From Calditrichales bacterium MX18-03 (lineage in GTDB: Bacteria; Bacillota; Clostridia; Lutisporales; Lutisporaceae): DNA of 64,000 nt. Numbering within the stretch: position 1 is the stretch's first letter; each line of letters starts with the position of its first letter. The stretch is taken from assembly GCA_021083345.1 (NCBI GenBank), contig JAJGRE010000002.1:682001-746000 (forward strand). The letters run 5' to 3'. The notes under the pieces are model-generated. The model had not been told where the DNA came from and ran no database searches. It worked only from the letters and a program-made list of their open reading frames with translations. Positions 1-64,000 of the stretch are shown one piece after another. The translations under genes and the position numbers were made by a program.

Positions 1-615
1 GTAGTTGGCAACGCCCATCTGCTCAGCGATGTCCCAATCCTTGGGGTTGTCGAACATGCCCACCATCAGGGCATTGGTGATAATGACCCTGGGTGCGTCG
101 GGCTTGGATTTGAAAAGTCCCAAGGGGTGTCCGGATTCGATGACCAGTGTCTGCTCATTGGTCATGACTTCCAGATACTTCTTGATCAGCCGGTACTGCA
201 TCCAGTTTTGGCATACCTTGCCTGTCTCGCCGTAAGTGACCAGCTCGTAAGGATACAAGGCGATATCAAAGCTCAGGTTGTTGTCGATCATCACCTGAAA
301 GGCTTTGCCTTCAATGCAGCTGCCCTTATATTGGTCGATGGGCTTGGCCTTCAAGTCGCCCTCCGGACGGAAGCGGTAGCCGTAGATCCTGCCTCTGGTC
401 AGGAGTTCTTCCAGAAACTCCGGTGCAACCTTTTCATGCAGCGCTTCCGGGATATAGCGCAGCGCATTCATGAGCGCCACCTCTGTCTGGGCCTGCGTCA
501 ACTTGAAGCCTCTGTCCGGTGCCCTTCTCTTGCCTTCTTCAAAAGGCGGATACTCCGGCAGGACTGGGTCCAGTTTGACGGTCATAGCCTGGGAAATGTC
601 GTAGTTCGAAACCAT
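1..615 (-). CDS. hutU: Urocanate hydratase, N-terminal part (runs off the left edge)
   Basis: Urocanase converts urocanate to imidazolone propionate, the second step of histidine degradation in the cytoplasm. About 205 N-terminal residues are visible. The segment around residues 115-200 (KVCQNWMQYR, SGHPLGLFKSKPDAPRV, then the NAL-VGMF region and the final GVANY that leads into the NAD-binding part) follows the urocanase family order. The ATG at 613-615 has a GGAGGAG site just upstream. The gene lies 21 bp behind fhs on the same strand, so the two are probably co-transcribed. This links histidine breakdown, which delivers a one-carbon group to tetrahydrofolate, with formyl-THF metabolism. The C-terminal two thirds is outside the window. 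Confidence 0.93.
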   Translation of the reverse strand, partial: MVSNYDISQAMTVKLDPVLPEYPPFEEGKRRAPDRGFKLTQAQTEVALMNALRYIPEALHEKVAPEFLEELLTRGRIYGYRFRPEGDLKAKPIDQYKGSCIEGKAFQVMIDNNLSFDIALYPYELVTYGETGKVCQNWMQYRLIKKYLEVMTNEQTLVIESGHPLGLFKSKPDAPRVIITNALMVGMFDNPKDWDIAEQMGVANY

Positions 616-636
616 TCCGACTCCTCCTTCAAAACG

Positions 637-2319
637 TTAAAATAAACCGGTGATGACACCGTTTTCGTCAATGTCGATTTTTTCAGCGGAAGGTACCTTG
701 GGCAGTCCGGGCATGACCATGATATCCCCTGTCAGGCATACGATAAAGCCGGCTCCGGCAGATACCCGCACTTCCTTAACTGTCACGTTGAAGCCCTTTG
801 GTGCACCCAGCAAAGCGGGATCATCCGACAGGGAGTACTGCGTCTTTGCCATGCAGATCGGCAGCTTATCCAGCCCCAGCTCTTCCAGCCGCTGAATTTC
901 CTTCTGGGCCTTGCCGGAATAGATGACGCCGTCTCCACCGTAGATTTCCTTCACAATGGTCTCTATCTTCTTTGTAATAGGTGCCTCACTGTCATACAGA
1001 TGCTTGAAATCAGGCGAGCTGCTTTCCACCATCTTAACCAGTTTTTCGGCCATCTCAACGCCGCCTTCTCCACCCTTGGACCATACCTCGTTCAGAGCCA
1101 CCTCCACACCAAAGACCTTGCATTTATTGATCAAAAGCTGGATTTCCGCTTCGGTATCTGAGACAAAACGGTTGACTGCAACCAGCACAGGCAAACCGAA
1201 CCTTCTGATGTTGCCGACCTGCTTTTCAAGGTTGGCAAAGCCTTTGTCCAGGGCCTCCAGATTTTCTTTTCCCAGTTCTGCTTTCAGGACGCCGCCGTGC
1301 ATCTTCAGAGCGCGGATGGTTGCCACGATGACCACTGCCGAAGGCTTCAGGCCGCCATAACGGCACTTGATGTCCAGGAATTTCTCGGCACCCAGATCGG
1401 CGCCAAAACCGGCTTCCGTCACCAGGTAATCCCCCAGCTTCAGGCCTAGTTTAGTGGCCATAATGCTGTTGCAGCCGTGAGCGATATTGGCAAATGGTCC
1501 GCCGTGTATCAGCGCCGGCGTGTTTTCCAAGGTCTGAACCAGATTTGGCTTAATGGCATCCTTCAGGAGAAGCGCCATTGCGCCTTGTACATTGAGCTGT
1601 GATGCTGTAACAGGCTTGTTTTCATAATTATAGCCGATAATGATTCTGCCCAATCTCTCTTTAAGATCCATAAGACCGTTTGAGAGGCACAGAATTGCCA
1701 TGATTTCGGATGCAACGGTGATCATGAAGCCTTCCTGCCTGACAAAGCCGTTGGCCTTTCCCCCAAGTCCAACTACGACTTCTCTCAATGCCCTGTCATT
1801 CATATCCATGACACGCTTCCAGACGATCTGTCTCGGATCGATACCTAAGGCGTTGCCGTGGTTGAAGTGGTTGTCTATTGCTGCGGACAAAAGGTTATTG
1901 GCTGTCGTAATAGCATGCATGTCACCGGTAAAATGCAGGTTGATATCTTCCATGGGCACGACTTGAGCATAACCGCCGCCTGCAGCGCCGCCCTTGACGC
2001 CAAAGACCGGTCCCAGCGAAGGCTCTCTCAGCGCAATGACGGTTTTCTTGCCGATTTTGTTCAATGCCTGGCCCAGTCCCACTGTGGTTGTGGATTTTCC
2101 TTCTCCCGCCGGAGTGGGATTGATGGCCGTAACCAGAACCAGCTTGCCGTCAGGCTTATCCTTCAGCCTGTCAAAAATGCTCAGGTTGATTTTTGCTTTG
2201 TACTTCCCGTAGAGCTCCAGCTCGTCCTCCAGAACACCCCAGTTCTCTGCGATTTCTGTAACGGGCTTCATTTTCGCCTGCTGTGCGATTTCGATATCGC
2301 TGGGTACTTTTATTTCCAT
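637..2319 (-). CDS. fhs: Formate--tetrahydrofolate ligase
   Basis: The enzyme joins formate and tetrahydrofolate using ATP to give 10-formyl-THF; in fermenters of purines or amino acids it can run backwards to make ATP. The 560-residue product has the usual family length. The nucleotide-binding loop [16 protein letters not shown] is at about residues 68-83, followed by the [15 protein letters not shown] and [11 protein letters not shown] signatures. The frame is open upstream, but the ATG at 2317-2319 ([10 protein letters not shown]) is preferred because AGAGAGG lies 9 nt upstream; an ATG three codons earlier abuts that site. It lies upstream of hutU, and a -10 like element sits in the 5' region. 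Confidence 0.97.
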
Positions 2320-2367
2320 ATTGACCATCCTCTCTTTCCTGTGTTCTTCCGTTATTTTTCCTATTTG

Positions 2368-2373
2368 TATTAT
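2368..2373 (-). promoter_or_regulatory. Candidate -10 box for fhs-hutU
   Basis: On the minus strand this reads TATAAT inside GTATAATAC, about 50 bp before the fhs start and after the terminator of the upstream gene. No convincing -35 box is visible at 16-18 bp, so only the -10 element is proposed. Confidence 0.35.
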
Positions 2374-2400
2374 ACAAAAACCGCCGTCACCAAAACGTCG

Positions 2401-2432
2401 AAAAAAAAACAACAGTGTTATTTACTGTTGTT
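2401..2432 (-). terminator. Intrinsic terminator after the phospholipase C-like gene
   Basis: On the minus strand AACAACAGT (2424-2432) and ACTGTTGTT (2408-2416) form a 9-bp stem with a 7-nt loop, followed by an uninterrupted run of nine T. It separates the gene at 2439-3029 from fhs. Confidence 0.85.
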
Positions 2433-2438
2433 GCGTTT

Positions 2439-3029
2439 TTATGCGACTGCCTGGGCTTCTTTTTCCAGGCATCTGGATGCGATCAAATAAGCTATTGCCG
2501 TACAGGTCTTCATCGTGTACCGTATATCATCCCCTATGCACTCCCTGCTGTACAAATAATCACGGTAGTTTTTCACCAGATAGTTCCGCCAATCATTTCT
2601 GTCACAGATCTCAAGCGCCTCCGCCGTGTATAAGAACTTGCCGCATAGCGTCTTCAGATCGGTTTTTGCAAGCTCCTGCGCCAGCTTATTTTCGTATATC
2701 ATATGCAAAGGTATGAAACTGTAACGGTGGTGGTTGTGGGCAAAGCAGAAATAGTCCGCCACATAATGGGTTACAACACCCAGTTCAATTGAAAATGTCT
2801 TTAACGCTCCGGGTGATGTGATCAAAGCGCCATTGTACAAGGTCTCCATTGATTCTATCAGGAAATCCATTGAACAGTCCATGTAATGGGGTATGGCACG
2901 CAATCTTGGAACGATATCGGGTTTGATGCAGCCGTATTTAAAGCCGCTTTCGTCCAGTCTTATATTCAGGTTTCCGGACAGTGTTTCTGAAATGGTCTTT
3001 CCAATCAGTGTATGACTTGCCATCAGCAT
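2439..3029 (-). CDS. Zinc-dependent phospholipase C-like protein
   Basis: About 196 residues. It resembles the Zn_dep_PLPC domain family found in many Clostridia: a GCIKPD motif and PHYMDCS near residues 35-50, then a helix carrying ELGVVTHYVADYFCFAHN with the H-x3-D and trailing H pattern expected for metal ligands. No signal peptide is seen, so a secreted toxin role is unlikely; in this subgroup the protein is usually intracellular and its substrate is unknown. The ATG at 3027-3029 is chosen because GGAAGGAG lies 8 nt upstream; a longer start would add six residues. The gene is monocistronic with its own terminator. Confidence 0.7.
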   Translation of the reverse strand: MLMASHTLIGKTISETLSGNLNIRLDESGFKYGCIKPDIVPRLRAIPHYMDCSMDFLIESMETLYNGALITSPGALKTFSIELGVVTHYVADYFCFAHNHHRYSFIPLHMIYENKLAQELAKTDLKTLCGKFLYTAEALEICDRNDWRNYLVKNYRDYLYSRECIGDDIRYTMKTCTAIAYLIASRCLEKEAQAVA

Positions 3030-3280
3030 AATGACCGCTCCTTCCACTCGCTTATTCTTCTGCTATCATTGTAGCTTTTTTTGTCAGAAAATTGACGCTG
3101 TATGAGTTAACTTTCGGTTAACACCTTGTTATGTGCACAAGTCCCACATTCCTTGACCCTGCATTATTTTACCTGCAATTTACCTGCCTATAACCCTGCT
3201 TTTATCGCGTGATAACATATACATCATAAAATGGGAGTAGATAAGATGACTTACATATTATTAACAATCCGGAGGTTGCT

Positions 3281-3691
3281 ATGAAAATCGCAGTTTTCAC
3301 CGATACGTATTTACCGGAGATCAACGGAGTGGCCAAAACCCTTGGCAGACTTTCCAGGCATCTTGAGGACCGGGGCATCGGGTATCGCATTTTTGCTCCC
3401 GAATACAGCGGCAGTGAACCAGCTTGCGATGCAGCGTCTGACCGGCAGGAAGTAATACGTTTTCAAAGCCTGGGCTTCCTGCTCTACCCCGAAAGCCGGA
3501 TGCAGGGAAAAGTCATTGTTGACGGAAGGAACATGCTGAGTATTGATAAAATGCTGAAACTAAGATTCGATTATTATCCGGTGGGCATCCGTGTTAATGC
3601 CAAGATCAGGAGCACCGGAAATGCTGCACCCGAAAGAATGAGATCGCCGCTGAGACTGGGCAGAACAAAGGCCGCACCCGCACTCAGCTGA
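3281..3691 (+). pseudogene. Chimeric remnant: GT4 glycosyltransferase N-terminus joined to the end of a UDP-sugar dehydrogenase
   Basis: The 136-residue frame starts with a strong site (GGAGG, 7 nt, ATG). Residues 1 to about 74 look like the N-terminus of a GT4 glycosyltransferase of the diglucosyl-diacylglycerol synthase type (FTDTYLPEINGVAKTL, RIFAPEYSG, FLLYPESR). From about residue 76 (near position 3505) the frame changes character and reads VIVDGRNMLSIDKM...FDYYPVG, the C-terminal signature of UDP-glucose/UDP-ManNAc dehydrogenases. The catalytic parts of both enzymes are missing. The last 35 residues resemble neither family. This is best explained by a deletion that fused the ends of two neighbouring genes. 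It retains a promoter-proximal leader and a terminator, so it may still be transcribed. Confidence 0.7.
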
Positions 3692-3693
3692 TT

Positions 3694-3730
3694 AAAAAAC
3701 TGAGCAGATTTAAAACCTGCTCAGTTTTTT
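3694..3730. terminator. Bidirectional intrinsic terminator
   Basis: A perfect 14-bp stem, with arms at 3694-3707 (AAAAAACTGAGCAG) and 3717-3730 and a 9-nt loop. A-rich and T-rich flanks on both sides let it serve the remnant on the plus strand and the YkuK-like gene on the minus strand. Confidence 0.9.
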
Positions 3731-3745
3731 TATTTATTATTTATC

Positions 3746-4207
3746 TTATTTTGAATACTTGTTTGCAATGCAGAAGGCGGCGTATGCTTCCGGCTTTGTC
3801 TTGCAGTCATAGCCGCATGCTTTTACCCATCCGACAATCTCCTGGATGACGCCCACTGATGGCCCGTCTTCTCCCGCATCCACGTGGATATCGATTTCGC
3901 AGTCCACACCTTCCTGCTGCAGGAGCACGGAAAGCCTGTTTGCCATCTCCAGGCTCAGGCTGGTCTCATAGAATATCTTTTGTCTTATATTGGTGATCCT
4001 TTTTACATTCCGGATATCATAGAAAAAGATGCCGCCGCTGCCGATCCGCCATACAGCCACAACGACAACGGTTTTAGTAATGTCATAGTTCTGTGAGTCC
4101 GTGCCGACTGCGATTTTGTAAGCCCGGCTCCTGTCCTTCGATAAATAACGCTTTATAAGTCCGCACATGCCTTCAAATGAAACTTCTCCATAGGTGATGC
4201 TTTTCAT
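3746..4207 (-). CDS. YkuK-family RNase H-like protein (DUF458)
   Basis: 153 residues matching the YkuK/DUF458 family, which is predicted to have an RNase H-like fold but has no established substrate. Visible marks are KIAVGTDSQ near residue 30, the conserved acidic segment IDIHVDAGEDGPS near residue 105, and the terminal AYAAFCIANKYSK typical of the family. The ATG at 4205-4207 has AGGAGG 7 nt upstream; the frame extends 22 codons further but without a better site. It is convergent with the remnant at 3281-3691 and shares its terminator. Confidence 0.82.
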   Translation of the reverse strand: MKSITYGEVSFEGMCGLIKRYLSKDRSRAYKIAVGTDSQNYDITKTVVVVAVWRIGSGGIFFYDIRNVKRITNIRQKIFYETSLSLEMANRLSVLLQQEGVDCEIDIHVDAGEDGPSVGVIQEIVGWVKACGYDCKTKPEAYAAFCIANKYSK

Positions 4208-4392
4208 AAACAATCCTCCTTCGATAAAAGTATGACTGAGGATAACAGCAATCTTCTTTCCTATTCTATTCATGTGTTGATTCCATTGTGTGAAAACTTA
4301 TAGAAGTATTCTCTTATTGCTCAATATGCATTATACCTGACAGATGTTATCTCCATTTGAAATCTACGTTAAATCGTCACGAACTTGGAGCC

Positions 4393-4683
4393 CTAGTGCC
4401 TGTTTTCTCCATCCTTCAGATTGTCCCGCAGGAATTGGATCAGGTTGATTTCGTCCCTGCTTAGATACCTCAGACTCCGTTCTTCATCCACTACGTATTT
4501 TTTTATCAGCAGAGCGCTCTGATTCTCCAGCTCAGGAATCATTTCCTTCATCAGAATGATACAGTTGGCTACACGGTCGTCATCCATGGTGTTAAGGCAT
4601 TCCATGATCTTATTATATTTTTCTGCTGCTTCCGGGTCGCCGGCTTTTGCCTTTCGTCTCAGTTCTTCAAAAAACTTCAGCAT
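4393..4683 (-). CDS. Small hypothetical protein, acidic and helical
   Basis: 96 residues, not recognised. The start at 4681-4683 has GGAG 7 nt upstream. The protein is rich in E, K, L and D with no membrane segment or signal peptide, and looks largely alpha-helical (MLKFFEELRRKAKAGDPEAA at the N-terminus, then a DEERSLRYLSRDEINLIQFL segment). It follows a GNAT acetyltransferase gene on the same strand but is separated from it by a terminator. The codon pattern and strong ribosome binding site argue that it is real. Confidence 0.55.
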   Translation of the reverse strand: MLKFFEELRRKAKAGDPEAAEKYNKIMECLNTMDDDRVANCIILMKEMIPELENQSALLIKKYVVDEERSLRYLSRDEINLIQFLRDNLKDGENRH

Positions 4684-4722
4684 TTGGCATCTCCTTTTTT
4701 CGCACTCTAGTATTATTATAGT

Positions 4723-4752
4723 AAAAAAAAAGACTGATTTATTCAGTCTTTT
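4723..4752 (-). terminator. Intrinsic terminator after the GNAT gene
   Basis: A 10-bp stem of AAAAGACTGA (4728-4737) with its complement (4743-4752) and a 5-nt loop; the minus strand continues into a T run (4723-4731). Confidence 0.85.
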
Positions 4753-4770
4753 CGGGAGACGGTTCAACTC

Positions 4771-4790
4771 GGGGACGGTTCTTGAATTGA
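4771..4790. repeat. Half copy of the GGGGACGGTTCTT family repeat
   Basis: Reads GGGGACGGTTCTTGAATTGA directly next to the GNAT stop codon. It matches one arm of the hairpin at 54322-54376 and is related to the one at 57676-57720. Only one arm is present here, so it cannot form the hairpin by itself. Confidence 0.6.
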
Positions 4791-4791
4791 A

Positions 4792-5220
4792 TCACTGAGA
4801 GGACAGATGCTTTCTTCTCATAAAGGTTATAGGCGGCTGCATGCATACAAAGCCGAACTTTTTGTACAAGCTCTGGGCATCTGCGGTTGCAAGGGTCCCG
4901 TGCAGCTTCTCCAGAACCGGGTGGGTGATGATACATTCCATCAGGTACTTGCCGAGTCCCTTCCCCCTGTATGCCTCTTCTACATATACGTCGCAAAGCC
5001 AGTACATGACGGCATAGTCCGTCACCATCCTGGCAAAGCCTATTTGTTTTTCTCCTTCATAAATACCGATGCAAATGGAGTTCTCGACGGAGCTTGTCAC
5101 TTGCTCCGCAGACCTTCCTTTTGCCCAATAGGACCGGTTGCACAAAAAGTCCCAAACCGACTCAAGCTGCAGCAGGCTTTTATCATCGCTGAACCGATAT
5201 CCCTCATAATAGCTTTCCAT
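4792..5220 (-). CDS. GNAT-family N-acetyltransferase
   Basis: 142 residues with a complete GNAT core: beta-strands IGFARMVTDYAVMYWLCDVYV followed by the acetyl-CoA pyrophosphate loop YRGKGLGKYL (about residues 90-99), and a C-terminal SLYKKFGF strand-helix. The acceptor is unknown. The ATG at 5218-5220 is chosen because GGGGG lies 7 nt upstream. It is divergent from the MocR regulator at 5348, with about 130 bp between the starts, making it a plausible local target. Confidence 0.85.
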   Translation of the reverse strand: MESYYEGYRFSDDKSLLQLESVWDFLCNRSYWAKGRSAEQVTSSVENSICIGIYEGEKQIGFARMVTDYAVMYWLCDVYVEEAYRGKGLGKYLMECIITHPVLEKLHGTLATADAQSLYKKFGFVCMQPPITFMRRKHLSSQ

Positions 5221-5347
5221 CTGAATTCCCCCTGTCATCTTGCTTTTCCAATTCTTTACCAGTACAATTATAGTATAATATGGGATTCAGCAAGATTTCA
5301 AGCAGCATAAAGGTTATCTGTATCAGTACAGTCAGGAGGGTTTGCAT

Positions 5348-6763
5348 ATGGAAACCAAATATGAGGTTATTATGGGCCATATTAAGCTGGAAATACGGGA
5401 AGGCAGGCTCCGACCCGGCGGCAAGCTCCCTTCCATCCGGGAAATGTCCCAGCAGTTCGACTGCAACAAGGCAACGGTCATACATGCTTACGATGCACTG
5501 GAAAAGGAGCACCTGGTGTTTTCGAAACCGAAAAGCGGCTATTATTTAGTTGAAAATAAATATATGCCCGCACAGGATATGAAAAACAATCCTGTTATCG
5601 ATTTTACTCCGGCGGTGCCGGATATTGAAGCACTGCCCTACATCGACTTTCAGCACTGCCTGAACCAGGCAATCGCACTGTACAAGGATAGCCTGTTCAT
5701 CTATGCTGAGCCTCAGGGCCTGCCGCAGCTGCGAAAAGCACTGGAAAAGCATCTGCAGAACTTGCAGATCTTTACGAAAAGCCAGGATATCTTCATTACG
5801 TCCGGGTCTCAGCAAGCCCTCTTTATTCTTGCAGCCATGCCCTTCCCCAACGGAAAAAACAATATATTGGTGGAGCAGCCCACCTTCAGTGAAATGCTGA
5901 AGTCGCTGCAGCTCCTGAATGTCAATGCGGTTGGCATCCGGCGGAGTGTGGACGGCCTTGACTTTGCAGAACTGGAGCGTATCTTCAGGGGGGGAAGCAT
6001 CAAATTCTTCTACACCATACCCCGGTTCCAGAACCCCACCGGATATTCGTATTCCAATGAGCAGAAGAAGCGGATACTGGCTCTGGCAAAAAAATACGAC
6101 GTTTATATTGTAGAGGACGATTACCTGGCCGAGTTGGAGACCGATTCCAAAGCGGACCCCATCTATTCTTATGATGCCAGCAGCCGCGTCGTCTATGTCA
6201 AAAGCTATTCCAAGACACTGCTGCCCGGGCTTCGGGTTGGTTCGGTGGTCCTGCCCAGATTGCTGCAGCAAGTCTTCCTGGAGCATAAAAAAAGCTGCGA
6301 TCTCAGTACCGCGGTACTGTCGCAGGGCGCTCTGGAGATTTACCTGAAAAGCGGCATGTATGAAGCCCACAGCAAAAGGATCAAAGCCTTCTACCAGGAT
6401 AGAATGGCGGCGCTCAAGGAGGCAAGCCCCCTTTTAACTGAGCGGGGCGTCACCTGCCGCGTCCCGGCCGGCGGCTTTTTCGCCCTCTTTGAGCTGCCGG
6501 AGCCGCTGAAGACGGAAGCATTGGTCCGGAGCCTGGAGCGGCGCCAGGTCTTTGTGGCGGACGCCCAAAGGATGTACCTGGCCGGCTTCAGGCAGGACAA
6601 TGCTTTCCGTCTCAGCATCTGCCGCACCGGCAGGGAAAAGATCGAAAAAGGGATAGGCATCATCGCCGATGAGCTGGATCAACTGGCCCGCAGCTGGCGC
6701 AATAACCGGCTAACAGGCGTGCCTGGCACCTATCTCAGCAGCGGTGTCAGATTGCCGCTATAG
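5348..6763 (+). CDS. MocR-type GntR/aminotransferase transcriptional regulator
   Basis: 471 residues in the PdxR/MocR layout. A GntR winged helix-turn-helix spans about residues 1-70 (GGKLPSIREMSQQF, ATVIHAYDALEKE) and is followed by a class I aminotransferase-fold domain. The PLP lysine is in SYSKTLLPGLRVG near residue 285. These proteins sense PLP or an amino compound and bind direct-repeat operators. The ATG at 5348 has GGAGGG 7 nt upstream; an in-frame TTG two codons earlier is too close to that site. The C-terminus overlaps the 3' end of helD by 34 bp on the opposite strand. Confidence 0.9.
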   Translation: METKYEVIMGHIKLEIREGRLRPGGKLPSIREMSQQFDCNKATVIHAYDALEKEHLVFSKPKSGYYLVENKYMPAQDMKNNPVIDFTPAVPDIEALPYIDFQHCLNQAIALYKDSLFIYAEPQGLPQLRKALEKHLQNLQIFTKSQDIFITSGSQQALFILAAMPFPNGKNNILVEQPTFSEMLKSLQLLNVNAVGIRRSVDGLDFAELERIFRGGSIKFFYTIPRFQNPTGYSYSNEQKKRILALAKKYDVYIVEDDYLAELETDSKADPIYSYDASSRVVYVKSYSKTLLPGLRVGSVVLPRLLQQVFLEHKKSCDLSTAVLSQGALEIYLKSGMYEAHSKRIKAFYQDRMAALKEASPLLTERGVTCRVPAGGFFALFELPEPLKTEALVRSLERRQVFVADAQRMYLAGFRQDNAFRLSICRTGREKIEKGIGIIADELDQLARSWRNNRLTGVPGTYLSSGVRLPL

Positions 6764-9012
6764 TAGATGCGGAGATAATGCAGCGGTCTTGTCATGGCGA
6801 CGTACAGCAGCTTGACATCCAGCTCGTCTAGCTTGTAGCTGTCTTCATCCGCATTGGCTACAAATACCGCATCAAATTCCAAGCCCTTGGCAAGATGGGA
6901 AGGCACGATCACCATGCCGCTTTTGTACTCCTTATCCTTCTCGGTGATGACATGAGGCAGCTCTCCTTTGGCTTTCTTGAACCGTTCATGTATATCGATG
7001 CATTCCTCCGAGGTCTTGCAGATAACGGCCATTGACTTGAGCCCTTCCTGTTTCATCTGCTTCAGCTTCCGGGCAATGTCCTTGACGATTTCATCCCTAT
7101 TGTCCATCCCGATGATTTCCACAGGGCTTCCATGCCGGATAACCGGTTTTGCCGGAATGAGCCTGGGATCCCTCAGTTTGGCTATCACCTGATTGGCTGC
7201 ATCCATGATCTCCACTGTGGTTCTGTAGCTCTGCTCCAATACCAGCTCTTCGCACTGTCCTCCGAATACATGCCGGCTTACGTCCTTCCAATCCTGAATT
7301 CCCCGGTAGCCATGAATCCCCTGGGATAAGTCTCCCAGGATGGTAAAGGAGCTGTCCTTGATGATGTTCTTCAGCACATACAGCTGAAATACGCTGAAAT
7401 CCTGCGCCTCATCGATAACAATATGCTTGACGGGTATTTTTTCATCAACACCATGAATCTTAAACTTCAGATACATGATAGGCGCTATGTCTTCTATTTC
7501 CACATAACCTGATCTGAGGACCTCCTCTGAGTAAGACCTTGCAAACCGAAGCACCTCCGGCTCGGCACGACCTTCAAACAAACGGTTGAACAACAGCTCG
7601 TCATAAACCATGTCCTTGTAATATTCCAAGGGATTAAGCCTGGATATTTTGGCGATATAGGACTTCACAGCCTTTTTAGCCCCTTCGCGCACCTGCCCGA
7701 CTGCCTCATTTTTCTTGTCTATCGCCTTAACTATCATCTCACGCCGCTCCTCCGATTCCTCCATGTGCTGCTTGACATTGATGATGTACTTGTCGCAACG
7801 GCTCTGTATTTCCTGGATAACGCTTGCCTCGTAGGCCTTCAGCCTGTTGTTCAGGTGCTTGCGTATCTCGTCGATCCGTTTGACGATGGGCAGCTTGCGG
7901 TACTCAATCAGAAACAGCCTGTTAATCTCATCGTAGGGCAGCACCACCCGGCTGAACAGCTTGAAATCTTCTTGGGGAATGAACTTTTCCTCGATGGTGC
8001 CGATATAATCGTCGATTACCTCTTTAAAAACCATAGAACATTTTAGGCGGGATTCCTTATGCAAAAGTAAATTCCGCTTCTGCTGCGCTTCGGTATTGTT
8101 CCGGTTGACAAAAATCGAAAGCTTTTCGTTGGCATCCTTGATTTTGAACTTCTCGCCAATCAAACTCACCGCGAACTCCTCGAAAGTGGTCTGCTTGGTT
8201 TTTTCCACCCCCAGCTCCGGCAGCACCTCCGATATGTAATTCAGGAAAAACTTGGTGGGTGCTATGATCATGAAGTTCTCCGGCTTAAAGGTTTTTTCGA
8301 ATAGATAGATAAGATAAGCGATCCGGTGCAGGGCGATGGTGGTTTTTCCGCTTCCTGCAGCCCCCTGCACGATCAGAGGCTTCCACATGTCGGCACGGAT
8401 GACACGGTTCTGCTCCACCTGAATGGTGGATACGATTTCTTTCAAGCGGTTGTCAGCATTTGCACCGAGAGAGGCTTGCAGGAACTCGTCATTTGTCGTG
8501 ATATCGATATCAAACATTTCTTCCAGCCGGCCCGTGTCAATGGAAAACTGCCGTTTCAAGAGCAGCTGTCCTGCAATGTCGCCCTCAGGGCTCCAGTAAT
8601 GCGCATCTCCCAGTCGGCCTTCATAATATAAATTGGCTACCGGTGCCCGCCAGTCCACGATGATCAGCTCCTGATCCTCTTCACGGATCAGTGCCATTTT
8701 TCCTATATACAGCTTTTCGGCCGATTCCTTCTCCGCCTCCAGGAAGTCAATGCGGGCGAAATAGGGCCGGCTTCTGGCCGTCAAGAGGTTTCGAAGCTTC
8801 AACTCCGCCCGCTCCTGCAGCATACTGTTGATCATCAGCTCAATATACTGCTGGCTGCTTTCGGAGTTAAAATGCCGCTTGCCTCTTGATACTTCTTCAT
8901 CCAGACGGCTTTTCCTGCCCGTCATGCTGCCGATGCTTTCTTCCACGTAGCCCAGTGTGAACCGAAGCCTTTCTATTTCCTCCCCGTATGCAGGGTGTTT
9001 TTCTGCAGGCAC
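6730..9012 (-). CDS. helD: HelD-like UvrD-family ATPase that recycles RNA polymerase
   Basis: About 760 residues. HelD proteins dislodge stalled core RNA polymerase from nucleic acid using ATP. There is an N-terminal coiled-coil segment (residues about 1-90), a split superfamily 1 helicase core with Walker A GAAGSGKTTIALHRIAYL near residue 217, Walker B DEAQDFS, motif IV LSQGIHGYRG, and the late motifs GLEFDAVFV and YVAMTRPLH. The GTG at 9010-9012 is preferred: GGGAGGT lies 6 nt upstream and the protein then begins close to the conserved HPAY segment. A TTG at 9085-9087 would add 25 residues but has a poor site. It appears monocistronic. Confidence 0.9.
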   Translation of the reverse strand: MPAEKHPAYGEEIERLRFTLGYVEESIGSMTGRKSRLDEEVSRGKRHFNSESSQQYIELMINSMLQERAELKLRNLLTARSRPYFARIDFLEAEKESAEKLYIGKMALIREEDQELIIVDWRAPVANLYYEGRLGDAHYWSPEGDIAGQLLLKRQFSIDTGRLEEMFDIDITTNDEFLQASLGANADNRLKEIVSTIQVEQNRVIRADMWKPLIVQGAAGSGKTTIALHRIAYLIYLFEKTFKPENFMIIAPTKFFLNYISEVLPELGVEKTKQTTFEEFAVSLIGEKFKIKDANEKLSIFVNRNNTEAQQKRNLLLHKESRLKCSMVFKEVIDDYIGTIEEKFIPQEDFKLFSRVVLPYDEINRLFLIEYRKLPIVKRIDEIRKHLNNRLKAYEASVIQEIQSRCDKYIINVKQHMEESEERREMIVKAIDKKNEAVGQVREGAKKAVKSYIAKISRLNPLEYYKDMVYDELLFNRLFEGRAEPEVLRFARSYSEEVLRSGYVEIEDIAPIMYLKFKIHGVDEKIPVKHIVIDEAQDFSVFQLYVLKNIIKDSSFTILGDLSQGIHGYRGIQDWKDVSRHVFGGQCEELVLEQSYRTTVEIMDAANQVIAKLRDPRLIPAKPVIRHGSPVEIIGMDNRDEIVKDIARKLKQMKQEGLKSMAVICKTSEECIDIHERFKKAKGELPHVITEKDKEYKSGMVIVPSHLAKGLEFDAVFVANADEDSYKLDELDVKLLYVAMTRPLHYLRIYYSGNLTPLLR

Positions 9013-9348
9013 ACGCCCACCTCCCAAAATATGTTTCTTCCATGAATCTATTTTATTCGAACCGCTGCCAATAGTGAAATCCAGCAATCCTTCAAACCTT
9101 AATCCGGCAAGCTGCCTCTGCCTGTCAACAGAATTTCTTCGGTTTTCTCTTATTATATCTCATTTTCTCTTGACAACTTCCCATTTTAACTTTAATATAT
9201 AATCAGAAAATGAAGAAAGGGTTATGGTGTCGGCACTGTAACCCTTTCTTATATTATGTAAACTCAATTCATCGGACCTGGAAACACAAACCCCGGTTTG
9301 CTCATTGGGAAGACTTGCTTCTCAGATGATCCAACCGGGGTACTGTTT
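9013..9348. other. Intergenic region with helD -10 box and two hairpins
   Basis: No coding gene is seen here. On the minus strand a TATAAT box (complement of 9152-9157) probably belongs to helD. On the plus strand TTGACA (9170-9175), 17 bp and TAATAT (9193-9198) form a good promoter pointing rightward, with no coding gene in front of it. Two strong hairpins follow at 9213-9250 and 9290-9341. Confidence 0.55.
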
Positions 9349-9350
9349 TT
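9205..9350 (+). ncRNA. Candidate small RNA
   Basis: The plus-strand promoter at 9170-9198 would start a transcript near 9205. It contains a perfect 12-bp stem (AAGAAAGGGTTA, 9213-9224, with 9239-9250) extended by GTG/CAC inside. A second long hairpin has an outer stem ACCCCGGTT (9290-9298) with 9333-9341 and an inner stem TGGGAAG/CTTCTCA. The second hairpin is followed four bases later by five T. No start codon with a ribosome site lies inside. The 3' end abuts the stop of the 63-residue gene on the other strand, so the hairpin could instead serve only as that gene's terminator. Confidence 0.3.
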
Positions 9351-9540
9351 AATGCAGATTGTGTTCATATAGTGACAATATACCGCTTAGGCTTTTCAGC
9401 GCATTTTTTTCGCTGACATACAGCCTGACCTTGCCCGTCAATTTTTTGTTATATCTGATTTTCTGGTCCCTCTTGAAGAAGTTCACGATCTGGTTTCCTT
9501 GGTTCCCGGAACTGCTCACAAATTTGATACCCGCTTTCAT
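9349..9540 (-). CDS. Small basic hypothetical protein
   Basis: 63 residues, not recognised, strongly basic (MKAGIKFVSSSGNQGNQ, then FFKRDQKIRYNKKLTGKVRL). The ATG at 9538-9540 has AAAGGGGTGG upstream at a slightly short distance. No signal peptide or membrane helix. It is flanked downstream by the hairpin at 9290-9341 and upstream by manA on the same strand, 155 bp away. Length and basicity allow a nucleic-acid-binding role, but nothing proves it. Confidence 0.45.
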   Translation of the reverse strand: MKAGIKFVSSSGNQGNQIVNFFKRDQKIRYNKKLTGKVRLYVSEKNALKSLSGILSLYEHNLH

Positions 9541-9695
9541 ATTGCCACCCCTTTCACTTTTACTCCAAGTGACTGCTTGCTGCTCTGTAAAGTTAATTGT
9601 ACATTTACCTGTCCGCTCCTGTCAATTCCCATTTAGCATGTCTTCAACTTTTAATCGCCATGTAATATGGCTGTAACCTGGCTGAAAAGACTGGT

Positions 9696-10553
9696 TCAAG
9701 CGATAGACTCAATGCATTTTATGTCTTGTTGACAATCGATATGCACAGATTTGCCATAATCATGCGGTATGACTACTGTATCGCCTTTCACTGCGTGTAT
9801 GATACCCTCATCAAATAATATCGCTGCGCTGCCTTCCAGCAATGACCATATCAACGGTCTTGCTTTCTGCATTTCTACCCGTGCTCCGGCATCATAGGCA
9901 TAATAGGTAACGCAGAAATAAGGGCAAGTTATCAGATTCAAGCCCTTTTGAGGCTTCATATCAAAAATATTCCTGATTTCTGGCTGACTTGCTCCGAAGT
10001 CCATCACCTCAAGTGCTTTTTCCACATGCAGTTCCCTTGCCTTCCCGTTCCCATCCGTCCTTCCCCAGTCGTAAAGCCGGTATGTCAGATCGGAAGGCTG
10101 CTGCACTTCATATGCCACAATGCCTTTTCCCAACGTATGGACGGTACCGGCCGGAATATAAATGCAGTCGCCTTTTCTGACTTTGACATAATTCAAAATG
10201 CTTTCCAATGTGTTTTTTTCAATATGCATCAATAATTCTTCCCTATGAACAGGTTTTGCAAACCCATGAATAACAAATGAATCCTCACTGCATTCCAATA
10301 TTACCCACATTTCGCTTTTTCCATTCATTTGCTTCTCATGCTTCTGTGCGTAAGCATCATCCGGATGCACCTGTAATGACAGGACATCATCGGAATCCAG
10401 CAGCTTTACCAGAACCCGGATCCCCTGTTCTCCCAAGGGTGTTTCCCAGCTTTCACCCATCCTGCAGCCTTCAAAAAACTTGTGATAGTGCAGCAGGCGC
10501 CTTCCTCCCCATATCCTTTCCTTCAGAACCGGCTGAGTCTTGTAAGGCAGCAT
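9696..10553 (-). CDS. manA: Mannose-6-phosphate isomerase, class I
   Basis: 285 residues, the short bacterial form. Interconverts fructose 6-phosphate and mannose 6-phosphate, feeding GDP-mannose and cell-surface sugars. Metal ligands are visible in LQVHPDDAYA (about residue 80), the glutamate of EMWVILE (about 103) and the histidine of IPAGTVHTLGKG (about 151). The substrate-site run EVQQPSDLTYRLYDWGR follows. The N-terminus KERIWGGRRLLHY matches the family start. It stands alone between the small gene at 9349 and the inverted-repeat element at 10652. Confidence 0.94.
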   Translation of the reverse strand: MLPYKTQPVLKERIWGGRRLLHYHKFFEGCRMGESWETPLGEQGIRVLVKLLDSDDVLSLQVHPDDAYAQKHEKQMNGKSEMWVILECSEDSFVIHGFAKPVHREELLMHIEKNTLESILNYVKVRKGDCIYIPAGTVHTLGKGIVAYEVQQPSDLTYRLYDWGRTDGNGKARELHVEKALEVMDFGASQPEIRNIFDMKPQKGLNLITCPYFCVTYYAYDAGARVEMQKARPLIWSLLEGSAAILFDEGIIHAVKGDTVVIPHDYGKSVHIDCQQDIKCIESIA

Positions 10554-10651
10554 CCTATCCCCCCCGGCAGTTTACCCAACATCCTTAATACAATTTATTA
10601 AGGTACAAGAAAATGTGGAACCCTGGGGGGCCGGTATAATTTTGCACGAAA

Positions 10652-10965
10652 AAAGCTATTGATCCATCGATAAACATTGTTGACAAACCTTGATTGTACG
10701 GTAGATATGTATAAGCCCGTATTGCAATCCTTATCAGAAAGGACTAATTGCTCGTATTATTAAAAAGTCTAACGGTTCAAAACGCTCATCCATGAGCTAC
10801 GACAAGCTTTTGAACCTAGCCTGGCGTCCGTGCCAGTCTTACGGCTTTTGAATAATCCTTCGCAAAGTCCTTTTAGCTGACCGAATTGGAGATACGTCAT
10901 TATACATATCACCGTTAAATGTAGGTTTGTCATACAACTGTAGTGATTACCGAATCAATAGCTTT
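10652..10965. repeat. 314-bp imperfect inverted-repeat element (MITE-like or structured RNA)
   Basis: The ends are perfect 12-bp inverted repeats, AAAGCTATTGAT (10652-10663) and its complement (10954-10965). Moving inward, the arms continue to match in blocks: TGACAAACCT, GATATGTATAA, AAAGGACT and TTATT/AAAAG all recur in inverted order. The middle holds two local hairpins: GGTTCAAAA with CTTTTGAACC around 10775-10818, and CTGGC with GCCAG. No reading frame fits. Element length and symmetry resemble a miniature inverted-repeat transposable element; no clear target duplication is visible. It fills the gap between manA and sdpI. Confidence 0.6.
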
Positions 10966-10986
10966 AACCAATCATAAATCTTCTTT

Positions 10987-11652
10987 CTAGCTGCTTTTCT
11001 TCGTAAGATTCCTGAATATGATATAGGAATATACGCAGGGGATCAACCCTGCTGCCAGCATGGCCACGAAGAAAATCACCTGGCTTGCACTGTGATCGAT
11101 AAATGCGGCTACAGCACTGACCGCACCTGCAGCTACCCACATAGGACCGGCCATTCTGTGAGTACGCCGCCACACCTCTTCACTGGCCAGTGTCCATGGA
11201 GTCTTTATTCCCACAAAGTAATTGTGCTTGATTCTCCCCATGGCATTGCCCATAAGCAGAATCAGAAGCGCTACGCCAAGCTTGACCAGTAATCCCGTAT
11301 TCACCGGATAGCCCAGGGCTGCCGCCAGAATGACGCCGTGAATACCCATTATGAAGACGACCAAAATGCTTTTAAAAAACTGATAGGTGGTTTCAAAGTT
11401 TTTGTAATTTGCTTTTTTGGGGTCGATATAGGGCAGTAAAAAAAACATCAGATAAAGGCCTGTGGCAATCAACGGCTGCCCGAAGGCACCGAACAGTCTG
11501 GAGGAATAGCCGTCAATCTCTCCCTTAAAATTCCAATGGCTCGGTACACGCTCCGGCATCATGGGATATACATACAGCGAAACGGCAAAGCCCATTGCCA
11601 GTATCAACAGCAAGATCCATTCTTTTTTTATAAAGTTACTTATTTTTTTCAT
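10987..11652 (-). CDS. sdpI: SdpI-family membrane protein
   Basis: 221 residues with six predicted membrane helices. The N-terminal DUF1648 segment (WILLLILAMGFAVSLYVYP, then MPERVPSHWNFKGEIDGYSS) and the C-terminal SdpI segment (GNAMGRIKHNYFVGIKTPWT, W-RTHR) match Bacillus SdpI, which confers immunity to the SDP toxin and signals to SdpR. The ATG at 11650-11652 has GGTGAGG 6 nt upstream; the longer frame extends into sdpR. It overlaps the end of sdpR by 17 bp, so the two are translationally linked. No SDP toxin gene is in the window, so its present role may be general envelope homeostasis. Confidence 0.88.
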   Translation of the reverse strand: MKKISNFIKKEWILLLILAMGFAVSLYVYPMMPERVPSHWNFKGEIDGYSSRLFGAFGQPLIATGLYLMFFLLPYIDPKKANYKNFETTYQFFKSILVVFIMGIHGVILAAALGYPVNTGLLVKLGVALLILLMGNAMGRIKHNYFVGIKTPWTLASEEVWRRTHRMAGPMWVAAGAVSAVAAFIDHSASQVIFFVAMLAAGLIPCVYSYIIFRNLTKKSS

Positions 11653-11935
11653 GTTCAACCTCACCTTCCCCTTGATGGAATAAATTAAAAAACCAGCCAA
11701 CAACCTCCTGAAAGACTGTGGTATTCAAAGAATAATAGATGTTCTGCCCTTTCCGCTCATCCTGCACCAGCTGCGCTTGCTTCAGCGCATTCAGGTGATG
11801 CGAGATGCTGGGCTTTGTCATGTCGAAATGCTCTGCAATTTCGCCTGCCGTCATGTCCCGCTCTTTAAGCAGCAGGATGATGGCGCGCCTGGTTGGATCG
11901 GACAATGCTTTAAACGGTAGATTCAAAACCGACAT
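11636..11935 (-). CDS. sdpR: SdpR-like ArsR-family autorepressor
   Basis: 99 residues, a winged helix protein of the ArsR type: FKALSDPTRRAIILLL at the start, the recognition helix region TAGEIAEHFDMTKPSISHHL at residues 29-48, and the wing with KGQNIYYSLNTT. There are no cysteine metal sites, as expected for SdpR rather than metal sensors. The ATG at 11933-11935 has a GAGG site. It is the first gene of sdpR-sdpI and lies just behind a long palindrome that overlaps its own transcription start, so autorepression is strongly suggested. Confidence 0.9.
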   Translation of the reverse strand: MSVLNLPFKALSDPTRRAIILLLKERDMTAGEIAEHFDMTKPSISHHLNALKQAQLVQDERKGQNIYYSLNTTVFQEVVGWFFNLFHQGEGEVEHEKNK

Positions 11936-11959
11936 ACGATCGCCTCATCACTTTTCATA

Positions 11960-11995
11960 ATTTAGATATTTAGATAATTATCTAAATATCTAAAT
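11960..11995. promoter_or_regulatory. 36-bp perfect palindromic operator before sdpR
   Basis: A perfect dyad centred between 11977 and 11978, made of TTTAGATA units in alternating orientation. It begins two bases downstream of the -10 box and covers the expected transcription start, an ideal place for an ArsR-type repressor to block RNA polymerase. Its length would fit two adjacent dimers. Confidence 0.85.
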
Positions 11996-11997
11996 CC

Positions 11998-12026
11998 ATT
12001 ATAATACAAAATTTCATTTATAGCAA
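11998..12026 (-). promoter_or_regulatory. Promoter of sdpR-sdpI
   Basis: On the minus strand: TTGCTA (12021-12026), a 17-bp spacer, then a perfect TATAAT (11998-12003). Confidence 0.85.
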
Positions 12027-12030
12027 GGGG

Positions 12031-12060
12031 AAAAAGTAAAAGGACCGAAAATCCGATCCT
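12031..12060 (-). terminator. Intrinsic terminator after the MFS exporter gene
   Basis: On the minus strand AGGATCGGATTTTCGGTCCT (12041-12060) folds into a short hairpin, followed by TTTACTTTTT. One mismatch or bulge in the stem. Confidence 0.6.
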
Positions 12061-12066
12061 CTCTGA

Positions 12067-13527
12067 TTATGTCGAAGAGATGCTGCATCCTCTCGCCAGA
12101 GAAGTTGCTACTGCCACCAGTGCCAGGACTCCAGCCGCTGTCAGTGTGAAGCGGAAGGCCCCTGTGAAAGCCAGCTCCCAAAGCTGTGCTTCAGACAGCG
12201 TTTCTGAGGCAAACACTGCTTGCAGATGGTGCAGACGGCCGCTGAATAAAGCACCGGAAACAGCGACCCCTAGGACCATGCCCAGGTTGCGCATGGTGGC
12301 CAATAGCCCGGAGGCTATCCCCCGGCGGCTCGGAGGGACACACCCCATTATGGCGCTGTTGTTGGGCGTCTGAAAGATGCCTGACCCCAGGCCGACGGTG
12401 GCCATGGCAGCAATGATGACTGCCGGGGAGGACGCCGCATCCAAAGCGCTGATCTGCCAGATGCCCAGGACTGTCACTGCCATGCCGGCTGAGCTGATGT
12501 AGCGGCTGTCCACACGGTCGGACAGGGCGCCTGAAAGCGGTGCTGCCAGCATGGTCACTAGGGGCATGGGTATCATGAAAAGGCCCGCTTTGGAAGGAGG
12601 CAGTCCAAGCAGCTGCTGCAGGTAAAAGGGCATCAGCAGGATGATGGTAAACTGCGCCATATAATTCAGCAAGGCAGAGATGTTGCTCATGCTGAACAGC
12701 CTGCTTCGGAACAGGTCAAGATCCACCATGGGGTAAGCTATCCTTTTCTCAATGAGAATAAATGCACCCAGCAAGCAGAGACCGGCAAAGAGCGATAGCA
12801 AGATATATGGATTGCGCCAGCCGAACTTCTCGGTATAGCTCAAAGGCACCAGTAAGCAAAGCAAGGCAAGGAAAACGGCGGCAGCTCCATATTTGTCAAA
12901 AGGCTGAACCGCTTTTTCACCTGTCTCCGGTATGACTCTAGCCGCATACAGAGTACCCAGTATGCCAATAGGAATATTGATATAGAAAATACTCTGCCAT
13001 CCGAAGGCAGATGTCAGAAGTCCGCCCAAGACAGGTCCTGTCGTCAGGGCAACCGATACAGCAACTGCGATAAGGCCCAGCGACCTTCCCCGCTGCTGCG
13101 GCGGGGTTACAGCCGTTACAATGGCCGGGCCTATCGCCATGATCATGCCGGCACCTGCAGCCTGTATCCCGCGGAATACAATCAGCGGCATGATGCCGGG
13201 CGCCATTCCGCATAGCAGGGATCCGGCGGTGAAGATAACAAAGCCTGTGAGATAAATCCGTTTGTGTCCATACATATCGCCCAATCGGCCATATGTAAGC
13301 AGAAGGCTGCTTATAACCAGCAGATAAGCCATTACAACCCATTCCACGATGGAAAGGGATATGCCGAAATAACTGCCGATTCTGGGAAGCGCTATATTGA
13401 CGACGCTGGAGTCCAGTGCCGACATAAATGTGCCAATGCCCAATGCGAATAAAATTTTTCCTATGGGCTTTCTGTCTGCTGCTTCATTGTGCACTGCGTC
13501 TGAGTTATGTACTATATCTGTCTTCAT
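12067..13527 (-). CDS. MFS multidrug exporter, DHA2 (EmrB/QacA) family
   Basis: About 486 residues with 14 predicted membrane helices. Hallmarks are the motif D1-like DSSVVNIALPRIG in helix 1, motif A GRLGDMYGHKRIYL between helices 2 and 3, and motif C ALTTGPVLGGLLTSAFGWQ in helix 5. Exports drugs or other amphiphiles by proton antiport. ATGs at 13525-13527 and 13528-13530 are both possible; GGAGG lies 7 nt before the first and 4 nt before the second. The gene is monocistronic and convergent with nothing nearby. Confidence 0.88.
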   Translation of the reverse strand: MKTDIVHNSDAVHNEAADRKPIGKILFALGIGTFMSALDSSVVNIALPRIGSYFGISLSIVEWVVMAYLLVISSLLLTYGRLGDMYGHKRIYLTGFVIFTAGSLLCGMAPGIMPLIVFRGIQAAGAGMIMAIGPAIVTAVTPPQQRGRSLGLIAVAVSVALTTGPVLGGLLTSAFGWQSIFYINIPIGILGTLYAARVIPETGEKAVQPFDKYGAAAVFLALLCLLVPLSYTEKFGWRNPYILLSLFAGLCLLGAFILIEKRIAYPMVDLDLFRSRLFSMSNISALLNYMAQFTIILLMPFYLQQLLGLPPSKAGLFMIPMPLVTMLAAPLSGALSDRVDSRYISSAGMAVTVLGIWQISALDAASSPAVIIAAMATVGLGSGIFQTPNNSAIMGCVPPSRRGIASGLLATMRNLGMVLGVAVSGALFSGRLHHLQAVFASETLSEAQLWELAFTGAFRFTLTAAGVLALVAVATSLARGCSISST

Positions 13528-13629
13528 CATATGTCCTCCACTATTTGTGTAAGTGAACGCATAACGCTTCAATATTCATCTGCTTAATGTCTATCACTAA
13601 TGGTTTCTCCAGGTTTCGGATAACACGCG

Positions 13630-14685
13630 CTATACGATGAACCCCTTTTCAACCGGGTCCGCAGCATCCGCCATCAGGCAATTGCAGCCGGTGATGTGGG
13701 CGCTGCCTGTAATTTCAGGGATGACTGCTTCAAAGTCTCCCACCTTTGTTTTCCCTATGATGCGTCCTTTGAATATTGTTCCGATGATGCTTTCGTACCG
13801 GAAGGGCTGATCCATGCCAATCTCCCCTTTGTCGTACAGCAGTGCCAGCTTGGCGCTGGTCCCTGTTCCGCAGGGAGACCGGTCGAATTGTCCCGTACCG
13901 AACACCACTACATTCCGACGGTCCGCCGCCCCGCTCAATGCCGGTCCGTAAATTTCCACCAGGTCCACAGTCCTGATATGCGTTTTTTCCGGATGCTGTA
14001 TGGGTATGGTATCATTGATAATCTGACGGAGCAGCAGTGCCTTTTCCATGATCTGCGGCATATTGGCGGGCAGCAGATCCACGCCCAGCTCCGATGCCTC
14101 TATGATAGCAAAGAAGCTGCCGCCAAAAGCGATGTCCAGCTTGACCACGCCTGTTCCGGGGAGCACCACCTCTATATCACGCTTGTAAACAAATGCAGGT
14201 ACGTTGACAAAAGATACCTCCTTCGCCTTTCCGTTCTCTACCCTGACTTTTGCTCTGACAAGCCCTGCAGGTGCTTCAAATACAACATCTGTATAAGGCT
14301 CCCGAGCCTCTAACATACCGGTCTCTACCACAGCTGTCGCTGCACCGATGGTGCCATGGCCGCACATATTCAGATAACCGCCGCCGTCCATAAAAACAAT
14401 GCCGAAATCCGCTTCTTCATCGATAGGCTCAAGCAGGATAGAGCCGAACATATCCCTGTGTCCCCTTGGCTCCAGCATAGCAATGGTCCGGACATCGTCC
14501 AGATGCTCTTCCATGTACTGTTTTTTTTCAGCCATGGTGGCCCCTAATACAGGTGGGATGCCGTCAATCAGGATCCGTGTCGGCTCCCCTTCAGTGTGGC
14601 AGTCAATGGCATACATCTGCCGGTATTTTTCCTCCCCAAAAAGCTTGCAATCCCAGGCTGTACTCTTTTCCCAAGGTTTCCACAT
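13630..14685 (-). CDS. prdF: Proline racemase
   Basis: 351 residues. Interconverts L- and D-proline by a two-base mechanism; in Clostridia it feeds D-proline reductase. Both catalytic cysteines are present, Cys108 in NMCGHGTIG and Cys272 in DRSPCGTGTSA, which excludes the trans-3-hydroxyproline dehydratase branch where one is replaced by threonine. The close match to clostridial PrdF over LEPRGHRDMFG and ITGSAHITG favours proline over hydroxyproline as substrate, although a 4-hydroxyproline epimerase cannot be excluded. The ATG at 14683-14685 has GGAGGG 9 nt upstream and gives about 20 residues more than the usual N-terminus. No prdA/prdB genes lie next to it. Confidence 0.85.
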   Translation of the reverse strand: MWKPWEKSTAWDCKLFGEEKYRQMYAIDCHTEGEPTRILIDGIPPVLGATMAEKKQYMEEHLDDVRTIAMLEPRGHRDMFGSILLEPIDEEADFGIVFMDGGGYLNMCGHGTIGAATAVVETGMLEAREPYTDVVFEAPAGLVRAKVRVENGKAKEVSFVNVPAFVYKRDIEVVLPGTGVVKLDIAFGGSFFAIIEASELGVDLLPANMPQIMEKALLLRQIINDTIPIQHPEKTHIRTVDLVEIYGPALSGAADRRNVVVFGTGQFDRSPCGTGTSAKLALLYDKGEIGMDQPFRYESIIGTIFKGRIIGKTKVGDFEAVIPEITGSAHITGCNCLMADAADPVEKGFIV

Positions 14686-14822
14686 AAAGCATCACCCTCC
14701 TGAATCTGAATATTTACAATAATACAAAGGCAGGCTGTACCTCTACGATGCACAACCCGCCGTTTCTATTCCTCTATCTATTTATATTCGATTCCTTCTG
14801 GGATTTTCCTGCAAATCCATCA

Positions 14823-17267
14823 TTATTTGGCAACAATATTAATCAATCTGTTCTTGATAACAATAATCTTGGCAATCTGCTTGCCTTCCAGCAGGGCGTT
14901 TACCTCCGTGCTGCCCAGTGCAAGCGCTTCGACGCTCTTCTCATCTGCACTGGACGGTACCTCCAGCCTGCCTCTGACCTTGCCGTTGATCTGTACTGCG
15001 ATTTCCACCATATCCTTGACCAATGCCTTTTCGTCGTATATCGGCCAGGCCTCGTTGAATATGGAGTAAGCATAGTCCAGTTTCTCCCACATTTCCTCTG
15101 CAAAATGCGGTGCGAAGGGCGACAAGAGACGGAGCAGATCGGCAACGACACCTTCAAAGTACTTTACATTTTTGTCCTTGACATCCAGGTCGTATTTGTA
15201 GAGTGCATTCAGCAGTTCCATCATCTTGGCGATGGAGGTGTTGAACTGGAAAATCTCCGCATCCTTTGTAACGCCCTTGATTGCCAGGTGTCTGACATAG
15301 TTCAGCTCCTTTTCCTGAGAGCCGACTTCGTCAGTGGCATGCTGGCCTCTCAGCTCAATCAGCCGGTCGATAATCCTTTCCAATCGGCTGACAAATCTGG
15401 CTATCGCCTTAATGCCATCATCACTCCAAGGACCGCCGTCCACATAGTTGAAGCCGAAACCCAGATACATCCTGAATACATCGGAGCCATGCTCGTCAAT
15501 ATAGACATCCGGTGAAACAACATTGCCTCTTGACTTGCTCATTTTTTCCCCATCCGCGCCCAGGATCGTTCCCTGATGCACCAAAGACAGGTAAGGCTCG
15601 TCAAAGCTCAGATAGCCCATATCCCGCAGTGCCTTGTTGATGAACCGTGCATAGAGCAGGTGCATCGCAGCATGCTCTGCACCTCCGATATATTTGTCCA
15701 CCGGCAACATTTTATTGATCCATTGGGTGTCAAAGGGCTTCTCGGTGTTTTTGTTGTCCGCATAGCGCAGATGGTACCAGGAAGAGCAGACAAAGGTATC
15801 CAGCGTGTCGGGATCCCGAAGCGCCGGTTTGCCGCAGGCAGGGCAAACGGTATTCATGAATTCCTTGCTTTTCTTAAGCGGTGATTCACCATCGGGGGCA
15901 AATTCCACATCATAGGGAAGCAATACCGGCAGATCCTTTTCAGGAACCGGAACCACACCGCATGCCTCGCAATGGATGACAGGAATAGGGGTGCCCCAGT
16001 AACGCTGTCTGGATACCAACCAATCCCTCAGCCTGTAATTTATCTTCAGCTCACCCATAGCGTTGGCAGAGAGCGCTTCGGTTATCTTGACTCTTGCCTC
16101 TTCGGAGGTCATGCCGCTAAACGCACCGCTGTCTACCAATACGCCGTATTCTACAAAAGGAAGCTGATCATCCACCCCGTCTTTGCCTTTAATGACCCGC
16201 TTGATGGGCAGCCCGAACTTTTCAGCAAAGGCAAAATCCCGCTCGTCGTGACCCGGTACCGCCATGACGCAGCCCGTACCATAGCTGGCCAAAGCGTAGT
16301 CGGCTATCCAGATCTGAACCTTCTCGCCGGTTATGGGATGAATGGCGTAAGCTCCGGTGAAGACACCGGTCTTTTCTCTGGTAGTGGATAACCTGTCTAT
16401 TTCAGTTGCTTTTCTTGCAAAATCCTTATAGGCTGCAACAGCTTGCTTGCAGTCATCCGCTGCGATGGCATCCACCAGTTCCAGCTCAGGAGCCAAAACC
16501 ACGTAGGTGACGCCCATCAGCGTATCTGCCCTGGTTGTAAAGACTTTGAAGCTCAAGTCCTTGCCGTCGATCTTGAACTCGATCTCCGAGCCTTCCGACC
16601 TGCCAATCCAGTTTTTCTGGATTTTTTTTGTTTTTTCCGGCCAATCCAACCCCTCCACCATGTCCAGCAGTTCCTGTGCATAGGCTGTGATCCTGAAAAA
16701 CCACTGGGTCAGATTCCGCTTGGTCACTTCCGATTCACAGCGCTCACAGTGCCCGTCGATGACCTGCTCGTTTGCCAGGACTGTGTTGCACTTGGGGCAC
16801 CAGTTGACCGGCGCTTCCTTTCTATAGGCCAGGCCGTTCTCATAAAGCTTCAGGAACAGCCATTGATTCCATTTATAATACTCCGGCAGACAGGTAACCA
16901 CTTCATAATCCCAATCGAAGGTTGCACCCATCTCCCGCAGCTGCTGCTCCATCGTGGCGATATTCTGCATGGTGGAATCATGAGGATGGATGCCGGTCTT
17001 TATGGCGTAGTTTTCCGCCGGCAGACCAAAGGCATCAAAGCCCATGGGCTGGAAGATCTCATGGCCCTGCATCCGCTTCATGCGCGCCCAGGAATCGCTG
17101 AGACCGTAGTTGTACCAGTGGCCTACATGAAGCTTCGCTCCGGAGGGATAGGAGAACATCTCCAGGCAATACAGCTTATTATCCACTTTTTCAGGATGAA
17201 ATTTGTACAGTTGTGTTTCTTCCCATTTCTTTTGCCATTTCCGGTCAATATCTTTTGAATACGGCAT
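14823..17267 (-). CDS. leuS: Leucyl-tRNA synthetase
   Basis: 814 residues, the normal bacterial length. Charges tRNA-Leu in the cytoplasm. HIGH-type motif [18 protein letters not shown] near residue 40, zinc-binding cysteines around residues 160-178 ([17 protein letters not shown]), the CP1 editing domain with [15 protein letters not shown] near residue 335, and the KMSKS loop [12 protein letters not shown] near residue 577. The ATG at 17265-17267 has GGAG 9 nt upstream. Expression is controlled by the T-box leader directly upstream. Confidence 0.97.
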
Positions 17268-17283
17268 TTTTTACAACTCCTTT

Positions 17284-17575
17284 TTATTGTAGCAATAAAA
17301 AAAGCTCCATCTCAAAAGAGACGGAACTTGTTCCGCGGTACCACTCTGTTTGACGCTCCACGTAGTATGAAGCGCCCACTCCATGCCCCTGTAACGGCGG
17401 GAACCGGCATGCCTTACTCTGTTCAGGCTGCTGCTCCTGGGTGAGTTCAAAGAATTGCAACTGCCGGCTCGCACCAAGAATAAAAATTGAAAACGCCTGC
17501 ACTTTCGTTTTTATTCCAACCGGCTCTCTGAAAGTTCCCCATTCTTTTACTGGTCCCGTTCTTCGCATTTTGCTG
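17284..17575 (-). promoter_or_regulatory. Leucine T-box leader
   Basis: On the minus strand the leader has a Stem I region, then TTTGAACTCACCC in which the CTC specifier (complement of 17443-17445) fits tRNA-Leu. Near the end comes the T-box core GTGGTACCGCGGAAC and a terminator, GTTCCGTCTC paired with GAGATGGAGC and followed by seven T. Uncharged tRNA-Leu would stabilise the antiterminator and permit leuS transcription. Confidence 0.93.
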
Positions 17576-17580
17576 GAAAA

Positions 17581-17609
17581 ATCATATCATATTTTTTCTC
17601 AAAAGTCAA
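17581..17609 (-). promoter_or_regulatory. Promoter of the leuS leader
   Basis: On the minus strand TTGACT (17604-17609), 17 bp, TATGAT (17581-17586). The -35 box overlaps the stop codon of the upstream glycosidase gene. Confidence 0.8.
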
Positions 17610-18922
17610 TTTTGCAGAAGATACTTCTGAATCATCTCTTCCGTTACCCCATTATTGCTGCTCACTTCGGCGAAAAATTCCCCGCTTCTGCGTATCCTCC
17701 GTTCCTGGGTCTCGAAATCCACTTCTACCAGGCCGAAGCGGGCTGACAGGCCTTCGATCCACTCGAAATTATCCATCAACGTCCAATGGTAGTAGCGGGG
17801 CACCTGGATTCCTTCTTCATTCAGCCTTTTGAGTTCATATAAATGATCGTAGATATATTTTGTTCTAAAACAGTCCTGATTATCACAGGTTCCATTTTCC
17901 GTCACAAAAACCGGTACGCCGAACCGCCGGTAATATTTCTTGCACAGCCGGTACAGCCCCTCGGCATAAAGCTCCCATCCCAGGTCATTGGTCTCGGCGC
18001 CTTCCTTTACTTCTCTGCGGCCGAACATCATGGCCGGATCAAAGGTAAAACCGATCATATCCCTGGTGTAATAATTGATGCCGAAGAAGTCGAAGTAACG
18101 TCCCTTCCCCAGGGGATACCCTGCACCCAGCGGGGGAATCAGCTTTCCTTCCGTCATGCCGCTGATAAATATCTCCTGGGTAAGCCGGTCGTAAAGACGA
18201 CAGACCAGCTTTTCCAACGAGCTGTCGTTCTTGCTGTCGTACAGCCTCAGGTGATTGGCCACGCCTACCAGCGTATCCTCATATCCCTTGGTTTTCCTCA
18301 GTTCATGAATCTTCCTGTAAGCCATGATATGAGCCCGGATCATATTCCCCGCGCCCTTGAAGTAATCTCCCATGCTTTTCTTCCCCGGCGGCCATTCACC
18401 GAAAATATAGCCGTATAAAAGATACACATTGGGTTCATTGATGGTCACCCAATCCGATACCAGGTCCCCCAGGTGCGCCACTGCAAATGCCGTATACCGT
18501 TCAAACAGGTCAATGACCTCGCTATTCAGCCATGCCCCTTCATCCTCCAACCAAAGCGGATTGGAGAAGTGGTGGAGTGTCACCAGCGGCTTGATCCCCG
18601 CTTCCTGAAGCTTTTCAAGCTCGCTGCGGTAATGCGCTATCGCCGCCAGGTCAAACTGCCCCCGCTGCGGCTCGATGCGGCTCCACTCCAGGCTCAGCCT
18701 GTAAAGCTTGCAGTTCAGGCTTTTCATCAGCTTGATATCTTCATCTACCCTGTTCCAATGGTCGGCAGCCACAATGCAATGGGAGCCATCCTTGATACGG
18801 CCTTGCTCCGCCCAACGATACCAGTTGTTGTTTTTATCTCCGCCCTCGATCTGAGCCGAAGCCGTTGCAGTGCCCATTAAGAAGTCGTCCGGCAGCTTGA
18901 AAGGAATAACTGGGTTGCCCAT
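17606..18922 (-). CDS. Glycoside hydrolase family 1 (beta-glucosidase type)
   Basis: 438 residues. Retaining glycosidase with a TIM barrel: N-terminal FLMGTATASAQIEGG, acid/base glutamate in TINEP near residue 166, NYYTR, and the nucleophile in FVTENGTCDN near residue 340, with the family end segment WTLMDNFEWIEGLSARFGLV. The segment that recognises a 6-phosphate is not clearly present, so a plain beta-glucosidase or beta-glycosidase is more likely than a phospho-form. ATG at 18920-18922 is favoured (GGAAGG 8 nt upstream); a GTG three codons earlier abuts the site. It follows the radical SAM gene by 21 bp. Confidence 0.9.
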   Translation of the reverse strand: MGNPVIPFKLPDDFLMGTATASAQIEGGDKNNNWYRWAEQGRIKDGSHCIVAADHWNRVDEDIKLMKSLNCKLYRLSLEWSRIEPQRGQFDLAAIAHYRSELEKLQEAGIKPLVTLHHFSNPLWLEDEGAWLNSEVIDLFERYTAFAVAHLGDLVSDWVTINEPNVYLLYGYIFGEWPPGKKSMGDYFKGAGNMIRAHIMAYRKIHELRKTKGYEDTLVGVANHLRLYDSKNDSSLEKLVCRLYDRLTQEIFISGMTEGKLIPPLGAGYPLGKGRYFDFFGINYYTRDMIGFTFDPAMMFGRREVKEGAETNDLGWELYAEGLYRLCKKYYRRFGVPVFVTENGTCDNQDCFRTKYIYDHLYELKRLNEEGIQVPRYYHWTLMDNFEWIEGLSARFGLVEVDFETQERRIRRSGEFFAEVSSNNGVTEEMIQKYLLQN

Positions 18923-18943
18923 GTTTTTCACCTTCCTCTTTGT

Positions 18944-19897
18944 CTAGACTTGAAACAACCTGATTATTTCATCATCCGGCTGATATCTCTTCCCCTGCCA
19001 GGTGCTCCTGTCCATCAACAGGTGATCGATGGCATTCATGACCTCAAATTTCTTCAGGCTCCAGCGAGGCCCGATCAGTGTATCCCGAGGACCATCCCCG
19101 GTAATCCGGTGTATGACCATATCTGCCGGTATCCTTTCGATGCAGTCCGCCACAGTCTCCACATAATCTTCCAGTTCCATCAGCTTGAGCTCGCCGTTTT
19201 CATAGGCTTTAACCAGCCGCGTACCCTTTAAGAGGTGCAGCAGATGCAGCTTGATGCCCTGTGTGCCGGTATTGGCAATAAACCGGACAGTCTCCAGCAT
19301 ATCCTCCCTGCTTTCACCCGGGAGACCCAGTATGGCATGGGTCACGACCTCGATCTTTCGCTTCTTCAGGGCTCTTACGGCCTCCACATAGGTATCCAGG
19401 TCATAGCCGCGGTTGATCCCTTCGGCAGTCCTCTCATGGATGGTCTGAAGCCCCAGTTCCACCCACAAATAAGTTTTTTCATTGATTTCGGAAAGCAGCT
19501 CCAGCACCGGCTCCGGCAGGCAGTCCGGCCTTGTGGCGATGGCCAGGCCCACCACATCCGGCAGGTTCAGGATGGTTTCGTACTTTTCCCGCAGTACTGC
19601 CGCTGTGGCATAGGTGTTGGTATAGGCTTGAAAATATCCGATATATTTTCCATTTTTCCATTTTTTATTCATCATGCCCCGGACTTCATCAAATTGCTCC
19701 ACCAGATCTGCTGCTGTCCCGGCAAAATCCCCTGAGCCGCGCGGACTGCAAAAAACACAGCCTCCCGATGCCCTGGAGCCGTCCCGGTTGGGACAAGTGA
19801 AACCTGCGTCCAGGGATATTTTGAAGACCTTTTCACCGAATTTCTCCCTGAGATACCCGTTCAGCTGCCTGTACCGCTTGCCATCCCATGTTTGCAT
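18944..19897 (-). CDS. YhcC-like radical SAM protein (TIGR01212 family)
   Basis: 317 residues. The unusual radical SAM cluster site C-x13-C-x2-C is seen in TCPNRDGSRASGGCVFCS near residues 34-51, as in TIGR01212 proteins, with the SAM-contact segments VGLAIATRPDC and LWVELGLQTIHERT. The family is widespread with no firmly assigned reaction; some members act in tRNA modification. It is the first gene of a probable two-gene unit with the GH1 enzyme, a link that is not obviously functional. Confidence 0.88.
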   Translation of the reverse strand: MQTWDGKRYRQLNGYLREKFGEKVFKISLDAGFTCPNRDGSRASGGCVFCSPRGSGDFAGTAADLVEQFDEVRGMMNKKWKNGKYIGYFQAYTNTYATAAVLREKYETILNLPDVVGLAIATRPDCLPEPVLELLSEINEKTYLWVELGLQTIHERTAEGINRGYDLDTYVEAVRALKKRKIEVVTHAILGLPGESREDMLETVRFIANTGTQGIKLHLLHLLKGTRLVKAYENGELKLMELEDYVETVADCIERIPADMVIHRITGDGPRDTLIGPRWSLKKFEVMNAIDHLLMDRSTWQGKRYQPDDEIIRLFQV

Positions 19898-20010
19898 TTC
19901 ATTCCTCCGCTCTTCATATGAAAAAGCTTTTTCATGTTATATTGCTATTATATAAAATTCTCTGCTGCTTGCCTATAGCCCATTGCCTACAGCCCATCAC
20001 CACATTTATA

Positions 20011-20039
20011 TTGAGTTATTCCAGGGTTTATGTTATGAT
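20011..20039 (+). promoter_or_regulatory. Promoter of the pantothenate operon
   Basis: TTGAGT (20011-20016), 17-bp spacer, TATGAT (20034-20039). The expected start near 20046 falls at the base of the first leader stem-loop. Confidence 0.8.
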
Positions 20040-20043
20040 GTCT

Positions 20044-20125
20044 TCGGGTAGTATCCGCAAGGAACTATACCGAGATGCATTTTATAACATTTTATATCTG
20101 CTCTGAGCCTTTGGACGGAGACAGG
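20044..20125 (+). ncRNA. Tandem pan-motif RNA stem-loops in the pantothenate leader
   Basis: Two stem-loops share one plan: a 4-bp outer helix, a bulged A on the 3' side, a 5-bp helix, a bulged A on the 5' side, a 3-bp helix and a short loop. Hairpin 1 spans 20044-20073: TCGG/CCGA, bulge A20069, GTAGT/ACTAT, bulge A20053, TCC/GGA, GCAA loop. Hairpin 2 spans 20097-20125: TCTG/CAGG, bulge A121 in 20121, CTCTG/CGGAG, bulge A20106, GCC/GGA, TTT loop. The published pan motif is a hairpin with two bulged adenosines, often in tandem, in front of pan genes of Firmicutes. Position and shape agree. Confidence 0.75.
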
Positions 20126-20153
20126 CAACATATTCGTGTGATCTCGTGATGAT

Positions 20154-20204
20154 ATCACTCTTTTCCTGCCTGTTTTCGGGCTTGCAAAGAGTGATTTTTA
20201 TTTT
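20154..20204 (+). terminator. Leader terminator before panG
   Basis: ATCACTCTTT (20154-20163) pairs with AAAGAGTGAT (20186-20195), followed by TTTTATTTT. It lies 15-20 nt before the panG ribosome site and after the two pan stem-loops, so it probably acts as an attenuator. GTGAT at 20146-20150 can pair with ATCAC at 20154-20158 and would disrupt it. Confidence 0.85.
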
Positions 20205-20218
20205 GGAGGAAAAGCAAC

Positions 20219-21118
20219 ATGGAGAAGCAGCCGCTGAAAATAGGCTTTATCGGAGCGGGAAAGGTGGGCACAGCCTTCGGTATTTACCTCCGGCAGCGCG
20301 GCATCCCTATCGAAGGCTACTACAGCCGCAGTCCCGGACCTTCACAGCAGGCGGCAGGCCTGACCCTGAGCAAAGCATATAGCGATGGTCCTGCATTGGC
20401 ACAAGCTGTTGACCTGCTCTTCATCACAACCGGAGACAGTGAAATCAAAAGGGTATGCGATATTCTGGCAGAGAACCGTGCTTTCAGGGCGGGACAAACA
20501 GTCGTCCATATGAGCGGCGCCCTTTCTTCCTCTGTTTTGCAGAGCGCCGGTGATCAGGGCTGTCACATATATTCTCTGCACCCTATTCAGTCCTTTGCCG
20601 ATATCCATAAGGCCGTATCCGAACTGACCCATACGGTGTTCAGTATAGAAGGCGTTCGGGGAAAACATACTGTTCTGGAAGAGCTTTTGAAAGAAACAGG
20701 TAACCGGTGCTTCCACATCAAGCCTGATGACAAGGTACTGTATCATGCTGCCGCCTGCATATTCTCCAACTATATGACCACATTGCTGGAGGAAGGCTTG
20801 CAGTATCTGCAGCATATCGGTATCAATGCAAAAGAGGGCATGGCGGCTATGCTGCCCCTCATTGCCGGTACGCTGAGCAACATTGAGAATTTACACACAG
20901 ACGCTGCTTTGACAGGACCGATAGCCCGAGGAGATGCCGATACAGTGAAAAGCCACCTGGACGCCATCGCCTGCAAGCTGCCTGATAAGCTTCCCCTCTA
21001 TTTGCAGATGGCGGAAGGCACATTGGCACTGGCAAGCAGAAAAAAGCTGAAGGATCCTGAAAAAATAGAAGCCTTAAACCGCATCATTGCCCGGCACAAG
21101 GCTTTTAGGCCGGTTTGA
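20219..21118 (+). CDS. panG: DUF2520 Rossmann protein, probable ketopantoate reductase (PanG type)
   Basis: 299 residues. N-terminal NAD(P)-binding Rossmann fold with IGFIGAGKVGTAFG at residues 8-21, then a helical DUF2520 domain carrying SLHPIQSFAD near residue 118 and the lysine/aspartate-rich KPDDKVLYHAAAC segment. Members of this family next to panB and panC replace PanE as ketopantoate reductase (PanG was described in Francisella); here the gene is first in panG-panB-panC, supporting the same job. The start has GGAGG 8 nt upstream. The classical PanE signatures are absent. Function is inferred from context and family. Confidence 0.8.
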   Translation: MEKQPLKIGFIGAGKVGTAFGIYLRQRGIPIEGYYSRSPGPSQQAAGLTLSKAYSDGPALAQAVDLLFITTGDSEIKRVCDILAENRAFRAGQTVVHMSGALSSSVLQSAGDQGCHIYSLHPIQSFADIHKAVSELTHTVFSIEGVRGKHTVLEELLKETGNRCFHIKPDDKVLYHAAACIFSNYMTTLLEEGLQYLQHIGINAKEGMAAMLPLIAGTLSNIENLHTDAALTGPIARGDADTVKSHLDAIACKLPDKLPLYLQMAEGTLALASRKKLKDPEKIEALNRIIARHKAFRPV

Positions 21119-21172
21119 GCACCCGCATTGAGGCTCTGCCCTATATTGATTGAATTGAGAGGAGAAAATAAG

Positions 21173-22009
21173 ATGAGTGCTAAGAAGTTTACCGTATCAT
21201 CTTTTCTGACCGCTAAAAATAATAGCGAAAAAATCACCATGCTGACCGCTTACGATTATTCCACTGCGAAGCTGCTGGACCAGGCCGGTGTGGACAGCCT
21301 GCTGGTGGGAGACTCCCTGGGCATGGTCATGCTGGGCTACGAGAGCACCCTGCAGGTAACCGTCGATGATATCGTTCATCACTGCCGTGCAGTCTCCCGA
21401 GGTACCCAAAGGGCATTGGTGGTAGCAGACATGCCTTTTCTCTCCTACCATATCAGTGTCGAGGAAAGTGTCCGGAATGCAGGAAGGATGATCCAGGAAG
21501 GCGGCGCCGGCGCAGTAAAGCTGGAGGGCGGCGAGGAGGTCATCGACAAGGTGAAAGCTATTATCAGGGCGCAGATTCCGGTGATGGGGCACCTGGGGCT
21601 GACGCCGCAGTCCGTCAACATGCTGGGCGGCTACAAGGTGCAGGGCAAGAATGAGGCACAGGCCCGGAAGCTGTTGGCGGACGCAAAGCTTCTGGAAGAA
21701 GCAGGCACATTCGCCATTGTACTGGAATGCGTGCCGGAAAAGCTGGCAAAGCTGGTGTCGGAGCAGCTTTCCATTCCCACAATCGGGATTGGTGCAGGAA
21801 AATATTGCGACGGGCAGGTGCTGGTGATTCAGGACGTCTTCGGGATATATGCCGATATAAAGCCCAAATTTGTCAAGCAATATGCGCAGGTCGGCGAAAT
21901 GATGCAGCAAGGCTGCAGACAGTACATCGAAGAAGTCAAGGCTATGGCCTTCCCAGCCGGAGAGCACAGCTTCCCCATGGACGAAGAAGTATTATCGAAG
22001 TTGTATTAG
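21173..22009 (+). CDS. panB: 3-methyl-2-oxobutanoate hydroxymethyltransferase
   Basis: 278 residues, normal length. Transfers a one-carbon unit from 5,10-methylene-THF to alpha-ketoisovalerate to give ketopantoate. [15 protein letters not shown] near residue 24, the metal-site [14 protein letters not shown] near residue 45, [11 protein letters not shown], and [20 protein letters not shown] are all family signatures. The ATG at 21173 has GAGAGGAG upstream. 54 bp after panG and 9 bp before panC. Confidence 0.96.
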
Positions 22010-22018
22010 GAGGAAACC

Positions 22019-22864
22019 ATGCAAATCGTCACCACGATCCGCGAGACGCGGCAGATCATACATAATGCCAGCCGTGAAGGAAAAACCATCGGTTTTGTTC
22101 CCACAATGGGGTCCCTCCATGAAGGGCATTTGTCCCTCATCCGTAGGGCAAAGACTGAGACCGGCTTTGTGGTTGTAAGCATATTCGTCAACCCCACCCA
22201 GTTCGGCAAGGATGAGGATTTTGAGACTTATCCCAGGAATCTTGATAGAGATGCCGCACTGTCGGAAAGTGCAGGTGCTGATCTGATCTTCTGTCCTGAT
22301 GCAGGAGAGATGTATCCGAAAGGCTTTCAAACCTACGTGGAAGTGGCGGAAATAACCACTGGGCTATGCGGTGCCGCACGGCCAGGGCATTTTAAAGGTG
22401 TAACCACAGTGGTCGCCAAGCTCTTCAACATAGTCAAGCCCCATAAGGCATATTTCGGACAGAAGGATGCCCAGCAGGCAGCCGTTATTGAGCACATGGT
22501 CCGGGATCTGGACATGGATCTTGACATCGTCCGCTGCCCAATCGTCAGGGAACCGGACGGGCTGGCCATGAGTTCAAGAAATGTATATCTGAGTGCCCGG
22601 GAGCGGAATGCTGCAGTGGTGTTATCCCAATCCCTGTTCCAAGCCGAAGAAATGATCCGTCAGGGTATCAGAGACGCTTCAGAAATCAGGCAGTACATTG
22701 CCTCAGTCATTCAGAAAGAACCGTTGGCGCAGATCGGTTATGTGGAGGTGGTAAATGCCGTCAGCCTGAAGAAGGTTGATTTTATTGCTGGACAGATTCT
22801 GATCGCTTTAGCTGCCAAATTTGGCAATACCAATCTGATCGATAACCTCTGCATCGAAGTGTAG
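22019..22864 (+). CDS. panC: Pantothenate synthetase
   Basis: 281 residues. Condenses pantoate with beta-alanine using ATP. HIGH-like motif PTMGSLHEGHLSLI at residues 27-40, FVNPTQFGKDEDFETYPR, GHFKGVTTVVAKLFNIV, FGQKDAQQ and the KMSKS-like MSSRNVYLS. AGGAGG precedes the ATG. It is the last gene of the operon; no panD (aspartate decarboxylase) follows, so beta-alanine must come from a gene elsewhere or from uptake. It converges on the sensor kinase gene with 25 bp between stops. Confidence 0.96.
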   Translation: MQIVTTIRETRQIIHNASREGKTIGFVPTMGSLHEGHLSLIRRAKTETGFVVVSIFVNPTQFGKDEDFETYPRNLDRDAALSESAGADLIFCPDAGEMYPKGFQTYVEVAEITTGLCGAARPGHFKGVTTVVAKLFNIVKPHKAYFGQKDAQQAAVIEHMVRDLDMDLDIVRCPIVREPDGLAMSSRNVYLSARERNAAVVLSQSLFQAEEMIRQGIRDASEIRQYIASVIQKEPLAQIGYVEVVNAVSLKKVDFIAGQILIALAAKFGNTNLIDNLCIEV

Positions 22865-22889
22865 CCTTAAGCCTGTCGCCTAAAGCCAC

Positions 22890-25800
22890 TTATATATAAA
22901 TATCCGAAAACTCGATATGGATCCGCTCTATGCGGCTTTCTGCGGCAGCTCCGTCTGCCGTATTTTCTTCTGCCTCGGACAGGTGCCTCACCGGAAGCTT
23001 GATGGAGAACTCGCTTCCTTCCCCCGGTTGGCTGGCAACCTCAATCCTGCCGCCATGGAGTTCAACCAGGGATTTTACCAGGGACAAGCCGATACCGCTG
23101 CCTTCGTTGTTCCTTGTAAAGGATTTGTCAACCTGCCGGAAGCGTTCAAATATCAACCCCAGCTTATCAGAAGGTATCCCAATTCCGGTATCTCTTACCT
23201 TAATGATGACAGCACTATCGTTTTTCTGGATCCTGACACTGATCACACCGCCCTCGCTGGTAAATTTGACTGCATTTGAAAGCAAATTAAGTATAATTCT
23301 TTCGATCTTATCCGCATCGCAGGCAAGCCACATCTCTTCCACTTCGGTATCAAAAATGAGGTGGATTCCTTTATTCTCGATATATTCCGCTACAGACAGG
23401 GTTATTCCCTCCACCACATTGACAATATCCTTATTGTGCAGCTGCAGAGTAAAGAAGCCGGAATCAATCCTTGTAATATCGATCAGGTTATTCAGCAGCC
23501 TCAGCAGCCTGAAACAGTTCTGCTTCATGATGCCTGTATATTTCAGCAGCCTATCCTTTTGCGCATCCTTCACTTCCTGTCCTGACAGGGTCATGTTGAA
23601 AAGCTGGAGTGAGCCCAATATGATGTTTAGAGGTGTCCGAAGCTCATGGGACAGGTTGGCAAAAAATTCAGTCTTCAGCTTATCATATTCCAAGGCTTCG
23701 TTGAGCCGTTTTACATTCTCGTCCATTCTTCTTTTCAGCTCATTGGCGCGCTTTCGCTCGGTCATATCGCGGACAACGCTCATCACAGCCGGCTCTCCCT
23801 TAGAGTAGAATGCCGTCACGACTATTTCCGTATCCAGATAGGTGCCGTCCGCCCTGACCAGCCTTTGCTCCTCAGGAGATATGATAAACCTTCCGTCCAC
23901 TGCCTCCCTGAGGTTGAATTCCATAGCCCTTCTCCCGTCTTCATGGATATAGTCCAGAAGCGATTTCCCGATCAGCAGGTCTCTCGCATCAACGCCAACA
24001 AGATTGACTGCTGCGGCGTTAGCATAAATAATATGATCACCCGAGCTGACAAAAATGGCGTCGGGCAAGAAATCAACCAGTTTTCTATAACGCTCCTCGC
24101 TTTCGCAAAGTGCTTTTTCCGCCATGACGCGCTGTGTAATATCCTTGAAGCTCCAAACCCGACCCATCATGCTTTCTGCAGTCCCTACCGGTGCCATAAG
24201 CGGCGCCGTCTGTATTTCATAAACACGTCCATCCAAAAAGGTAACATGGTTGAGATCGGTATCCTTCACGTCGTATAGGCTGTTGACCCACATGACAAGG
24301 TGCTCCGGGTTTAACAGCTGGTTCTCGACATATTCCAGCAGGATCTTTTCGTCTCTTGTCTCCATCAATGCATTGGGTATGTTCCACAGCTCCAAAAACT
24401 TGCGGTTATAGTCCATTACTTTTCTTTCATTGTTGACCACCAGTATACCATCCATAGTGGCATTGAGGGTGGCCCTCAGTATCTCTTCCTTTTTACTAAG
24501 GGCTTCCTCCGCAGCCTTATGCGCTGAAATATCACGCCCCAGGATAACCATGCCCCGTTTTTCACCGTTTTCATGAAAGAGCGGTGCTTTTACCATGTCA
24601 TAGGTTTTCTTGGAAGCATCCGACATCACAAGCTCTTGTGCTTCCCGGCATATCAAACCTTGTTTCCAGACCTTTTCATCCGTATTATGGCATTTTGCCC
24701 TTGTTGTTTTGTAGAGCACACTTGTCGCTGCAATTTCTTCACTGCTTTTTCCTCTGTATGCGGTCCGGTCGATTCCGAATAGCTCCAGCATGGCGTCGTT
24801 GGCTTCCAGCCATTTGCCTTCGCCATCCTTATAGCAGATGATATCCGGTGTTCCGTTTATCAGGGCGCGCAGCAGTTCTTCCCGTTCTGCCAGTTCTCGC
24901 TCGGCTTTCTTCCGGATAAATATGTTGCTGAGCAGGGCGACATTGACACATATAAGTATGAATATACTGAATGCTGCTGCGCCCCACACCATCGCTTTTT
25001 CTATGGTGTAGTACTCCGTTGGCATATTAATCACCCGGCTGTTATACGGAAGGCTGGTCAAAGCAATGCCATGCTTCTTAAGCATGTTAAAATCAAACGT
25101 ATATTGACTGGGGCTCCCTGTTGTTAATGGGATACTGTCAATTTCTTTGCCATTCAATACCTGCTCCGTAATCCTTGCAGCCGTGACCCCTTGCTGGAAG
25201 CCGCTCACAAGCGCGCCGCCGATGATGCCGTCACCCAGAAGGAAGTCCCATGCACTGTAAAAAGGCATATCCACACTGTTTCTGAGCGTCTTCAGACTTT
25301 CGGCCATGGTGACTACATCGCCGGATTCGTTCTGAAAGTTCATGCCGAGGCAGAATACGATGAACCTATCCTGTGCCTGTGTCTGGGCCAAAAGACTGCT
25401 GAGGATTTTTTCCAGGCTGTTGCCGCTTAGCAGTGCTATTTCTTTATCCACTTTCATGTATGCCTGTTCTCTTTCAAAATCCTGTGTCAGAAGCTGGCCT
25501 GTCCTGGTCTGATCTGATATCACGATGATGCGCCGGGCATCCGGGTGAAGCTTTGCCGCCAGATCCACGCAGTTGATAAAATCCGGCCTTTCCAGAATAC
25601 CCGTCATGTTTTTCATGCCGTCCAGAACCTTGTCCGTTTCCTGGTTAATTCCGCAGAAAATAACCGGTGTATCCTTGAATAACCGCCTTCTGTATTTTTT
25701 CACAAAATCCAGAGCATCATCGTCACTGGTTATGACAGCATCAAAATATGTTTGCCTGTATTTGGTCTCGTAAGCTTGGAACAGCTGCGTGATATATTTG

Positions 25801-26042
25801 TCCTCCGAGCAACGCTTGGTGTCCATGTATTCATAATAAAGGTTGGTCTGTACGCCGGACTTTGCAAATACCGATTCAATTCCGGCAACGATGCTGTCTG
25901 TCCACTTATGACCCTTGTTATATGAGTTGAGAATCAATACATTCCTCTGTTGGGGCAATGCTGCAGCCATTGCACCTATAGTCAAATATGAAGTCAAGCT
26001 GAAAATCAACAACATCAGTGCAATGACTTTTTTCCCACGCAT
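22890..26042 (-). CDS. Hybrid sensor: ABC-type binding domain, three PAS domains and histidine kinase
   Basis: 1050 residues. A signal peptide (about 1-30) leads to an extracytoplasmic ABC_sub_bind-type domain (about 35-330; NVLILNSYNKGHKWTDSI, then the SDDDALDFV region). A membrane helix near 345-370 is followed by PAS domains near 385-500, 510-640 and 650-770. The HisKA box FFANLSHELRTPLN is near residue 805, and the ATPase domain shows NLLSNAVKFTSEGG, DTGIGIP and GSGIGLSLVKSLVE. It probably senses a small solute outside the cell and phosphorylates an unlinked response regulator, since none is adjacent. ATG at 26040-26042 with GGAGATGG upstream. Confidence 0.9.
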   Translation of the reverse strand: MRGKKVIALMLLIFSLTSYLTIGAMAAALPQQRNVLILNSYNKGHKWTDSIVAGIESVFAKSGVQTNLYYEYMDTKRCSEDKYITQLFQAYETKYRQTYFDAVITSDDDALDFVKKYRRRLFKDTPVIFCGINQETDKVLDGMKNMTGILERPDFINCVDLAAKLHPDARRIIVISDQTRTGQLLTQDFEREQAYMKVDKEIALLSGNSLEKILSSLLAQTQAQDRFIVFCLGMNFQNESGDVVTMAESLKTLRNSVDMPFYSAWDFLLGDGIIGGALVSGFQQGVTAARITEQVLNGKEIDSIPLTTGSPSQYTFDFNMLKKHGIALTSLPYNSRVINMPTEYYTIEKAMVWGAAAFSIFILICVNVALLSNIFIRKKAERELAEREELLRALINGTPDIICYKDGEGKWLEANDAMLELFGIDRTAYRGKSSEEIAATSVLYKTTRAKCHNTDEKVWKQGLICREAQELVMSDASKKTYDMVKAPLFHENGEKRGMVILGRDISAHKAAEEALSKKEEILRATLNATMDGILVVNNERKVMDYNRKFLELWNIPNALMETRDEKILLEYVENQLLNPEHLVMWVNSLYDVKDTDLNHVTFLDGRVYEIQTAPLMAPVGTAESMMGRVWSFKDITQRVMAEKALCESEERYRKLVDFLPDAIFVSSGDHIIYANAAAVNLVGVDARDLLIGKSLLDYIHEDGRRAMEFNLREAVDGRFIISPEEQRLVRADGTYLDTEIVVTAFYSKGEPAVMSVVRDMTERKRANELKRRMDENVKRLNEALEYDKLKTEFFANLSHELRTPLNIILGSLQLFNMTLSGQEVKDAQKDRLLKYTGIMKQNCFRLLRLLNNLIDITRIDSGFFTLQLHNKDIVNVVEGITLSVAEYIENKGIHLIFDTEVEEMWLACDADKIERIILNLLSNAVKFTSEGGVISVRIQKNDSAVIIKVRDTGIGIPSDKLGLIFERFRQVDKSFTRNNEGSGIGLSLVKSLVELHGGRIEVASQPGEGSEFSIKLPVRHLSEAEENTADGAAAESRIERIHIEFSDIYI

Positions 26043-26235
26043 AGCCCATCACCATCTCCATTATCAGATTGTGTCAATATCTACCGGCACTTTATTTTTC
26101 CAACATAATCTATTATTTCACAGAAAACGGGCCACTTCAATGTACTTCGTCATACATTTCCCGACACCAATCCTCACAAAACTACAACCGCATCCACTAC
26201 ACATTTCGACATTTCCCAATCCCGCCGGCATAGTA

Positions 26236-26277
26236 AAAGAGGCAAGAGCCGATTGTGCGCAATCAGCTTGCCTCTTT
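26236..26277 (-). terminator. Terminator after the DUF4397 gene
   Basis: An 11-bp perfect stem, AAAGAGGCAAG (26236-26246) with 26267-26277, enclosing a second short stem (GATTG/CAATC). The minus strand ends in TTTTAC. Confidence 0.8.
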
Positions 26278-26291
26278 CCACAGAGCGTCTG

Positions 26292-26975
26292 CTATATAAG
26301 CAAATACGTATTTCCATCCAAGGGGATCAGTACCTGCAGCGGCGGCGTACCGGCCGCGAGCCCCACTGCGTAAACAGAATAAAAACGGCTGGGCAGCAGG
26401 CGCACGTTGGGCACGTTCAAGACCACCTGATCGGTATCGGCAATACGTGCCTGCAGGGTATAGGTACCAGGGTTCACCGGGATGTAATCCGTTACCTCCC
26501 GGTAGGTCACGTCGCTGAAAAGCTTCCTTCCATTGGGCAGGGTCACGTCAACCCCCGGTGCGTTGGGTGACAGGTGTATGAAACGAACCATGGTCCTGCC
26601 CGGGGGAATCATGAGCTTGGGCTCCGGAATCAGCTGCAAGCCCAGCTCCCCGGGCCTGTTGATGGCTACTACGGTGGAAATGGTTCCTGGTTCGATCCTT
26701 ACGCTGGTATCCAGCAGGGGGGTTGTCATTTGCCCTGCCGGGTATATAAGGATATTGTAATTTCCCGAGTCTACTTGTTGATACGGTGTAAACGCTCTAT
26801 AGGCCAGGTTTCCCGCTATTAGCTTGCCATTGGCATATACGTCTACAGCAGGCGCACCCGGTGATGCATGCAGCACCCGGATGAAGGCGTTCATGGTCAC
26901 CCTTGGGCAAAAGGCGCCATATGGACAAAAATAGGGTGCTTCAAACGATAAGTTATCTGGATAATATGGCTTCAT
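26292..26975 (-). CDS. DUF4397 domain protein
   Basis: 227 residues made of two DUF4397-like beta-rich repeats. The first starts at FIRVLHASPGAPAVDVYANG (about residue 31) and the second at MVRFIHLSPNAPGVDVTLPNG (about residue 128). There is no signal peptide; the N-terminus instead carries a short cysteine- and tyrosine-rich tail (PYFCPYGAFCP). Members of this family occur as surface or spore-associated proteins of unknown role. It is monocistronic with its own terminator. Confidence 0.8.
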   Translation of the reverse strand: MKPYYPDNLSFEAPYFCPYGAFCPRVTMNAFIRVLHASPGAPAVDVYANGKLIAGNLAYRAFTPYQQVDSGNYNILIYPAGQMTTPLLDTSVRIEPGTISTVVAINRPGELGLQLIPEPKLMIPPGRTMVRFIHLSPNAPGVDVTLPNGRKLFSDVTYREVTDYIPVNPGTYTLQARIADTDQVVLNVPNVRLLPSRFYSVYAVGLAAGTPPLQVLIPLDGNTYLLI

Positions 26976-27076
26976 GTCGATTCAACACCTCTTCATAAAT
27001 GGATTGATTCGCATATCATTACAGTATATGCCGTACCCTCGGGAAGTGTGATACCTTGACCGGCCTTCCGCAGGAT

Positions 27077-27105
27077 AAAAAAAATCCCGGACTGGCGTCC
27101 GGGAT
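27077..27105 (-). terminator. Terminator after the secreted protein gene
   Basis: Perfect 9-bp stem ATCCCGGAC (27084-27092) with 27097-27105, TGGC loop, and seven to eight T on the minus strand. Confidence 0.9.
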
Positions 27106-27128
27106 GCCATACTGCATCGCTTATCTCT

Positions 27129-27848
27129 CTATAATTTAGCTTTTGCTGCTTCCTTTACGGCCTTCTGGTGGTTGGGATCCACCCGGTTGGTGCCGTGGGT
27201 GCGGCTGTTCAAGAAGTGCACATCAATGTGACCGTCCATATCATTGTCCTTCACTTTGTCCAGGTTATAGCCCCGGCCATAGCCTGCGCTTCTGCTGCTG
27301 ACAATTTTATTGACCGGTTGTTCGTCCAGTCCGGCATGGGGCATTCCCGCCATTGAAGCGGCCAATCTTCTGCCGTCGACCTCCAATATGACGGGTCGTC
27401 TGTTCCAATTCCATGAACCTCCCCAGACCTCCTGCATGACGACGGTATCCTCTTCGGTCAGCGTTTCACAATCGGCGTGATTCCTTCCATAGGTCCTTTT
27501 TACATAAAAGCTTTTCCCGGTCCAGACATCTGTAACCTTGGCAACCGCACCGATATAGAACACCGTTTTGGCTTCCTTCCACCAGTCCAGAACCTCAATT
27601 TTACTTTCAGCAAGCTTGCTGGCTGTGAGCCTGTTTGTTGATTTCAACTGAACCTGAGCATTTGCAGCTTGCTCTGCAGTGTCCTCGCTTAAGGTTTTCA
27701 AATATGCCAGATACTCCGCTTCGGCGTTCCGTCTCTCATTGGTCAGGTACGCCAGGTATTCCGCCTCCGCATTATAGTCGGCATGAACCAGAATGGTTCC
27801 TGAAAAAATGAAAATCAACAGAAAAATTAAAAGCTTGTCTCTTCTCAT
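27129..27848 (-). CDS. Secreted protein of unknown function with a conserved clostridial C-terminal domain
   Basis: 239 residues. A clear signal peptide (LLIFLLIFIFSGTILVHA, cleaved near residue 23) is followed by two copies of NAEAEYLAYL (near residues 26 and 41) and a coiled region. The C-terminal domain, about residues 85-225, contains VTDVWTGKSFYVKRTYGRNH, ADCETLTEEDT, WNWNRRPVILEVDGRRLAAS, GMPHAG and a final HVD-type HIDVHFLNSRTHG run. Conserved His, Asp and Arg residues suggest an enzyme or metal-binding site, but I cannot name a function. The start ATG has a GGAGAGGAG-type site. Strong terminator downstream. Confidence 0.7.
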   Translation of the reverse strand: MRRDKLLIFLLIFIFSGTILVHADYNAEAEYLAYLTNERRNAEAEYLAYLKTLSEDTAEQAANAQVQLKSTNRLTASKLAESKIEVLDWWKEAKTVFYIGAVAKVTDVWTGKSFYVKRTYGRNHADCETLTEEDTVVMQEVWGGSWNWNRRPVILEVDGRRLAASMAGMPHAGLDEQPVNKIVSSRSAGYGRGYNLDKVKDNDMDGHIDVHFLNSRTHGTNRVDPNHQKAVKEAAKAKL

Positions 27849-28251
27849 GAAATCTCCTCTCCTGATACAACAAAACGAGAAAAAAGAGTTTTAACGTTTT
27901 GTTGCTCTTCAGCTTACGAGGTTAGTTGACGGATTCGGACGGAGAGTTCGCCCTAGGTTCACTTGCAGCACAAGTAACCGTTCACCCCATTGTATTCCCC
28001 CGCTCCCATATTCAAGTGTTTTATGGGATTCAGCTTAAAAAAATCCAATATTTGTTGCTTCCGCAAATTGTCTATTCTTGCAGTACGGCTTGTCTTTAGT
28101 TTACATAAATGTTCCCGTTTTTTCAATGGTATGATATGCCTTCCGCAAGCTGCCGCCATTATTACATTGTAGTCAAGCATTATCGGTGTCACTTTTTTTT
28201 CCGCTGAATACTATGTTAATGTATAAAATTTTTTAGTGCGGGTGAAAACAA
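27849..28251. other. Intergenic region between divergent genes
   Basis: About 400 bp between divergent genes, AT-rich toward the right. It contains CAAAACG...CGTTTTG as an inverted repeat near 27872-27904, just before the secreted protein gene. A 77-codon frame on the minus strand (27959-28192) has a GTG start and no ribosome site and is not accepted. It must hold the promoters of both flanking genes, but I see no clear -35/-10 pair. Confidence 0.4.
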
Positions 28252-29586
28252 ATGTACAACAATTTTTATGGAAATCTGCGCGACCTTGTTGTCGGCGTCA
28301 ACGCCCGGGTTCCGCTTTCCAACGGACAGCTAGTGACCGGTATCAACTTCGACAACGCTGCCACGACCCCGCCATTTGTATCGGTAATGCAGGCTGTAAC
28401 GAATTTTGCACCATGGTATTCCTCCATCCACAGGGGAACCGGATATAAATCCCAGTATGCATCGGATCTATATGAAAATTCCAGAGAGGCGGTCAGGGCT
28501 TTTGTCGGTGCAGGTCCGGAAAATACAGTCATCTATGTGAAAAACACTTCTGAGGCAATCAACAAGCTCTCTTTCCGCTTTTCTAACCGGTGCAAGCATC
28601 CGGTGGTGCTTTCTACCTTCATGGAGCACCATTCCAATGACCTGCCCTGGCGTGACAAGTACTATGTCGACTATATCGATATTGATGGTCAAGGGCGCCT
28701 GATCCTGGAGGATGCGGAAAAAAAACTGCGGAAGCACAGGGGCCGTGTTAAATTGGTTACTGTTACAGGTGCTTCCAATGTTACCGGATTCAAGAATCCG
28801 ATATACGAAATCGCCAGGCTTGCACACAAATATGATGCAAAAATCCTTGTAGATGCAGCACAGTTGATTGCCCATGCCGCAATTGATATGAGGCCGTCCG
28901 GCTCGCCCGAGCACATTGACTATCTTGTTTTCTCCGCTCACAAAATGTACGCCCCCTTTGGCACCGGTGTTCTGATCGGCCCTACAGCCGATTTTGAGAA
29001 AGGTGAGCCGGACTACAAGGGAGGCGGCACAATCCGCATCGTTACCCATGATCATGTGAAATGGGCTGCACCGCCTCAGAAGGACGAGGCCGGCACACCC
29101 AATGTCATGGGTGTGGTTGCACTCCAGGAGGCAATCAAAACCATTAATACCATTGGTATTGAGTATATTGAAAAGTATGAGGCCGGCTTACTGGAGCATA
29201 CCATGCTGCGACTGAATCCCATACCCGATATTGAAATTATCGGGCGGGAAGACTGCTGCCACAGAGTCGGCATCATCCCTTTCAATATCGCAGATATGCC
29301 CCACCAGATCACCGCCTCCGCCTTAGCTGCCGAAGCCGGCATTTCTGTCCGGAACGGCTGCTTCTGTGCGCAGCCCTATGTCCAGAAGCTGCTGAGCGTC
29401 CCACGACGGGAAATCCGCAGGCGGATGCGCAATCCTTCTTTGCCCCATCCGGGGCTGGTACGCCTCAGCTTCGGGCTGTATAATACCCGTGATGAGATCG
29501 ATGCATTGGCTGCACAGCTGAACCACATCAGCCGGAACAAGGAGGCGTACCTGAAAAAGTATCAATATGTGATGGAATCCGAGTAA
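28252..29586 (+). CDS. Aminotransferase class V (SufS/Csd-like) PLP enzyme
   Basis: 444 residues. Residues FDNAATTPP near 33, HHSNDLPWR near 124, the PLP lysine in FSAHKMYAPFGTGVL near 228, and a cysteine loop SVRNGCFCAQPY near 366 give the cysteine desulfurase plan, with the catalytic Cys candidate in RNGCFC. The adjacent DsrE-like gene suggests a sulfur relay in which the persulfide is passed on. It is longer than SufS and not in a suf operon, so a different sulfur or selenium acceptor is possible. The ribosome site GGGTG is weak. Confidence 0.82.
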   Translation: MYNNFYGNLRDLVVGVNARVPLSNGQLVTGINFDNAATTPPFVSVMQAVTNFAPWYSSIHRGTGYKSQYASDLYENSREAVRAFVGAGPENTVIYVKNTSEAINKLSFRFSNRCKHPVVLSTFMEHHSNDLPWRDKYYVDYIDIDGQGRLILEDAEKKLRKHRGRVKLVTVTGASNVTGFKNPIYEIARLAHKYDAKILVDAAQLIAHAAIDMRPSGSPEHIDYLVFSAHKMYAPFGTGVLIGPTADFEKGEPDYKGGGTIRIVTHDHVKWAAPPQKDEAGTPNVMGVVALQEAIKTINTIGIEYIEKYEAGLLEHTMLRLNPIPDIEIIGREDCCHRVGIIPFNIADMPHQITASALAAEAGISVRNGCFCAQPYVQKLLSVPRREIRRRMRNPSLPHPGLVRLSFGLYNTRDEIDALAAQLNHISRNKEAYLKKYQYVMESE

Positions 29587-29590
29587 ACTG

Positions 29591-29619
29591 GTTAAAATAC
29601 TTGTTGTAAGTATTTTAAC
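29591..29619. promoter_or_regulatory. Perfect inverted repeat between the SufS-like and DsrE-like genes
   Basis: GTTAAAATACTT (29591-29602) and its exact complement (29608-29619) with a 5-nt spacer, placed 5 bp after one stop codon and 12 bp before the next ribosome site. It lacks the GC-rich stem and T tail of a terminator; it may be an operator or an mRNA-processing or stability hairpin. Confidence 0.6.
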
Positions 29620-29635
29620 AAAAGGAGGCAGCTTG

Positions 29636-30112
29636 ATGAACAAAAGACTGAACATCCTGATGTTCAGCGGAGACTACGACAAGGCCTTAGCCGCGCTGAT
29701 CCTGGCCAATACTGCCAGAGAGCTGGAAGCAGATGTGACCATGTTTTTTGCCTTCTGGGGACTATGTCTCCTTCGCGATCCGGAAAAGGTATCCATGGAG
29801 GACAAATCGGCTTATGAGAAGATGTTCGGGATGATGACACCCAAAGGGCCCGAAGCCCTGCCGCTGTCCAAGATGAACTTTGCCGGCCTGGGCAAGAAAA
29901 TGCTGCTGGATATGATGGATGATGACAGCGCACCGCATCTCAGCGACTTTCTAAGCGGTGCCCGAAAAAAGGGTGTCAAATTCTATGGCTGCAAGCTTTC
30001 CATGGAGATCATGGGCATCACCAGGGAAGAGCTTATCCCTGAGCTGGAAGTGGTGGAAGCCAAGACCTATCTCCAGGATGCCCTGGAATCGGATATGCAA
30101 TTGTTTATATAA
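29636..30112 (+). CDS. DsrE/DsrF-like sulfur-carrier family protein
   Basis: 159 residues. MNKRLNILMFSGDYDKALAA at the start, FFAFWGLCLLRD near residue 43 and GVKFYGCKLSMEIMGITREEL near residue 114 match the DsrE-like family, in which cysteines in these positions carry persulfide sulfur. Both Cys (WGLC and YGC) are present. The ATG at 29636 has AGGAGG 7 nt upstream. It follows the SufS-like gene by 49 bp and is ended by a terminator at 30117. Confidence 0.85.
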   Translation: MNKRLNILMFSGDYDKALAALILANTARELEADVTMFFAFWGLCLLRDPEKVSMEDKSAYEKMFGMMTPKGPEALPLSKMNFAGLGKKMLLDMMDDDSAPHLSDFLSGARKKGVKFYGCKLSMEIMGITREELIPELEVVEAKTYLQDALESDMQLFI

Positions 30113-30116
30113 GGAG

Positions 30117-30156
30117 AAATGCACGACCGGTATCTATTCACCAGCCGTGCATTTTT
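30117..30156 (+). terminator. Terminator after the DsrE-like gene
   Basis: AAATGCACG (30117-30125) pairs with CGTGCATTT (30146-30154) and is followed by further T. Confidence 0.75.
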
Positions 30157-30294
30157 CAGTTATGCTTCTTCCGACTGAAGCATTGTCGAAGAAAGCTTGT
30201 CTCTCTATGAAAATGTCATGAATAATCTGCTCAGTCAGATAATAGATTTTAAAGACAGGTTATGGAAAAATACGAAGCTTGCGAGGGATCTGCT

Positions 30295-31569
30295 ATGGAA
30301 CTGTACTTGAGAAAGCTGCTCCGCATTGGACTGGCAGCTTTTCTGCTCATATTGCTTGGCATTATGCCTGCATACGGCAGTTTTGACCCGGATAAAGTGA
30401 GAGACGTGGATGTACACTGGGCAAAAGACTACATAGAAGAGATTGTGCAAGAAGATATTATGGAATGCTATCCAAACGGGTTCTTCAAGCCGAATAAACC
30501 CGTTTCTCGAGCTTCCTTCATCAGGTATCTGGTATCCTCGCTGTCACTGAATAAAGCTGCGGATATGCTTTTCAGGGATTCCCGCAACCATTGGGCAAAC
30601 GGTTATATCGGAGCAGCCATCAAGCAAGGCATTATTAAAGCAGATGAATATGACGGATTGAACTTCGAACCGGGCAGGTATATTACACAAGCTGAAGCGA
30701 CTCGAATGATCGCAAGGGTATTGGGTCAGGAAGGGCTTATTTCCGGCTCCCCTTACGGTAGAATCAAGCCGGACAGTCATATGACAAGGGCTGAGACAGC
30801 AACCATCATTATAAAAATGCTTGATAAAAAGCCTTTCCATAGTCAGGATGAAGTCACAATTGCAATTTTCGGAACTGACGAGCGGTCTACTGAAACGGCT
30901 AGAAGCGATATCATCATGCTTCTGAAAATTCAGCCTGCTCAACGTAAGGCGCTCATCATTTCTATCCCCCGGGATACCAAGGTGGAAATACCGGGATTCG
31001 GCAGCGACAAAATCAACCATGCCTATGCCTTCGGCGGATCTCAACTGATGAAAACGACGCTGGAACAGCTTTTCAACACGAGGGTTGATTACACTTTAAA
31101 GCTGGGATTTGAGGAATTTAAGGCGATCATCGATGCACTAGGAGGCGTTCAGGTTAACGCCGGAAAGGATTTTGCATATGGCTCTGAGGTCATCGTGAAA
31201 AAAGGAGAGATCAAGCTGAATGGAGACCAGGCATTGTTTTATGTGCGCTACCGGTCTGATTCCGAAGGGGATTTCGGGAGGATCAAAAGACAGCAGGAGG
31301 TTGTTCACTCTATTGCAAATGGCGTAATTGGCGCCAAGAACGATTTATCAGTCTTGATGGAGCTATTTGATATTCTTGTCAGCCATGCAGAGCCCAATAT
31401 TGCTCTGGGTGATCTTTTATTAAAATTGCCTGCCTACACCGGTTCGGAGCCTTTCTTTTTTGATTGCCATACTTTGAATACCGGCTCGAAAAAGATAAAC
31501 GGGATCTGGTATGAGTTGGTTGATTCAATCAATTTGGAAAAACTGCAAAAAATACTGAGCGATAGATAA
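30295..31569 (+). CDS. SLH-domain LytR-CpsA-Psr (LCP) fusion protein
   Basis: 424 residues. A signal/anchor segment (residues 8-26) leads to two full and one short S-layer homology repeats (about 30-165; HWAKDYIEEIVQEDIMECYP, NHWANGYIGAAIKQGII, DSHMTRAETATIIIKML). These are followed by an LCP domain (about 180-340) with FGTDERSTETARSDIIMLL, the pyrophosphate-site SIPRDTKVEIPG, INHAYAFGG and RIKRQQEVV. LCP enzymes transfer undecaprenyl-linked glycopolymers to peptidoglycan. The ATG at 30295 is chosen because GAGGG lies 7 nt upstream and the signal segment then starts correctly. It converges on the polysaccharide locus. Confidence 0.85.
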   Translation: MELYLRKLLRIGLAAFLLILLGIMPAYGSFDPDKVRDVDVHWAKDYIEEIVQEDIMECYPNGFFKPNKPVSRASFIRYLVSSLSLNKAADMLFRDSRNHWANGYIGAAIKQGIIKADEYDGLNFEPGRYITQAEATRMIARVLGQEGLISGSPYGRIKPDSHMTRAETATIIIKMLDKKPFHSQDEVTIAIFGTDERSTETARSDIIMLLKIQPAQRKALIISIPRDTKVEIPGFGSDKINHAYAFGGSQLMKTTLEQLFNTRVDYTLKLGFEEFKAIIDALGGVQVNAGKDFAYGSEVIVKKGEIKLNGDQALFYVRYRSDSEGDFGRIKRQQEVVHSIANGVIGAKNDLSVLMELFDILVSHAEPNIALGDLLLKLPAYTGSEPFFFDCHTLNTGSKKINGIWYELVDSINLEKLQKILSDR

Positions 31570-31598
31570 AGCTTTTTAAGCATTTATCTTACAATTCC

Positions 31599-32111
31599 CT
31601 ACGATGCTTTTTTATTTGCCATCTTTCCCGCAAACTGACCGGACAAGCAAAGCATTACAGCCAGAAGTATACCCAGCGCATCCGATACAAAGTCCTTGAT
31701 CTCTTTCCCCCGCCCGGGTACATAGGCCTGATGCCATTCGTCCAGCCCTGCCAGGATACAGCTTAGCAGCAAAGTCAGAACAAGCGAAGCTGGCAGGCAT
31801 GTTCCTGAACGACTTAACGCCTTAAATAGAAAGAAGGAGAAAACAAAATACACAAAGGTATGTGCAAGCTGCCTAAGCTGCTGGTTCATTAAAGCAATCC
31901 TGTGTGCGTTTTCTGATGTGCTTGATTCTACCAGACCCAGCTGCTCCGCGGCTTTCAAAATCATTTTTGTGACCCATTTGCTAGTTCCGTCTGATTCGAC
32001 TGCCGTCTGGGAGGATAATGCGAAGATCATTATAATCGAAGCAAGCACCATAATCCATGCGAATACCTTGTATCCTTTCAAATGATCATATTCCCTCCAC
32101 TTCATACCCAT
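31599..32111 (-). CDS. VanZ-family membrane protein
   Basis: 170 residues with about four membrane helices. VanZ signature in AGLDEWHQAYVPGRGKEIKDF (broken here at residues about 120-140) and the N-terminal FALSSQTAVESDGTS. VanZ-like proteins modify the envelope and can lower teicoplanin binding; the exact activity is unknown. The ATG at 32109-32111 directly follows the stop of the flippase gene (TAAATG), so it is the translationally coupled last gene of the polysaccharide operon. Confidence 0.82.
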   Translation of the reverse strand: MGMKWREYDHLKGYKVFAWIMVLASIIMIFALSSQTAVESDGTSKWVTKMILKAAEQLGLVESSTSENAHRIALMNQQLRQLAHTFVYFVFSFFLFKALSRSGTCLPASLVLTLLLSCILAGLDEWHQAYVPGRGKEIKDFVSDALGILLAVMLCLSGQFAGKMANKKAS

Positions 32112-33704
32112 TTACACTGTTTTCCTTCCTGTGCTTTGTGTGTCACAAACACATGTCCTCATATACCCTTTGAATTTTGTTTTTATACTTCTTATTATGG
32201 AAAGCAATAAATTGCGTATAAAGTAGAACTCTTTTGTCTTATTAAACACTGCCCAAACGATGATGTTGGGTATTGTCAAGCATATAACTCCTTTGGCAAT
32301 GAGTTCCATCACCCCTGTATAAAGCACATAAGCGCATGCCCAATATGTTATAAAACCTGCACTAAGTGTAATGACTGTATGAACCAAGAGTTTTATGAAA
32401 TATTCACCTACTCTCCTGTCAAATATGCGCTTATAAATTACATACGGTTCAATCCATAAACAAGTAGTCACCATGCTGATCAGGGTTCCAATGAATATGC
32501 CTGCAATGCCAATCGTGGCACCCAAGACAATCGAAATCACTAAGTTGATAATGACTTCAAATAAAGCCTTAAACCGATCGTTCCAGTAAAGCCCATATGC
32601 AGCTTGAAATGTTAAAACCGCACTTCGCATCCCTTTTATATAGAAATTTGCAGTCAATATTAGCACGATCCCTTGTGACATGAGAAAGTCGCTGCCGAAC
32701 GCCAGGCTTATAAACGGATCAATCAAGATGAACAAGCTTATACTGGAAAAGCAGAAAACCCAAGATGTCACAAATTCTGTGCAGAGAAAAATCTCATAAG
32801 CTTTTTCTTTTGATTCGGTAGCACCTAGATGACCAATACTGGCAGTTATCGAAGAAAATATCTGACTGATAACAATGTTTAATGCATTAATGATCATGTA
32901 ATAATTTGAGTATAGCCCGACCCAGACAATTCCAATCATCGACGAAATCAGAATATTGTCTGTTGAATCAACGACAATCCCTCCAAGCTTATGAAAAATC
33001 ATGGCACTGGTATTTCTGATAATTTGTCGCCTCGTATGATCATCAACTTTTTTGCTTGATCTTTTTTTCAAAAAAGGATACATTTTTTCTGCTTTTCTAG
33101 AGATGGCGATATTTTCTCCCAGGGTGCACATCATTTGCAGAACCAGGAAAAAAATATAGTTTCTGGTTAATACCAAAATAATGATTTGCAGAATATTTAA
33201 TATTAAATAAAACCCGTATCTATAATAAGTCGCAATGTACCTGTATTGATCTGCGATAATCAAAGAGCGTTTATACGAATAAAAATATGAAATGGTGGCG
33301 TTTGCGACAAAAAGCAAATAGATCAAATAAATATGGGGGATATCCGGTATGTCTCTAATGATATATTCTAAAAACGGTGTGATGAGCAAACCTAATACTG
33401 CTACGATACATCCGATAATTTGATAAGCTCTTCGATATAACTCAATTAATGCCTGCGTCTTGTATTGATTTCTATCAGCCAAAGGCTTATATAAGCTATA
33501 GGTTATGGCAGTGCCTATCCCTAAATCAGCCATTGAAAGCACAGTGAGAATATTGGAAAACAATCCATTAACGCCCAAGTACGCTTTTCCTAAAAACTTT
33601 ATAAAGAAAATACGCGCTATGAAACTAATGATTATGCCTATTAATTGAGCTATAAATGCAACATAGATGTTTGTTATTGAATTCTGGGTTCTACCTGCAT
33701 TCAT
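32112..33704 (-). CDS. Polysaccharide flippase (Wzx-like, MOP superfamily)
   Basis: 530 residues with 12-14 predicted membrane helices. The N-terminus carries NIYVAFIAQLIGIIISFIAR and FLGKAYLGVNGLFSNIL, typical of oligosaccharide flippases, and a central DSTDNILISSMIG segment. Moves undecaprenyl-linked repeat units across the membrane. The region is AT-rich compared with its flanks. The end is basic and probably cytoplasmic. Confidence 0.85.
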   Translation of the reverse strand: MNAGRTQNSITNIYVAFIAQLIGIIISFIARIFFIKFLGKAYLGVNGLFSNILTVLSMADLGIGTAITYSLYKPLADRNQYKTQALIELYRRAYQIIGCIVAVLGLLITPFLEYIIRDIPDIPHIYLIYLLFVANATISYFYSYKRSLIIADQYRYIATYYRYGFYLILNILQIIILVLTRNYIFFLVLQMMCTLGENIAISRKAEKMYPFLKKRSSKKVDDHTRRQIIRNTSAMIFHKLGGIVVDSTDNILISSMIGIVWVGLYSNYYMIINALNIVISQIFSSITASIGHLGATESKEKAYEIFLCTEFVTSWVFCFSSISLFILIDPFISLAFGSDFLMSQGIVLILTANFYIKGMRSAVLTFQAAYGLYWNDRFKALFEVIINLVISIVLGATIGIAGIFIGTLISMVTTCLWIEPYVIYKRIFDRRVGEYFIKLLVHTVITLSAGFITYWACAYVLYTGVMELIAKGVICLTIPNIIVWAVFNKTKEFYFIRNLLLSIIRSIKTKFKGYMRTCVCDTQSTGRKTV

Positions 33705-33716
33705 AGCTACACCTCG

Positions 33717-34808
33717 TTAAACTAAAGAATTTCTATATAACTTCGCATATTGTCCTTCCATCGCTTCTACAGAAAATTTGCTGGAGGCAGTTCTTGCAGC
33801 TTCTCCAAGTTCCTGCCTCAGCTTGCGATTTTTTATGAGTGTAATTAGTGCATCAGCAATATTTTCGTTTTGTGTGTCAACAAGTATTCCTGTTACATTA
33901 TTCTCAATCATATCAGGCACTCCCCCTACACTGGCAGCAACAATTGGCAAGCCAGTAGCCATTGCTTCTATTAAAGTAATAGGCATACCCTCCCATTTCG
34001 AAGGTAAAACAAATATATCTGCTTTATTGAAGTAAGGATATACAGTTGCTTTCATCCCCAAGAACTCAACGCAATCCACCAGGTTCAATTCTTTTACTTT
34101 TTCCGTAACAGCACTTTCCAAAATCCCACAGCCGATCAACTTCAATACGGTATTCGGCTCCTCATCATGAACAATCTTAAAGCTTTCTATTAAACCCAGA
34201 TGATTTTTTTGTTCTGAGAAACGCCCTACATGGAGTATATTGATTTTACTATTTTTCCCTTCATATTCTTCCTTCGGTATGCATTTATTCAAGTCTATCC
34301 CATTGTAAATCATCGGTACTTGTTCATCAGAGAATCTATATTCCTCCATGACCGATTTTTTAACAAGGGGGCTGATAGAAACAGGGATCACCTTGCAATA
34401 TCTATAGAAGAAAGCGTACAGTTTTCTTAGGTGCTTACCCACTTCCTTATTGGCAATATTATGGATCGTATGGATACTTACAGGCACTCTAGCGAGTATT
34501 GCAGCTGGTATTGCAAATGGCATTAAATAAAGATGCGTATGAATAACATCCGGTCTTGCCTTTTTAAAAATCTTATACAGTTTAAAAATAATCGTTAGGT
34601 CGAATCCCTTCTTTTTGCCTAGATACAAAATGGGTATGCCTAGATTTTCTAATCTTTCAGTGATTGCCGAGTGATAGTCGTATAAGCTGACAATACTTAC
34701 ATCAAAAGAATCCTTGATTAAAGCAGCTGCTAGATTCTCTACCATTACTTCTGCGCCGGCGAGTACAAACTTTGGCACAATTTGTATCACGCTTAGTTTT
34801 CTTTGCAT
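33717..34808 (-). CDS. Glycosyltransferase family 4
   Basis: 363 residues, two Rossmann lobes (GT-B). The N-terminal IVPKFVLAGAEVMVENLA contacts the acceptor, ILHVGRFSEQKNHLGLIESF starts the second lobe near residue 190, and the nucleotide-sugar site FVLPSKWEGMPITLIEAMAT near residue 275 contains the E-x7-E motif. Donor and acceptor are unknown; one of three GT4 enzymes that build the repeat unit. The start overlaps the deacetylase gene by 16 bp. Confidence 0.88.
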   Translation of the reverse strand: MQRKLSVIQIVPKFVLAGAEVMVENLAAALIKDSFDVSIVSLYDYHSAITERLENLGIPILYLGKKKGFDLTIIFKLYKIFKKARPDVIHTHLYLMPFAIPAAILARVPVSIHTIHNIANKEVGKHLRKLYAFFYRYCKVIPVSISPLVKKSVMEEYRFSDEQVPMIYNGIDLNKCIPKEEYEGKNSKINILHVGRFSEQKNHLGLIESFKIVHDEEPNTVLKLIGCGILESAVTEKVKELNLVDCVEFLGMKATVYPYFNKADIFVLPSKWEGMPITLIEAMATGLPIVAASVGGVPDMIENNVTGILVDTQNENIADALITLIKNRKLRQELGEAARTASSKFSVEAMEGQYAKLYRNSLV

Positions 34809-35773
34809 GGTTTACCCGACACCTCCAAAGAGTTATAGATATCTAATACCTCTTTCATTGTTACAATATGCAGCTGGCCCTCAGCTCTCTTTTTATCTGC
34901 AAATGAAAAGATTTCCTCCAATACTTCCAGCATTCTGTCTGAGCTTCCCAGATTAAAGGGATGAAACCACACATGATATATTTCATTTCCATTAATGGCT
35001 TTTTCCATTCCTGAACGCGCCTTCTTTAGTCTTGAAGAACTCGGTATATATTTTCTAAATCCATCATACGCTAAAAGCATTTGTGAAGAAGGTATATTTA
35101 ACATTCCTTCTACTTTCTCCAATGATTCTATTGGATAAGTAGGAGGTGATATTCCTAAGAATTGATCCACAATGTGACATATTTTCCTGAGATACAATAG
35201 CTCAATACTCCTATACCAGCTTTGCTCTTTACCTCTATAGATTTGTATCCCTGCTTCAGCTATTGCTTTAAGATGTCCTACATTACCTCTTGGAAAAATG
35301 AGCGTGCGTATGTCTATACCTCTTTCTTTAGCAAGGTTTATACTCTCTTTTATTTGTGAATGCGCAATTTCATCAGTACATTCATTATCACCTATAACGA
35401 CGTGTGAAAAGGTATGCGTGCCTATTTCCTGCGGAATGTCTATCGAAAGGATCTTATCTACAATATCCTTGCCATACCAATACGGATCTTTTTCTATTGA
35501 AGTTCCTGGGTCCATAACATGCCAATCCTGTCTATTAAACCAGCTATATTTCGGTCTAAGAATATTATCATGTCTGCCATCACATTGATCCAAAAACAAA
35601 TGTCCTACCATGGCCCATGTTGCACTCATTTTGTATTTATTTATGAGTTGAATAAGTTTGTCGAAGTTTTCCCTGTATTTCTCAAAATGATTCTTGTAAA
35701 TCACTAAACCATTTTTATCAAATGTGCCCCATGCAAGTTCAACATCGAGTGATAAAACAAAATAGCCAGGCAT
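34793..35773 (-). CDS. Polysaccharide deacetylase family protein
   Basis: 326 residues of the NodB fold. The first motif FVLSLDVELAWGTF carries the metal/base aspartate; IGTHTFSHVVIGDNECTDEI holds the H-x-(3-4)-H pair; FPRGNVGHL replaces the usual FRPPYG; HVWFHPFNLG supplies the last histidine. No signal peptide, so it may act on a lipid-linked sugar on the cytoplasmic face. The ATG at 35771-35773 has AAGGAG 8 nt upstream; a TTG seven codons earlier coincides with that site. Confidence 0.82.
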   Translation of the reverse strand: MPGYFVLSLDVELAWGTFDKNGLVIYKNHFEKYRENFDKLIQLINKYKMSATWAMVGHLFLDQCDGRHDNILRPKYSWFNRQDWHVMDPGTSIEKDPYWYGKDIVDKILSIDIPQEIGTHTFSHVVIGDNECTDEIAHSQIKESINLAKERGIDIRTLIFPRGNVGHLKAIAEAGIQIYRGKEQSWYRSIELLYLRKICHIVDQFLGISPPTYPIESLEKVEGMLNIPSSQMLLAYDGFRKYIPSSSRLKKARSGMEKAINGNEIYHVWFHPFNLGSSDRMLEVLEEIFSFADKKRAEGQLHIVTMKEVLDIYNSLEVSGKPCKEN

Positions 35774-35815
35774 AATTTCAACTCCTTTTCGCAAAAGTAA
35801 ATACTCTACCGCTGA

Positions 35816-37192
35816 TCATTGGGCAGGATTCATTTGATCTGCAGCCGTTTTTTTTCTAAATAACTTTGAAAAAAACCATAACATGAGCAAGCCGACAATC
35901 AAGTGAAAATTTCTTACAATAATATGCTGTGGATCCCCATATAATACACTCAAAATACATAGATTCAATATGATATGTGCATTGATTATACTCCTGAAGC
36001 CTCTTGCCGGTATTTTATTGATCAGAATTTGCACCATATATAAAAGTGCCCCCCAAAGCAAGCCAACTATCAGTATGCCAAAAACATTTCCCTGCATAAA
36101 AGAAAACGAGAGCATATCTATCGGTATTTCACCAAAAATTTCAGCCTCGCCTTTGCGAGCTCCTAAAACTAGAAATGTATTCAAACTCGAAGCTGTTTCT
36201 ATATGAAGCATCCCTGACCAGAACTTCGCAGGTAATATATACAGAGGTGCAACCAACAAGTCAAAAAACCACCTGCATTGAGATGTATCCACAACATGGT
36301 AAAACGTAGCAAGCGGAAAAGATAGTTCTGTTGCAAATAACTCGACTATTCCCATATTCCCGCCGGAACGTCCCAATATGATGTCTGTAAAAACCAATAA
36401 TAATAGTGCTGATATCGAAAAAAATGATATTTTGCCTACAAAAGCGACGGCAGTTTTATTGGAATAGAATATGCGTCCTAAAAGGAAAGTCGCAATGTAT
36501 ATAGTAAGACTAACTCTCCCTACCCAACTGTAAAGTACATACAAAGAAAAGCTGAAAGAAATAATGAATCCCCAAAATACCAATTTGGTTTTCTTTGTTC
36601 GTTGTTCCCTGTCGATCAGAATTGAATAAAAAACAAATGATGAAAAGAATGCAAAGCTACCGAATGTCTGAAAAAAACTAAAACGATTTTCAACGGAAAA
36701 AACGCCCGACCGTATTGCCCGTGAATAAGCAAGAAAGCCAATAAAGCCTCCGTACGCTCTTGTATATAACCAGTAAGCGATTATAGAAATTATAAGCATT
36801 AGCCATGAAACAAATACAGTGGTCCTCAAAAAATCGTAATCCAGGTAAGGTATGATTACTGTTTTCTTACTTTTGGGCGAATTGAAAAATGCCGACGATA
36901 GATACCACCCGCAGAATATGCTAAATATCAGTACCAGATTAAACACAAAATAAATGAGAATAAGCGGGCTGCCATAATTCATAATAATGTAACTGAAGTC
37001 ATATGAATTGTTTTTACCTTCATATGCAGCCCACATAACAAAGCCAAATCCTATGCCATTAAAAGCTGCAAGTGACATTAAAAACCAATCCAGCATCTCC
37101 AAGCTCTTTTTTTTGACAAGCTTCAAGTGTAAAGCTAAAAACACCGATAATGTAAAACAAACGCCTCCAAATATAGCTATTGTAACCTCCAA
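35816..37192 (-). CDS. Wzy-like oligosaccharide repeat unit polymerase
   Basis: 458 residues with about 11 membrane helices and a large loop between about residues 270 and 340, as in O-antigen polymerases. There is little sequence conservation, so the assignment rests on topology, size, AT-rich composition and position. Start is a TTG at 37190-37192 with GGAGGTG 5 nt upstream. It ends 42 bp before the deacetylase gene. Confidence 0.75.
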   Translation of the reverse strand: MEVTIAIFGGVCFTLSVFLALHLKLVKKKSLEMLDWFLMSLAAFNGIGFGFVMWAAYEGKNNSYDFSYIIMNYGSPLILIYFVFNLVLIFSIFCGWYLSSAFFNSPKSKKTVIIPYLDYDFLRTTVFVSWLMLIISIIAYWLYTRAYGGFIGFLAYSRAIRSGVFSVENRFSFFQTFGSFAFFSSFVFYSILIDREQRTKKTKLVFWGFIISFSFSLYVLYSWVGRVSLTIYIATFLLGRIFYSNKTAVAFVGKISFFSISALLLLVFTDIILGRSGGNMGIVELFATELSFPLATFYHVVDTSQCRWFFDLLVAPLYILPAKFWSGMLHIETASSLNTFLVLGARKGEAEIFGEIPIDMLSFSFMQGNVFGILIVGLLWGALLYMVQILINKIPARGFRSIINAHIILNLCILSVLYGDPQHIIVRNFHLIVGLLMLWFFSKLFRKKTAADQMNPAQ

Positions 37193-37246
37193 TTTTTCAC
37201 CTCCGTCAGTCGACTAACATGCATTATAATGCATTAGCCTTACACC

Positions 37247-38293
37247 CTACAAATTTATCGCGCTTAAATAAATATCTCCCAGGCGGCCTTTATAGTCTAT
37301 TACATTGTTCAAATCATTGAATTTATTGATGCCGGCAATAGACATTTCTTTATGAATATGCCTATCAAGCAAGAGCTTCTGAACTGCCTCTGCTAATGCT
37401 TGATCGTCCGAATATAAAAAGCCGGTTCTCTGATTATCTATGATATCAAGCATCCCGTCCACCGGAGTGCTTACAATTGGAACTCCCAGTGCCATCGCTT
37501 CCAATGCAGCAATAGGCGTACCCTCAAATCGCGAGCATAATAGCATGCATTTAGCTTGTTTCAGTGCCTTATATGGATAATCCAATCTGCCGGTAAAAAA
37601 TACTCTATCTGCTACACCTTCTTCTCTGAAAATGGCTTCCATTTCATGCCTTAGCTCACCCTCTCCAATTATGCCAAATGAAATATCTGCGCATTTTTTT
37701 AGTACTTGGGATGCGACTTTTGCAATTCTCTGTGGGTCTTTCTGGTAACACAGTCTTCCAAGGAACACAAGTTCGAAGTGATAATCCTTTGTATCTTTAT
37801 ACATTAATTTTTCGATTCTAGGTAAAAAAATGACGTTCTGCAAAAATACTGTCTTGGATCTTATCAGCTTACCAAAATAATAATCACTAAGGCAGCTCTT
37901 TGAAACAACTATTACCCGCTTTGTACGCATTGCAGCGATCAAATAGAGCAAGGACTTCAGTGAAAATACCGACATATCATCTCCCCTTACATGCAAGTGT
38001 GATATTACAGGTATTTTTCCTGCTGTACATTTTGCCAGTACGGTTGCACGCACATCATGAGCATGAATGATATCAGGTCTGAAAGCTTTAATTTTGCTTT
38101 TTATTTCTGCCATACTCATTTTACGAACTGGGAAAAAACTTACGCCTCTATCTTCAAGTATTCTTTTAACAGAACCATCATCTGGTGAGCAGTATGCCAT
38201 CTCATGTTCGTCCTTGAACATCATACAAATATCTGCCGCTACATTTTCTGCACCAGTAAATATATCGCTTGCCAGTATATGTAATATTCTCAT
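37247..38293 (-). CDS. Glycosyltransferase family 4
   Basis: 348 residues of GT-B type. N-terminal ILASDIFTGAENVAADICM, central LVFLGRLCYQKDPQRIAKVA near residue 190 and CSRFEGTPIAALEAMALGVP near residue 260 with the E-x7-E donor site. The linkage is unknown. The start at 38293 has GAGGTG upstream, and it follows the next GT4 gene by 6 bp. Confidence 0.87.
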   Translation of the reverse strand: MRILHILASDIFTGAENVAADICMMFKDEHEMAYCSPDDGSVKRILEDRGVSFFPVRKMSMAEIKSKIKAFRPDIIHAHDVRATVLAKCTAGKIPVISHLHVRGDDMSVFSLKSLLYLIAAMRTKRVIVVSKSCLSDYYFGKLIRSKTVFLQNVIFLPRIEKLMYKDTKDYHFELVFLGRLCYQKDPQRIAKVASQVLKKCADISFGIIGEGELRHEMEAIFREEGVADRVFFTGRLDYPYKALKQAKCMLLCSRFEGTPIAALEAMALGVPIVSTPVDGMLDIIDNQRTGFLYSDDQALAEAVQKLLLDRHIHKEMSIAGINKFNDLNNVIDYKGRLGDIYLSAINL

Positions 38294-38299
38294 CTTGGC

Positions 38300-39463
38300 T
38301 CAACACCTCTTTTCTTCAAGCCTGACCTTCGTTTTGTAGAATTCACAATATCTTTGCGTCATAATCTCTTTAGTGAACCTTGCGTTGAACTTTTTATAAG
38401 CCTCAGATGCAATTTTTTCTCTCAATTCCACATCTTCAATCAACAACCTGATGTTTACCTTTAACCCGACAGAGTCTTTACATTTTACAATCAACGCATC
38501 TTTCCCATGCTCTATGACCGTCAAATTGCTCCCTATATCTGTCGATATGATCGCTTTTTCAGCAGCCATTGCCTCCAGCAATGCAATAGATAAACCTTCC
38601 CGTAAAGAAGGAATAGCAATTATATCAGTCGCATGCAAAAGATTATTTACATCACTTCTGTGTCCCAAGAAAGTCACTTTACTCTCTAAACTCAGTTGCT
38701 TTGCTTTTCTAATCAGATGCTCTTTTAATTCACCCGAACCCACAATATAAAAGTGGTAGTCATTTTTTACAGGCTCACCCTCTAAAAGCTTTATTGCATC
38801 CAGCAGGTGCTCGATCCCCTTCTGTTTCGCAAGTCTGCCAATCGTAAATATTGCAATTTGGCTGCTGCCGATACATAGTTCCTTGCGTATCTGTTCTCTC
38901 GCTAACGTGGCTGCAACTCTCTGTGAATCCAGGCCATTGGGGATTGATAAAACTTTATCTTCCTTTGCAATTTTCAGTTTGACAGCCCATTCTTTATGGA
39001 AGTCGCTTACAGTAATAATATAGCTGCAAAAATGTGCCGCAATCCTTTCGATCAGTGAGTATGCTAGAATGCTGAATCGTGAAGACTGCTCATGGAAAGC
39101 AAAGCCATGTACGGTATGAAATATGAATGGCACTTTTTTGATTCCGGCTGCAACTCTGCCTACAATACCGCCTTTCGAAGTGTTTGTATGGACTATGTCG
39201 AATTTTTCTATCGCCATCAGTCTCATAAGCTTCGAGATACTAATAAAATCTGCAACCGGATTGATCTCTCTTCTTATTGGAATTTGATGAAATGTAACGT
39301 AATCAAAGTACTTGAAGTAATGATTTTTTATCTCCTCTTTGCTATATGTCATATGTATGTCCACATTAAACTTGTTATGCAGCATTGTTATGATAGTGAT
39401 CAGGTATTCTGTTCCTCCGCCTATTGCATCACCTCTTGTCACTATAAGCAATTTTTTTTTCAT
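38300..39463 (-). CDS. Glycosyltransferase family 4
   Basis: 387 residues. GT-B layout with VTRGDAIGGGTEYLITIITM at the start, FTIGRLAKQKGIEHLLDAI near residue 212 and IPSLREGLSIALLEAMAAEK near residue 290. It resembles enzymes that act directly after the initiating sugar transferase, which is encoded 46 bp upstream. Donor unknown. Confidence 0.88.
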   Translation of the reverse strand: MKKKLLIVTRGDAIGGGTEYLITIITMLHNKFNVDIHMTYSKEEIKNHYFKYFDYVTFHQIPIRREINPVADFISISKLMRLMAIEKFDIVHTNTSKGGIVGRVAAGIKKVPFIFHTVHGFAFHEQSSRFSILAYSLIERIAAHFCSYIITVSDFHKEWAVKLKIAKEDKVLSIPNGLDSQRVAATLAREQIRKELCIGSSQIAIFTIGRLAKQKGIEHLLDAIKLLEGEPVKNDYHFYIVGSGELKEHLIRKAKQLSLESKVTFLGHRSDVNNLLHATDIIAIPSLREGLSIALLEAMAAEKAIISTDIGSNLTVIEHGKDALIVKCKDSVGLKVNIRLLIEDVELREKIASEAYKKFNARFTKEIMTQRYCEFYKTKVRLEEKRC

Positions 39464-39509
39464 CTACAGCCACACCCCGATATCAAATATATCTCACTTT
39501 TTACCGCGT

Positions 39510-40124
39510 TCAGCAGTCATTTGAAAATGTTCTATGATCTTTACCATATACCCCTTTACGCATCAAAATAGTACTCACCGTTTTGAAGAGTATTCTCATG
39601 TCCAGTACGAAGGATAAATGATCGATATAATATAAATCATATCTTTCCTTTTCTTTTGGCGGGATACTGTTGCGAAAAATTGCTTGTGCATATCCGGTTA
39701 TCCCGGGCTTCACGCTGAACTTCCTCAGATACGCCTTGCTATATAAATGCATGTTGCCGCAAGGGCTTGGCCTGGGACCGATCAAGGACATATCGCCTTT
39801 TAACACATTGAGGATTTGCGGTATTTCATCTATGCTCCATTCCCTGATGTATTTTCCCACTCTTGTTAATCTCGCGTCATATCTGGCATTGAATGTACTT
39901 CCATCCTCATTTCTTTGATCAGGTGAATTCACCTTCATTGACCGGAACTTATACATTTTAAATGTTTTAAACCGCTCCCCGACCCGTTCTCCACAGTAAA
40001 GAACTGGCCCTCCGTCATCCAATTTTATTGCCGCTGCAACCACCATAAAGAATATTGCAAATAAAGGAAGTGCCATTACACATATTAAGATGTCCATCCC
40101 TCTTTTAAAAATGGATTTATACAT
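39510..40124 (-). CDS. Initiating undecaprenyl-phosphate sugar transferase (PglC/EpsL type)
   Basis: 204 residues, the small monotopic form. A re-entrant N-terminal helix (DILICVMALPLFAIFFMV) is followed by the catalytic D-E pair region GERVGERFKTFKMYKFRSM, then EWSIDEIPQILNVLKGDMSL, GPRPS and FSVKPGITGYAQ. Transfers a sugar 1-phosphate to undecaprenyl phosphate to start the repeat unit. The start overlaps the epimerase stop by 8 bp. With the 4,6-dehydratase and DegT aminotransferase upstream, a diamino-trideoxy sugar is a likely substrate. Confidence 0.93.
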   Translation of the reverse strand: MYKSIFKRGMDILICVMALPLFAIFFMVVAAAIKLDDGGPVLYCGERVGERFKTFKMYKFRSMKVNSPDQRNEDGSTFNARYDARLTRVGKYIREWSIDEIPQILNVLKGDMSLIGPRPSPCGNMHLYSKAYLRKFSVKPGITGYAQAIFRNSIPPKEKERYDLYYIDHLSFVLDMRILFKTVSTILMRKGVYGKDHRTFSNDC

Positions 40125-41010
40125 TTCGCACCCTTTCCTGCATGATACTTTTTATATCATTCAAAGCCTCGCATATAGAAAACCGGGCGTTGTACCCCAA
40201 GATATTCCCTGCTTTTGAGCTGTCCATCAATGAGGACTCAATCTCTTCGCTCACCGATGGATTGTAATCCAGATTTCCTTCATTATGAAAACACTTATTC
40301 ACCAGTCGTGCAATTTCAAGATTAGTCAATGCCTGCCCGCTGCCTATGTTGAATACACCATTAACATCCGGTTGGGCCACTGCTTGCAGAATAGCCCTTG
40401 CAGCATCCTTTACATAAACGTATTCCCGTGCAGCCAAACTCTTCCCGATCACTTTCAGCTGCCTTTTTTCAAATGCACTGTCAATAAAAGTGTTCATCAT
40501 GTGTCCTTTACGCTCGCCATCTCCTAAGATTTGAGCCAGTCTTAAAGATTTAACCTTTAATCCATGCTTCTTCATGTATAAATGGCTTAAGTATTCACAT
40601 ACAAGCTTGCTTATTCCGTAAATAGTCTTCGGCGACGGAAGCTGTTCCTCATCCCAAGGTATTCTGGAAACATCAGAGTAAACAGCTATGGACGATGAAA
40701 TGACAATATTCTTAATGCCCGTATTAACACAACTTTTAAAAAGATTTTCTGTAATTATCTCATTGTGGTGAAAATCTTCAATACTCCCATTGGCACCTCT
40801 TATAGCAGCTAAATGTACTACTGCATCCATATCACCTAATACTGCATTTAGATTGTCTACCGAGTAATCTGTCTGCTTGTACTCATACTCCTTACTTCCA
40901 TCTGAGGGATTTCGCCCTAGCACTACCGGGGTATGGACTTTTTCTTTTTCTATAAGAGAAACAACTTCCCTCCCAAGAAAACCCGAGCCTCCTGTTATCG
41001 CTACCCTCAT
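40117..41010 (-). CDS. NAD-dependent epimerase/dehydratase
   Basis: 297 residues, extended SDR family. Dinucleotide-binding ITGGSGFLGREVVSLIE at the N-terminus, SSSIAVYSD near residue 100 and the catalytic Y-x3-K in YGISKLVCEYL near residue 128. Probably makes or reduces an NDP-sugar for the polymer. The ATG at 41008-41010 has AGGTGATG upstream; it follows the ATP-grasp gene by only 4 bp. Confidence 0.88.
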   Translation of the reverse strand: MRVAITGGSGFLGREVVSLIEKEKVHTPVVLGRNPSDGSKEYEYKQTDYSVDNLNAVLGDMDAVVHLAAIRGANGSIEDFHHNEIITENLFKSCVNTGIKNIVISSSIAVYSDVSRIPWDEEQLPSPKTIYGISKLVCEYLSHLYMKKHGLKVKSLRLAQILGDGERKGHMMNTFIDSAFEKRQLKVIGKSLAAREYVYVKDAARAILQAVAQPDVNGVFNIGSGQALTNLEIARLVNKCFHNEGNLDYNPSVSEEIESSLMDSSKAGNILGYNARFSICEALNDIKSIMQERVRNV

Positions 41011-41014
41011 GACA

Positions 41015-42130
41015 TCACCTTTGATTCTGTGTAATGAAATAACCGATTTTTTCCATGTATCCATTTATCGGCCTAACCACATCACCGTCATTGTAATATT
41101 TGAAGTTGCAAACAGCATCAGAAGGAATTTCAAATTGGGTGTAATCCGCTTTTTTCCTTGGAGCATCACATAAAAATTCAAGTACATAGTCACGATCCGT
41201 ATCCATATAATTCTTTAATTCTCCCACGTCCTTGAAGATCAAATGTTCAAAGGTTAATTTTAAGACATTCACCCCTGTGTAATACTTGAGGACTTTCCAT
41301 AAATGGCATCCGTCCAGCCGGGGTGTAACTTCAATGATATAAGGTTGATTGTTTCTGACCTTTATTTGGAAATAGACCGGGCCATTTAGAATACCCAGCT
41401 TTTGTATCGTTCTTTCTGCAAGATCCTTTAAACTCTCTTTTACACGCCAATTGGAAAACCTGGAAGGCACTATGTGCTTGTGTACTAATCCTCCTTGGAA
41501 TTCGCTCCATGTAATACGATCCGACACAACCAGGAAGCAGATTTTGCCGTCCACAACATATGCATTCAGTGACACCTCAAACCCCTCGATATATTCTTCA
41601 AGCATGACGATCCCTGAGCGGGAGAATCCCTTACAGATATCAAAATATCGCTTAAGTTCTTCATAATTATGAGCTATATGGACCCCTCTCTGACCTTGTG
41701 AATCCGATGGCTTGATTATGAATGGATAGTCGAGCATTATTTCTGTATCGCAATTTTCCAGTGCTTGGAACCTGATGTTACCTTTAAAGTCATTTCCAAG
41801 GCATTCTCTCATTTTTTTCTTATTATTGCATATCTTTGCAGTTTCAGAAGTCACAAAGTATGGGAGATGCAACTTCTCGCTTATTTCGCTGCATACGGGC
41901 ATAGCAATATCGGAGCCGACGGAATAAATACAATCTATTTTCTTCTCCCTAATGAATGACATAACTTTATCCTGCTCTATGAAATCCAATAATTCAAAAT
42001 GGTCAACAGCTTCGCTGCCAGGTCCGTCATTTTCCCTGGCACACGCAAATGTCTCTATGCCCATTCTTATCAGTTCTAATATTGCGTCCATTTGCACAGA
42101 GGCAACACCTAATATTAATACTTTTTTCAT
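41015..42130 (-). CDS. ATP-grasp family ligase
   Basis: 371 residues with a carbamoyl-phosphate-synthase-like ATP-grasp fold: an N-terminal preATP-grasp Rossmann segment (MKKVLILGVASVQMDAILEL), FIIKPSDSQGQRGVHIAHN near residue 135, VMLEEYIEGFEVSLNAYVVD near residue 170 and the metal-binding QIKVRNNQPYIIEVTPRLDG near residue 250. Such enzymes join a carboxylate to an amine or alcohol. Between the DegT aminotransferase and the epimerase, it could acylate an amino sugar with an amino acid or similar acid, which is inference. Confidence 0.82.
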   Translation of the reverse strand: MKKVLILGVASVQMDAILELIRMGIETFACARENDGPGSEAVDHFELLDFIEQDKVMSFIREKKIDCIYSVGSDIAMPVCSEISEKLHLPYFVTSETAKICNNKKKMRECLGNDFKGNIRFQALENCDTEIMLDYPFIIKPSDSQGQRGVHIAHNYEELKRYFDICKGFSRSGIVMLEEYIEGFEVSLNAYVVDGKICFLVVSDRITWSEFQGGLVHKHIVPSRFSNWRVKESLKDLAERTIQKLGILNGPVYFQIKVRNNQPYIIEVTPRLDGCHLWKVLKYYTGVNVLKLTFEHLIFKDVGELKNYMDTDRDYVLEFLCDAPRKKADYTQFEIPSDAVCNFKYYNDGDVVRPINGYMEKIGYFITQNQR

Positions 42131-42147
42131 CGCTCATACCTCACTGC

Positions 42148-43374
42148 TCACACAATTTTTAATTCCTCAACAATATCTGAAAAACGATTGATAACATATT
42201 CCACATCCTCATCCGACAATAAGGTATGCAGCGGCAACGTAATCTCATTCCTATACATTTCAAAGGCATTCGGATAATCTTTCATATCAAAACCCAGATT
42301 CTTATAGGCTGTATGCATTGGTAACGGTTTGTAATGAACATTCGTTGCAATGCCTGCCTCTGCCATTTTTCCAATAACACTGTTTCTAAAAACTTCATCC
42401 TTATCCGTTAATCTGACCAGATATAGATGCCCACTGGATGAGAAATCCTTGCCATAATGCTTTAAGCTTGCAGTTTTAATTTTTTCCAGGGCTTTATCAT
42501 ATATATCAATAATCTTTTTTCTTCTTTCCAAAATCCAAGGGTATCTTTGCAGCTGCACCAAACCCAACGCAGCCATGATATCCGTCATATTGCATTTATA
42601 GGCAGGATAAACAATGTCGTATTCCCATGCGCCGAGCCTTGTTTTTGCTAAAGCATCCTTTGACTGGCCATGAAGGGACATCAACATGAACTGCCTGTAA
42701 ATCTCTTCACAATCATAACCGGCCATCTCTCTCCATGTGACCGCCCCACCCTCAGCAGTGGTTAGGTTTTTTACCGCATGAAACGAGAAACATGTAAAAT
42801 CTGCAGCATCGCCGCTTCGCTTCCCTTTGTAACTAGCACCGAAAGAATGTGCTGCATCAGCTAGGACCACAATTCTGCCTATAGCTTCTTGAAGCCCATT
42901 TGATGGGCTGAATAGGCTTTTTTTTCTGCTTACAATATCGAGTACCTTGTCATAGTCACACATCACACCGGCAATATCTACAGGAATAATCACCTTTGTT
43001 TTCTCTGTTATGGCTTCTTCCAGTTGTTCGTAATCCATATGAAAGGAATTCTTAGCCGTATCAACCAGTACAATTCTTGCGCCTACATGATGAATGACAC
43101 TTGCGGAGGCAGAATAAGTATAAGCAGATGTGATGACCTCATCACCAGGTCCTATACCTAAGACGCGAAGTGTAAGCTCCATAGCTGCAGTTGCCGAATT
43201 AAGACATACAGCTTTTTTTGTGCCAATATATTCAGTTATTTTTTGCTCAAAAAGCTTTGTCCTGGGTCCAGTTGTAATCCACCCGGATTTCAAAGTCTGT
43301 ATGACTGCATCAATCTCTGCACCGGTAATATCCGGTGGGGAAAAAGGAATGTTTCTTACCTCATTTGCTTCCAC
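42148..43374 (-). CDS. DegT/DnrJ/EryC1/StrS sugar aminotransferase
   Basis: 408 residues. PLP-dependent amination of a keto-sugar nucleotide, most likely the 4-keto product of the dehydratase at 45692. FSPPDITGAEIDAVIQTLKS at the start, CLNSATAAMELTLRVLGIGP, ADAAHSFGASYKGKRSG and the PLP lysine in FSFHAVKNLTTAEGG near residue 205. The GTG at 43372-43374 is favoured (GAGGTG 6 nt upstream); another GTG three codons earlier overlaps the site. Confidence 0.92.
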   Translation of the reverse strand: MEANEVRNIPFSPPDITGAEIDAVIQTLKSGWITTGPRTKLFEQKITEYIGTKKAVCLNSATAAMELTLRVLGIGPGDEVITSAYTYSASASVIHHVGARIVLVDTAKNSFHMDYEQLEEAITEKTKVIIPVDIAGVMCDYDKVLDIVSRKKSLFSPSNGLQEAIGRIVVLADAAHSFGASYKGKRSGDAADFTCFSFHAVKNLTTAEGGAVTWREMAGYDCEEIYRQFMLMSLHGQSKDALAKTRLGAWEYDIVYPAYKCNMTDIMAALGLVQLQRYPWILERRKKIIDIYDKALEKIKTASLKHYGKDFSSSGHLYLVRLTDKDEVFRNSVIGKMAEAGIATNVHYKPLPMHTAYKNLGFDMKDYPNAFEMYRNEITLPLHTLLSDEDVEYVINRFSDIVEELKIV

Positions 43375-43444
43375 AAGACTCACCTCACACTCATATATTT
43401 GCTAAGCTTTGTACCCCAACCTTTAAGCTTTGCCATGGCTCCTG

Positions 43445-44209
43445 CTATGTTTGTTCTACAGCTGCAATATCAAGATTTGCTGCTGCTAATTCATTCCTTT
43501 CATTCATGTAGCTGACATCCAATTTTCTCTGTTTCTTCTCATCACTGTAGTAATAAGCCCCTCGCTTTTTTGTTTCCGCTTTGGTCATCAAGGCGCCGAT
43601 GATATTGGCTCCAACCTTTTCCAATGCCTTTTTCGCTTGCTTAGCTTCTTCTTTCTTGGTCTGATTAGCTGCAATAACGAGCACAACTCCATCCACTACT
43701 CTGCTCAGGACTGTTGCATCAGCAACCGACAGGACCGGCGGTGCATCTATGAAAATCATTTCATAAGTACATCTCGCTTCTTCTATAAGCTTTTCGAAAG
43801 CATGGGTTGCCAGCAATTCAGCCGGGTCCGGAGGTAAGGGGCCTGAGGTCAATATATGAAGATTATCAAGGTTAACAACAGGTTGAACCACCTCCGACAA
43901 AGCTTTCTTATGCGCCAAAGCATTGGTCAAGCCTGGAATTTGTAAAATGTTAAAAAGGCTGTGGACACGGGATTTCCTCAAATCACCTTCTACCAAAAGC
44001 ACCTTCCTGCCTGTCATTGAAAAGGATATGGCCGTATTGGCAATAGAGGTGGATTTGCCTTCTTCACTGACCGCACTGGTGAATAAGATAACTCTGTTTT
44101 CCTTATCGATATTCATAAAATCCAGATTGGTGCGAAACATCTTATAGCTTTCCGAAATGCTCGATAGGGGATCACTTAGAGTCGTTAGGCAATGGCTCTT
44201 CATCGTCAT
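43445..44209 (-). CDS. CpsD/CapB-type tyrosine autokinase
   Basis: 254 residues. BY-kinase: Walker A in SAVSEEGKSTSIANTAISFS near residue 46 (the usual P-G before E is S-E here), Walker A' LLVEGDLRKSRVH, Walker B FIDAPPVLSVAD, and a C-terminal tyrosine cluster GAYYYSDEKK with a further Y. Phosphorylation controls polymer length together with the Wzz-like partner. The start shares ATGA with the stop of that partner. The phosphatase lies just upstream in the operon. Confidence 0.92.
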   Translation of the reverse strand: MTMKSHCLTTLSDPLSSISESYKMFRTNLDFMNIDKENRVILFTSAVSEEGKSTSIANTAISFSMTGRKVLLVEGDLRKSRVHSLFNILQIPGLTNALAHKKALSEVVQPVVNLDNLHILTSGPLPPDPAELLATHAFEKLIEEARCTYEMIFIDAPPVLSVADATVLSRVVDGVVLVIAANQTKKEEAKQAKKALEKVGANIIGALMTKAETKKRGAYYYSDEKKQRKLDVSYMNERNELAAANLDIAAVEQT

Positions 44210-44907
44210 ACTACCCCCTTAAACTTCGGTATGATACCCAGGACAGGCAGCCCAATTTCTTTCTCAATCTCTTCTTCCTTGTGAACTGCGGTATCCAACA
44301 TCGTATCCAGCACAATGATTATTATTGCTGTTATAAAACCCAGAACAGCTGCAACGGCAACATTCAGGAACAGATTGGGGCTGACGGGCTTGTGTGGCAA
44401 TTCAGCGTAATCGACAATATGCACATTCTTGGCTCCTACGATGGTTTCTGCCTTTTCTTTCATGACTTCAGAAACCTTATCAACTATTTTCACTGCCAAT
44501 TCCGGACTTGGATCTTTATATGATATATGCATAAATCTTGAGCCCTTAACTGTCTGAACCATTAAAAACTTGTTCAGATCAACAGGCGTCACTTTCAATG
44601 CAAGCTTTTCGATTACCTCCTTGGCTACCAGATTCGTCTTGATGAGTTCCCTATAGTCTGTGACCAGCTGATTTCCTATTTCCAAGTCTGCCAAGCTGAT
44701 ATCCGTAATGCTGCTGCTTTCCTTTCCAATAAAAATTGTTGTGGTAGCTTTATAAATCGGTGTTATTCGCATTTTAGTCACATAATAGGACGTTACAGCA
44801 GAGATCGTTACCAGTATTACAATTAACCACCATTTTTTCGCTATTCTTCTCATAAGGTCCAATAGCTCGATTTCCTGACATTCGACATTCACTTTGAACA
44901 CCCCCAT
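44206..44907 (-). CDS. Wzz/YveK-type chain length regulator
   Basis: 233 residues with membrane helices near residues 31-50 and 178-200, an extracytoplasmic coiled domain between, and a proline-rich LPHKPVSPNLFLN segment before the second helix, as in Wzz_2 proteins. Works with the separate CpsD kinase, the Gram-positive arrangement. The ATG at 44905-44907 lacks a site; a GTG five codons downstream (44890-44892) has GGGGGTG 6 nt before it and may be the real start. Confidence 0.9.
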   Translation of the reverse strand: MGVFKVNVECQEIELLDLMRRIAKKWWLIVILVTISAVTSYYVTKMRITPIYKATTTIFIGKESSSITDISLADLEIGNQLVTDYRELIKTNLVAKEVIEKLALKVTPVDLNKFLMVQTVKGSRFMHISYKDPSPELAVKIVDKVSEVMKEKAETIVGAKNVHIVDYAELPHKPVSPNLFLNVAVAAVLGFITAIIIIVLDTMLDTAVHKEEEIEKEIGLPVLGIIPKFKGVV

Positions 44908-44954
44908 CTGACTAGGATTTTTTGTATCATTTTTTCTTTCTCAGCAGTCCATTG

Positions 44955-45659
44955 CTAAGCTAGTGGTTGATTGTTCAGAATATTATAGCCGTTGCTAAAA
45001 AATAGACGCTCAGCCATTTTTGCACCCACTCTGGCTTCAACCTGTTCATATGCTTTTTTGAAATAGGGTGCCCTTTTCTTTATGCAGTGGCAATCTGTAG
45101 CAATAAGATGAACTAAGCCTTTATCTACTATTGTAAATAGCTTTTTGCTTGTTCCTCTCGCCACTATTGATGATGCATTCATCTGGGTATAACAACCCCG
45201 ATGAATCATTTCCTCCAAATAGCTCAGGTTATCCATAAAGTAATCATATCGCTCGATATGTGCTAAAATAACCTTATAATCTCGCATCTGAATCTCATAC
45301 AGCAGCTGTTCATGGAACGGGTACAGCCTTTGCACAGGCAATTCAACCAAGACATATTGTGAGCCAGCCAAAGTCCTGCAGTTTTGAGAGGTCAGTGCTG
45401 TCAATGCCGTCTCATCCAGGTAAAGTTCATTTCCCAAACTCACTTCGATCCCTATTGGCTCACTTTTTATTGCTTCCATGAGTTGGTTGAACGCCTCGAG
45501 GGTTTTGGTGTTATCATACCTTGGAAGCTTGTAATGCGGCGTTACAATGATATGAGAGATCCCTTCCCGCATCGCAAGTCTGATCATCTCTACAGCATCC
45601 TCCAGAGTATCCGGGCCATCGTCCACACCCGGAAGTATATGTGCATGCATATCGATCAT
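44955..45659 (-). CDS. CpsB/YwqE-type PHP tyrosine phosphatase
   Basis: 234 residues. PHP-fold metal sites: MIDMHAHILPGVDDG at the N-terminus, VTPHY near residue 40, GNELYLD, VILAHIERY near residue 133 and IATDCHCIKKRAP near residue 189. Removes phosphate from the tyrosine tail of CpsD. The ATG at 45657-45659 has GGGAGTG upstream. Confidence 0.93.
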   Translation of the reverse strand: MIDMHAHILPGVDDGPDTLEDAVEMIRLAMREGISHIIVTPHYKLPRYDNTKTLEAFNQLMEAIKSEPIGIEVSLGNELYLDETALTALTSQNCRTLAGSQYVLVELPVQRLYPFHEQLLYEIQMRDYKVILAHIERYDYFMDNLSYLEEMIHRGCYTQMNASSIVARGTSKKLFTIVDKGLVHLIATDCHCIKKRAPYFKKAYEQVEARVGAKMAERLFFSNGYNILNNQPLA

Positions 45660-45691
45660 GGTATCACTCCCAGCTCAGCAAGCCCAGTTTG

Positions 45692-47539
45692 TTACTCCGC
45701 CGCTGCAGTTTTCCGGTATTCGAACCTGTATGTCGGCACAACCTTCTTCAAGCAGTCAATCAACAGCTCCTGGTTTTCAATGCAATTCTCCAGAGCCTTG
45801 ACAAACATCATGATTTCATTGAATGACAAGTCCAAAGGCTTTCCGACGAATATTCCCTGGTATGGCGTCGTCTTGATTTCCTCTTCTGATAAAAGCAGTT
45901 CTTCGAAAAGCTTCTCCCCTGGTCTCAAACCTGTAAACTCAATCCGGATATCGATATCCGGCTCCAAACCGGACAAACGGATCAGGTCCCTGGCCAAATC
46001 TGCAATTTTAATTGGCTTACCCATGTCCAGTATGAAGATCTCTCCCCCGTTCGCCATGGCACCGGCCTGTATGACCAGTTGAGCGGCCTCAGGAATGGTC
46101 ATGAAGAAACGCGTGACGTTGGGATGGGTAACAGTAACGGGTCCCCCTTGCTCTATCTGCTTCCTGAAAAGCGGAATGACACTGCCACTGCTGCCCAGCA
46201 CGTTTCCGAACCTGACGGCAGCAAACCGGGTGCTGCTGCTCCGGTTCATGGACTGGACGATCATCTCGGCCATCCTTTTGCTTGCGCCCATGACACTGGT
46301 CGGATTTACCGCTTTATCGGTGGATATCAGGACAAACCTTTTTACTCCGAATTCACTGGCACACTCCGCTGCATTCAATGTCCCGATGACATTGTTCTTT
46401 ATGGCTTCCGCCGGATTTGCCTCCATGAGCGGCACATGCTTGTGAGCTGCAGCATGAAAAACAACACCGGGGCGGTACTTTGAGAATACGCTGCGGAGCC
46501 GCGCAGTATCCCTGACGGATCCGATCAGCACTTCAAAATCCAGCTTTTTCCCATATTTATGAAGCAGTTCGTTCTGAAGCTCATATGCGCAGTTTTCATA
46601 GATGTCCAGTACTATCAGCTTGCCGGGATTGAACCTGGCGATCTGGCGGCACAGCTCCGAGCCGATGGAACCACCTCCTCCGGTAACCAGTACGGTTTCA
46701 CCTTTGAGATAATCCGAAATCTCCTCCGTATTAAGCCTGACTTCATCTCGTCCCAGCAAATCTTCCAATTTCACGTCCCGTATATGCTTGTAGCTCACTT
46801 CTTCGTCCATCATTTCACAAAATCCCGGAAGCTTTTTCAAGGTGCACCTGGTTTCTTTGCAGATGCTGAGTATTTCTGCCATGTCATTTTGGGAGGCTGA
46901 GGGCAATGCCATGATGATCTCATCGATTCGGTATTTCTCGGCCAGGAGTCCGATCTTCTTTCTGCAGCCTCTCACCGGAATGCCCTGAACGGTGGATCCA
47001 TGCTTCTTCATATCATCATCAATCAGGAGGACCGGTTTTCTCTTAAGCTCCTTTTGGAAAAGCAATTCTTTAATCAGCATGGAGCCTGCATCACCGGCGC
47101 CAATGATCATGACTCGCTTTAAGCCGGGCTTCCTTTGGCCGAGCAGCTTTTTTCCATTACTGACAATCCGATAGCTGACATGCATTCCCCCAATTAAGAT
47201 AAAAAGCTGCAGCCAGGCGATAACATATACAGAGCGAGGCAAATGCAATGTAGAAAATCTACCGAACAAATAAACGGCTTCCTCAGCTGTCAATGTAGCA
47301 AAAAAAATTCTTGTCAGCTCGCTGATGCCGGTATATTTAAGCAATGCCCTATGGAGTCCGAAAAAATAGAAAACGGCAACATGAGCGGCTGATATGATGA
47401 AAAAGGATTTTATGAACGCTTCAAAATAGGCATGTGGTATAAAACCGTCAAAACGTATTAAAAGGCCGAAATAATAGGAAAGTACTGCTATTGTGCTGTC
47501 GGTAACAATTAAAAAGCCTCTCTTGATGCACACCTTCAT
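45692..47539 (-). CDS. Membrane nucleotide-sugar 4,6-dehydratase (PglF/CapD/EpsC-like)
   Basis: 615 residues. Four N-terminal membrane helices (about 8-125), a CoA-binding-like Rossmann domain (IIGAGDAGSMLIKEL near residue 140), then an SDR domain with VLVTGGGGSIGSELCRQIAR near residue 282 and ISTDKAVNPTSVMGASKRMA near residue 415, in which a methionine replaces the usual catalytic tyrosine as in PglF and WbpM. Makes a UDP-4-keto-6-deoxy sugar. The ATG at 47537-47539 is chosen because GGAGG lies 6 nt upstream; the frame extends nine codons further. First gene of the operon. Confidence 0.92.
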   Translation of the reverse strand: MKVCIKRGFLIVTDSTIAVLSYYFGLLIRFDGFIPHAYFEAFIKSFFIISAAHVAVFYFFGLHRALLKYTGISELTRIFFATLTAEEAVYLFGRFSTLHLPRSVYVIAWLQLFILIGGMHVSYRIVSNGKKLLGQRKPGLKRVMIIGAGDAGSMLIKELLFQKELKRKPVLLIDDDMKKHGSTVQGIPVRGCRKKIGLLAEKYRIDEIIMALPSASQNDMAEILSICKETRCTLKKLPGFCEMMDEEVSYKHIRDVKLEDLLGRDEVRLNTEEISDYLKGETVLVTGGGGSIGSELCRQIARFNPGKLIVLDIYENCAYELQNELLHKYGKKLDFEVLIGSVRDTARLRSVFSKYRPGVVFHAAAHKHVPLMEANPAEAIKNNVIGTLNAAECASEFGVKRFVLISTDKAVNPTSVMGASKRMAEMIVQSMNRSSSTRFAAVRFGNVLGSSGSVIPLFRKQIEQGGPVTVTHPNVTRFFMTIPEAAQLVIQAGAMANGGEIFILDMGKPIKIADLARDLIRLSGLEPDIDIRIEFTGLRPGEKLFEELLLSEEEIKTTPYQGIFVGKPLDLSFNEIMMFVKALENCIENQELLIDCLKKVVPTYRFEYRKTAAAE

Positions 47540-47586
47540 GGATAACCTCCGGATCATGGCATTCATTTCTGCCCAGTTGATAAGAT

Positions 47587-47615
47587 ATATAACGATTAAT
47601 ATGCAAATGGGTCAA
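47587..47615 (-). promoter_or_regulatory. Promoter of the polysaccharide operon
   Basis: On the minus strand TTGACC (47610-47615), a 17-bp spacer and TTATAT (47587-47592), about 50 bp before the first gene and after the asnB terminator. No other clear promoter is seen until the end of the locus. Confidence 0.7.
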
Positions 47616-47649
47616 GCTATATGCCTTGCTCAAAAAAATAAACCCGAAA

Positions 47650-47679
47650 GAATACCCGAAAGCAAGCTCTCGGGTATTC
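47650..47679 (-). terminator. Terminator after asnB
   Basis: GAATACCCGA (47650-47659) pairs exactly with 47670-47679 around a 10-nt loop; the minus strand continues TTCTTTCGGGTTTATTTTTTT. Confidence 0.7.
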
Positions 47680-47724
47680 CTTTTGGGTCTGGGATTCTTC
47701 ATGTATTCAGAATGATATGCTGAT

Positions 47725-49566
47725 CTATTCGATTCTCACCCCATATTCCCTCATCCAAGTATCAACTTGGATCAGATACGCCAGCAGCTGCGGTCCCCGC
47801 ATCAGCTGCCCATACCAGGGCTTTCCAAAGGAAAGACCGCCTGATTCCACGATTTCGCTGACCGTCTTATAGTCTACCAGTTGATGAATGGGAGAGCTTG
47901 AATCACGAAGGATTCCCCACATCCAATCCTGTACTGCTTTCAGATATGCCGGGTTATGGGTCTTAGGGTAAGGGCTCTTCTTGCGCTCCAGTATCTCTTC
48001 AGGCAGAATTCCCTTCAGGGCATTGCGGAGTAGCCCCTTTTCACGCCCACCGTACAGCTTCATTTCTGCCGGAATGTTAAATGCATATTCCACTATTCGA
48101 TAGTCGGCAAAAGGCACTCGCACCTCCAGACTGTTGGACATGCTCATGCGGTCCTTACGGTTCAGCAGTGTGATCATGAACCATTTCAGGTTCAGATAGA
48201 GTATTTCCCGCATCCGGCGCTCTGACAGGGATTCGCCTTCCAGCCCCGGCATTTCCTTCAGGGTGGCATCATACCGGCTATGCACATATTCTTCCAGAGG
48301 CAGGCTCTGAAAATCTCCCAGTAAAAGGCTCTTCCTTTCCTTTACGGCCTCAGACCATGGGAAAGTGGTTGCTCCTATCAGCTCCGGGCGGGTATACCAG
48401 GGATACCCCCCAAAGATCTCGTCTGCACACTCCCCTGATATGGCAACCGTTGCATCCTTCCTGACCTCCCGACAGAACAGATACAGCGAGGAATCAATAT
48501 CCGCCATTCCCGGCAGGTCGCTTGCCTTGACGGCATCCTGCAGCGCCTGCACCAGCTGCGGCGTATTTATGATGATATTCTTGTGGCTGCTGCCGATGTG
48601 ATCCGCCATCTTCTGTGCCCAAACCCCGTCAGAATTGGGCTGATAGTCATCCGCCTTGAAATACAGCTCATTATCCTGATAATCAATGGAATAGGTATTG
48701 AGTGAACCTTTTCCCTTGCGTTTGTAATAATCGGCAGTCACAGCCGATATGGCACTGGAGTCCAGTCCCCCTGAAAGAAATGTGCATACCGGCACATCCG
48801 ATACCAGCTGCCGCTCTATGGCATCCACCAAAAGCTGCTTGACCTTTTCCGTCGTCGTCTCCAGGCTGTCGTTATGCGGCATGCTGCGAAGCTGCCAATA
48901 CCGCTCCAGCTTGGCGGCGCCTCCCTGATAGGTCAGACAGCAGCCTGGCGGCACTTCATTGATTCCCTTGAACACCCCGCACCCGGGTGACCTTGCGGGT
49001 CCTAAGCCGAACAGCTCCATAATCCCGGTCCCATCAATGACCGGCTCCACCTCCGGATTGGCCAGCAGCGCCTTAAGCTCCGACCCGAATATGAAGGAAC
49101 CGTTGACCTGGGTATAAAAAAGCGGTTTGACGCCCAGGGGATCCCTGGCGATAAACAGGCTCTTCTTGTTTTTGTCCCAAATCCCGAAGGCAAAGATGCC
49201 GTTGAACCGCTTCAGGCATTCTGCACCCCACTCGATATAGGAGACCAGCAGCACCTCGGTATCTGAATAGGATTTGAAATGATATCCCTTGGCCCTCAGG
49301 GCAGAACGGATCTCACCGGTATTATAAAGCTCTCCGTTATAGATGAGCGTATAGCTGTTCCCCCCGACCCACCGGGTCATGGGTTGCCTGCCCCCTTCCG
49401 GATCTACGACCACCAGCCGCCGATGCCCCAACAGCGCATTTCTCGACATATATATCCCGGTATCGTCCGGACCTCTTTTGCTCAAAGTCAATGTCATTTT
49501 TTGAATGGTATCCCGTTCCGTTGCAAGGTCTCTTTCGGTATTGACCCAGCCGATTATTCCGCACAT
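47725..49566 (-). CDS. asnB: Asparagine synthetase (glutamine-hydrolysing)
   Basis: 613 residues, normal length. N-terminal glutaminase with the Cys2 nucleophile (MCGIIGWVN), RGPDDTG and YNGELYN; C-terminal synthetase with the ATP loop TFLSGGLDSSAISA near residue 254 and SGECADEIFGGYPWYTRPEL. The ATG at 49564-49566 has AAGGAGG 7 nt upstream, and starting here exposes the required Cys2. It lies just upstream of the polysaccharide operon but has its own terminator; a role in amidating a sugar acid is possible but not shown. Confidence 0.94.
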   Translation of the reverse strand: MCGIIGWVNTERDLATERDTIQKMTLTLSKRGPDDTGIYMSRNALLGHRRLVVVDPEGGRQPMTRWVGGNSYTLIYNGELYNTGEIRSALRAKGYHFKSYSDTEVLLVSYIEWGAECLKRFNGIFAFGIWDKNKKSLFIARDPLGVKPLFYTQVNGSFIFGSELKALLANPEVEPVIDGTGIMELFGLGPARSPGCGVFKGINEVPPGCCLTYQGGAAKLERYWQLRSMPHNDSLETTTEKVKQLLVDAIERQLVSDVPVCTFLSGGLDSSAISAVTADYYKRKGKGSLNTYSIDYQDNELYFKADDYQPNSDGVWAQKMADHIGSSHKNIIINTPQLVQALQDAVKASDLPGMADIDSSLYLFCREVRKDATVAISGECADEIFGGYPWYTRPELIGATTFPWSEAVKERKSLLLGDFQSLPLEEYVHSRYDATLKEMPGLEGESLSERRMREILYLNLKWFMITLLNRKDRMSMSNSLEVRVPFADYRIVEYAFNIPAEMKLYGGREKGLLRNALKGILPEEILERKKSPYPKTHNPAYLKAVQDWMWGILRDSSSPIHQLVDYKTVSEIVESGGLSFGKPWYGQLMRGPQLLAYLIQVDTWMREYGVRIE

Positions 49567-49618
49567 AAGACTGCCTCCTTGATGAACATTATTATCATTC
49601 AGATAGTACAGCTTATGC

Positions 49619-49649
49619 AAAAGGCTTATGCATGTTGCATAAGCCTTTT
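49619..49649 (-). terminator. Terminator after the chemoreceptor gene
   Basis: A perfect 14-bp stem (AAAAGGCTTATGCA, 49619-49632, with 49636-49649) and a 3-nt loop. Confidence 0.85.
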
Positions 49650-49676
49650 GTTATCTTTCCATTAATCTCACCCTAT

Positions 49677-51818
49677 TTAGATGACGAACCTGCTGATCAG
49701 TTCGTCGGTATGTTTCATATTCTCCATCAGCCTGCCCAACTCCGACTGTACATCTTCCAGAGAACGCGTCTGGCTGGCCGCTCCTGTCATGAGGATTTCG
49801 GATTCATTAAAGGAGCTTCCTGATATCTCATTCACCTTGCCGACAGTGATCATAATGGCATCCGTTTCAGCGGCTTGAAGTTCCGATTTGACCGCGATTT
49901 GAGCTATCATACGGCTCATTTCGTCGATAACCTTGACTATTTCCTTAAAGGAAGCTTCGGTACTGTTCACAATGTCGTGCATTGCTGCCACATGCTGTAC
50001 GCTTTCGCTCACTGCACCGGAGGTACTCTCCATTTCGCTGAACAGGCTTCCTATTATTGCTTTGATACTGCCGACCGACTTATTGGATTCATCGGATAGC
50101 TTTTTTATCTCCTCTGCCACAACAGCAAAGCCTCTGCCCACGTCCCCAGCCCTTGCCGCTTCGATGGATGCGTTTAAAGCCAGCAGCTTTGTCCTTCCCG
50201 CAATATCCGTAATGACTTCCGTCATTTTGCCGATATGATGAAGGTTTGCTTTGAAACTGCCAATCCTTTCGGATGTCATATGGATGATTTCCCTTGTCTT
50301 CAGCATCTGTGCTGTCAGTTCCTGGAGAGCCTCCTCTTCCGTTCTGACTACATCTTTTGTTTTAGTCGTATAGCTTGCCATTTCACCTGTTTGTTTCAGG
50401 ATTACTTTGGCACTATCCGCAACCTGCCTGATTTTGCTGTCTGCTTCCTCAAGATCCGCTACCTGCTGTCCTGCACCGCTCTTCAAGTCTTCGGACGCCT
50501 TCTCGACTTCCTGGGAAATAGCCGCTACCTCCCCTACCTGCCTGTCCAGATCCTGAGACAACCGGACGGTATCGTTGACAGTGTAATGAATCTGGTTCAC
50601 CAGAGCTCTCAGGGAGTCCGCCATGGTGTTGAATGCCGCCGCCAGCTGCCCCACCTCGTCCTTTCCGTTCAGTTGGGATTTATATGCCAGGTTTCCGTCC
50701 GCTATGATCTGCGTGTCCTTTATCAGCTTATAGATGGGCTTTACAATGCTCTTTGAAGTAATGTATCCGATGAGGACAGCAATTGCGACACCAATCATGC
50801 TGATGACGGCCAAGTTGAGCTGTGTATACAGCTTTGCCTGCTTCAGCTGTTCTGTAGCAATGGCGATGGACAGAATGCCTGCTGTCTGGAATTTCCTATC
50901 CCGCAGCGGCAAATATGCTACTGTATATTCTTTATCCAGAATCGTTTTCTTTTCAAAAAGAGCCGTATCGCTGCCGATGACTTTGGCCTTCATCCCTTCA
51001 TCCATGATCAGGGAAGGGTCCGGTTTTTCTCCGACTGCAGCATGTTCACCTTTCAGCGTTGTCATGATCTGGTCTTTTATGTACAAGGTTGCTTCTACAT
51101 TATATAACTGCTTGATATCCTTTACAAAACGCTGATCAATATTGTATTGGGTTACCAAAACCCCAACTGTGTGAACCCCGGTAGCGGCAACATCGGATTT
51201 GACTGGAGATACGCCCTGTACCAGGATGCCTTTTGCCGACGGTTGAACGATAACGGTCTTGAAATCTGCAAAACCGCTCTTGATGGCAATATCGTTTGAA
51301 AGGTCCTCCCCGCTCCGTGTGGGCTGGTCTGTCCTGGACAACAGCTTCTTATCCTTGTCCGCCATCATGGCAAAGTCCAGACCGATCTCGGTAGATAGCT
51401 GCACCAGGAATTGAGACGCCTTGATATTGTTGCTTTCCGCTGCATACTGCCGCAGCTCCGTTACGTTGGAAAGGATGGACGCATTGTTCAGCGCTTTTTT
51501 CTGATAATCAATGAACCGGTTTGAAGCGTAGTCCATGACATTGGATACCTTTGTCTGGAATTCTTTCTCTAAGCTCTGTGCCACGATTTTACCCGACACA
51601 AAGGTAGAAAGTGTCATCGGTATGAGCACAGACACGATGACGATGCTGATGATCTTATTCTTGATGGATACATTCTTTAGAAGCTCCAATAGAAAATCTA
51701 CAGGATACTTCAATTTGGATGTGAATTTGCCATTGAATTTCGGTCTCAAATCTATCAAAAAACCAGGCTTTGCACCCCAATTTAATTTGAAATTCGTTCT
51801 TAATCTGTTCATGCCCAT
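49677..51818 (-). CDS. Methyl-accepting chemotaxis protein
   Basis: 713 residues. First membrane helix near residues 55-75 ([20 protein letters not shown]), an extracytoplasmic Cache-like sensor domain (about 80-325), second helix near 335-355, a HAMP domain ([14 protein letters not shown]) and the signalling hairpin whose tip reads [20 protein letters not shown] near residue 575. Senses an unknown small ligand and signals to CheA. ATGs at 51818 and 51812 are possible; GGAAGG favours the first. There is an unusual 50-residue basic N-terminal stretch before the first helix. Monocistronic. Confidence 0.93.
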
Positions 51819-52017
51819 TATCCTTGCCTTCCTTTGTTTTTACTTACAATATTAGTATAAGTGGCTTCTGTTAAGCTCGGATGCGTGGCATATTAATTTA
51901 CATAAATCTTTTTGTTATATTAATGTAAATTTTAACGAAGCGCCCTTGGAAACATCAATACATATTACAAGCATTGTCATAATAAGAATAGTATATAGCT
52001 TCAAAAGGAGGTGAAAA

Positions 52018-52410
52018 ATGTATAACTGCCCCTTCTGTCCTTACTTGTACCAAAGTGATATGATGCGGCAATCTGCTTACAGGATAACGATAAATCTGAA
52101 TGAAAGACGCCTATATCTTATAAAAGACGGGAAGATCTTCAAGTCATATCCGGTCGCTATTGGTAAACCTTCCAGTCCTACACCCAAAGGCAGCTTCAAA
52201 ATTGTCAACGTAGCCGTCAATCCCGGTGGCCCCTTCGGTGTCCGCTGGCTAGGCCTGGATGCGCCCTACGGCGACTACGGCATTCATGGCACCAACAGCC
52301 CTTCCTCCATCGGCAAAGCCATCTCCAATGGGTGCATACGAATGCATAATAAAGACATACTTGATCTGGTCAAGTATGTCTGGGTGCGTACGCTGGTGAA
52401 GATTGTATGA
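52018..52410 (+). CDS. L,D-transpeptidase (YkuD domain) without signal peptide
   Basis: 130 residues, essentially a bare YkuD domain: INLNERRLYLIKDGKIFKSY, VAIGKPSSPTPKGSFKIVNV and the active-site run HGTNSPSSIGKAISNGCIRM with catalytic Cys near residue 111. These enzymes make 3-3 cross-links in peptidoglycan. Nothing resembles a signal peptide or membrane helix; the N-terminus is MYNCPFCPYLYQ instead. A role in the spore or delivery by another route is possible. AAGGAGGTG lies just before the ATG. Confidence 0.88.
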   Translation: MYNCPFCPYLYQSDMMRQSAYRITINLNERRLYLIKDGKIFKSYPVAIGKPSSPTPKGSFKIVNVAVNPGGPFGVRWLGLDAPYGDYGIHGTNSPSSIGKAISNGCIRMHNKDILDLVKYVWVRTLVKIV

Positions 52411-52429
52411 AGCTGTAACAAGCGCTAAA

Positions 52430-52460
52430 AAAGCCCGGTCAGTATCACACTGCCGGGCTT
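52430..52460. terminator. Bidirectional terminator between the L,D-transpeptidase gene and glnS
   Basis: AGCCCGGTCAG (52432-52442) pairs with CTGCCGGGCT (52450-52459) with one bulged base; A-rich on the left flank gives T on the minus strand. Confidence 0.8.
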
Positions 52461-52472
52461 CCTATCTATTTC

Positions 52473-54203
52473 CTATTCCTTTGCTGCTTTTGACCAGGAA
52501 TCCTTCAAGCCGACGATGCGGTTGAACACCGGCTTCTCCCTGCTGAAGTCCTTATTGTCCGCGCAGAAATAGCCCATTCTCAGGAACTGATAGCCTGTTC
52601 CCGCTGCCGCTTCTGCCAGCGCAGGCTCCACTTTGCAGTGGGTCAGCACTTCAAGGGAGTCGGGATTCATATCATCCTTATACTCTCTGCCATCTTCTCC
52701 CGGATTAGGTACTGCAAAAAGCTGGTCATACAAACGAATCTCGGCATCCAATGCATGGGCTGCGGATACCCAGTGGATGGTGCCTTTGACCTTGCGTCCA
52801 TCAGGAGAGTTTCCGCCTCTGGATGCAGGATCATAGGTGCAGTGCACCTCCGTTATCTCGCCTGTTGCAAGGTCCTTCACAACATTCTCGCACTTTACGA
52901 AGTAAGCGCTCTTCAGTCTGACCTCGCCGCCAGGAAAGAGTCTGAAATACTTCTTCGGCGGGTTCTCCATAAAGTCATCCTGCTCAATATAGAGCTCTTT
53001 GGAGAAAGCTACCTTCCGGGTACCGCTGTCCGGATCCTCCGGATTATTCTCCACATCAAAATATTCAACCTGTCCCTCCGGATAATTGTCGATGACAACC
53101 TTCAAGGGCCGCAGCACCGCCATGACGCGCTCCGCTTTCTTATTCAGGTCTTCTCTGATGCAATGCTCAAGCAGTGCGTAGTCTACCGTACTGTTGGTCT
53201 TTGCCACACCGATCTTTTCACAGAAGCTGCGGATGGACTCCGGCGTATAGCCTCTTCTTCTCAAGCCGCACAGCGTTGGCATTCTCGGATCATCCCAGCC
53301 GCTGACGATTCCGGTCTCCACAAGCTCTCTCAGATACCGCTTGCTCATAACGGTGTAAGTCAGGTTCAATCTGGCAAACTCGATCTGCCTTGGCGTATGC
53401 TCTGTCTCGCTTTCATTGACAACCCAGTTGTACAACGGACGGTGGTCCTCATATTCCAATGAGCACAAAGAATGGGAAATGCCCTCAAGTGCATCTGAAA
53501 GCGGGTGCTGGAAGTCGTACATCGGATAGATGCACCACTGGTCCCCTGTCCGATGATGGTGGGACTTCAATATTCTATACAATACAGGATCTCTCATGTT
53601 CAGGTTCGGGGATGCCATATCGATCTTGGCACGAAGTGTCCTGGCACCTTCAGGGAACTCCCCTGCCCGCATCCTTCTAAAAAGGTCCAGATTCTCTTCT
53701 GCGCCTCTTTCTCTGAAGGGGCTGTTCTTCCCCGGCTCGGTGGGCGTGCCTCTGTATTCCCGCACCTCCTGCTGGTTCAAATCGCAGACATAGGCTTTAC
53801 CCTTTTTAATCAGGAATTCTGCGTACTCATAGATCTTCTCAAAATAGTCCGATGCATAGAAAAGACGGTCCTCCCAATCAAAACCCAGCCACTTGATGTC
53901 CTCCATGATGGAGTCCACGTACTCCACATCTTCCTTGATGGGGTTGGTATCGTCAAACCTCAGGTTGCATACGCCGTTGTATTTGGCCGCTGTGCTGAAG
54001 TCGATATAAATGGCTTTTGCATGCCCTATATGCAAATAGCCGTTGGGTTCAGGCGGGAATCGCGTCAGCACCTTGTCATAGACCTTGTCCTCCAGATCCT
54101 TGTCAATAAAATCATGGATGAAGTTGGAATACGGCTTCACGTCCTCTTGAGCCTGCTCCGCGCCTCTTAATCTATTCTCATCAACATGCGTGTTTTCGCT
54201 CAT
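52473..54203 (-). CDS. glnS: Glutaminyl-tRNA synthetase
   Basis: 576 residues. Class I synthetase: [20 protein letters not shown] near residue 48 with the HIGH motif, [20 protein letters not shown], and the KMSKS-like [10 protein letters not shown] near residue 287, followed by the C-terminal anticodon-binding beta-barrels (residues about 340-560). Glutamate-specific features are absent and the length fits GlnRS. It charges tRNA-Gln directly, an alternative to the GatCAB route used by many Clostridia. The start at 54203 has GAGGAGG upstream. No T-box is seen in its leader. Confidence 0.94.
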
Positions 54204-54321
54204 GAATCCATTACCTCCTCTTCATTTGTCTAGCACTCTGTTATCAATCTTCTCAATATTATACACCATGCCTATTATTTTTACCAGTAATCTTATTAAT
54301 ATTAAGACCCGGGTGAAATGA

Positions 54322-54376
54322 GGGACGGTTCTTGACTTGAACGAGAAGCTTTCTCGTTCAAGTCAAGAACCATCCC
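54322..54376. repeat. Long hairpin of the GGGACGGTTCTT repeat family
   Basis: Arms 54322-54347 and 54351-54376 pair over 26 bp with a single mismatch and a 3-nt loop. The outer part, GGGACGGTTCTTGACTTGAA, matches the half copy at 4771. It ends 5 bp before the proC stop, so it could also stop transcription although no T run follows. Confidence 0.8.
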
Positions 54377-54381
54377 CGGAT

Positions 54382-55266
54382 TTACCTTACAGCAAAAATC
54401 CTCTGTTTCCTGGCGAGACCGCCAATATCATTTCTGATGCTTGCTGATGGTCCGTTCAGTCCTTTCTCCAGCTTGGCGGCCTTGTCGGTGCAGCACTCGA
54501 TGGACTCGATGACATGCCCTCTGAAGCCCTTCTTTTCCAGCGCATATATGGCTTCGATCGCTGTCCCCCCTGCAGAGCAGACACTGTCCTTCAGTTGTCC
54601 CGGATGTTTTCCGGTTTCCAGAACCATTTTGGCTGCTCCAAGGACGGCCTGGGATACCAGTCTGTAGGATTGCTCCCTCGGCAACCCCTTCAGCACCGCC
54701 CCATCTGTCAACGCCTCAATGAACATATAGACCAAGGCCGGTGAAGAAGCTGCGACAGCAGTCACGACATCCATCAGCTCCTCATCAATGATTTCCACTT
54801 GTCCGAAGCTGCTGAAAACCGCCATGACCGCTTCCATTTCCTCCCCGGTAACAAGGTCGTTGCAGCACAGCGCTGTCATCGCTTCCCCGACGATTGCAGG
54901 CGTATTCGGCATGGAGCGTACGATCTTGACCTTCTTCTGAAAGAACTTCTCTACGGTCTCAATTTTAATCCCGGCAGCAATGGTTACGATGATGGCGTTC
55001 TTTTTTACCGAGTCCTTGATATCCTCCACGACTGCCTTATATTTATTGGGTTTGACAGCCAGGACCAGTATATCTGCATAGCGGGCAACCTCTTTGTTAT
55101 CCTGCGCCGTCCTGATGTTGAAGTCTTTTTTCGCTGCATCCAGCTTGCTCTTGGACCGATTGCTGGCCATAACCCCATCCGCAGTTGTCATACCGGAGCT
55201 TATAAGGCCGGTTATCATTGCTCTTGCCATATTTCCACAGCCGATAAAGCCGATATTCTTTTTCAT
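54382..55266 (-). CDS. proC: Pyrroline-5-carboxylate reductase
   Basis: 294 residues. NAD(P)H-dependent last step of proline synthesis. Rossmann motif IGFIGCGNMARAMI at residues 5-18, VRSMPNTPAIVGEAMTAL near residue 115 and the C-terminal helical dimer segment QLKDSVCSAGGTAIEAIYAL. The ATG at 55264-55266 follows rocD by 3 bp, so the two are co-translated. The chemistry fits: RocD makes glutamate semialdehyde/P5C from ornithine and ProC reduces it. Confidence 0.95.
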   Translation of the reverse strand: MKKNIGFIGCGNMARAMITGLISSGMTTADGVMASNRSKSKLDAAKKDFNIRTAQDNKEVARYADILVLAVKPNKYKAVVEDIKDSVKKNAIIVTIAAGIKIETVEKFFQKKVKIVRSMPNTPAIVGEAMTALCCNDLVTGEEMEAVMAVFSSFGQVEIIDEELMDVVTAVAASSPALVYMFIEALTDGAVLKGLPREQSYRLVSQAVLGAAKMVLETGKHPGQLKDSVCSAGGTAIEAIYALEKKGFRGHVIESIECCTDKAAKLEKGLNGPSASIRNDIGGLARKQRIFAVR

Positions 55267-55269
55267 GAT

Positions 55270-56499
55270 TTATTCCTCCCAGCTAATATTTTGGCTTGCA
55301 TCCTGTAAAACGGTGCTGATTTTCTCTAGTGCCCAATCGATTTCATCTTTACTGATAATGAGCGGGGGAGCGAAGCGTATGGTCTGGTCATGGGTCTCCT
55401 TACACAATACCCCGAGTGCCATCAAACGTTCACAGAAGGGGCGGGCCTTTCCGCATTCCGCTTTGATTTCAACACCGATGAGCAATCCCTTCCCGCGGAT
55501 CTCTTTGACGTAGGGGCTGTTCAGCTCCTGCAGCCTTTTACTGAAGTATTCTCCCAGCGTCTCCGACCTTTCTTCCAGCTTTTCATCCAGCAAGACCTGG
55601 ATCGACGCCAGCCCTACTGCTGCTCCCAGAGGATTGCCGCCGAAGGTGGAACCGTGGTCTCCCGGCTTGAACACCTCCATCACTTCCGTATTCGACAGCA
55701 TGGCCGATACCGGATAAACGCCGCCTCCCAGGGCTTTTCCAACCACCAGGATATCCGGCTGCGCTGCTTCATGCTGGAAAGCAAACATCTTGCCGGTTCT
55801 GGCAAAGCCGGTCTGTATCTCATCAAAAATCAGCAGCACATTGTTTTCCCTGGTGATCTCCCGGATTTTTGCGAGACAACCCTTTTCCGGAACAATGACG
55901 CCGCCCTCGCCTTGAATGGGTTCCATCATGAATGCGATGGTATTGCGGGTAATCGCCTTTTCCAAAGCCTCCGCATCCCCGTATGGGATGACCTTGAAAC
56001 CGGGTGTGAAAGGACCAAAGCCCATCCGGTACTGCTCCTCGGTAGAGAAGCTTACGATGGAAATAGTCCTGCCATGAAAGTTGTTGGCACAAACGATGAT
56101 CTCAGCCTGGTTTTCCTCCACGCCCTTTTTCTGATACCCCCACTTTCTGGCAGCCTTTAAAGCTGTTTCAACTGCTTCTGCCCCTGTATTCATGGGCAGT
56201 GCCTTTTCAAAGCCTGAAATCTCGCATAGCTTGCTGAGGAAGGGACCCATCTTGTCGTTGTGAAAGGCTCTGGAAGTCAGGGTGACCTTGCCTGCCTGCT
56301 CTACAAGGGCATCAATGATCCTGGGGTGACGGTGCCCCTGATTGAGTGCGGAGTATGCCGACAGCATATCCAGGTATTTTTTCCCTTCCACATCGTGAAC
56401 CCAGGCACCTTCTCCTTTTTCGATCACGACAGGCAGTGGATGATAGTTGTGCGCACTGCAGCTTTCGACCTCTTGAATGACTTTCTTTGTGGTTTCCAT
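55270..56499 (-). CDS. rocD: Ornithine aminotransferase
   Basis: 409 residues, class III aminotransferase. Moves the delta-amino group of ornithine to 2-oxoglutarate. MLSAYSALNQGHRHP near residue 45, NTGAEAVETALKAARKWGY near residue 104, ANNFHGRT, FDEIQTGFARTG and the PLP lysine in VVGKALGGGVYPVSA near residue 255. These favour ornithine over acetylornithine. The ATG at 56497-56499 has GGAGGG 6 nt upstream. With proC it converts ornithine to proline, and two proline T-boxes precede it. Confidence 0.94.
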   Translation of the reverse strand: METTKKVIQEVESCSAHNYHPLPVVIEKGEGAWVHDVEGKKYLDMLSAYSALNQGHRHPRIIDALVEQAGKVTLTSRAFHNDKMGPFLSKLCEISGFEKALPMNTGAEAVETALKAARKWGYQKKGVEENQAEIIVCANNFHGRTISIVSFSTEEQYRMGFGPFTPGFKVIPYGDAEALEKAITRNTIAFMMEPIQGEGGVIVPEKGCLAKIREITRENNVLLIFDEIQTGFARTGKMFAFQHEAAQPDILVVGKALGGGVYPVSAMLSNTEVMEVFKPGDHGSTFGGNPLGAAVGLASIQVLLDEKLEERSETLGEYFSKRLQELNSPYVKEIRGKGLLIGVEIKAECGKARPFCERLMALGVLCKETHDQTIRFAPPLIISKDEIDWALEKISTVLQDASQNISWEE

Positions 56500-56533
56500 A
56501 CATAACCCTCCTAAAAAATAATGAATAATAAAT

Positions 56534-56768
56534 AAAAAAACCTCCATCCCAAAAAGGGACGAAGGTTATTCGCGGTACCACCCAACTTGACTAGCCGCTG
56601 CCGAAACAGATGCTAATCCACTTTGCGCCTTTAACGCAGGCCTACGGACAAACTTTTTCATTTGCAGCTCTGAGGGCGGGTTCAAAGAAAATAATCTTAG
56701 AAGACCTTTCAGCCGGTGAGTCTTCCTCTCTTTCAGAATCTTTCCTTCTACTATTCCTCTTCATAGCC
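56534..56768 (-). promoter_or_regulatory. Proline T-box, copy next to rocD
   Basis: On the minus strand: Stem I with AGAGAGGAAGACTCACC, the specifier CCC (complement of 56678-56680) in TTTGAACCCGCCC, the canonical T-box core GGGTGGTACCGCG, and a terminator stem AACCTTCGTCCC with GGGATGGAGGTT followed by a T run (56534-56572 region). Specifier fits tRNA-Pro, matching the proline pathway genes. Confidence 0.92.
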
Positions 56769-56846
56769 CTATTGATATTGAATTGGCAGATATTCCTTAA
56801 TGATCTGAGATCTTTCATTACACTCAGGATGACATGCACCCCAAAA

Positions 56847-57095
56847 TAAAAAACCTCCATCCCAAAAAGGGACGAAGGTTATTCGCGATACCACCCAACT
56901 TGACTAGCCGCTGCCGAAACAGATGCTAATCCACTTTGCGCCTTTAACGCAGGCCTACGGACAAACTTTTTCATTTGCAGCTCTGAGGGCGGGTTCAAAG
57001 AAAATAATCTTAGAAGACCTTTCAGCCGGTGAGTCTTCCTCTCTTTCAGAATTTTCCCTTCTACTATTCCTCTTCATAGCCTTTGATATTAATTA
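56847..57095 (-). promoter_or_regulatory. Proline T-box, distal duplicate with altered core
   Basis: A near-identical copy displaced by exactly 313 bp, including its own terminator (about 56848-56880) and the CCC specifier (complement of 56991-56993). The core reads GGGTGGTATCGCG; the change at 56888 turns the UGGUACC bulge into UGGUAUC. The tRNA-pairing UGGU remains intact. It lies next to the promoter, so transcription must pass it first. Confidence 0.9.
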
Positions 57096-57101
57096 TTGCT
57101 T

Positions 57102-57130
57102 ATTATACAGTATATATTTACCGCTGTCAA
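57102..57130 (-). promoter_or_regulatory. Consensus promoter of rocD-proC
   Basis: Perfect TTGACA (57125-57130), 17-bp spacer, perfect TATAAT (57102-57107) on the minus strand, placed just after the cupin stop codon. It drives both T-box leaders. Confidence 0.9.
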
Positions 57131-57139
57131 ATGGTTTAT

Positions 57140-57487
57140 TCAGTTCAGACTGAAAACCACGATCAGAAGCATCTTGAACCTTTCTGCCGCCAGAAGTCCA
57201 TGTGGGATGTTAGCCGGCATGACGATGCTTTCACCTTTTTTCACATTGAAGGTCTGATCTCCAATTGTTATCTCTGCGGAGCCGTCCAGTATATAGACCA
57301 AAGCGTCACCGCCGGCAGAATGGGTGCTGATCTCTTCACCCTTGTCAAAGGCGAAAAGCGTCACACTGAGAGGCCTTCCCTGAGCCAGTGTCCTGCTGAC
57401 CACCCTGCCCTCCTGGTAATCCACCAATGTCTCAAATTCAACAACCTTTGCAAAATCCATATTCTTGATAAAATGCTGTCCGTTCAT
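57140..57487 (-). CDS. Small cupin-domain protein
   Basis: 115 residues, a single beta-barrel cupin. Motif 1 is EEISTHSAGGDALVYILDG (residues about 51-69) and motif 2 is GESIVMPANIPHGL (about 84-97); of the usual metal ligands, the His in motif 1 and the His in PHG are present, so metal binding is possible. Family members act as sugar or ligand-binding proteins; function unknown. It lies directly upstream of the rocD promoter. Confidence 0.85.
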   Translation of the reverse strand: MNGQHFIKNMDFAKVVEFETLVDYQEGRVVSRTLAQGRPLSVTLFAFDKGEEISTHSAGGDALVYILDGSAEITIGDQTFNVKKGESIVMPANIPHGLLAAERFKMLLIVVFSLN

Positions 57488-57675
57488 AATAATCTCCTTT
57501 CATTCCTTTACATTCATACATTCAATTGTCAATTAGTTTTCCCAAGTCCGTTCATTTTATCTCGCACCTGAGTTTTACCTCTTGACTCCATCATAAAGGA
57601 AGACAGAAAGGATTTCCGTGACTTCAGTCACACATAAAAAAAGAAGGAAACACTTTGGATCATAGCTAGAGTCGA

Positions 57676-57720
57676 TGGGGACAGGTTCCTTGTCCGTTTG
57701 GGACAAGGAACCTGTCCCCA
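57676..57720. repeat. Perfect palindromic repeat, GGGGACAGGTTCC type
   Basis: Left arm TGGGGACAGGTTCCTTGTCC (57676-57695) and an exact complement (57701-57720) with a 5-nt loop. It is located 28 bp after the formate dehydrogenase stop, which begins at 57749 on the minus strand. It resembles GGGGACAGGTTCC repeats seen in many bacterial genomes. Confidence 0.85.
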
Positions 57721-57748
57721 TTAGCTTTCCCCATTAGCTTCGGTTTTT

Positions 57749-60418
57749 TTACTTCTTCACTGCTACGGCGCAGACCTTCAGTTCCGGCGTCTTGCAGTTG
57801 GGATCCAGCGCGCTGTTGGTCAGCACGTTGGCTGCGGCTTCGGCGAAGTGGAAGGGTATAAAAACAACATTTCCGCTTACGCGATCCGTTACTTTTGCTT
57901 TGATGGAAATCTCCCCTCTTCTGGAGGACACCTTCAGCATATCGCCGTCCTTGACACCAAGCTCTGCTGCAGCCGATGGGCTGATTTCCAAATAGCTCTC
58001 CGGAACCTTGGCTTCCAGGCCCTTGACTCTTTTTGTCATGGTCCTGGTATGATAATGGTACAACACACGTCCTGTAGTCAGCGCAAAGGGATACTGCTCA
58101 TCCGTAGGCTCAACGGGTTCTTGGTGTTCAACCCCTTTAAACAGACCCTTGCCTCTTGAAAACGCACCCTTATGCAAATACGACGTACCCGGATGCGCCT
58201 TGTCGGGGCACGGCCACTGGATACCGCACTCCTCCAGCCGCTCATAACTCATTCCCGCATAGGACGGCGTTAGGGAAGCTATCTCGTCAAAGATCTCAGA
58301 AGGATCCCGATACATGCTCTTATAGCCCAAAGCATTCATCAGTTCCATAATGATGACCCAATCCGGTTTGGCGCTGCCCGGCGCCTCTACCGCCTTCCTC
58401 ACGCGCTGGACCCTCCTCTCGGTGTTGGAGAAGGTGCCATCCTTTTCCGCAAAGGCAGCTGCAGGCAATACCACATCAGCCAGTTCTGCCGTCTCGGTCA
58501 GAAAGATATCCTGCACCACCAGAAAATCGGTATGGGTCAGTGCGTGCCTGACGTGTGCGGTATCCGGATCGGACACCATGGGGTTTTCACCCATGATATA
58601 GAGGAACTTGATGTCGCCCCTGCAGGCGGCATCCATCATCTCCGGCACTGTCAGCCCCGCCTTGGCGGACAGCCTGGTGTTCCAGGCCTGCTCAAATTTC
58701 GCGATGACCTCCGGCTTGCTGACCGGCTGGTAGCCCGGCAGCGTGGCCGGAAGCGCGCCCATGTCGCAGGCACCCTGAACATTGTTCTGTCCGCGGAGGG
58801 GATTGACGCCGGAGGATGCCTTGCCCAGCTGTCCGCAGAGCATGGCCAGGTTGGACACCGACATGACGTTGCCGACGCCGTTGCTGTGCTGCGTAATGCC
58901 CATGCAGTATATGATGCTGGCCTTATCGGCCTTGGCATACAGCCTAGCCGCTGCAACGATGTCTTCCGCCTTCACGCCGCACAGCTGCGCTGCCCGCTCA
59001 GGCGTATACGCCTTCACCACACGCTCAAGCGTCTCAAAGCCTTCCGTCCGCTCCTCAATAAATGCCTTGTCCTGCCATCCCTCAGCCAGGATCACATGCA
59101 TCATGCCGTTCAGAAGCGCTACGTTGCTTCCCGGCCTGATCTGCAGGAACACATCGGCTTCTTTTGCCAGTTCTATCTCACGGGGCTCGGCTACGATCAG
59201 CTTTGCCCCCTTTCCGATTGCCTGTCTGATCTTGGCTCCGATCACCGGATGGTTTTCGGTGGTATTGGAGCCGATAATCAATATCGTATCGGCATCAATC
59301 AACTCATTGATGCTGTTTGTCATGGCGCCGCTACCCAATGTCGTTGCAAGACCTGCAACGGTTGCGGCATGTCAGAGGCGGGCGCAGTGGTCCACATTGT
59401 TGGTGCCTGCCACCGCCCGGAACAGCTTCTGCATGAGATAATTCTCTTCATTGGTACATCTGGCAGAGGTAAAGGTTCCCATCGCGTCGGGCCCATGCTG
59501 CTCCTTGATCTCCAGCATTTTACCTGCAATCGTCCGGTACGCTTCTTCCCAGCTTGCTTCCGCCAGTTTGCCGTCTTTTCTGATCAATGGCGTCTTTAAC
59601 CGGTCCGGATGATCCAGGAACCGGTAACCGAACTTGCCTTTTACGCAGAGAAGCCCGTCGTTGGGCTCTGTTTCAACCGGCTCTGCACCGACAACCTTGT
59701 TTCCTTTCACCTTCAGCTCCAGCTGACAGCCTACGCCGCAGTAAGCACAGGTGGTTTTGACTGTTCGCACCTCCCATTGCCGGAATTTGACATCGCTTTT
59801 CGGCATCAGTGCGCCCACAGGACAGGCCGATACACAGTTTCCGCAGGAAACACAGGTGGATGCTTCAAAATCCCTTTCATAGGGAATACCGATATGGGTA
59901 TTGAAGCCTCTTTGATTGTAGTTAATTGCGCCCGTACATTGCAGCTCGTTGTCAACTCTGACGCACCGCCCGCACAGGATGCATTTGTTCCGATCAAGAT
60001 AGAAGAAAGGGTTGCTGTCATCTATCGGATAGTTTTTCTTTGCGCCCTGGTAGCCCCCTTCCTTGACGTCATACTCGAAGCAATAGTCCTGCAGCTTGCA
60101 GGCGCCTGCCTTGGCGCAAGTCAGGCAGTCCAAAGGATGGTTTTCAATCATCAGCCGTAGAATTTCCTTCCTGGCTTCTATGACACTGGGCGAGTGGGTC
60201 TCCACCATCATGCCCTCCGATACCGGTACGGTGCAGGCCGTCATCAGGGAACGAGCTCCTTTGACCTCTACCACGCAGATGCGGCAGGCACCATGGCCTG
60301 TCAGGCGTTTGTCGTGGCAAAAAGTCGGCAGGCTGATTCCCATTTGTTCCGCTGCCTGCAGTATGGTGAAGCTGTTTTCAACCTGGACAGCCTGCCCGTT
60401 AATTGTGAGATTTACCAT
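57749..60418 (-). CDS. fdhA: Formate dehydrogenase catalytic subunit, selenocysteine-containing
   Basis: 889 residues if the in-frame TGA at 59372-59374 is read as selenocysteine (residue 349, in DHCARL-U-HAATVAGL). N-terminal [2Fe-2S] domain (Cys34, 45, 48, 62), a NuoG-type His-Cys segment (MIENHPLDCLTCAKAGACKL), two [4Fe-4S] motifs (CILCGRCVR; CVSCGNCVSACPVGAL), the molybdopterin-domain cluster CAYCGVGC near residue 225, then the Mo/W-bisPGD catalytic domain. Sec at this position is the metal ligand. Oxidises formate or reduces CO2. The long N-terminus fits an NAD(P)-, ferredoxin- or hydrogenase-linked complex. The start has GGGGGAG upstream. Confidence 0.94.
59342..59374 (-). promoter_or_regulatory. 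Bacterial SECIS element and Sec UGA codon of fdhA
   Basis: The TGA (complement of 59372-59374) is followed by a hairpin CGTTGCA-GGTCT-TGCAACG (complement of 59342-59360). The 7-bp stem and GGTCT apical loop sit about 18 nt after the TGA and closely match the apical part of the E. coli fdhF SECIS, including the loop that SelB binds. Confidence 0.9.
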
Positions 60419-60487
60419 TGTGCTCCCCCTTTATGTAAAGAATACGAAATAGAATCATCTCATTATAATCAAAACACAATTAAATAC

Positions 60488-60515
60488 ATTATAAATCAAT
60501 TTACAGAAAAATCAA
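60488..60515 (-). promoter_or_regulatory. Candidate promoter of fdhA
   Basis: On the minus strand TTGATT (60510-60515), 16 bp, TATAAT (60488-60493), about 70 bp before the fdhA start. A second TATAAT lies further downstream without a good -35. Confidence 0.55.
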
Positions 60516-60642
60516 TCGATAATTATGGTTTTCACAAAGTAAATAAGGCCTCTATTAAAGCATTTAACAACCAAGGACGCCTTCTTTGAAACTCATTTAC
60601 GGAAAGTGGTACACTAAGGAAATTGATACTTTCCTATTCGTT

Positions 60643-60663
60643 AAAAAAAGCCTGCTCGGATAT
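60643..60663 (-). terminator. Distal half of a terminator split by the IS element
   Basis: On the minus strand ATATCC, GAG, CAGGCTTTTTTT. It pairs with the arm at 62391-62408 on the far side of the insertion. Originally the two formed the terminator of the hydrogenase-ECF operon. Confidence 0.65.
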
Positions 60664-60752
60664 TTTGATATTGAACTGCCCCCTGTCAAGTAGACAGGAC
60701 AAAAAAGAAAAACGATCGAACTGGATTTCGTCAACAAACGGAATCCAGTTTT

Positions 60753-61670
60753 TTATGCTGCATTTTCGAGCAGCTGTCGGTAAGTCATAGGCGCTAGATG
60801 ATCTAGCTTTTTCTGACGACGCTCAAAGTTGTAGAATTGGATGTAATGCTCAATAGATGTGGCTAAGCTGTCATAGTCCTCAAATTTGTTTAGATAGTAC
60901 ATCTCGCACTTTAGGATGCCCCAAAACCCCTCCATTGGCCCATTATCAATGCAGCGCCCCACACGGGACATGCTTTGTGTCATCCCGGCATTATCCAGCC
61001 TAGATTTGAACTGCCGACTGGTGTACTGAAAGCCCCGATCGCTATGAAATAGCGGATGGGCGTCAGTATATTTGGCTACAGCCAGATCAAACGTATCGAA
61101 TACAAGGCGATTATCGTTACGTTTTCCAATTGCAAATGAAACAATACCCTTGTCCTTAAGGTCGAGGATTGCGCTCAAATACAGTTTCTCATTGGCTCCA
61201 TATTTGAATTCTGTTATATCGGTTAGCCATTTCTCGTTGAGTTTATCTGCTGTAAACTTACGGTTCAGAATGTTCTCTGCCGTAATCTCCGGTGTGGAGC
61301 GCTGGTATTGCGGACGCTTTCTACGGATGACAGCCTTTAGCCCTACGATCCTCGTCAAACGGTAAACTCGCTTGTAGTTGTATTGGGTATTGCATTGGTT
61401 GTTCAACTCGTCTGTTATCCTGCGGTATCCATAAATCCCGTTGAATTCGGCATATATATATCCAATCTTATGTAGCAAATCTTCGCTCTCTTCCTCTCGC
61501 GCACTCTTGCTGCGGCTGAGCCACTTGTAGTATGATGACCGGTTCAGATTTAAGATTCGGCAGATCCTTTCAATAGGATAACCTTTCTCTTTATGTAACT
61601 CAGTAACTGCAACATATAGACATTCCTGCCTGACGCCGTTCAGTCCCGCCTCCTTTCTACCTCCTGAACT
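60753..61670 (-). CDS. IS3-family transposase OrfB (produced by -1 frameshift)
   Basis: The frame is open from the slippery site at 61670 to 60753, about 305 residues, without a good start of its own; a TTG at 61478 is unlikely. The integrase core has the DDE triad: WLTDITEFKYG, LFHSDRGFQYTS and NGPMEGFWGILKCEMYY, and the HTH-like N-terminal part RSSYYKWLSRSK. It would be made as an OrfAB fusion by a -1 shift on A-AAA-AAA (complement of 61670-61676). All catalytic residues are present, so the element may be active. Confidence 0.88.
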   Translation of the reverse strand, partial: SSGGRKEAGLNGVRQECLYVAVTELHKEKGYPIERICRILNLNRSSYYKWLSRSKSAREEESEDLLHKIGYIYAEFNGIYGYRRITDELNNQCNTQYNYKRVYRLTRIVGLKAVIRRKRPQYQRSTPEITAENILNRKFTADKLNEKWLTDITEFKYGANEKLYLSAILDLKDKGIVSFAIGKRNDNRLVFDTFDLAVAKYTDAHPLFHSDRGFQYTSRQFKSRLDNAGMTQSMSRVGRCIDNGPMEGFWGILKCEMYYLNKFEDYDSLATSIEHYIQFYNFERRQKKLDHLAPMTYRQLLENAA

Positions 61671-62323
61671 TTTTTTAATATCTCTATCTCCATATCCTTT
61701 TGTCTGTTCGCAGCCTCTAACAGTTTAACTTCCGCACGAAGGCGCTCGACCTCGTTCATCTCTTCCAATGGTTTTCTCTTACCGCGCTTATCGACGAGCC
61801 CTTCCACACCGTGTTCTTCGTACTTTCGTACCCAACTGTAAATCTGCTGGTAGGATACGTGGTATTTCTCAATCGTCTTGCCATAGTCCTTTCCATTGGA
61901 AATGCAGTGACTCACCATCTCTATGCGTTCTTCACAGGTAGTTTTGCGTCCATTGACCATATAGATTTCACTCCCACTTTTTGGTGTTCTGAACTCTTTA
62001 TGGTCATTATACTTCTTTATCCATCTTCGTACAATCTGAGGATCTGTAATGTCATATTTTCGGCATAGCCCTTCTATAGAAATATCTCCTGCTATATACT
62101 CTTTTACTACCATCACTTTCAGTTCAGCAGAGTATTTCCGGTCCTTTGCAGTTGGTACCAGGCCTTCTATACCCCGCGTCTCATACAATCGTACCCATTG
62201 TCTTAGTATAGTCTGGCTGATCCCTGTTGTTTCACATATAGAGCTAATTCCTTCCTTCCCGGCCAAGTAGTCTTCAACGATCTTTATTTTCCTTTCTACA
62301 GGTAATCGTCCCTTTTGCGGCAT
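61640..62323 (-). CDS. IS3-family OrfA (DNA-binding helix-turn-helix protein)
   Basis: 227 residues, longer than most OrfA, because it carries several consecutive helix-turn-helix units: SICETTGISQTILRQWVRLY, EGLCRKYDITDPQIVRRWIK and TIEKYHVSYQQIYSWVRKYE. A leucine-zipper-like tail follows (ERLRAEVKLLEAANRQKDME). It ends 30 bp inside the OrfB frame with the A7 slippery run. It binds the element ends and forms the OrfAB fusion. Confidence 0.9.
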   Translation of the reverse strand: MPQKGRLPVERKIKIVEDYLAGKEGISSICETTGISQTILRQWVRLYETRGIEGLVPTAKDRKYSAELKVMVVKEYIAGDISIEGLCRKYDITDPQIVRRWIKKYNDHKEFRTPKSGSEIYMVNGRKTTCEERIEMVSHCISNGKDYGKTIEKYHVSYQQIYSWVRKYEEHGVEGLVDKRGKRKPLEEMNEVERLRAEVKLLEAANRQKDMEIEILKKVQEVERRRD

Positions 62324-62390
62324 AAAAATACTCCCTTCAAAGTTTTCAGATGTTTTTTATTTCATCTGTCTACTTTGAAGGGAGCATATC

Positions 62391-62408
62391 ATATCCAAAC
62401 AGGCTTTT
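62391..62408 (-). terminator. Proximal half of the split terminator
   Basis: On the minus strand AAAAGCCTGTTTGGATAT. It is complementary to the arm at 60643-60663 apart from three central bases. Without the IS these would form a hairpin with a T tail right after the ECF gene stop. Confidence 0.65.
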
Positions 62409-62412
62409 CATT

Positions 62413-62889
62413 TTAGCTGTTTCCCTTTTCCAATGCTTTCAGTACGATCAGTGCTATTGCACCGCCGGCTACGGCTGTCACCAGCTGCGGCAGGCTAAGA
62501 GCTACCTTGATGGGCGGCTTGACGGTGATGAGGAAATTCACCACTGCATAAAGCAGTGCGAATTTCGCCAATGATGCTGCTGCAACACCCAGGTATCTAT
62601 TTTTATTTTGAATGAGCCAATACAATACCGCATAAACAATGTTTCCTGCTACGATAAACGGCAGTACCGGCAGCATGGCAGGCGGCTGAACGCCCAGTGC
62701 AAGAGCCAGGAAAGGCGTCAGTGTACCGATGGCTGCTGCCCACAGGGGACCGCAAACCGATGCCGCAATGATCAGTACGGTATTAATACCTGCACCGGTG
62801 AAGAACTGACCCAGCTTCACAAGCTGAAACACCATGGCAATTGCCAGCAATATCGCTGCTTTAGTCAGTATGTTTAGCTTACCCTTCAT
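62413..62889 (-). CDS. ECF-type transporter S component
   Basis: 158 residues with five to six membrane helices, shaped like the small substrate-binding subunit of energy-coupling factor transporters (ILLAIAMVFQLVKLGQFFTG, AAAIGTLTPFLALALGVQPP, FIVAGNIVYAVLYWLI). The substrate is unknown. It lies 6 bp after the hydrogenase gene and is thus co-transcribed; the link could concern a cofactor or metal, but this is a guess. Confidence 0.65.
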   Translation of the reverse strand: MKGKLNILTKAAILLAIAMVFQLVKLGQFFTGAGINTVLIIAASVCGPLWAAAIGTLTPFLALALGVQPPAMLPVLPFIVAGNIVYAVLYWLIQNKNRYLGVAAASLAKFALLYAVVNFLITVKPPIKVALSLPQLVTAVAGGAIALIVLKALEKGNS

Positions 62890-62895
62890 TTAACA

Positions 62896-64000
62896 TCACA
62901 CCTTGTTTCTTTCTACATAATGGGTATGCAGAAGGTGGTGCGCCTTATGACTGTTGGGCTTTTCAAGATACTCCTCGTAAAGCGCCTTTACTTCTTCGTT
63001 TTCATGGGACTTTCTCAGCTTGCTGCCCTTGTCGATGGCATAAATGCCTTGGGCACGCAGCTTCTTAACTTCTTCGGTCTTTTCCTTGTCCATGATGATG
63101 GGCTGTCCGCCGCCGTTGATGCAGCCGCCGGGGCATGCCATGATCTCAACAAAGTGGTAGTTGGCTTCGCCGCTCTTGATCCTGTCGAGAAGCTTTGCTG
63201 CATTGGCTGTGCCATGCGCAACCGCTACCTTTATTTCCATTCCGTTAACCGTAACGGAAGCTTCCTTTATGCCTTCCATGCCTCTGACCGGCAAGTATTC
63301 GATGTTCTTGAGGTCTTCTCCCGTGAGAATATCCGCAACAGTTCTGAGTGCTGCTTCCATAACGCCGCCGGTTGTGCCGAATATAACTGCTGCACCGGTG
63401 GAGTCGCCCAGAATACTGTCGTAGAATCCGTCCTCAAGTAACGGAAAGTCGATTCTGGCCTGCTTGATCATTCTGGCCAGCTCCCTGGTGGTGAGGACTG
63501 CATCCACATCCTGCAAACCGGCAACATTCATCTCATCACGCTGTGCCTCATACTTCTTGGCTGTACATGGCATGATGGAGACCACGAAGATATTTTTGGG
63601 ATCAATACCCATCTTCTGTGCGTAGTAGGATTTCGCTACTGCACCGAACATCTGCTGCGGGGACTTGCAGGAGGACAGGTTCTCGAGGAATTCATGGTAG
63701 TTGTGCTCGCAGAACTTGATCCAGCCCGGTGAGCAGGAGGTAATGAGCGGAAGTTTGCCGCCGTTCTGTATCCTGTTCAAAAGCTCGGTGCCTTCTTCAA
63801 GAATTGTCAAGTCTGCTGAGAAATTGGTGTCAAAAACCTTATCAAAACCCAACCGTTTGAGAGCGGAGGTCATTTTTGTCTCTACATTGGTTCCGATAGG
63901 CATACCGAATTCTTCACCCAGGGCAACACGTACTGCCGGCGCTGTCTGGACCACCACATGCAGGTCGGGATTGCTGAGTGCTTCCCATACTCTGTCGGTA
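62896..64000 (-). CDS. [FeFe] hydrogenase catalytic subunit, H-cluster domain (runs off the right edge)
   Basis: About 368 C-terminal residues are visible. All three H-cluster motifs are present: L1 TSCSPGW, L2 MPCTAKKYEAQRDE and L3 EIMACPGGCINGGGQP, with the tail HHLLHTHYVERNKV typical of HydA of multi-subunit NAD(P)-linked hydrogenases. Produces or consumes H2 in the cytoplasm. The N-terminal iron-sulfur domains are outside the window. With the formate dehydrogenase downstream, a formate-H2 or H2-dependent CO2 reducing complex is plausible. Confidence 0.94.
   Translation of the reverse strand, partial: TDRVWEALSNPDLHVVVQTAPAVRVALGEEFGMPIGTNVETKMTSALKRLGFDKVFDTNFSADLTILEEGTELLNRIQNGGKLPLITSCSPGWIKFCEHNYHEFLENLSSCKSPQQMFGAVAKSYYAQKMGIDPKNIFVVSIMPCTAKKYEAQRDEMNVAGLQDVDAVLTTRELARMIKQARIDFPLLEDGFYDSILGDSTGAAVIFGTTGGVMEAALRTVADILTGEDLKNIEYLPVRGMEGIKEASVTVNGMEIKVAVAHGTANAAKLLDRIKSGEANYHFVEIMACPGGCINGGGQPIIMDKEKTEEVKKLRAQGIYAIDKGSKLRKSHENEEVKALYEEYLEKPNSHKAHHLLHTHYVERNKV

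Follow-up and report, generated by a model that had tools for sequence, protein, structure and literature searches.

The pan RNA in front of the panG-panB-panC operon in the window (the whole 64-kb stretch of DNA analyzed here) has a conserved core that, as read from base complementarity across the family, is coupled to its expression platform through predicted mutually exclusive pairing. This arrangement suggests that pan is probably a feedback OFF switch operating by transcription attenuation, with pantothenate or a downstream product as the most likely effector.

The pan RNA of the window and its operon

A search of all of Rfam against both strands of the window recovered a full-length match to the pan family (RF01749) at 20045-20128 (54.4 bits with a cut-off of 36.2, covariance model positions 1-92, E = 1e-6). 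Of 200 shuffled versions of the leader, 198 fold less well than the native sequence, and together with the E-value this places the RNA well beyond chance; hence, the leader is an authentic member of the described pan family, as the first-pass annotation had proposed. The pan motif was described by Weinberg et al. in 2010 (PMC2864571), whose main text presents it as a pair of hairpins in tandem, each carrying two conserved bulged A's, found in front of genes for pantothenate synthesis. The window copy shows no structural difference from this family: its stems are likewise broken by two conserved bulged A's, in tandem, and with panG-panB-panC it precedes an operon of the panB, panC or panD kind that is typical of the family. 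It is the only pan RNA in the whole 4.69-Mb genome. The features of the locus are:

20011-20039, + strand: promoter of the sigma-70 type, TTGAGT-17-TATGAT with an extended -10 TG (consensus scan)
20044-20073, + strand: pan hairpin 1 (RF01749 match, covariation)
20097-20125, + strand: pan hairpin 2 (RF01749 match, covariation)
20205-20209, + strand: Shine-Dalgarno GGAGG of panG (sequence)
20219-21118, + strand: panG-type ketopantoate reductase, Rossmann-like plus DUF2520 (Pfam PF10727, PF10728), with the name panG resting on operon context
21173-22009, + strand: panB, ketopantoate hydroxymethyltransferase (Pfam PF02548, E 6e-119)
22019-22864, + strand: panC, pantoate-beta-alanine ligase (Pfam PF02569, E 5e-109)

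The genome has three panB homologues (C8:703185, C8:1043750 and C10:4305), with the pan RNA found at the window copy only. The window also contains other RNA elements on the minus strand. Two tandem T-box leaders (56530-57081), each of 239 nt, 98% identical and 313 nt apart, precede an ornithine aminotransferase-proC-glnS-like gene row and seem to reflect the recent duplication of an entire T-box. A further T-box leader (17314-17572) lies before leucyl-tRNA synthetase, and a c-di-AMP riboswitch (27896-28045) before a secreted-looking protein (27129-27848).

For comparison we surveyed related genomes: pan RNAs occur in 14 of 22 within the window's family, and the figures for its class and its phylum are 56 of 391 and 152 of 398. 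A total of 172 pan loci were collected and oriented, and covariation was analyzed on 117 non-redundant pan RNAs. The helices of both hairpins covary strongly, with most helix pairs being 88-100% paired as against 60-98% after shuffling. All four bulged A's are nearly invariant, being kept in 114-117 of the 117 RNAs. In the window, hairpin 1 comprises the helices UCGG/CCGA, GUAGU/ACUAU and UCC/GGA capped by a GCAA loop, with a 3' bulged A69 between the first two and a 5' bulged A53 before the third. Hairpin 2 comprises UCUG/CAGG, CUCUG/CGGAG and an apical helix with a UUU loop, with a 3' bulged A121 between the first two and a 5' bulged A106 before the apical helix. The tandem plan with its bulged A's thus stands as first annotated, but hairpin 2 is topped by a G.A pair and two C-G pairs rather than by an apical helix of three regular pairs; in 30 of the 117 non-redundant relatives, too, G.A replaces U-A at this place.

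The promoter, also noted in the first pass and recovered by the consensus scan, predicts a transcript start at ~20045-20047, the first base of hairpin 1. Among the non-redundant relatives a -10 box ends 5-8 nt 5' of hairpin 1 in 53 cases, as against 1.6 expected from shuffles, and this spacing indicates that pan RNAs probably start at hairpin 1. A start further upstream would give the window leader a longer transcript with a different fold.

A predicted antiterminator formed by hairpin 2

Folding supports the intrinsic terminator and the attenuator layout recognized in the first-pass annotation. A fixed-pattern scan missed this terminator, since a second helix is nested within its outer stem. 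The elements of the platform, all on the + strand, are:

20116-20127, + strand: putative antiterminator 5' strand, CGGAGACAGGCA, i.e. the 3' strand of hairpin 2 plus GCA (family complementarity)
20146-20158, + strand: GTGAT-GAT-ATCAC mini-hairpin, an accessory element at most (sequence)
20154-20204, + strand: intrinsic terminator, stem 20154-20163/20186-20195, U tract 20195-20204 (folding)
20167-20178, + strand: putative antiterminator 3' strand, TGCCTGTTTTCG, i.e. the upper part of the terminator

The two putative antiterminator strands form a 12-bp pairing, and since its 5' strand is drawn from hairpin 2, hairpin 2 and the antiterminator are mutually exclusive. Before the 3' arm of the terminator exists, the predicted energies are -39.8 kcal/mol with the antiterminator versus -30.2 kcal/mol with hairpin 2, and the antiterminator is predicted to stay ahead by 7-10 kcal/mol until that arm is made. 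In the complete leader the corresponding predicted values are -46.2 and -44.7 kcal/mol; with the gap shrunk to within 1.5 kcal/mol, the direction of the switch is not fixed by the energy model itself. In the window alone the complementarity of the hairpin 2 3' strand is only moderately unlikely by chance (p ~0.03 by run length, 0.07 by energy), and the case for the antiterminator hence rests on the family.

A predicted terminator lies within 130 nt of pan in 119 of the 172 loci. We compared how well the 3' strand of hairpin 2 complements the terminator (5' arm plus loop) of its own locus and terminators swapped in from other loci. The mean duplex energy is -11.25 kcal/mol for the own terminator versus -9.8 kcal/mol for swapped ones (z -7.1); in non-redundant sets of 96, 74 and 55 loci the z-scores are -6.6, -6.6 and -4.9, and in these three sets the observed complementarity was reached by none of 200 terminator swaps. 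Five other segments of the leader displayed no excess of complementarity to the terminators (z -0.3 to -1.7). Placement of the antiterminator in hairpin 1, the linker, the 5' strand of hairpin 2 or the segment after the hairpins was accordingly rejected, there being no excess family complementarity.

At other loci the same core adjoins translational signals. In 15 panT loci the Shine-Dalgarno follows hairpin 2 immediately, beginning at its base, and the start codon comes 6-8 nt after that; L151 and L170 apparently share this layout with a non-standard start. Folded hairpin 2 as the OFF state fits the terminator and Shine-Dalgarno layouts alike. Four loci (L021, L027, L035 and L063) have a Shine-Dalgarno hairpin 3' of hairpin 2 with recurrent antisequestor pairings from hairpin 2; single-locus tests of this antisequestor were mostly not significant (p 0.03-0.98), and such a third platform is a hint only.

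Regulon content and the effector

The first gene after pan is of the panG/E type in 88 loci, panB in 26, panC in 19 and panT in 17, with OPT (8), PanS-like (5), birA (2), bioY (2) and coaBC (1) making up further first genes; L006 is an extra panT locus beyond the 17, its panT having been hidden by the reading-frame length cut-off. The ECF S component PanT and the pantothenate kinases CoaW (type II) and CoaX (type III) are encoded downstream of pan in related genomes, unlike in the operon of the window. At L112 and L132 pan precedes bioY-panT-coaX, which places a biotin-type S component within a pantothenate operon.

Both panB and panC are missing from ten pan-bearing genomes, which represent six families; these absences are probable rather than certain as the genomes compared are partly metagenome bins, though eight of the ten are at least 95% complete. 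In these genomes pan precedes panT-coaX, panT-coaW, bioY-panT-coaX or OPT-coaW. Given that an effector preceding pantothenate would be useless without panB and panC, the effector should be pantothenate or a later compound, up to CoA. Hence, this regulon would remove pantoate and ketopantoate as general pan ligands, leaving pantothenate or a compound further along the pathway (4'-phosphopantetheine or CoA), sensed directly or via a protein, as most likely. The first-pass annotation regarded ligand and mechanism as unsettled, in agreement with the main text of the 2010 description (PMC2864571), the sole one found, and the effector has remained unsettled since. Our literature search, which covered that main text, returned this description and mentions in transcriptome studies, and no ligand.

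A predicted pantetheine-salvage module

In each of the eight loci where pan controls an OPT gene, the next gene is coaW, which encodes the type II pantothenate kinase. Such OPT-coaW loci are L045, L054, L055, L057, L060, L121, L142 and L143 (and L173-L191), often with pan upstream. In public genomes coaW follows nearly every close relative of this OPT (~50% identity or more; 21 loci), but not the more distant ones. Pan lies upstream in 7 of 60 scanned OPT loci, with four of the seven being contigs already in our set. No PanT homologue, and no PanF above its cut-off, was found in the eight OPT-coaW genomes. In yeast, Opt1 takes up pantetheine in the form of a mixed disulfide, and pantetheine is phosphorylated by type I and II kinases and not by those of the CoaX type (PMC12406275). 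CoaX is present in all three of the eight OPT-coaW genomes that were tested, so in these the extra kinase CoaW is not needed for pantothenate itself. Taken together with Opt1-mediated pantetheine import and the inability of CoaX to act on pantetheine, this makes it a reasonable prediction that OPT-coaW is a pantetheine-salvage module, with OPT as the putative transporter that brings in pantetheine or some other precursor of CoA. If so, the effector of pan is more likely to be 4'-phosphopantetheine or CoA.

At L045 (4111-4343), L054, L055, L057 and L060 hairpin 2 adjoins the Shine-Dalgarno of a reading frame of 10-25 codons, which lies after pan and ~180-230 nt 5' of OPT; some of these loci have a weak terminator-like hairpin further 3'.

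Riboswitch, protein partner and other explanations

How the effector would act on hairpin 2 admits two principal explanations. We see about even chances that pan is a riboswitch proper, which directly binds a small molecule (CoA, 4'-phosphopantetheine or pantothenate) through one or more pockets formed by the bulged-A motifs. The near-invariance of these A's and the U-A to G.A exchange beside one of them are consistent with this, as are the combination of one conserved core with different expression platforms and the retention of pan on uptake operons by genomes lacking panB and panC; on the other side, the conserved core is small for an aptamer and the ligands are candidates.

Alternatively, and somewhat less probably, the two hairpins might bind a dimeric protein, as the main text of Weinberg et al. 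2010 proposed from the tandem plan (PMC2864571). A specific candidate here would be the dimeric type III kinase CoaX, which at high levels of CoA precursors would keep hairpin 2 in its folded state, with the downstream switch operating as outlined above. CoaX (PF03309) is encoded in several pan-controlled operons, and occurs in 79 of 80 pan-bearing as against 33 of 41 pan-free genomes tested; the sole pan genome lacking it (G487) has a congener with both. However, CoaX is commonplace in this group of bacteria in any case, and its association with pan (p 0.001 by Fisher's test on the first 71 and 40 genomes) is uncorrected for phylogeny. With its near-perfect co-occurrence offset by this high background, CoaX was not retained as an obligate partner. 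Type III kinases are not known to be inhibited by CoA. The co-occurrence would fit either a role for CoaX as partner or simply a need for feedback at the transcript level where the kinase escapes inhibition by CoA.

It is improbable that the terminator and its complementarity are incidental, with pan acting on mRNA stability or on translation of panG: 53 of the 172 loci do lack a terminator within 130 nt in the same scan, but most have one that is specifically matched to hairpin 2, and in the window panG starts 90 nt downstream. Less probable still is the first-pass proposal that GTGAT (20146-20150) is the antiterminator by pairing with ATCAC (20154-20158) in the 5' arm of the terminator: the sequence is present, can pair perfectly over 5 bp across a loop of 3 nt and appears in folds of a truncated leader, but across the family the sequence separating hairpin 2 from the terminator is no more complementary to the terminator 5' arm than expected (z -0.3), and this pairing would be uncoupled from the pan hairpins and is far weaker than the 12-bp antiterminator.

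Proposed mechanism and implications

Family membership, covariation, the conserved mutually exclusive pairings and regulon content are all derived from sequence comparison, in which E-values and duplex energies do not amount to function, and from these we infer both the direction of the response and the identity of the effector. In the attenuation mechanism that we favor, transcription would begin at hairpin 1, and in the nascent leader two partners would compete for the 3' strand of hairpin 2: the 5' strand of that hairpin and, once transcribed, the upper arm of the terminator. At low effector levels the antiterminator would win, allowing readthrough into panG-panB-panC; at high levels the effector would stabilize hairpin 2, the terminator would form and transcription would stop. 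The window pan resembles transcription-attenuating riboswitches in its conserved core overlapping the antiterminator, its terminator before the coding region and its bistable energies; unlike them, it is a predicted switch with candidate ligands and a possible protein partner. Neither the pairing between hairpin 2 and the terminator nor the control of panT, panS and OPT-coaW operons by pan appears in the main text of PMC2864571, although some of the platform may have been described before.

More tentatively, pan might be a general CoA-supply switch that senses CoA or 4'-phosphopantetheine, directly or via CoaX, and turns genes OFF by termination or by blocking the Shine-Dalgarno, with pantetheine salvage by OPT-coaW among its targets. 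What is added to the known family is a proposed mechanism, a narrowed list of ligands and a predicted CoA-precursor transporter in OPT-coaW. The pan switch thereby becomes concrete and testable by mutation, and the pan RNA can be used as a marker that predicts a bacterial importer for CoA precursors.
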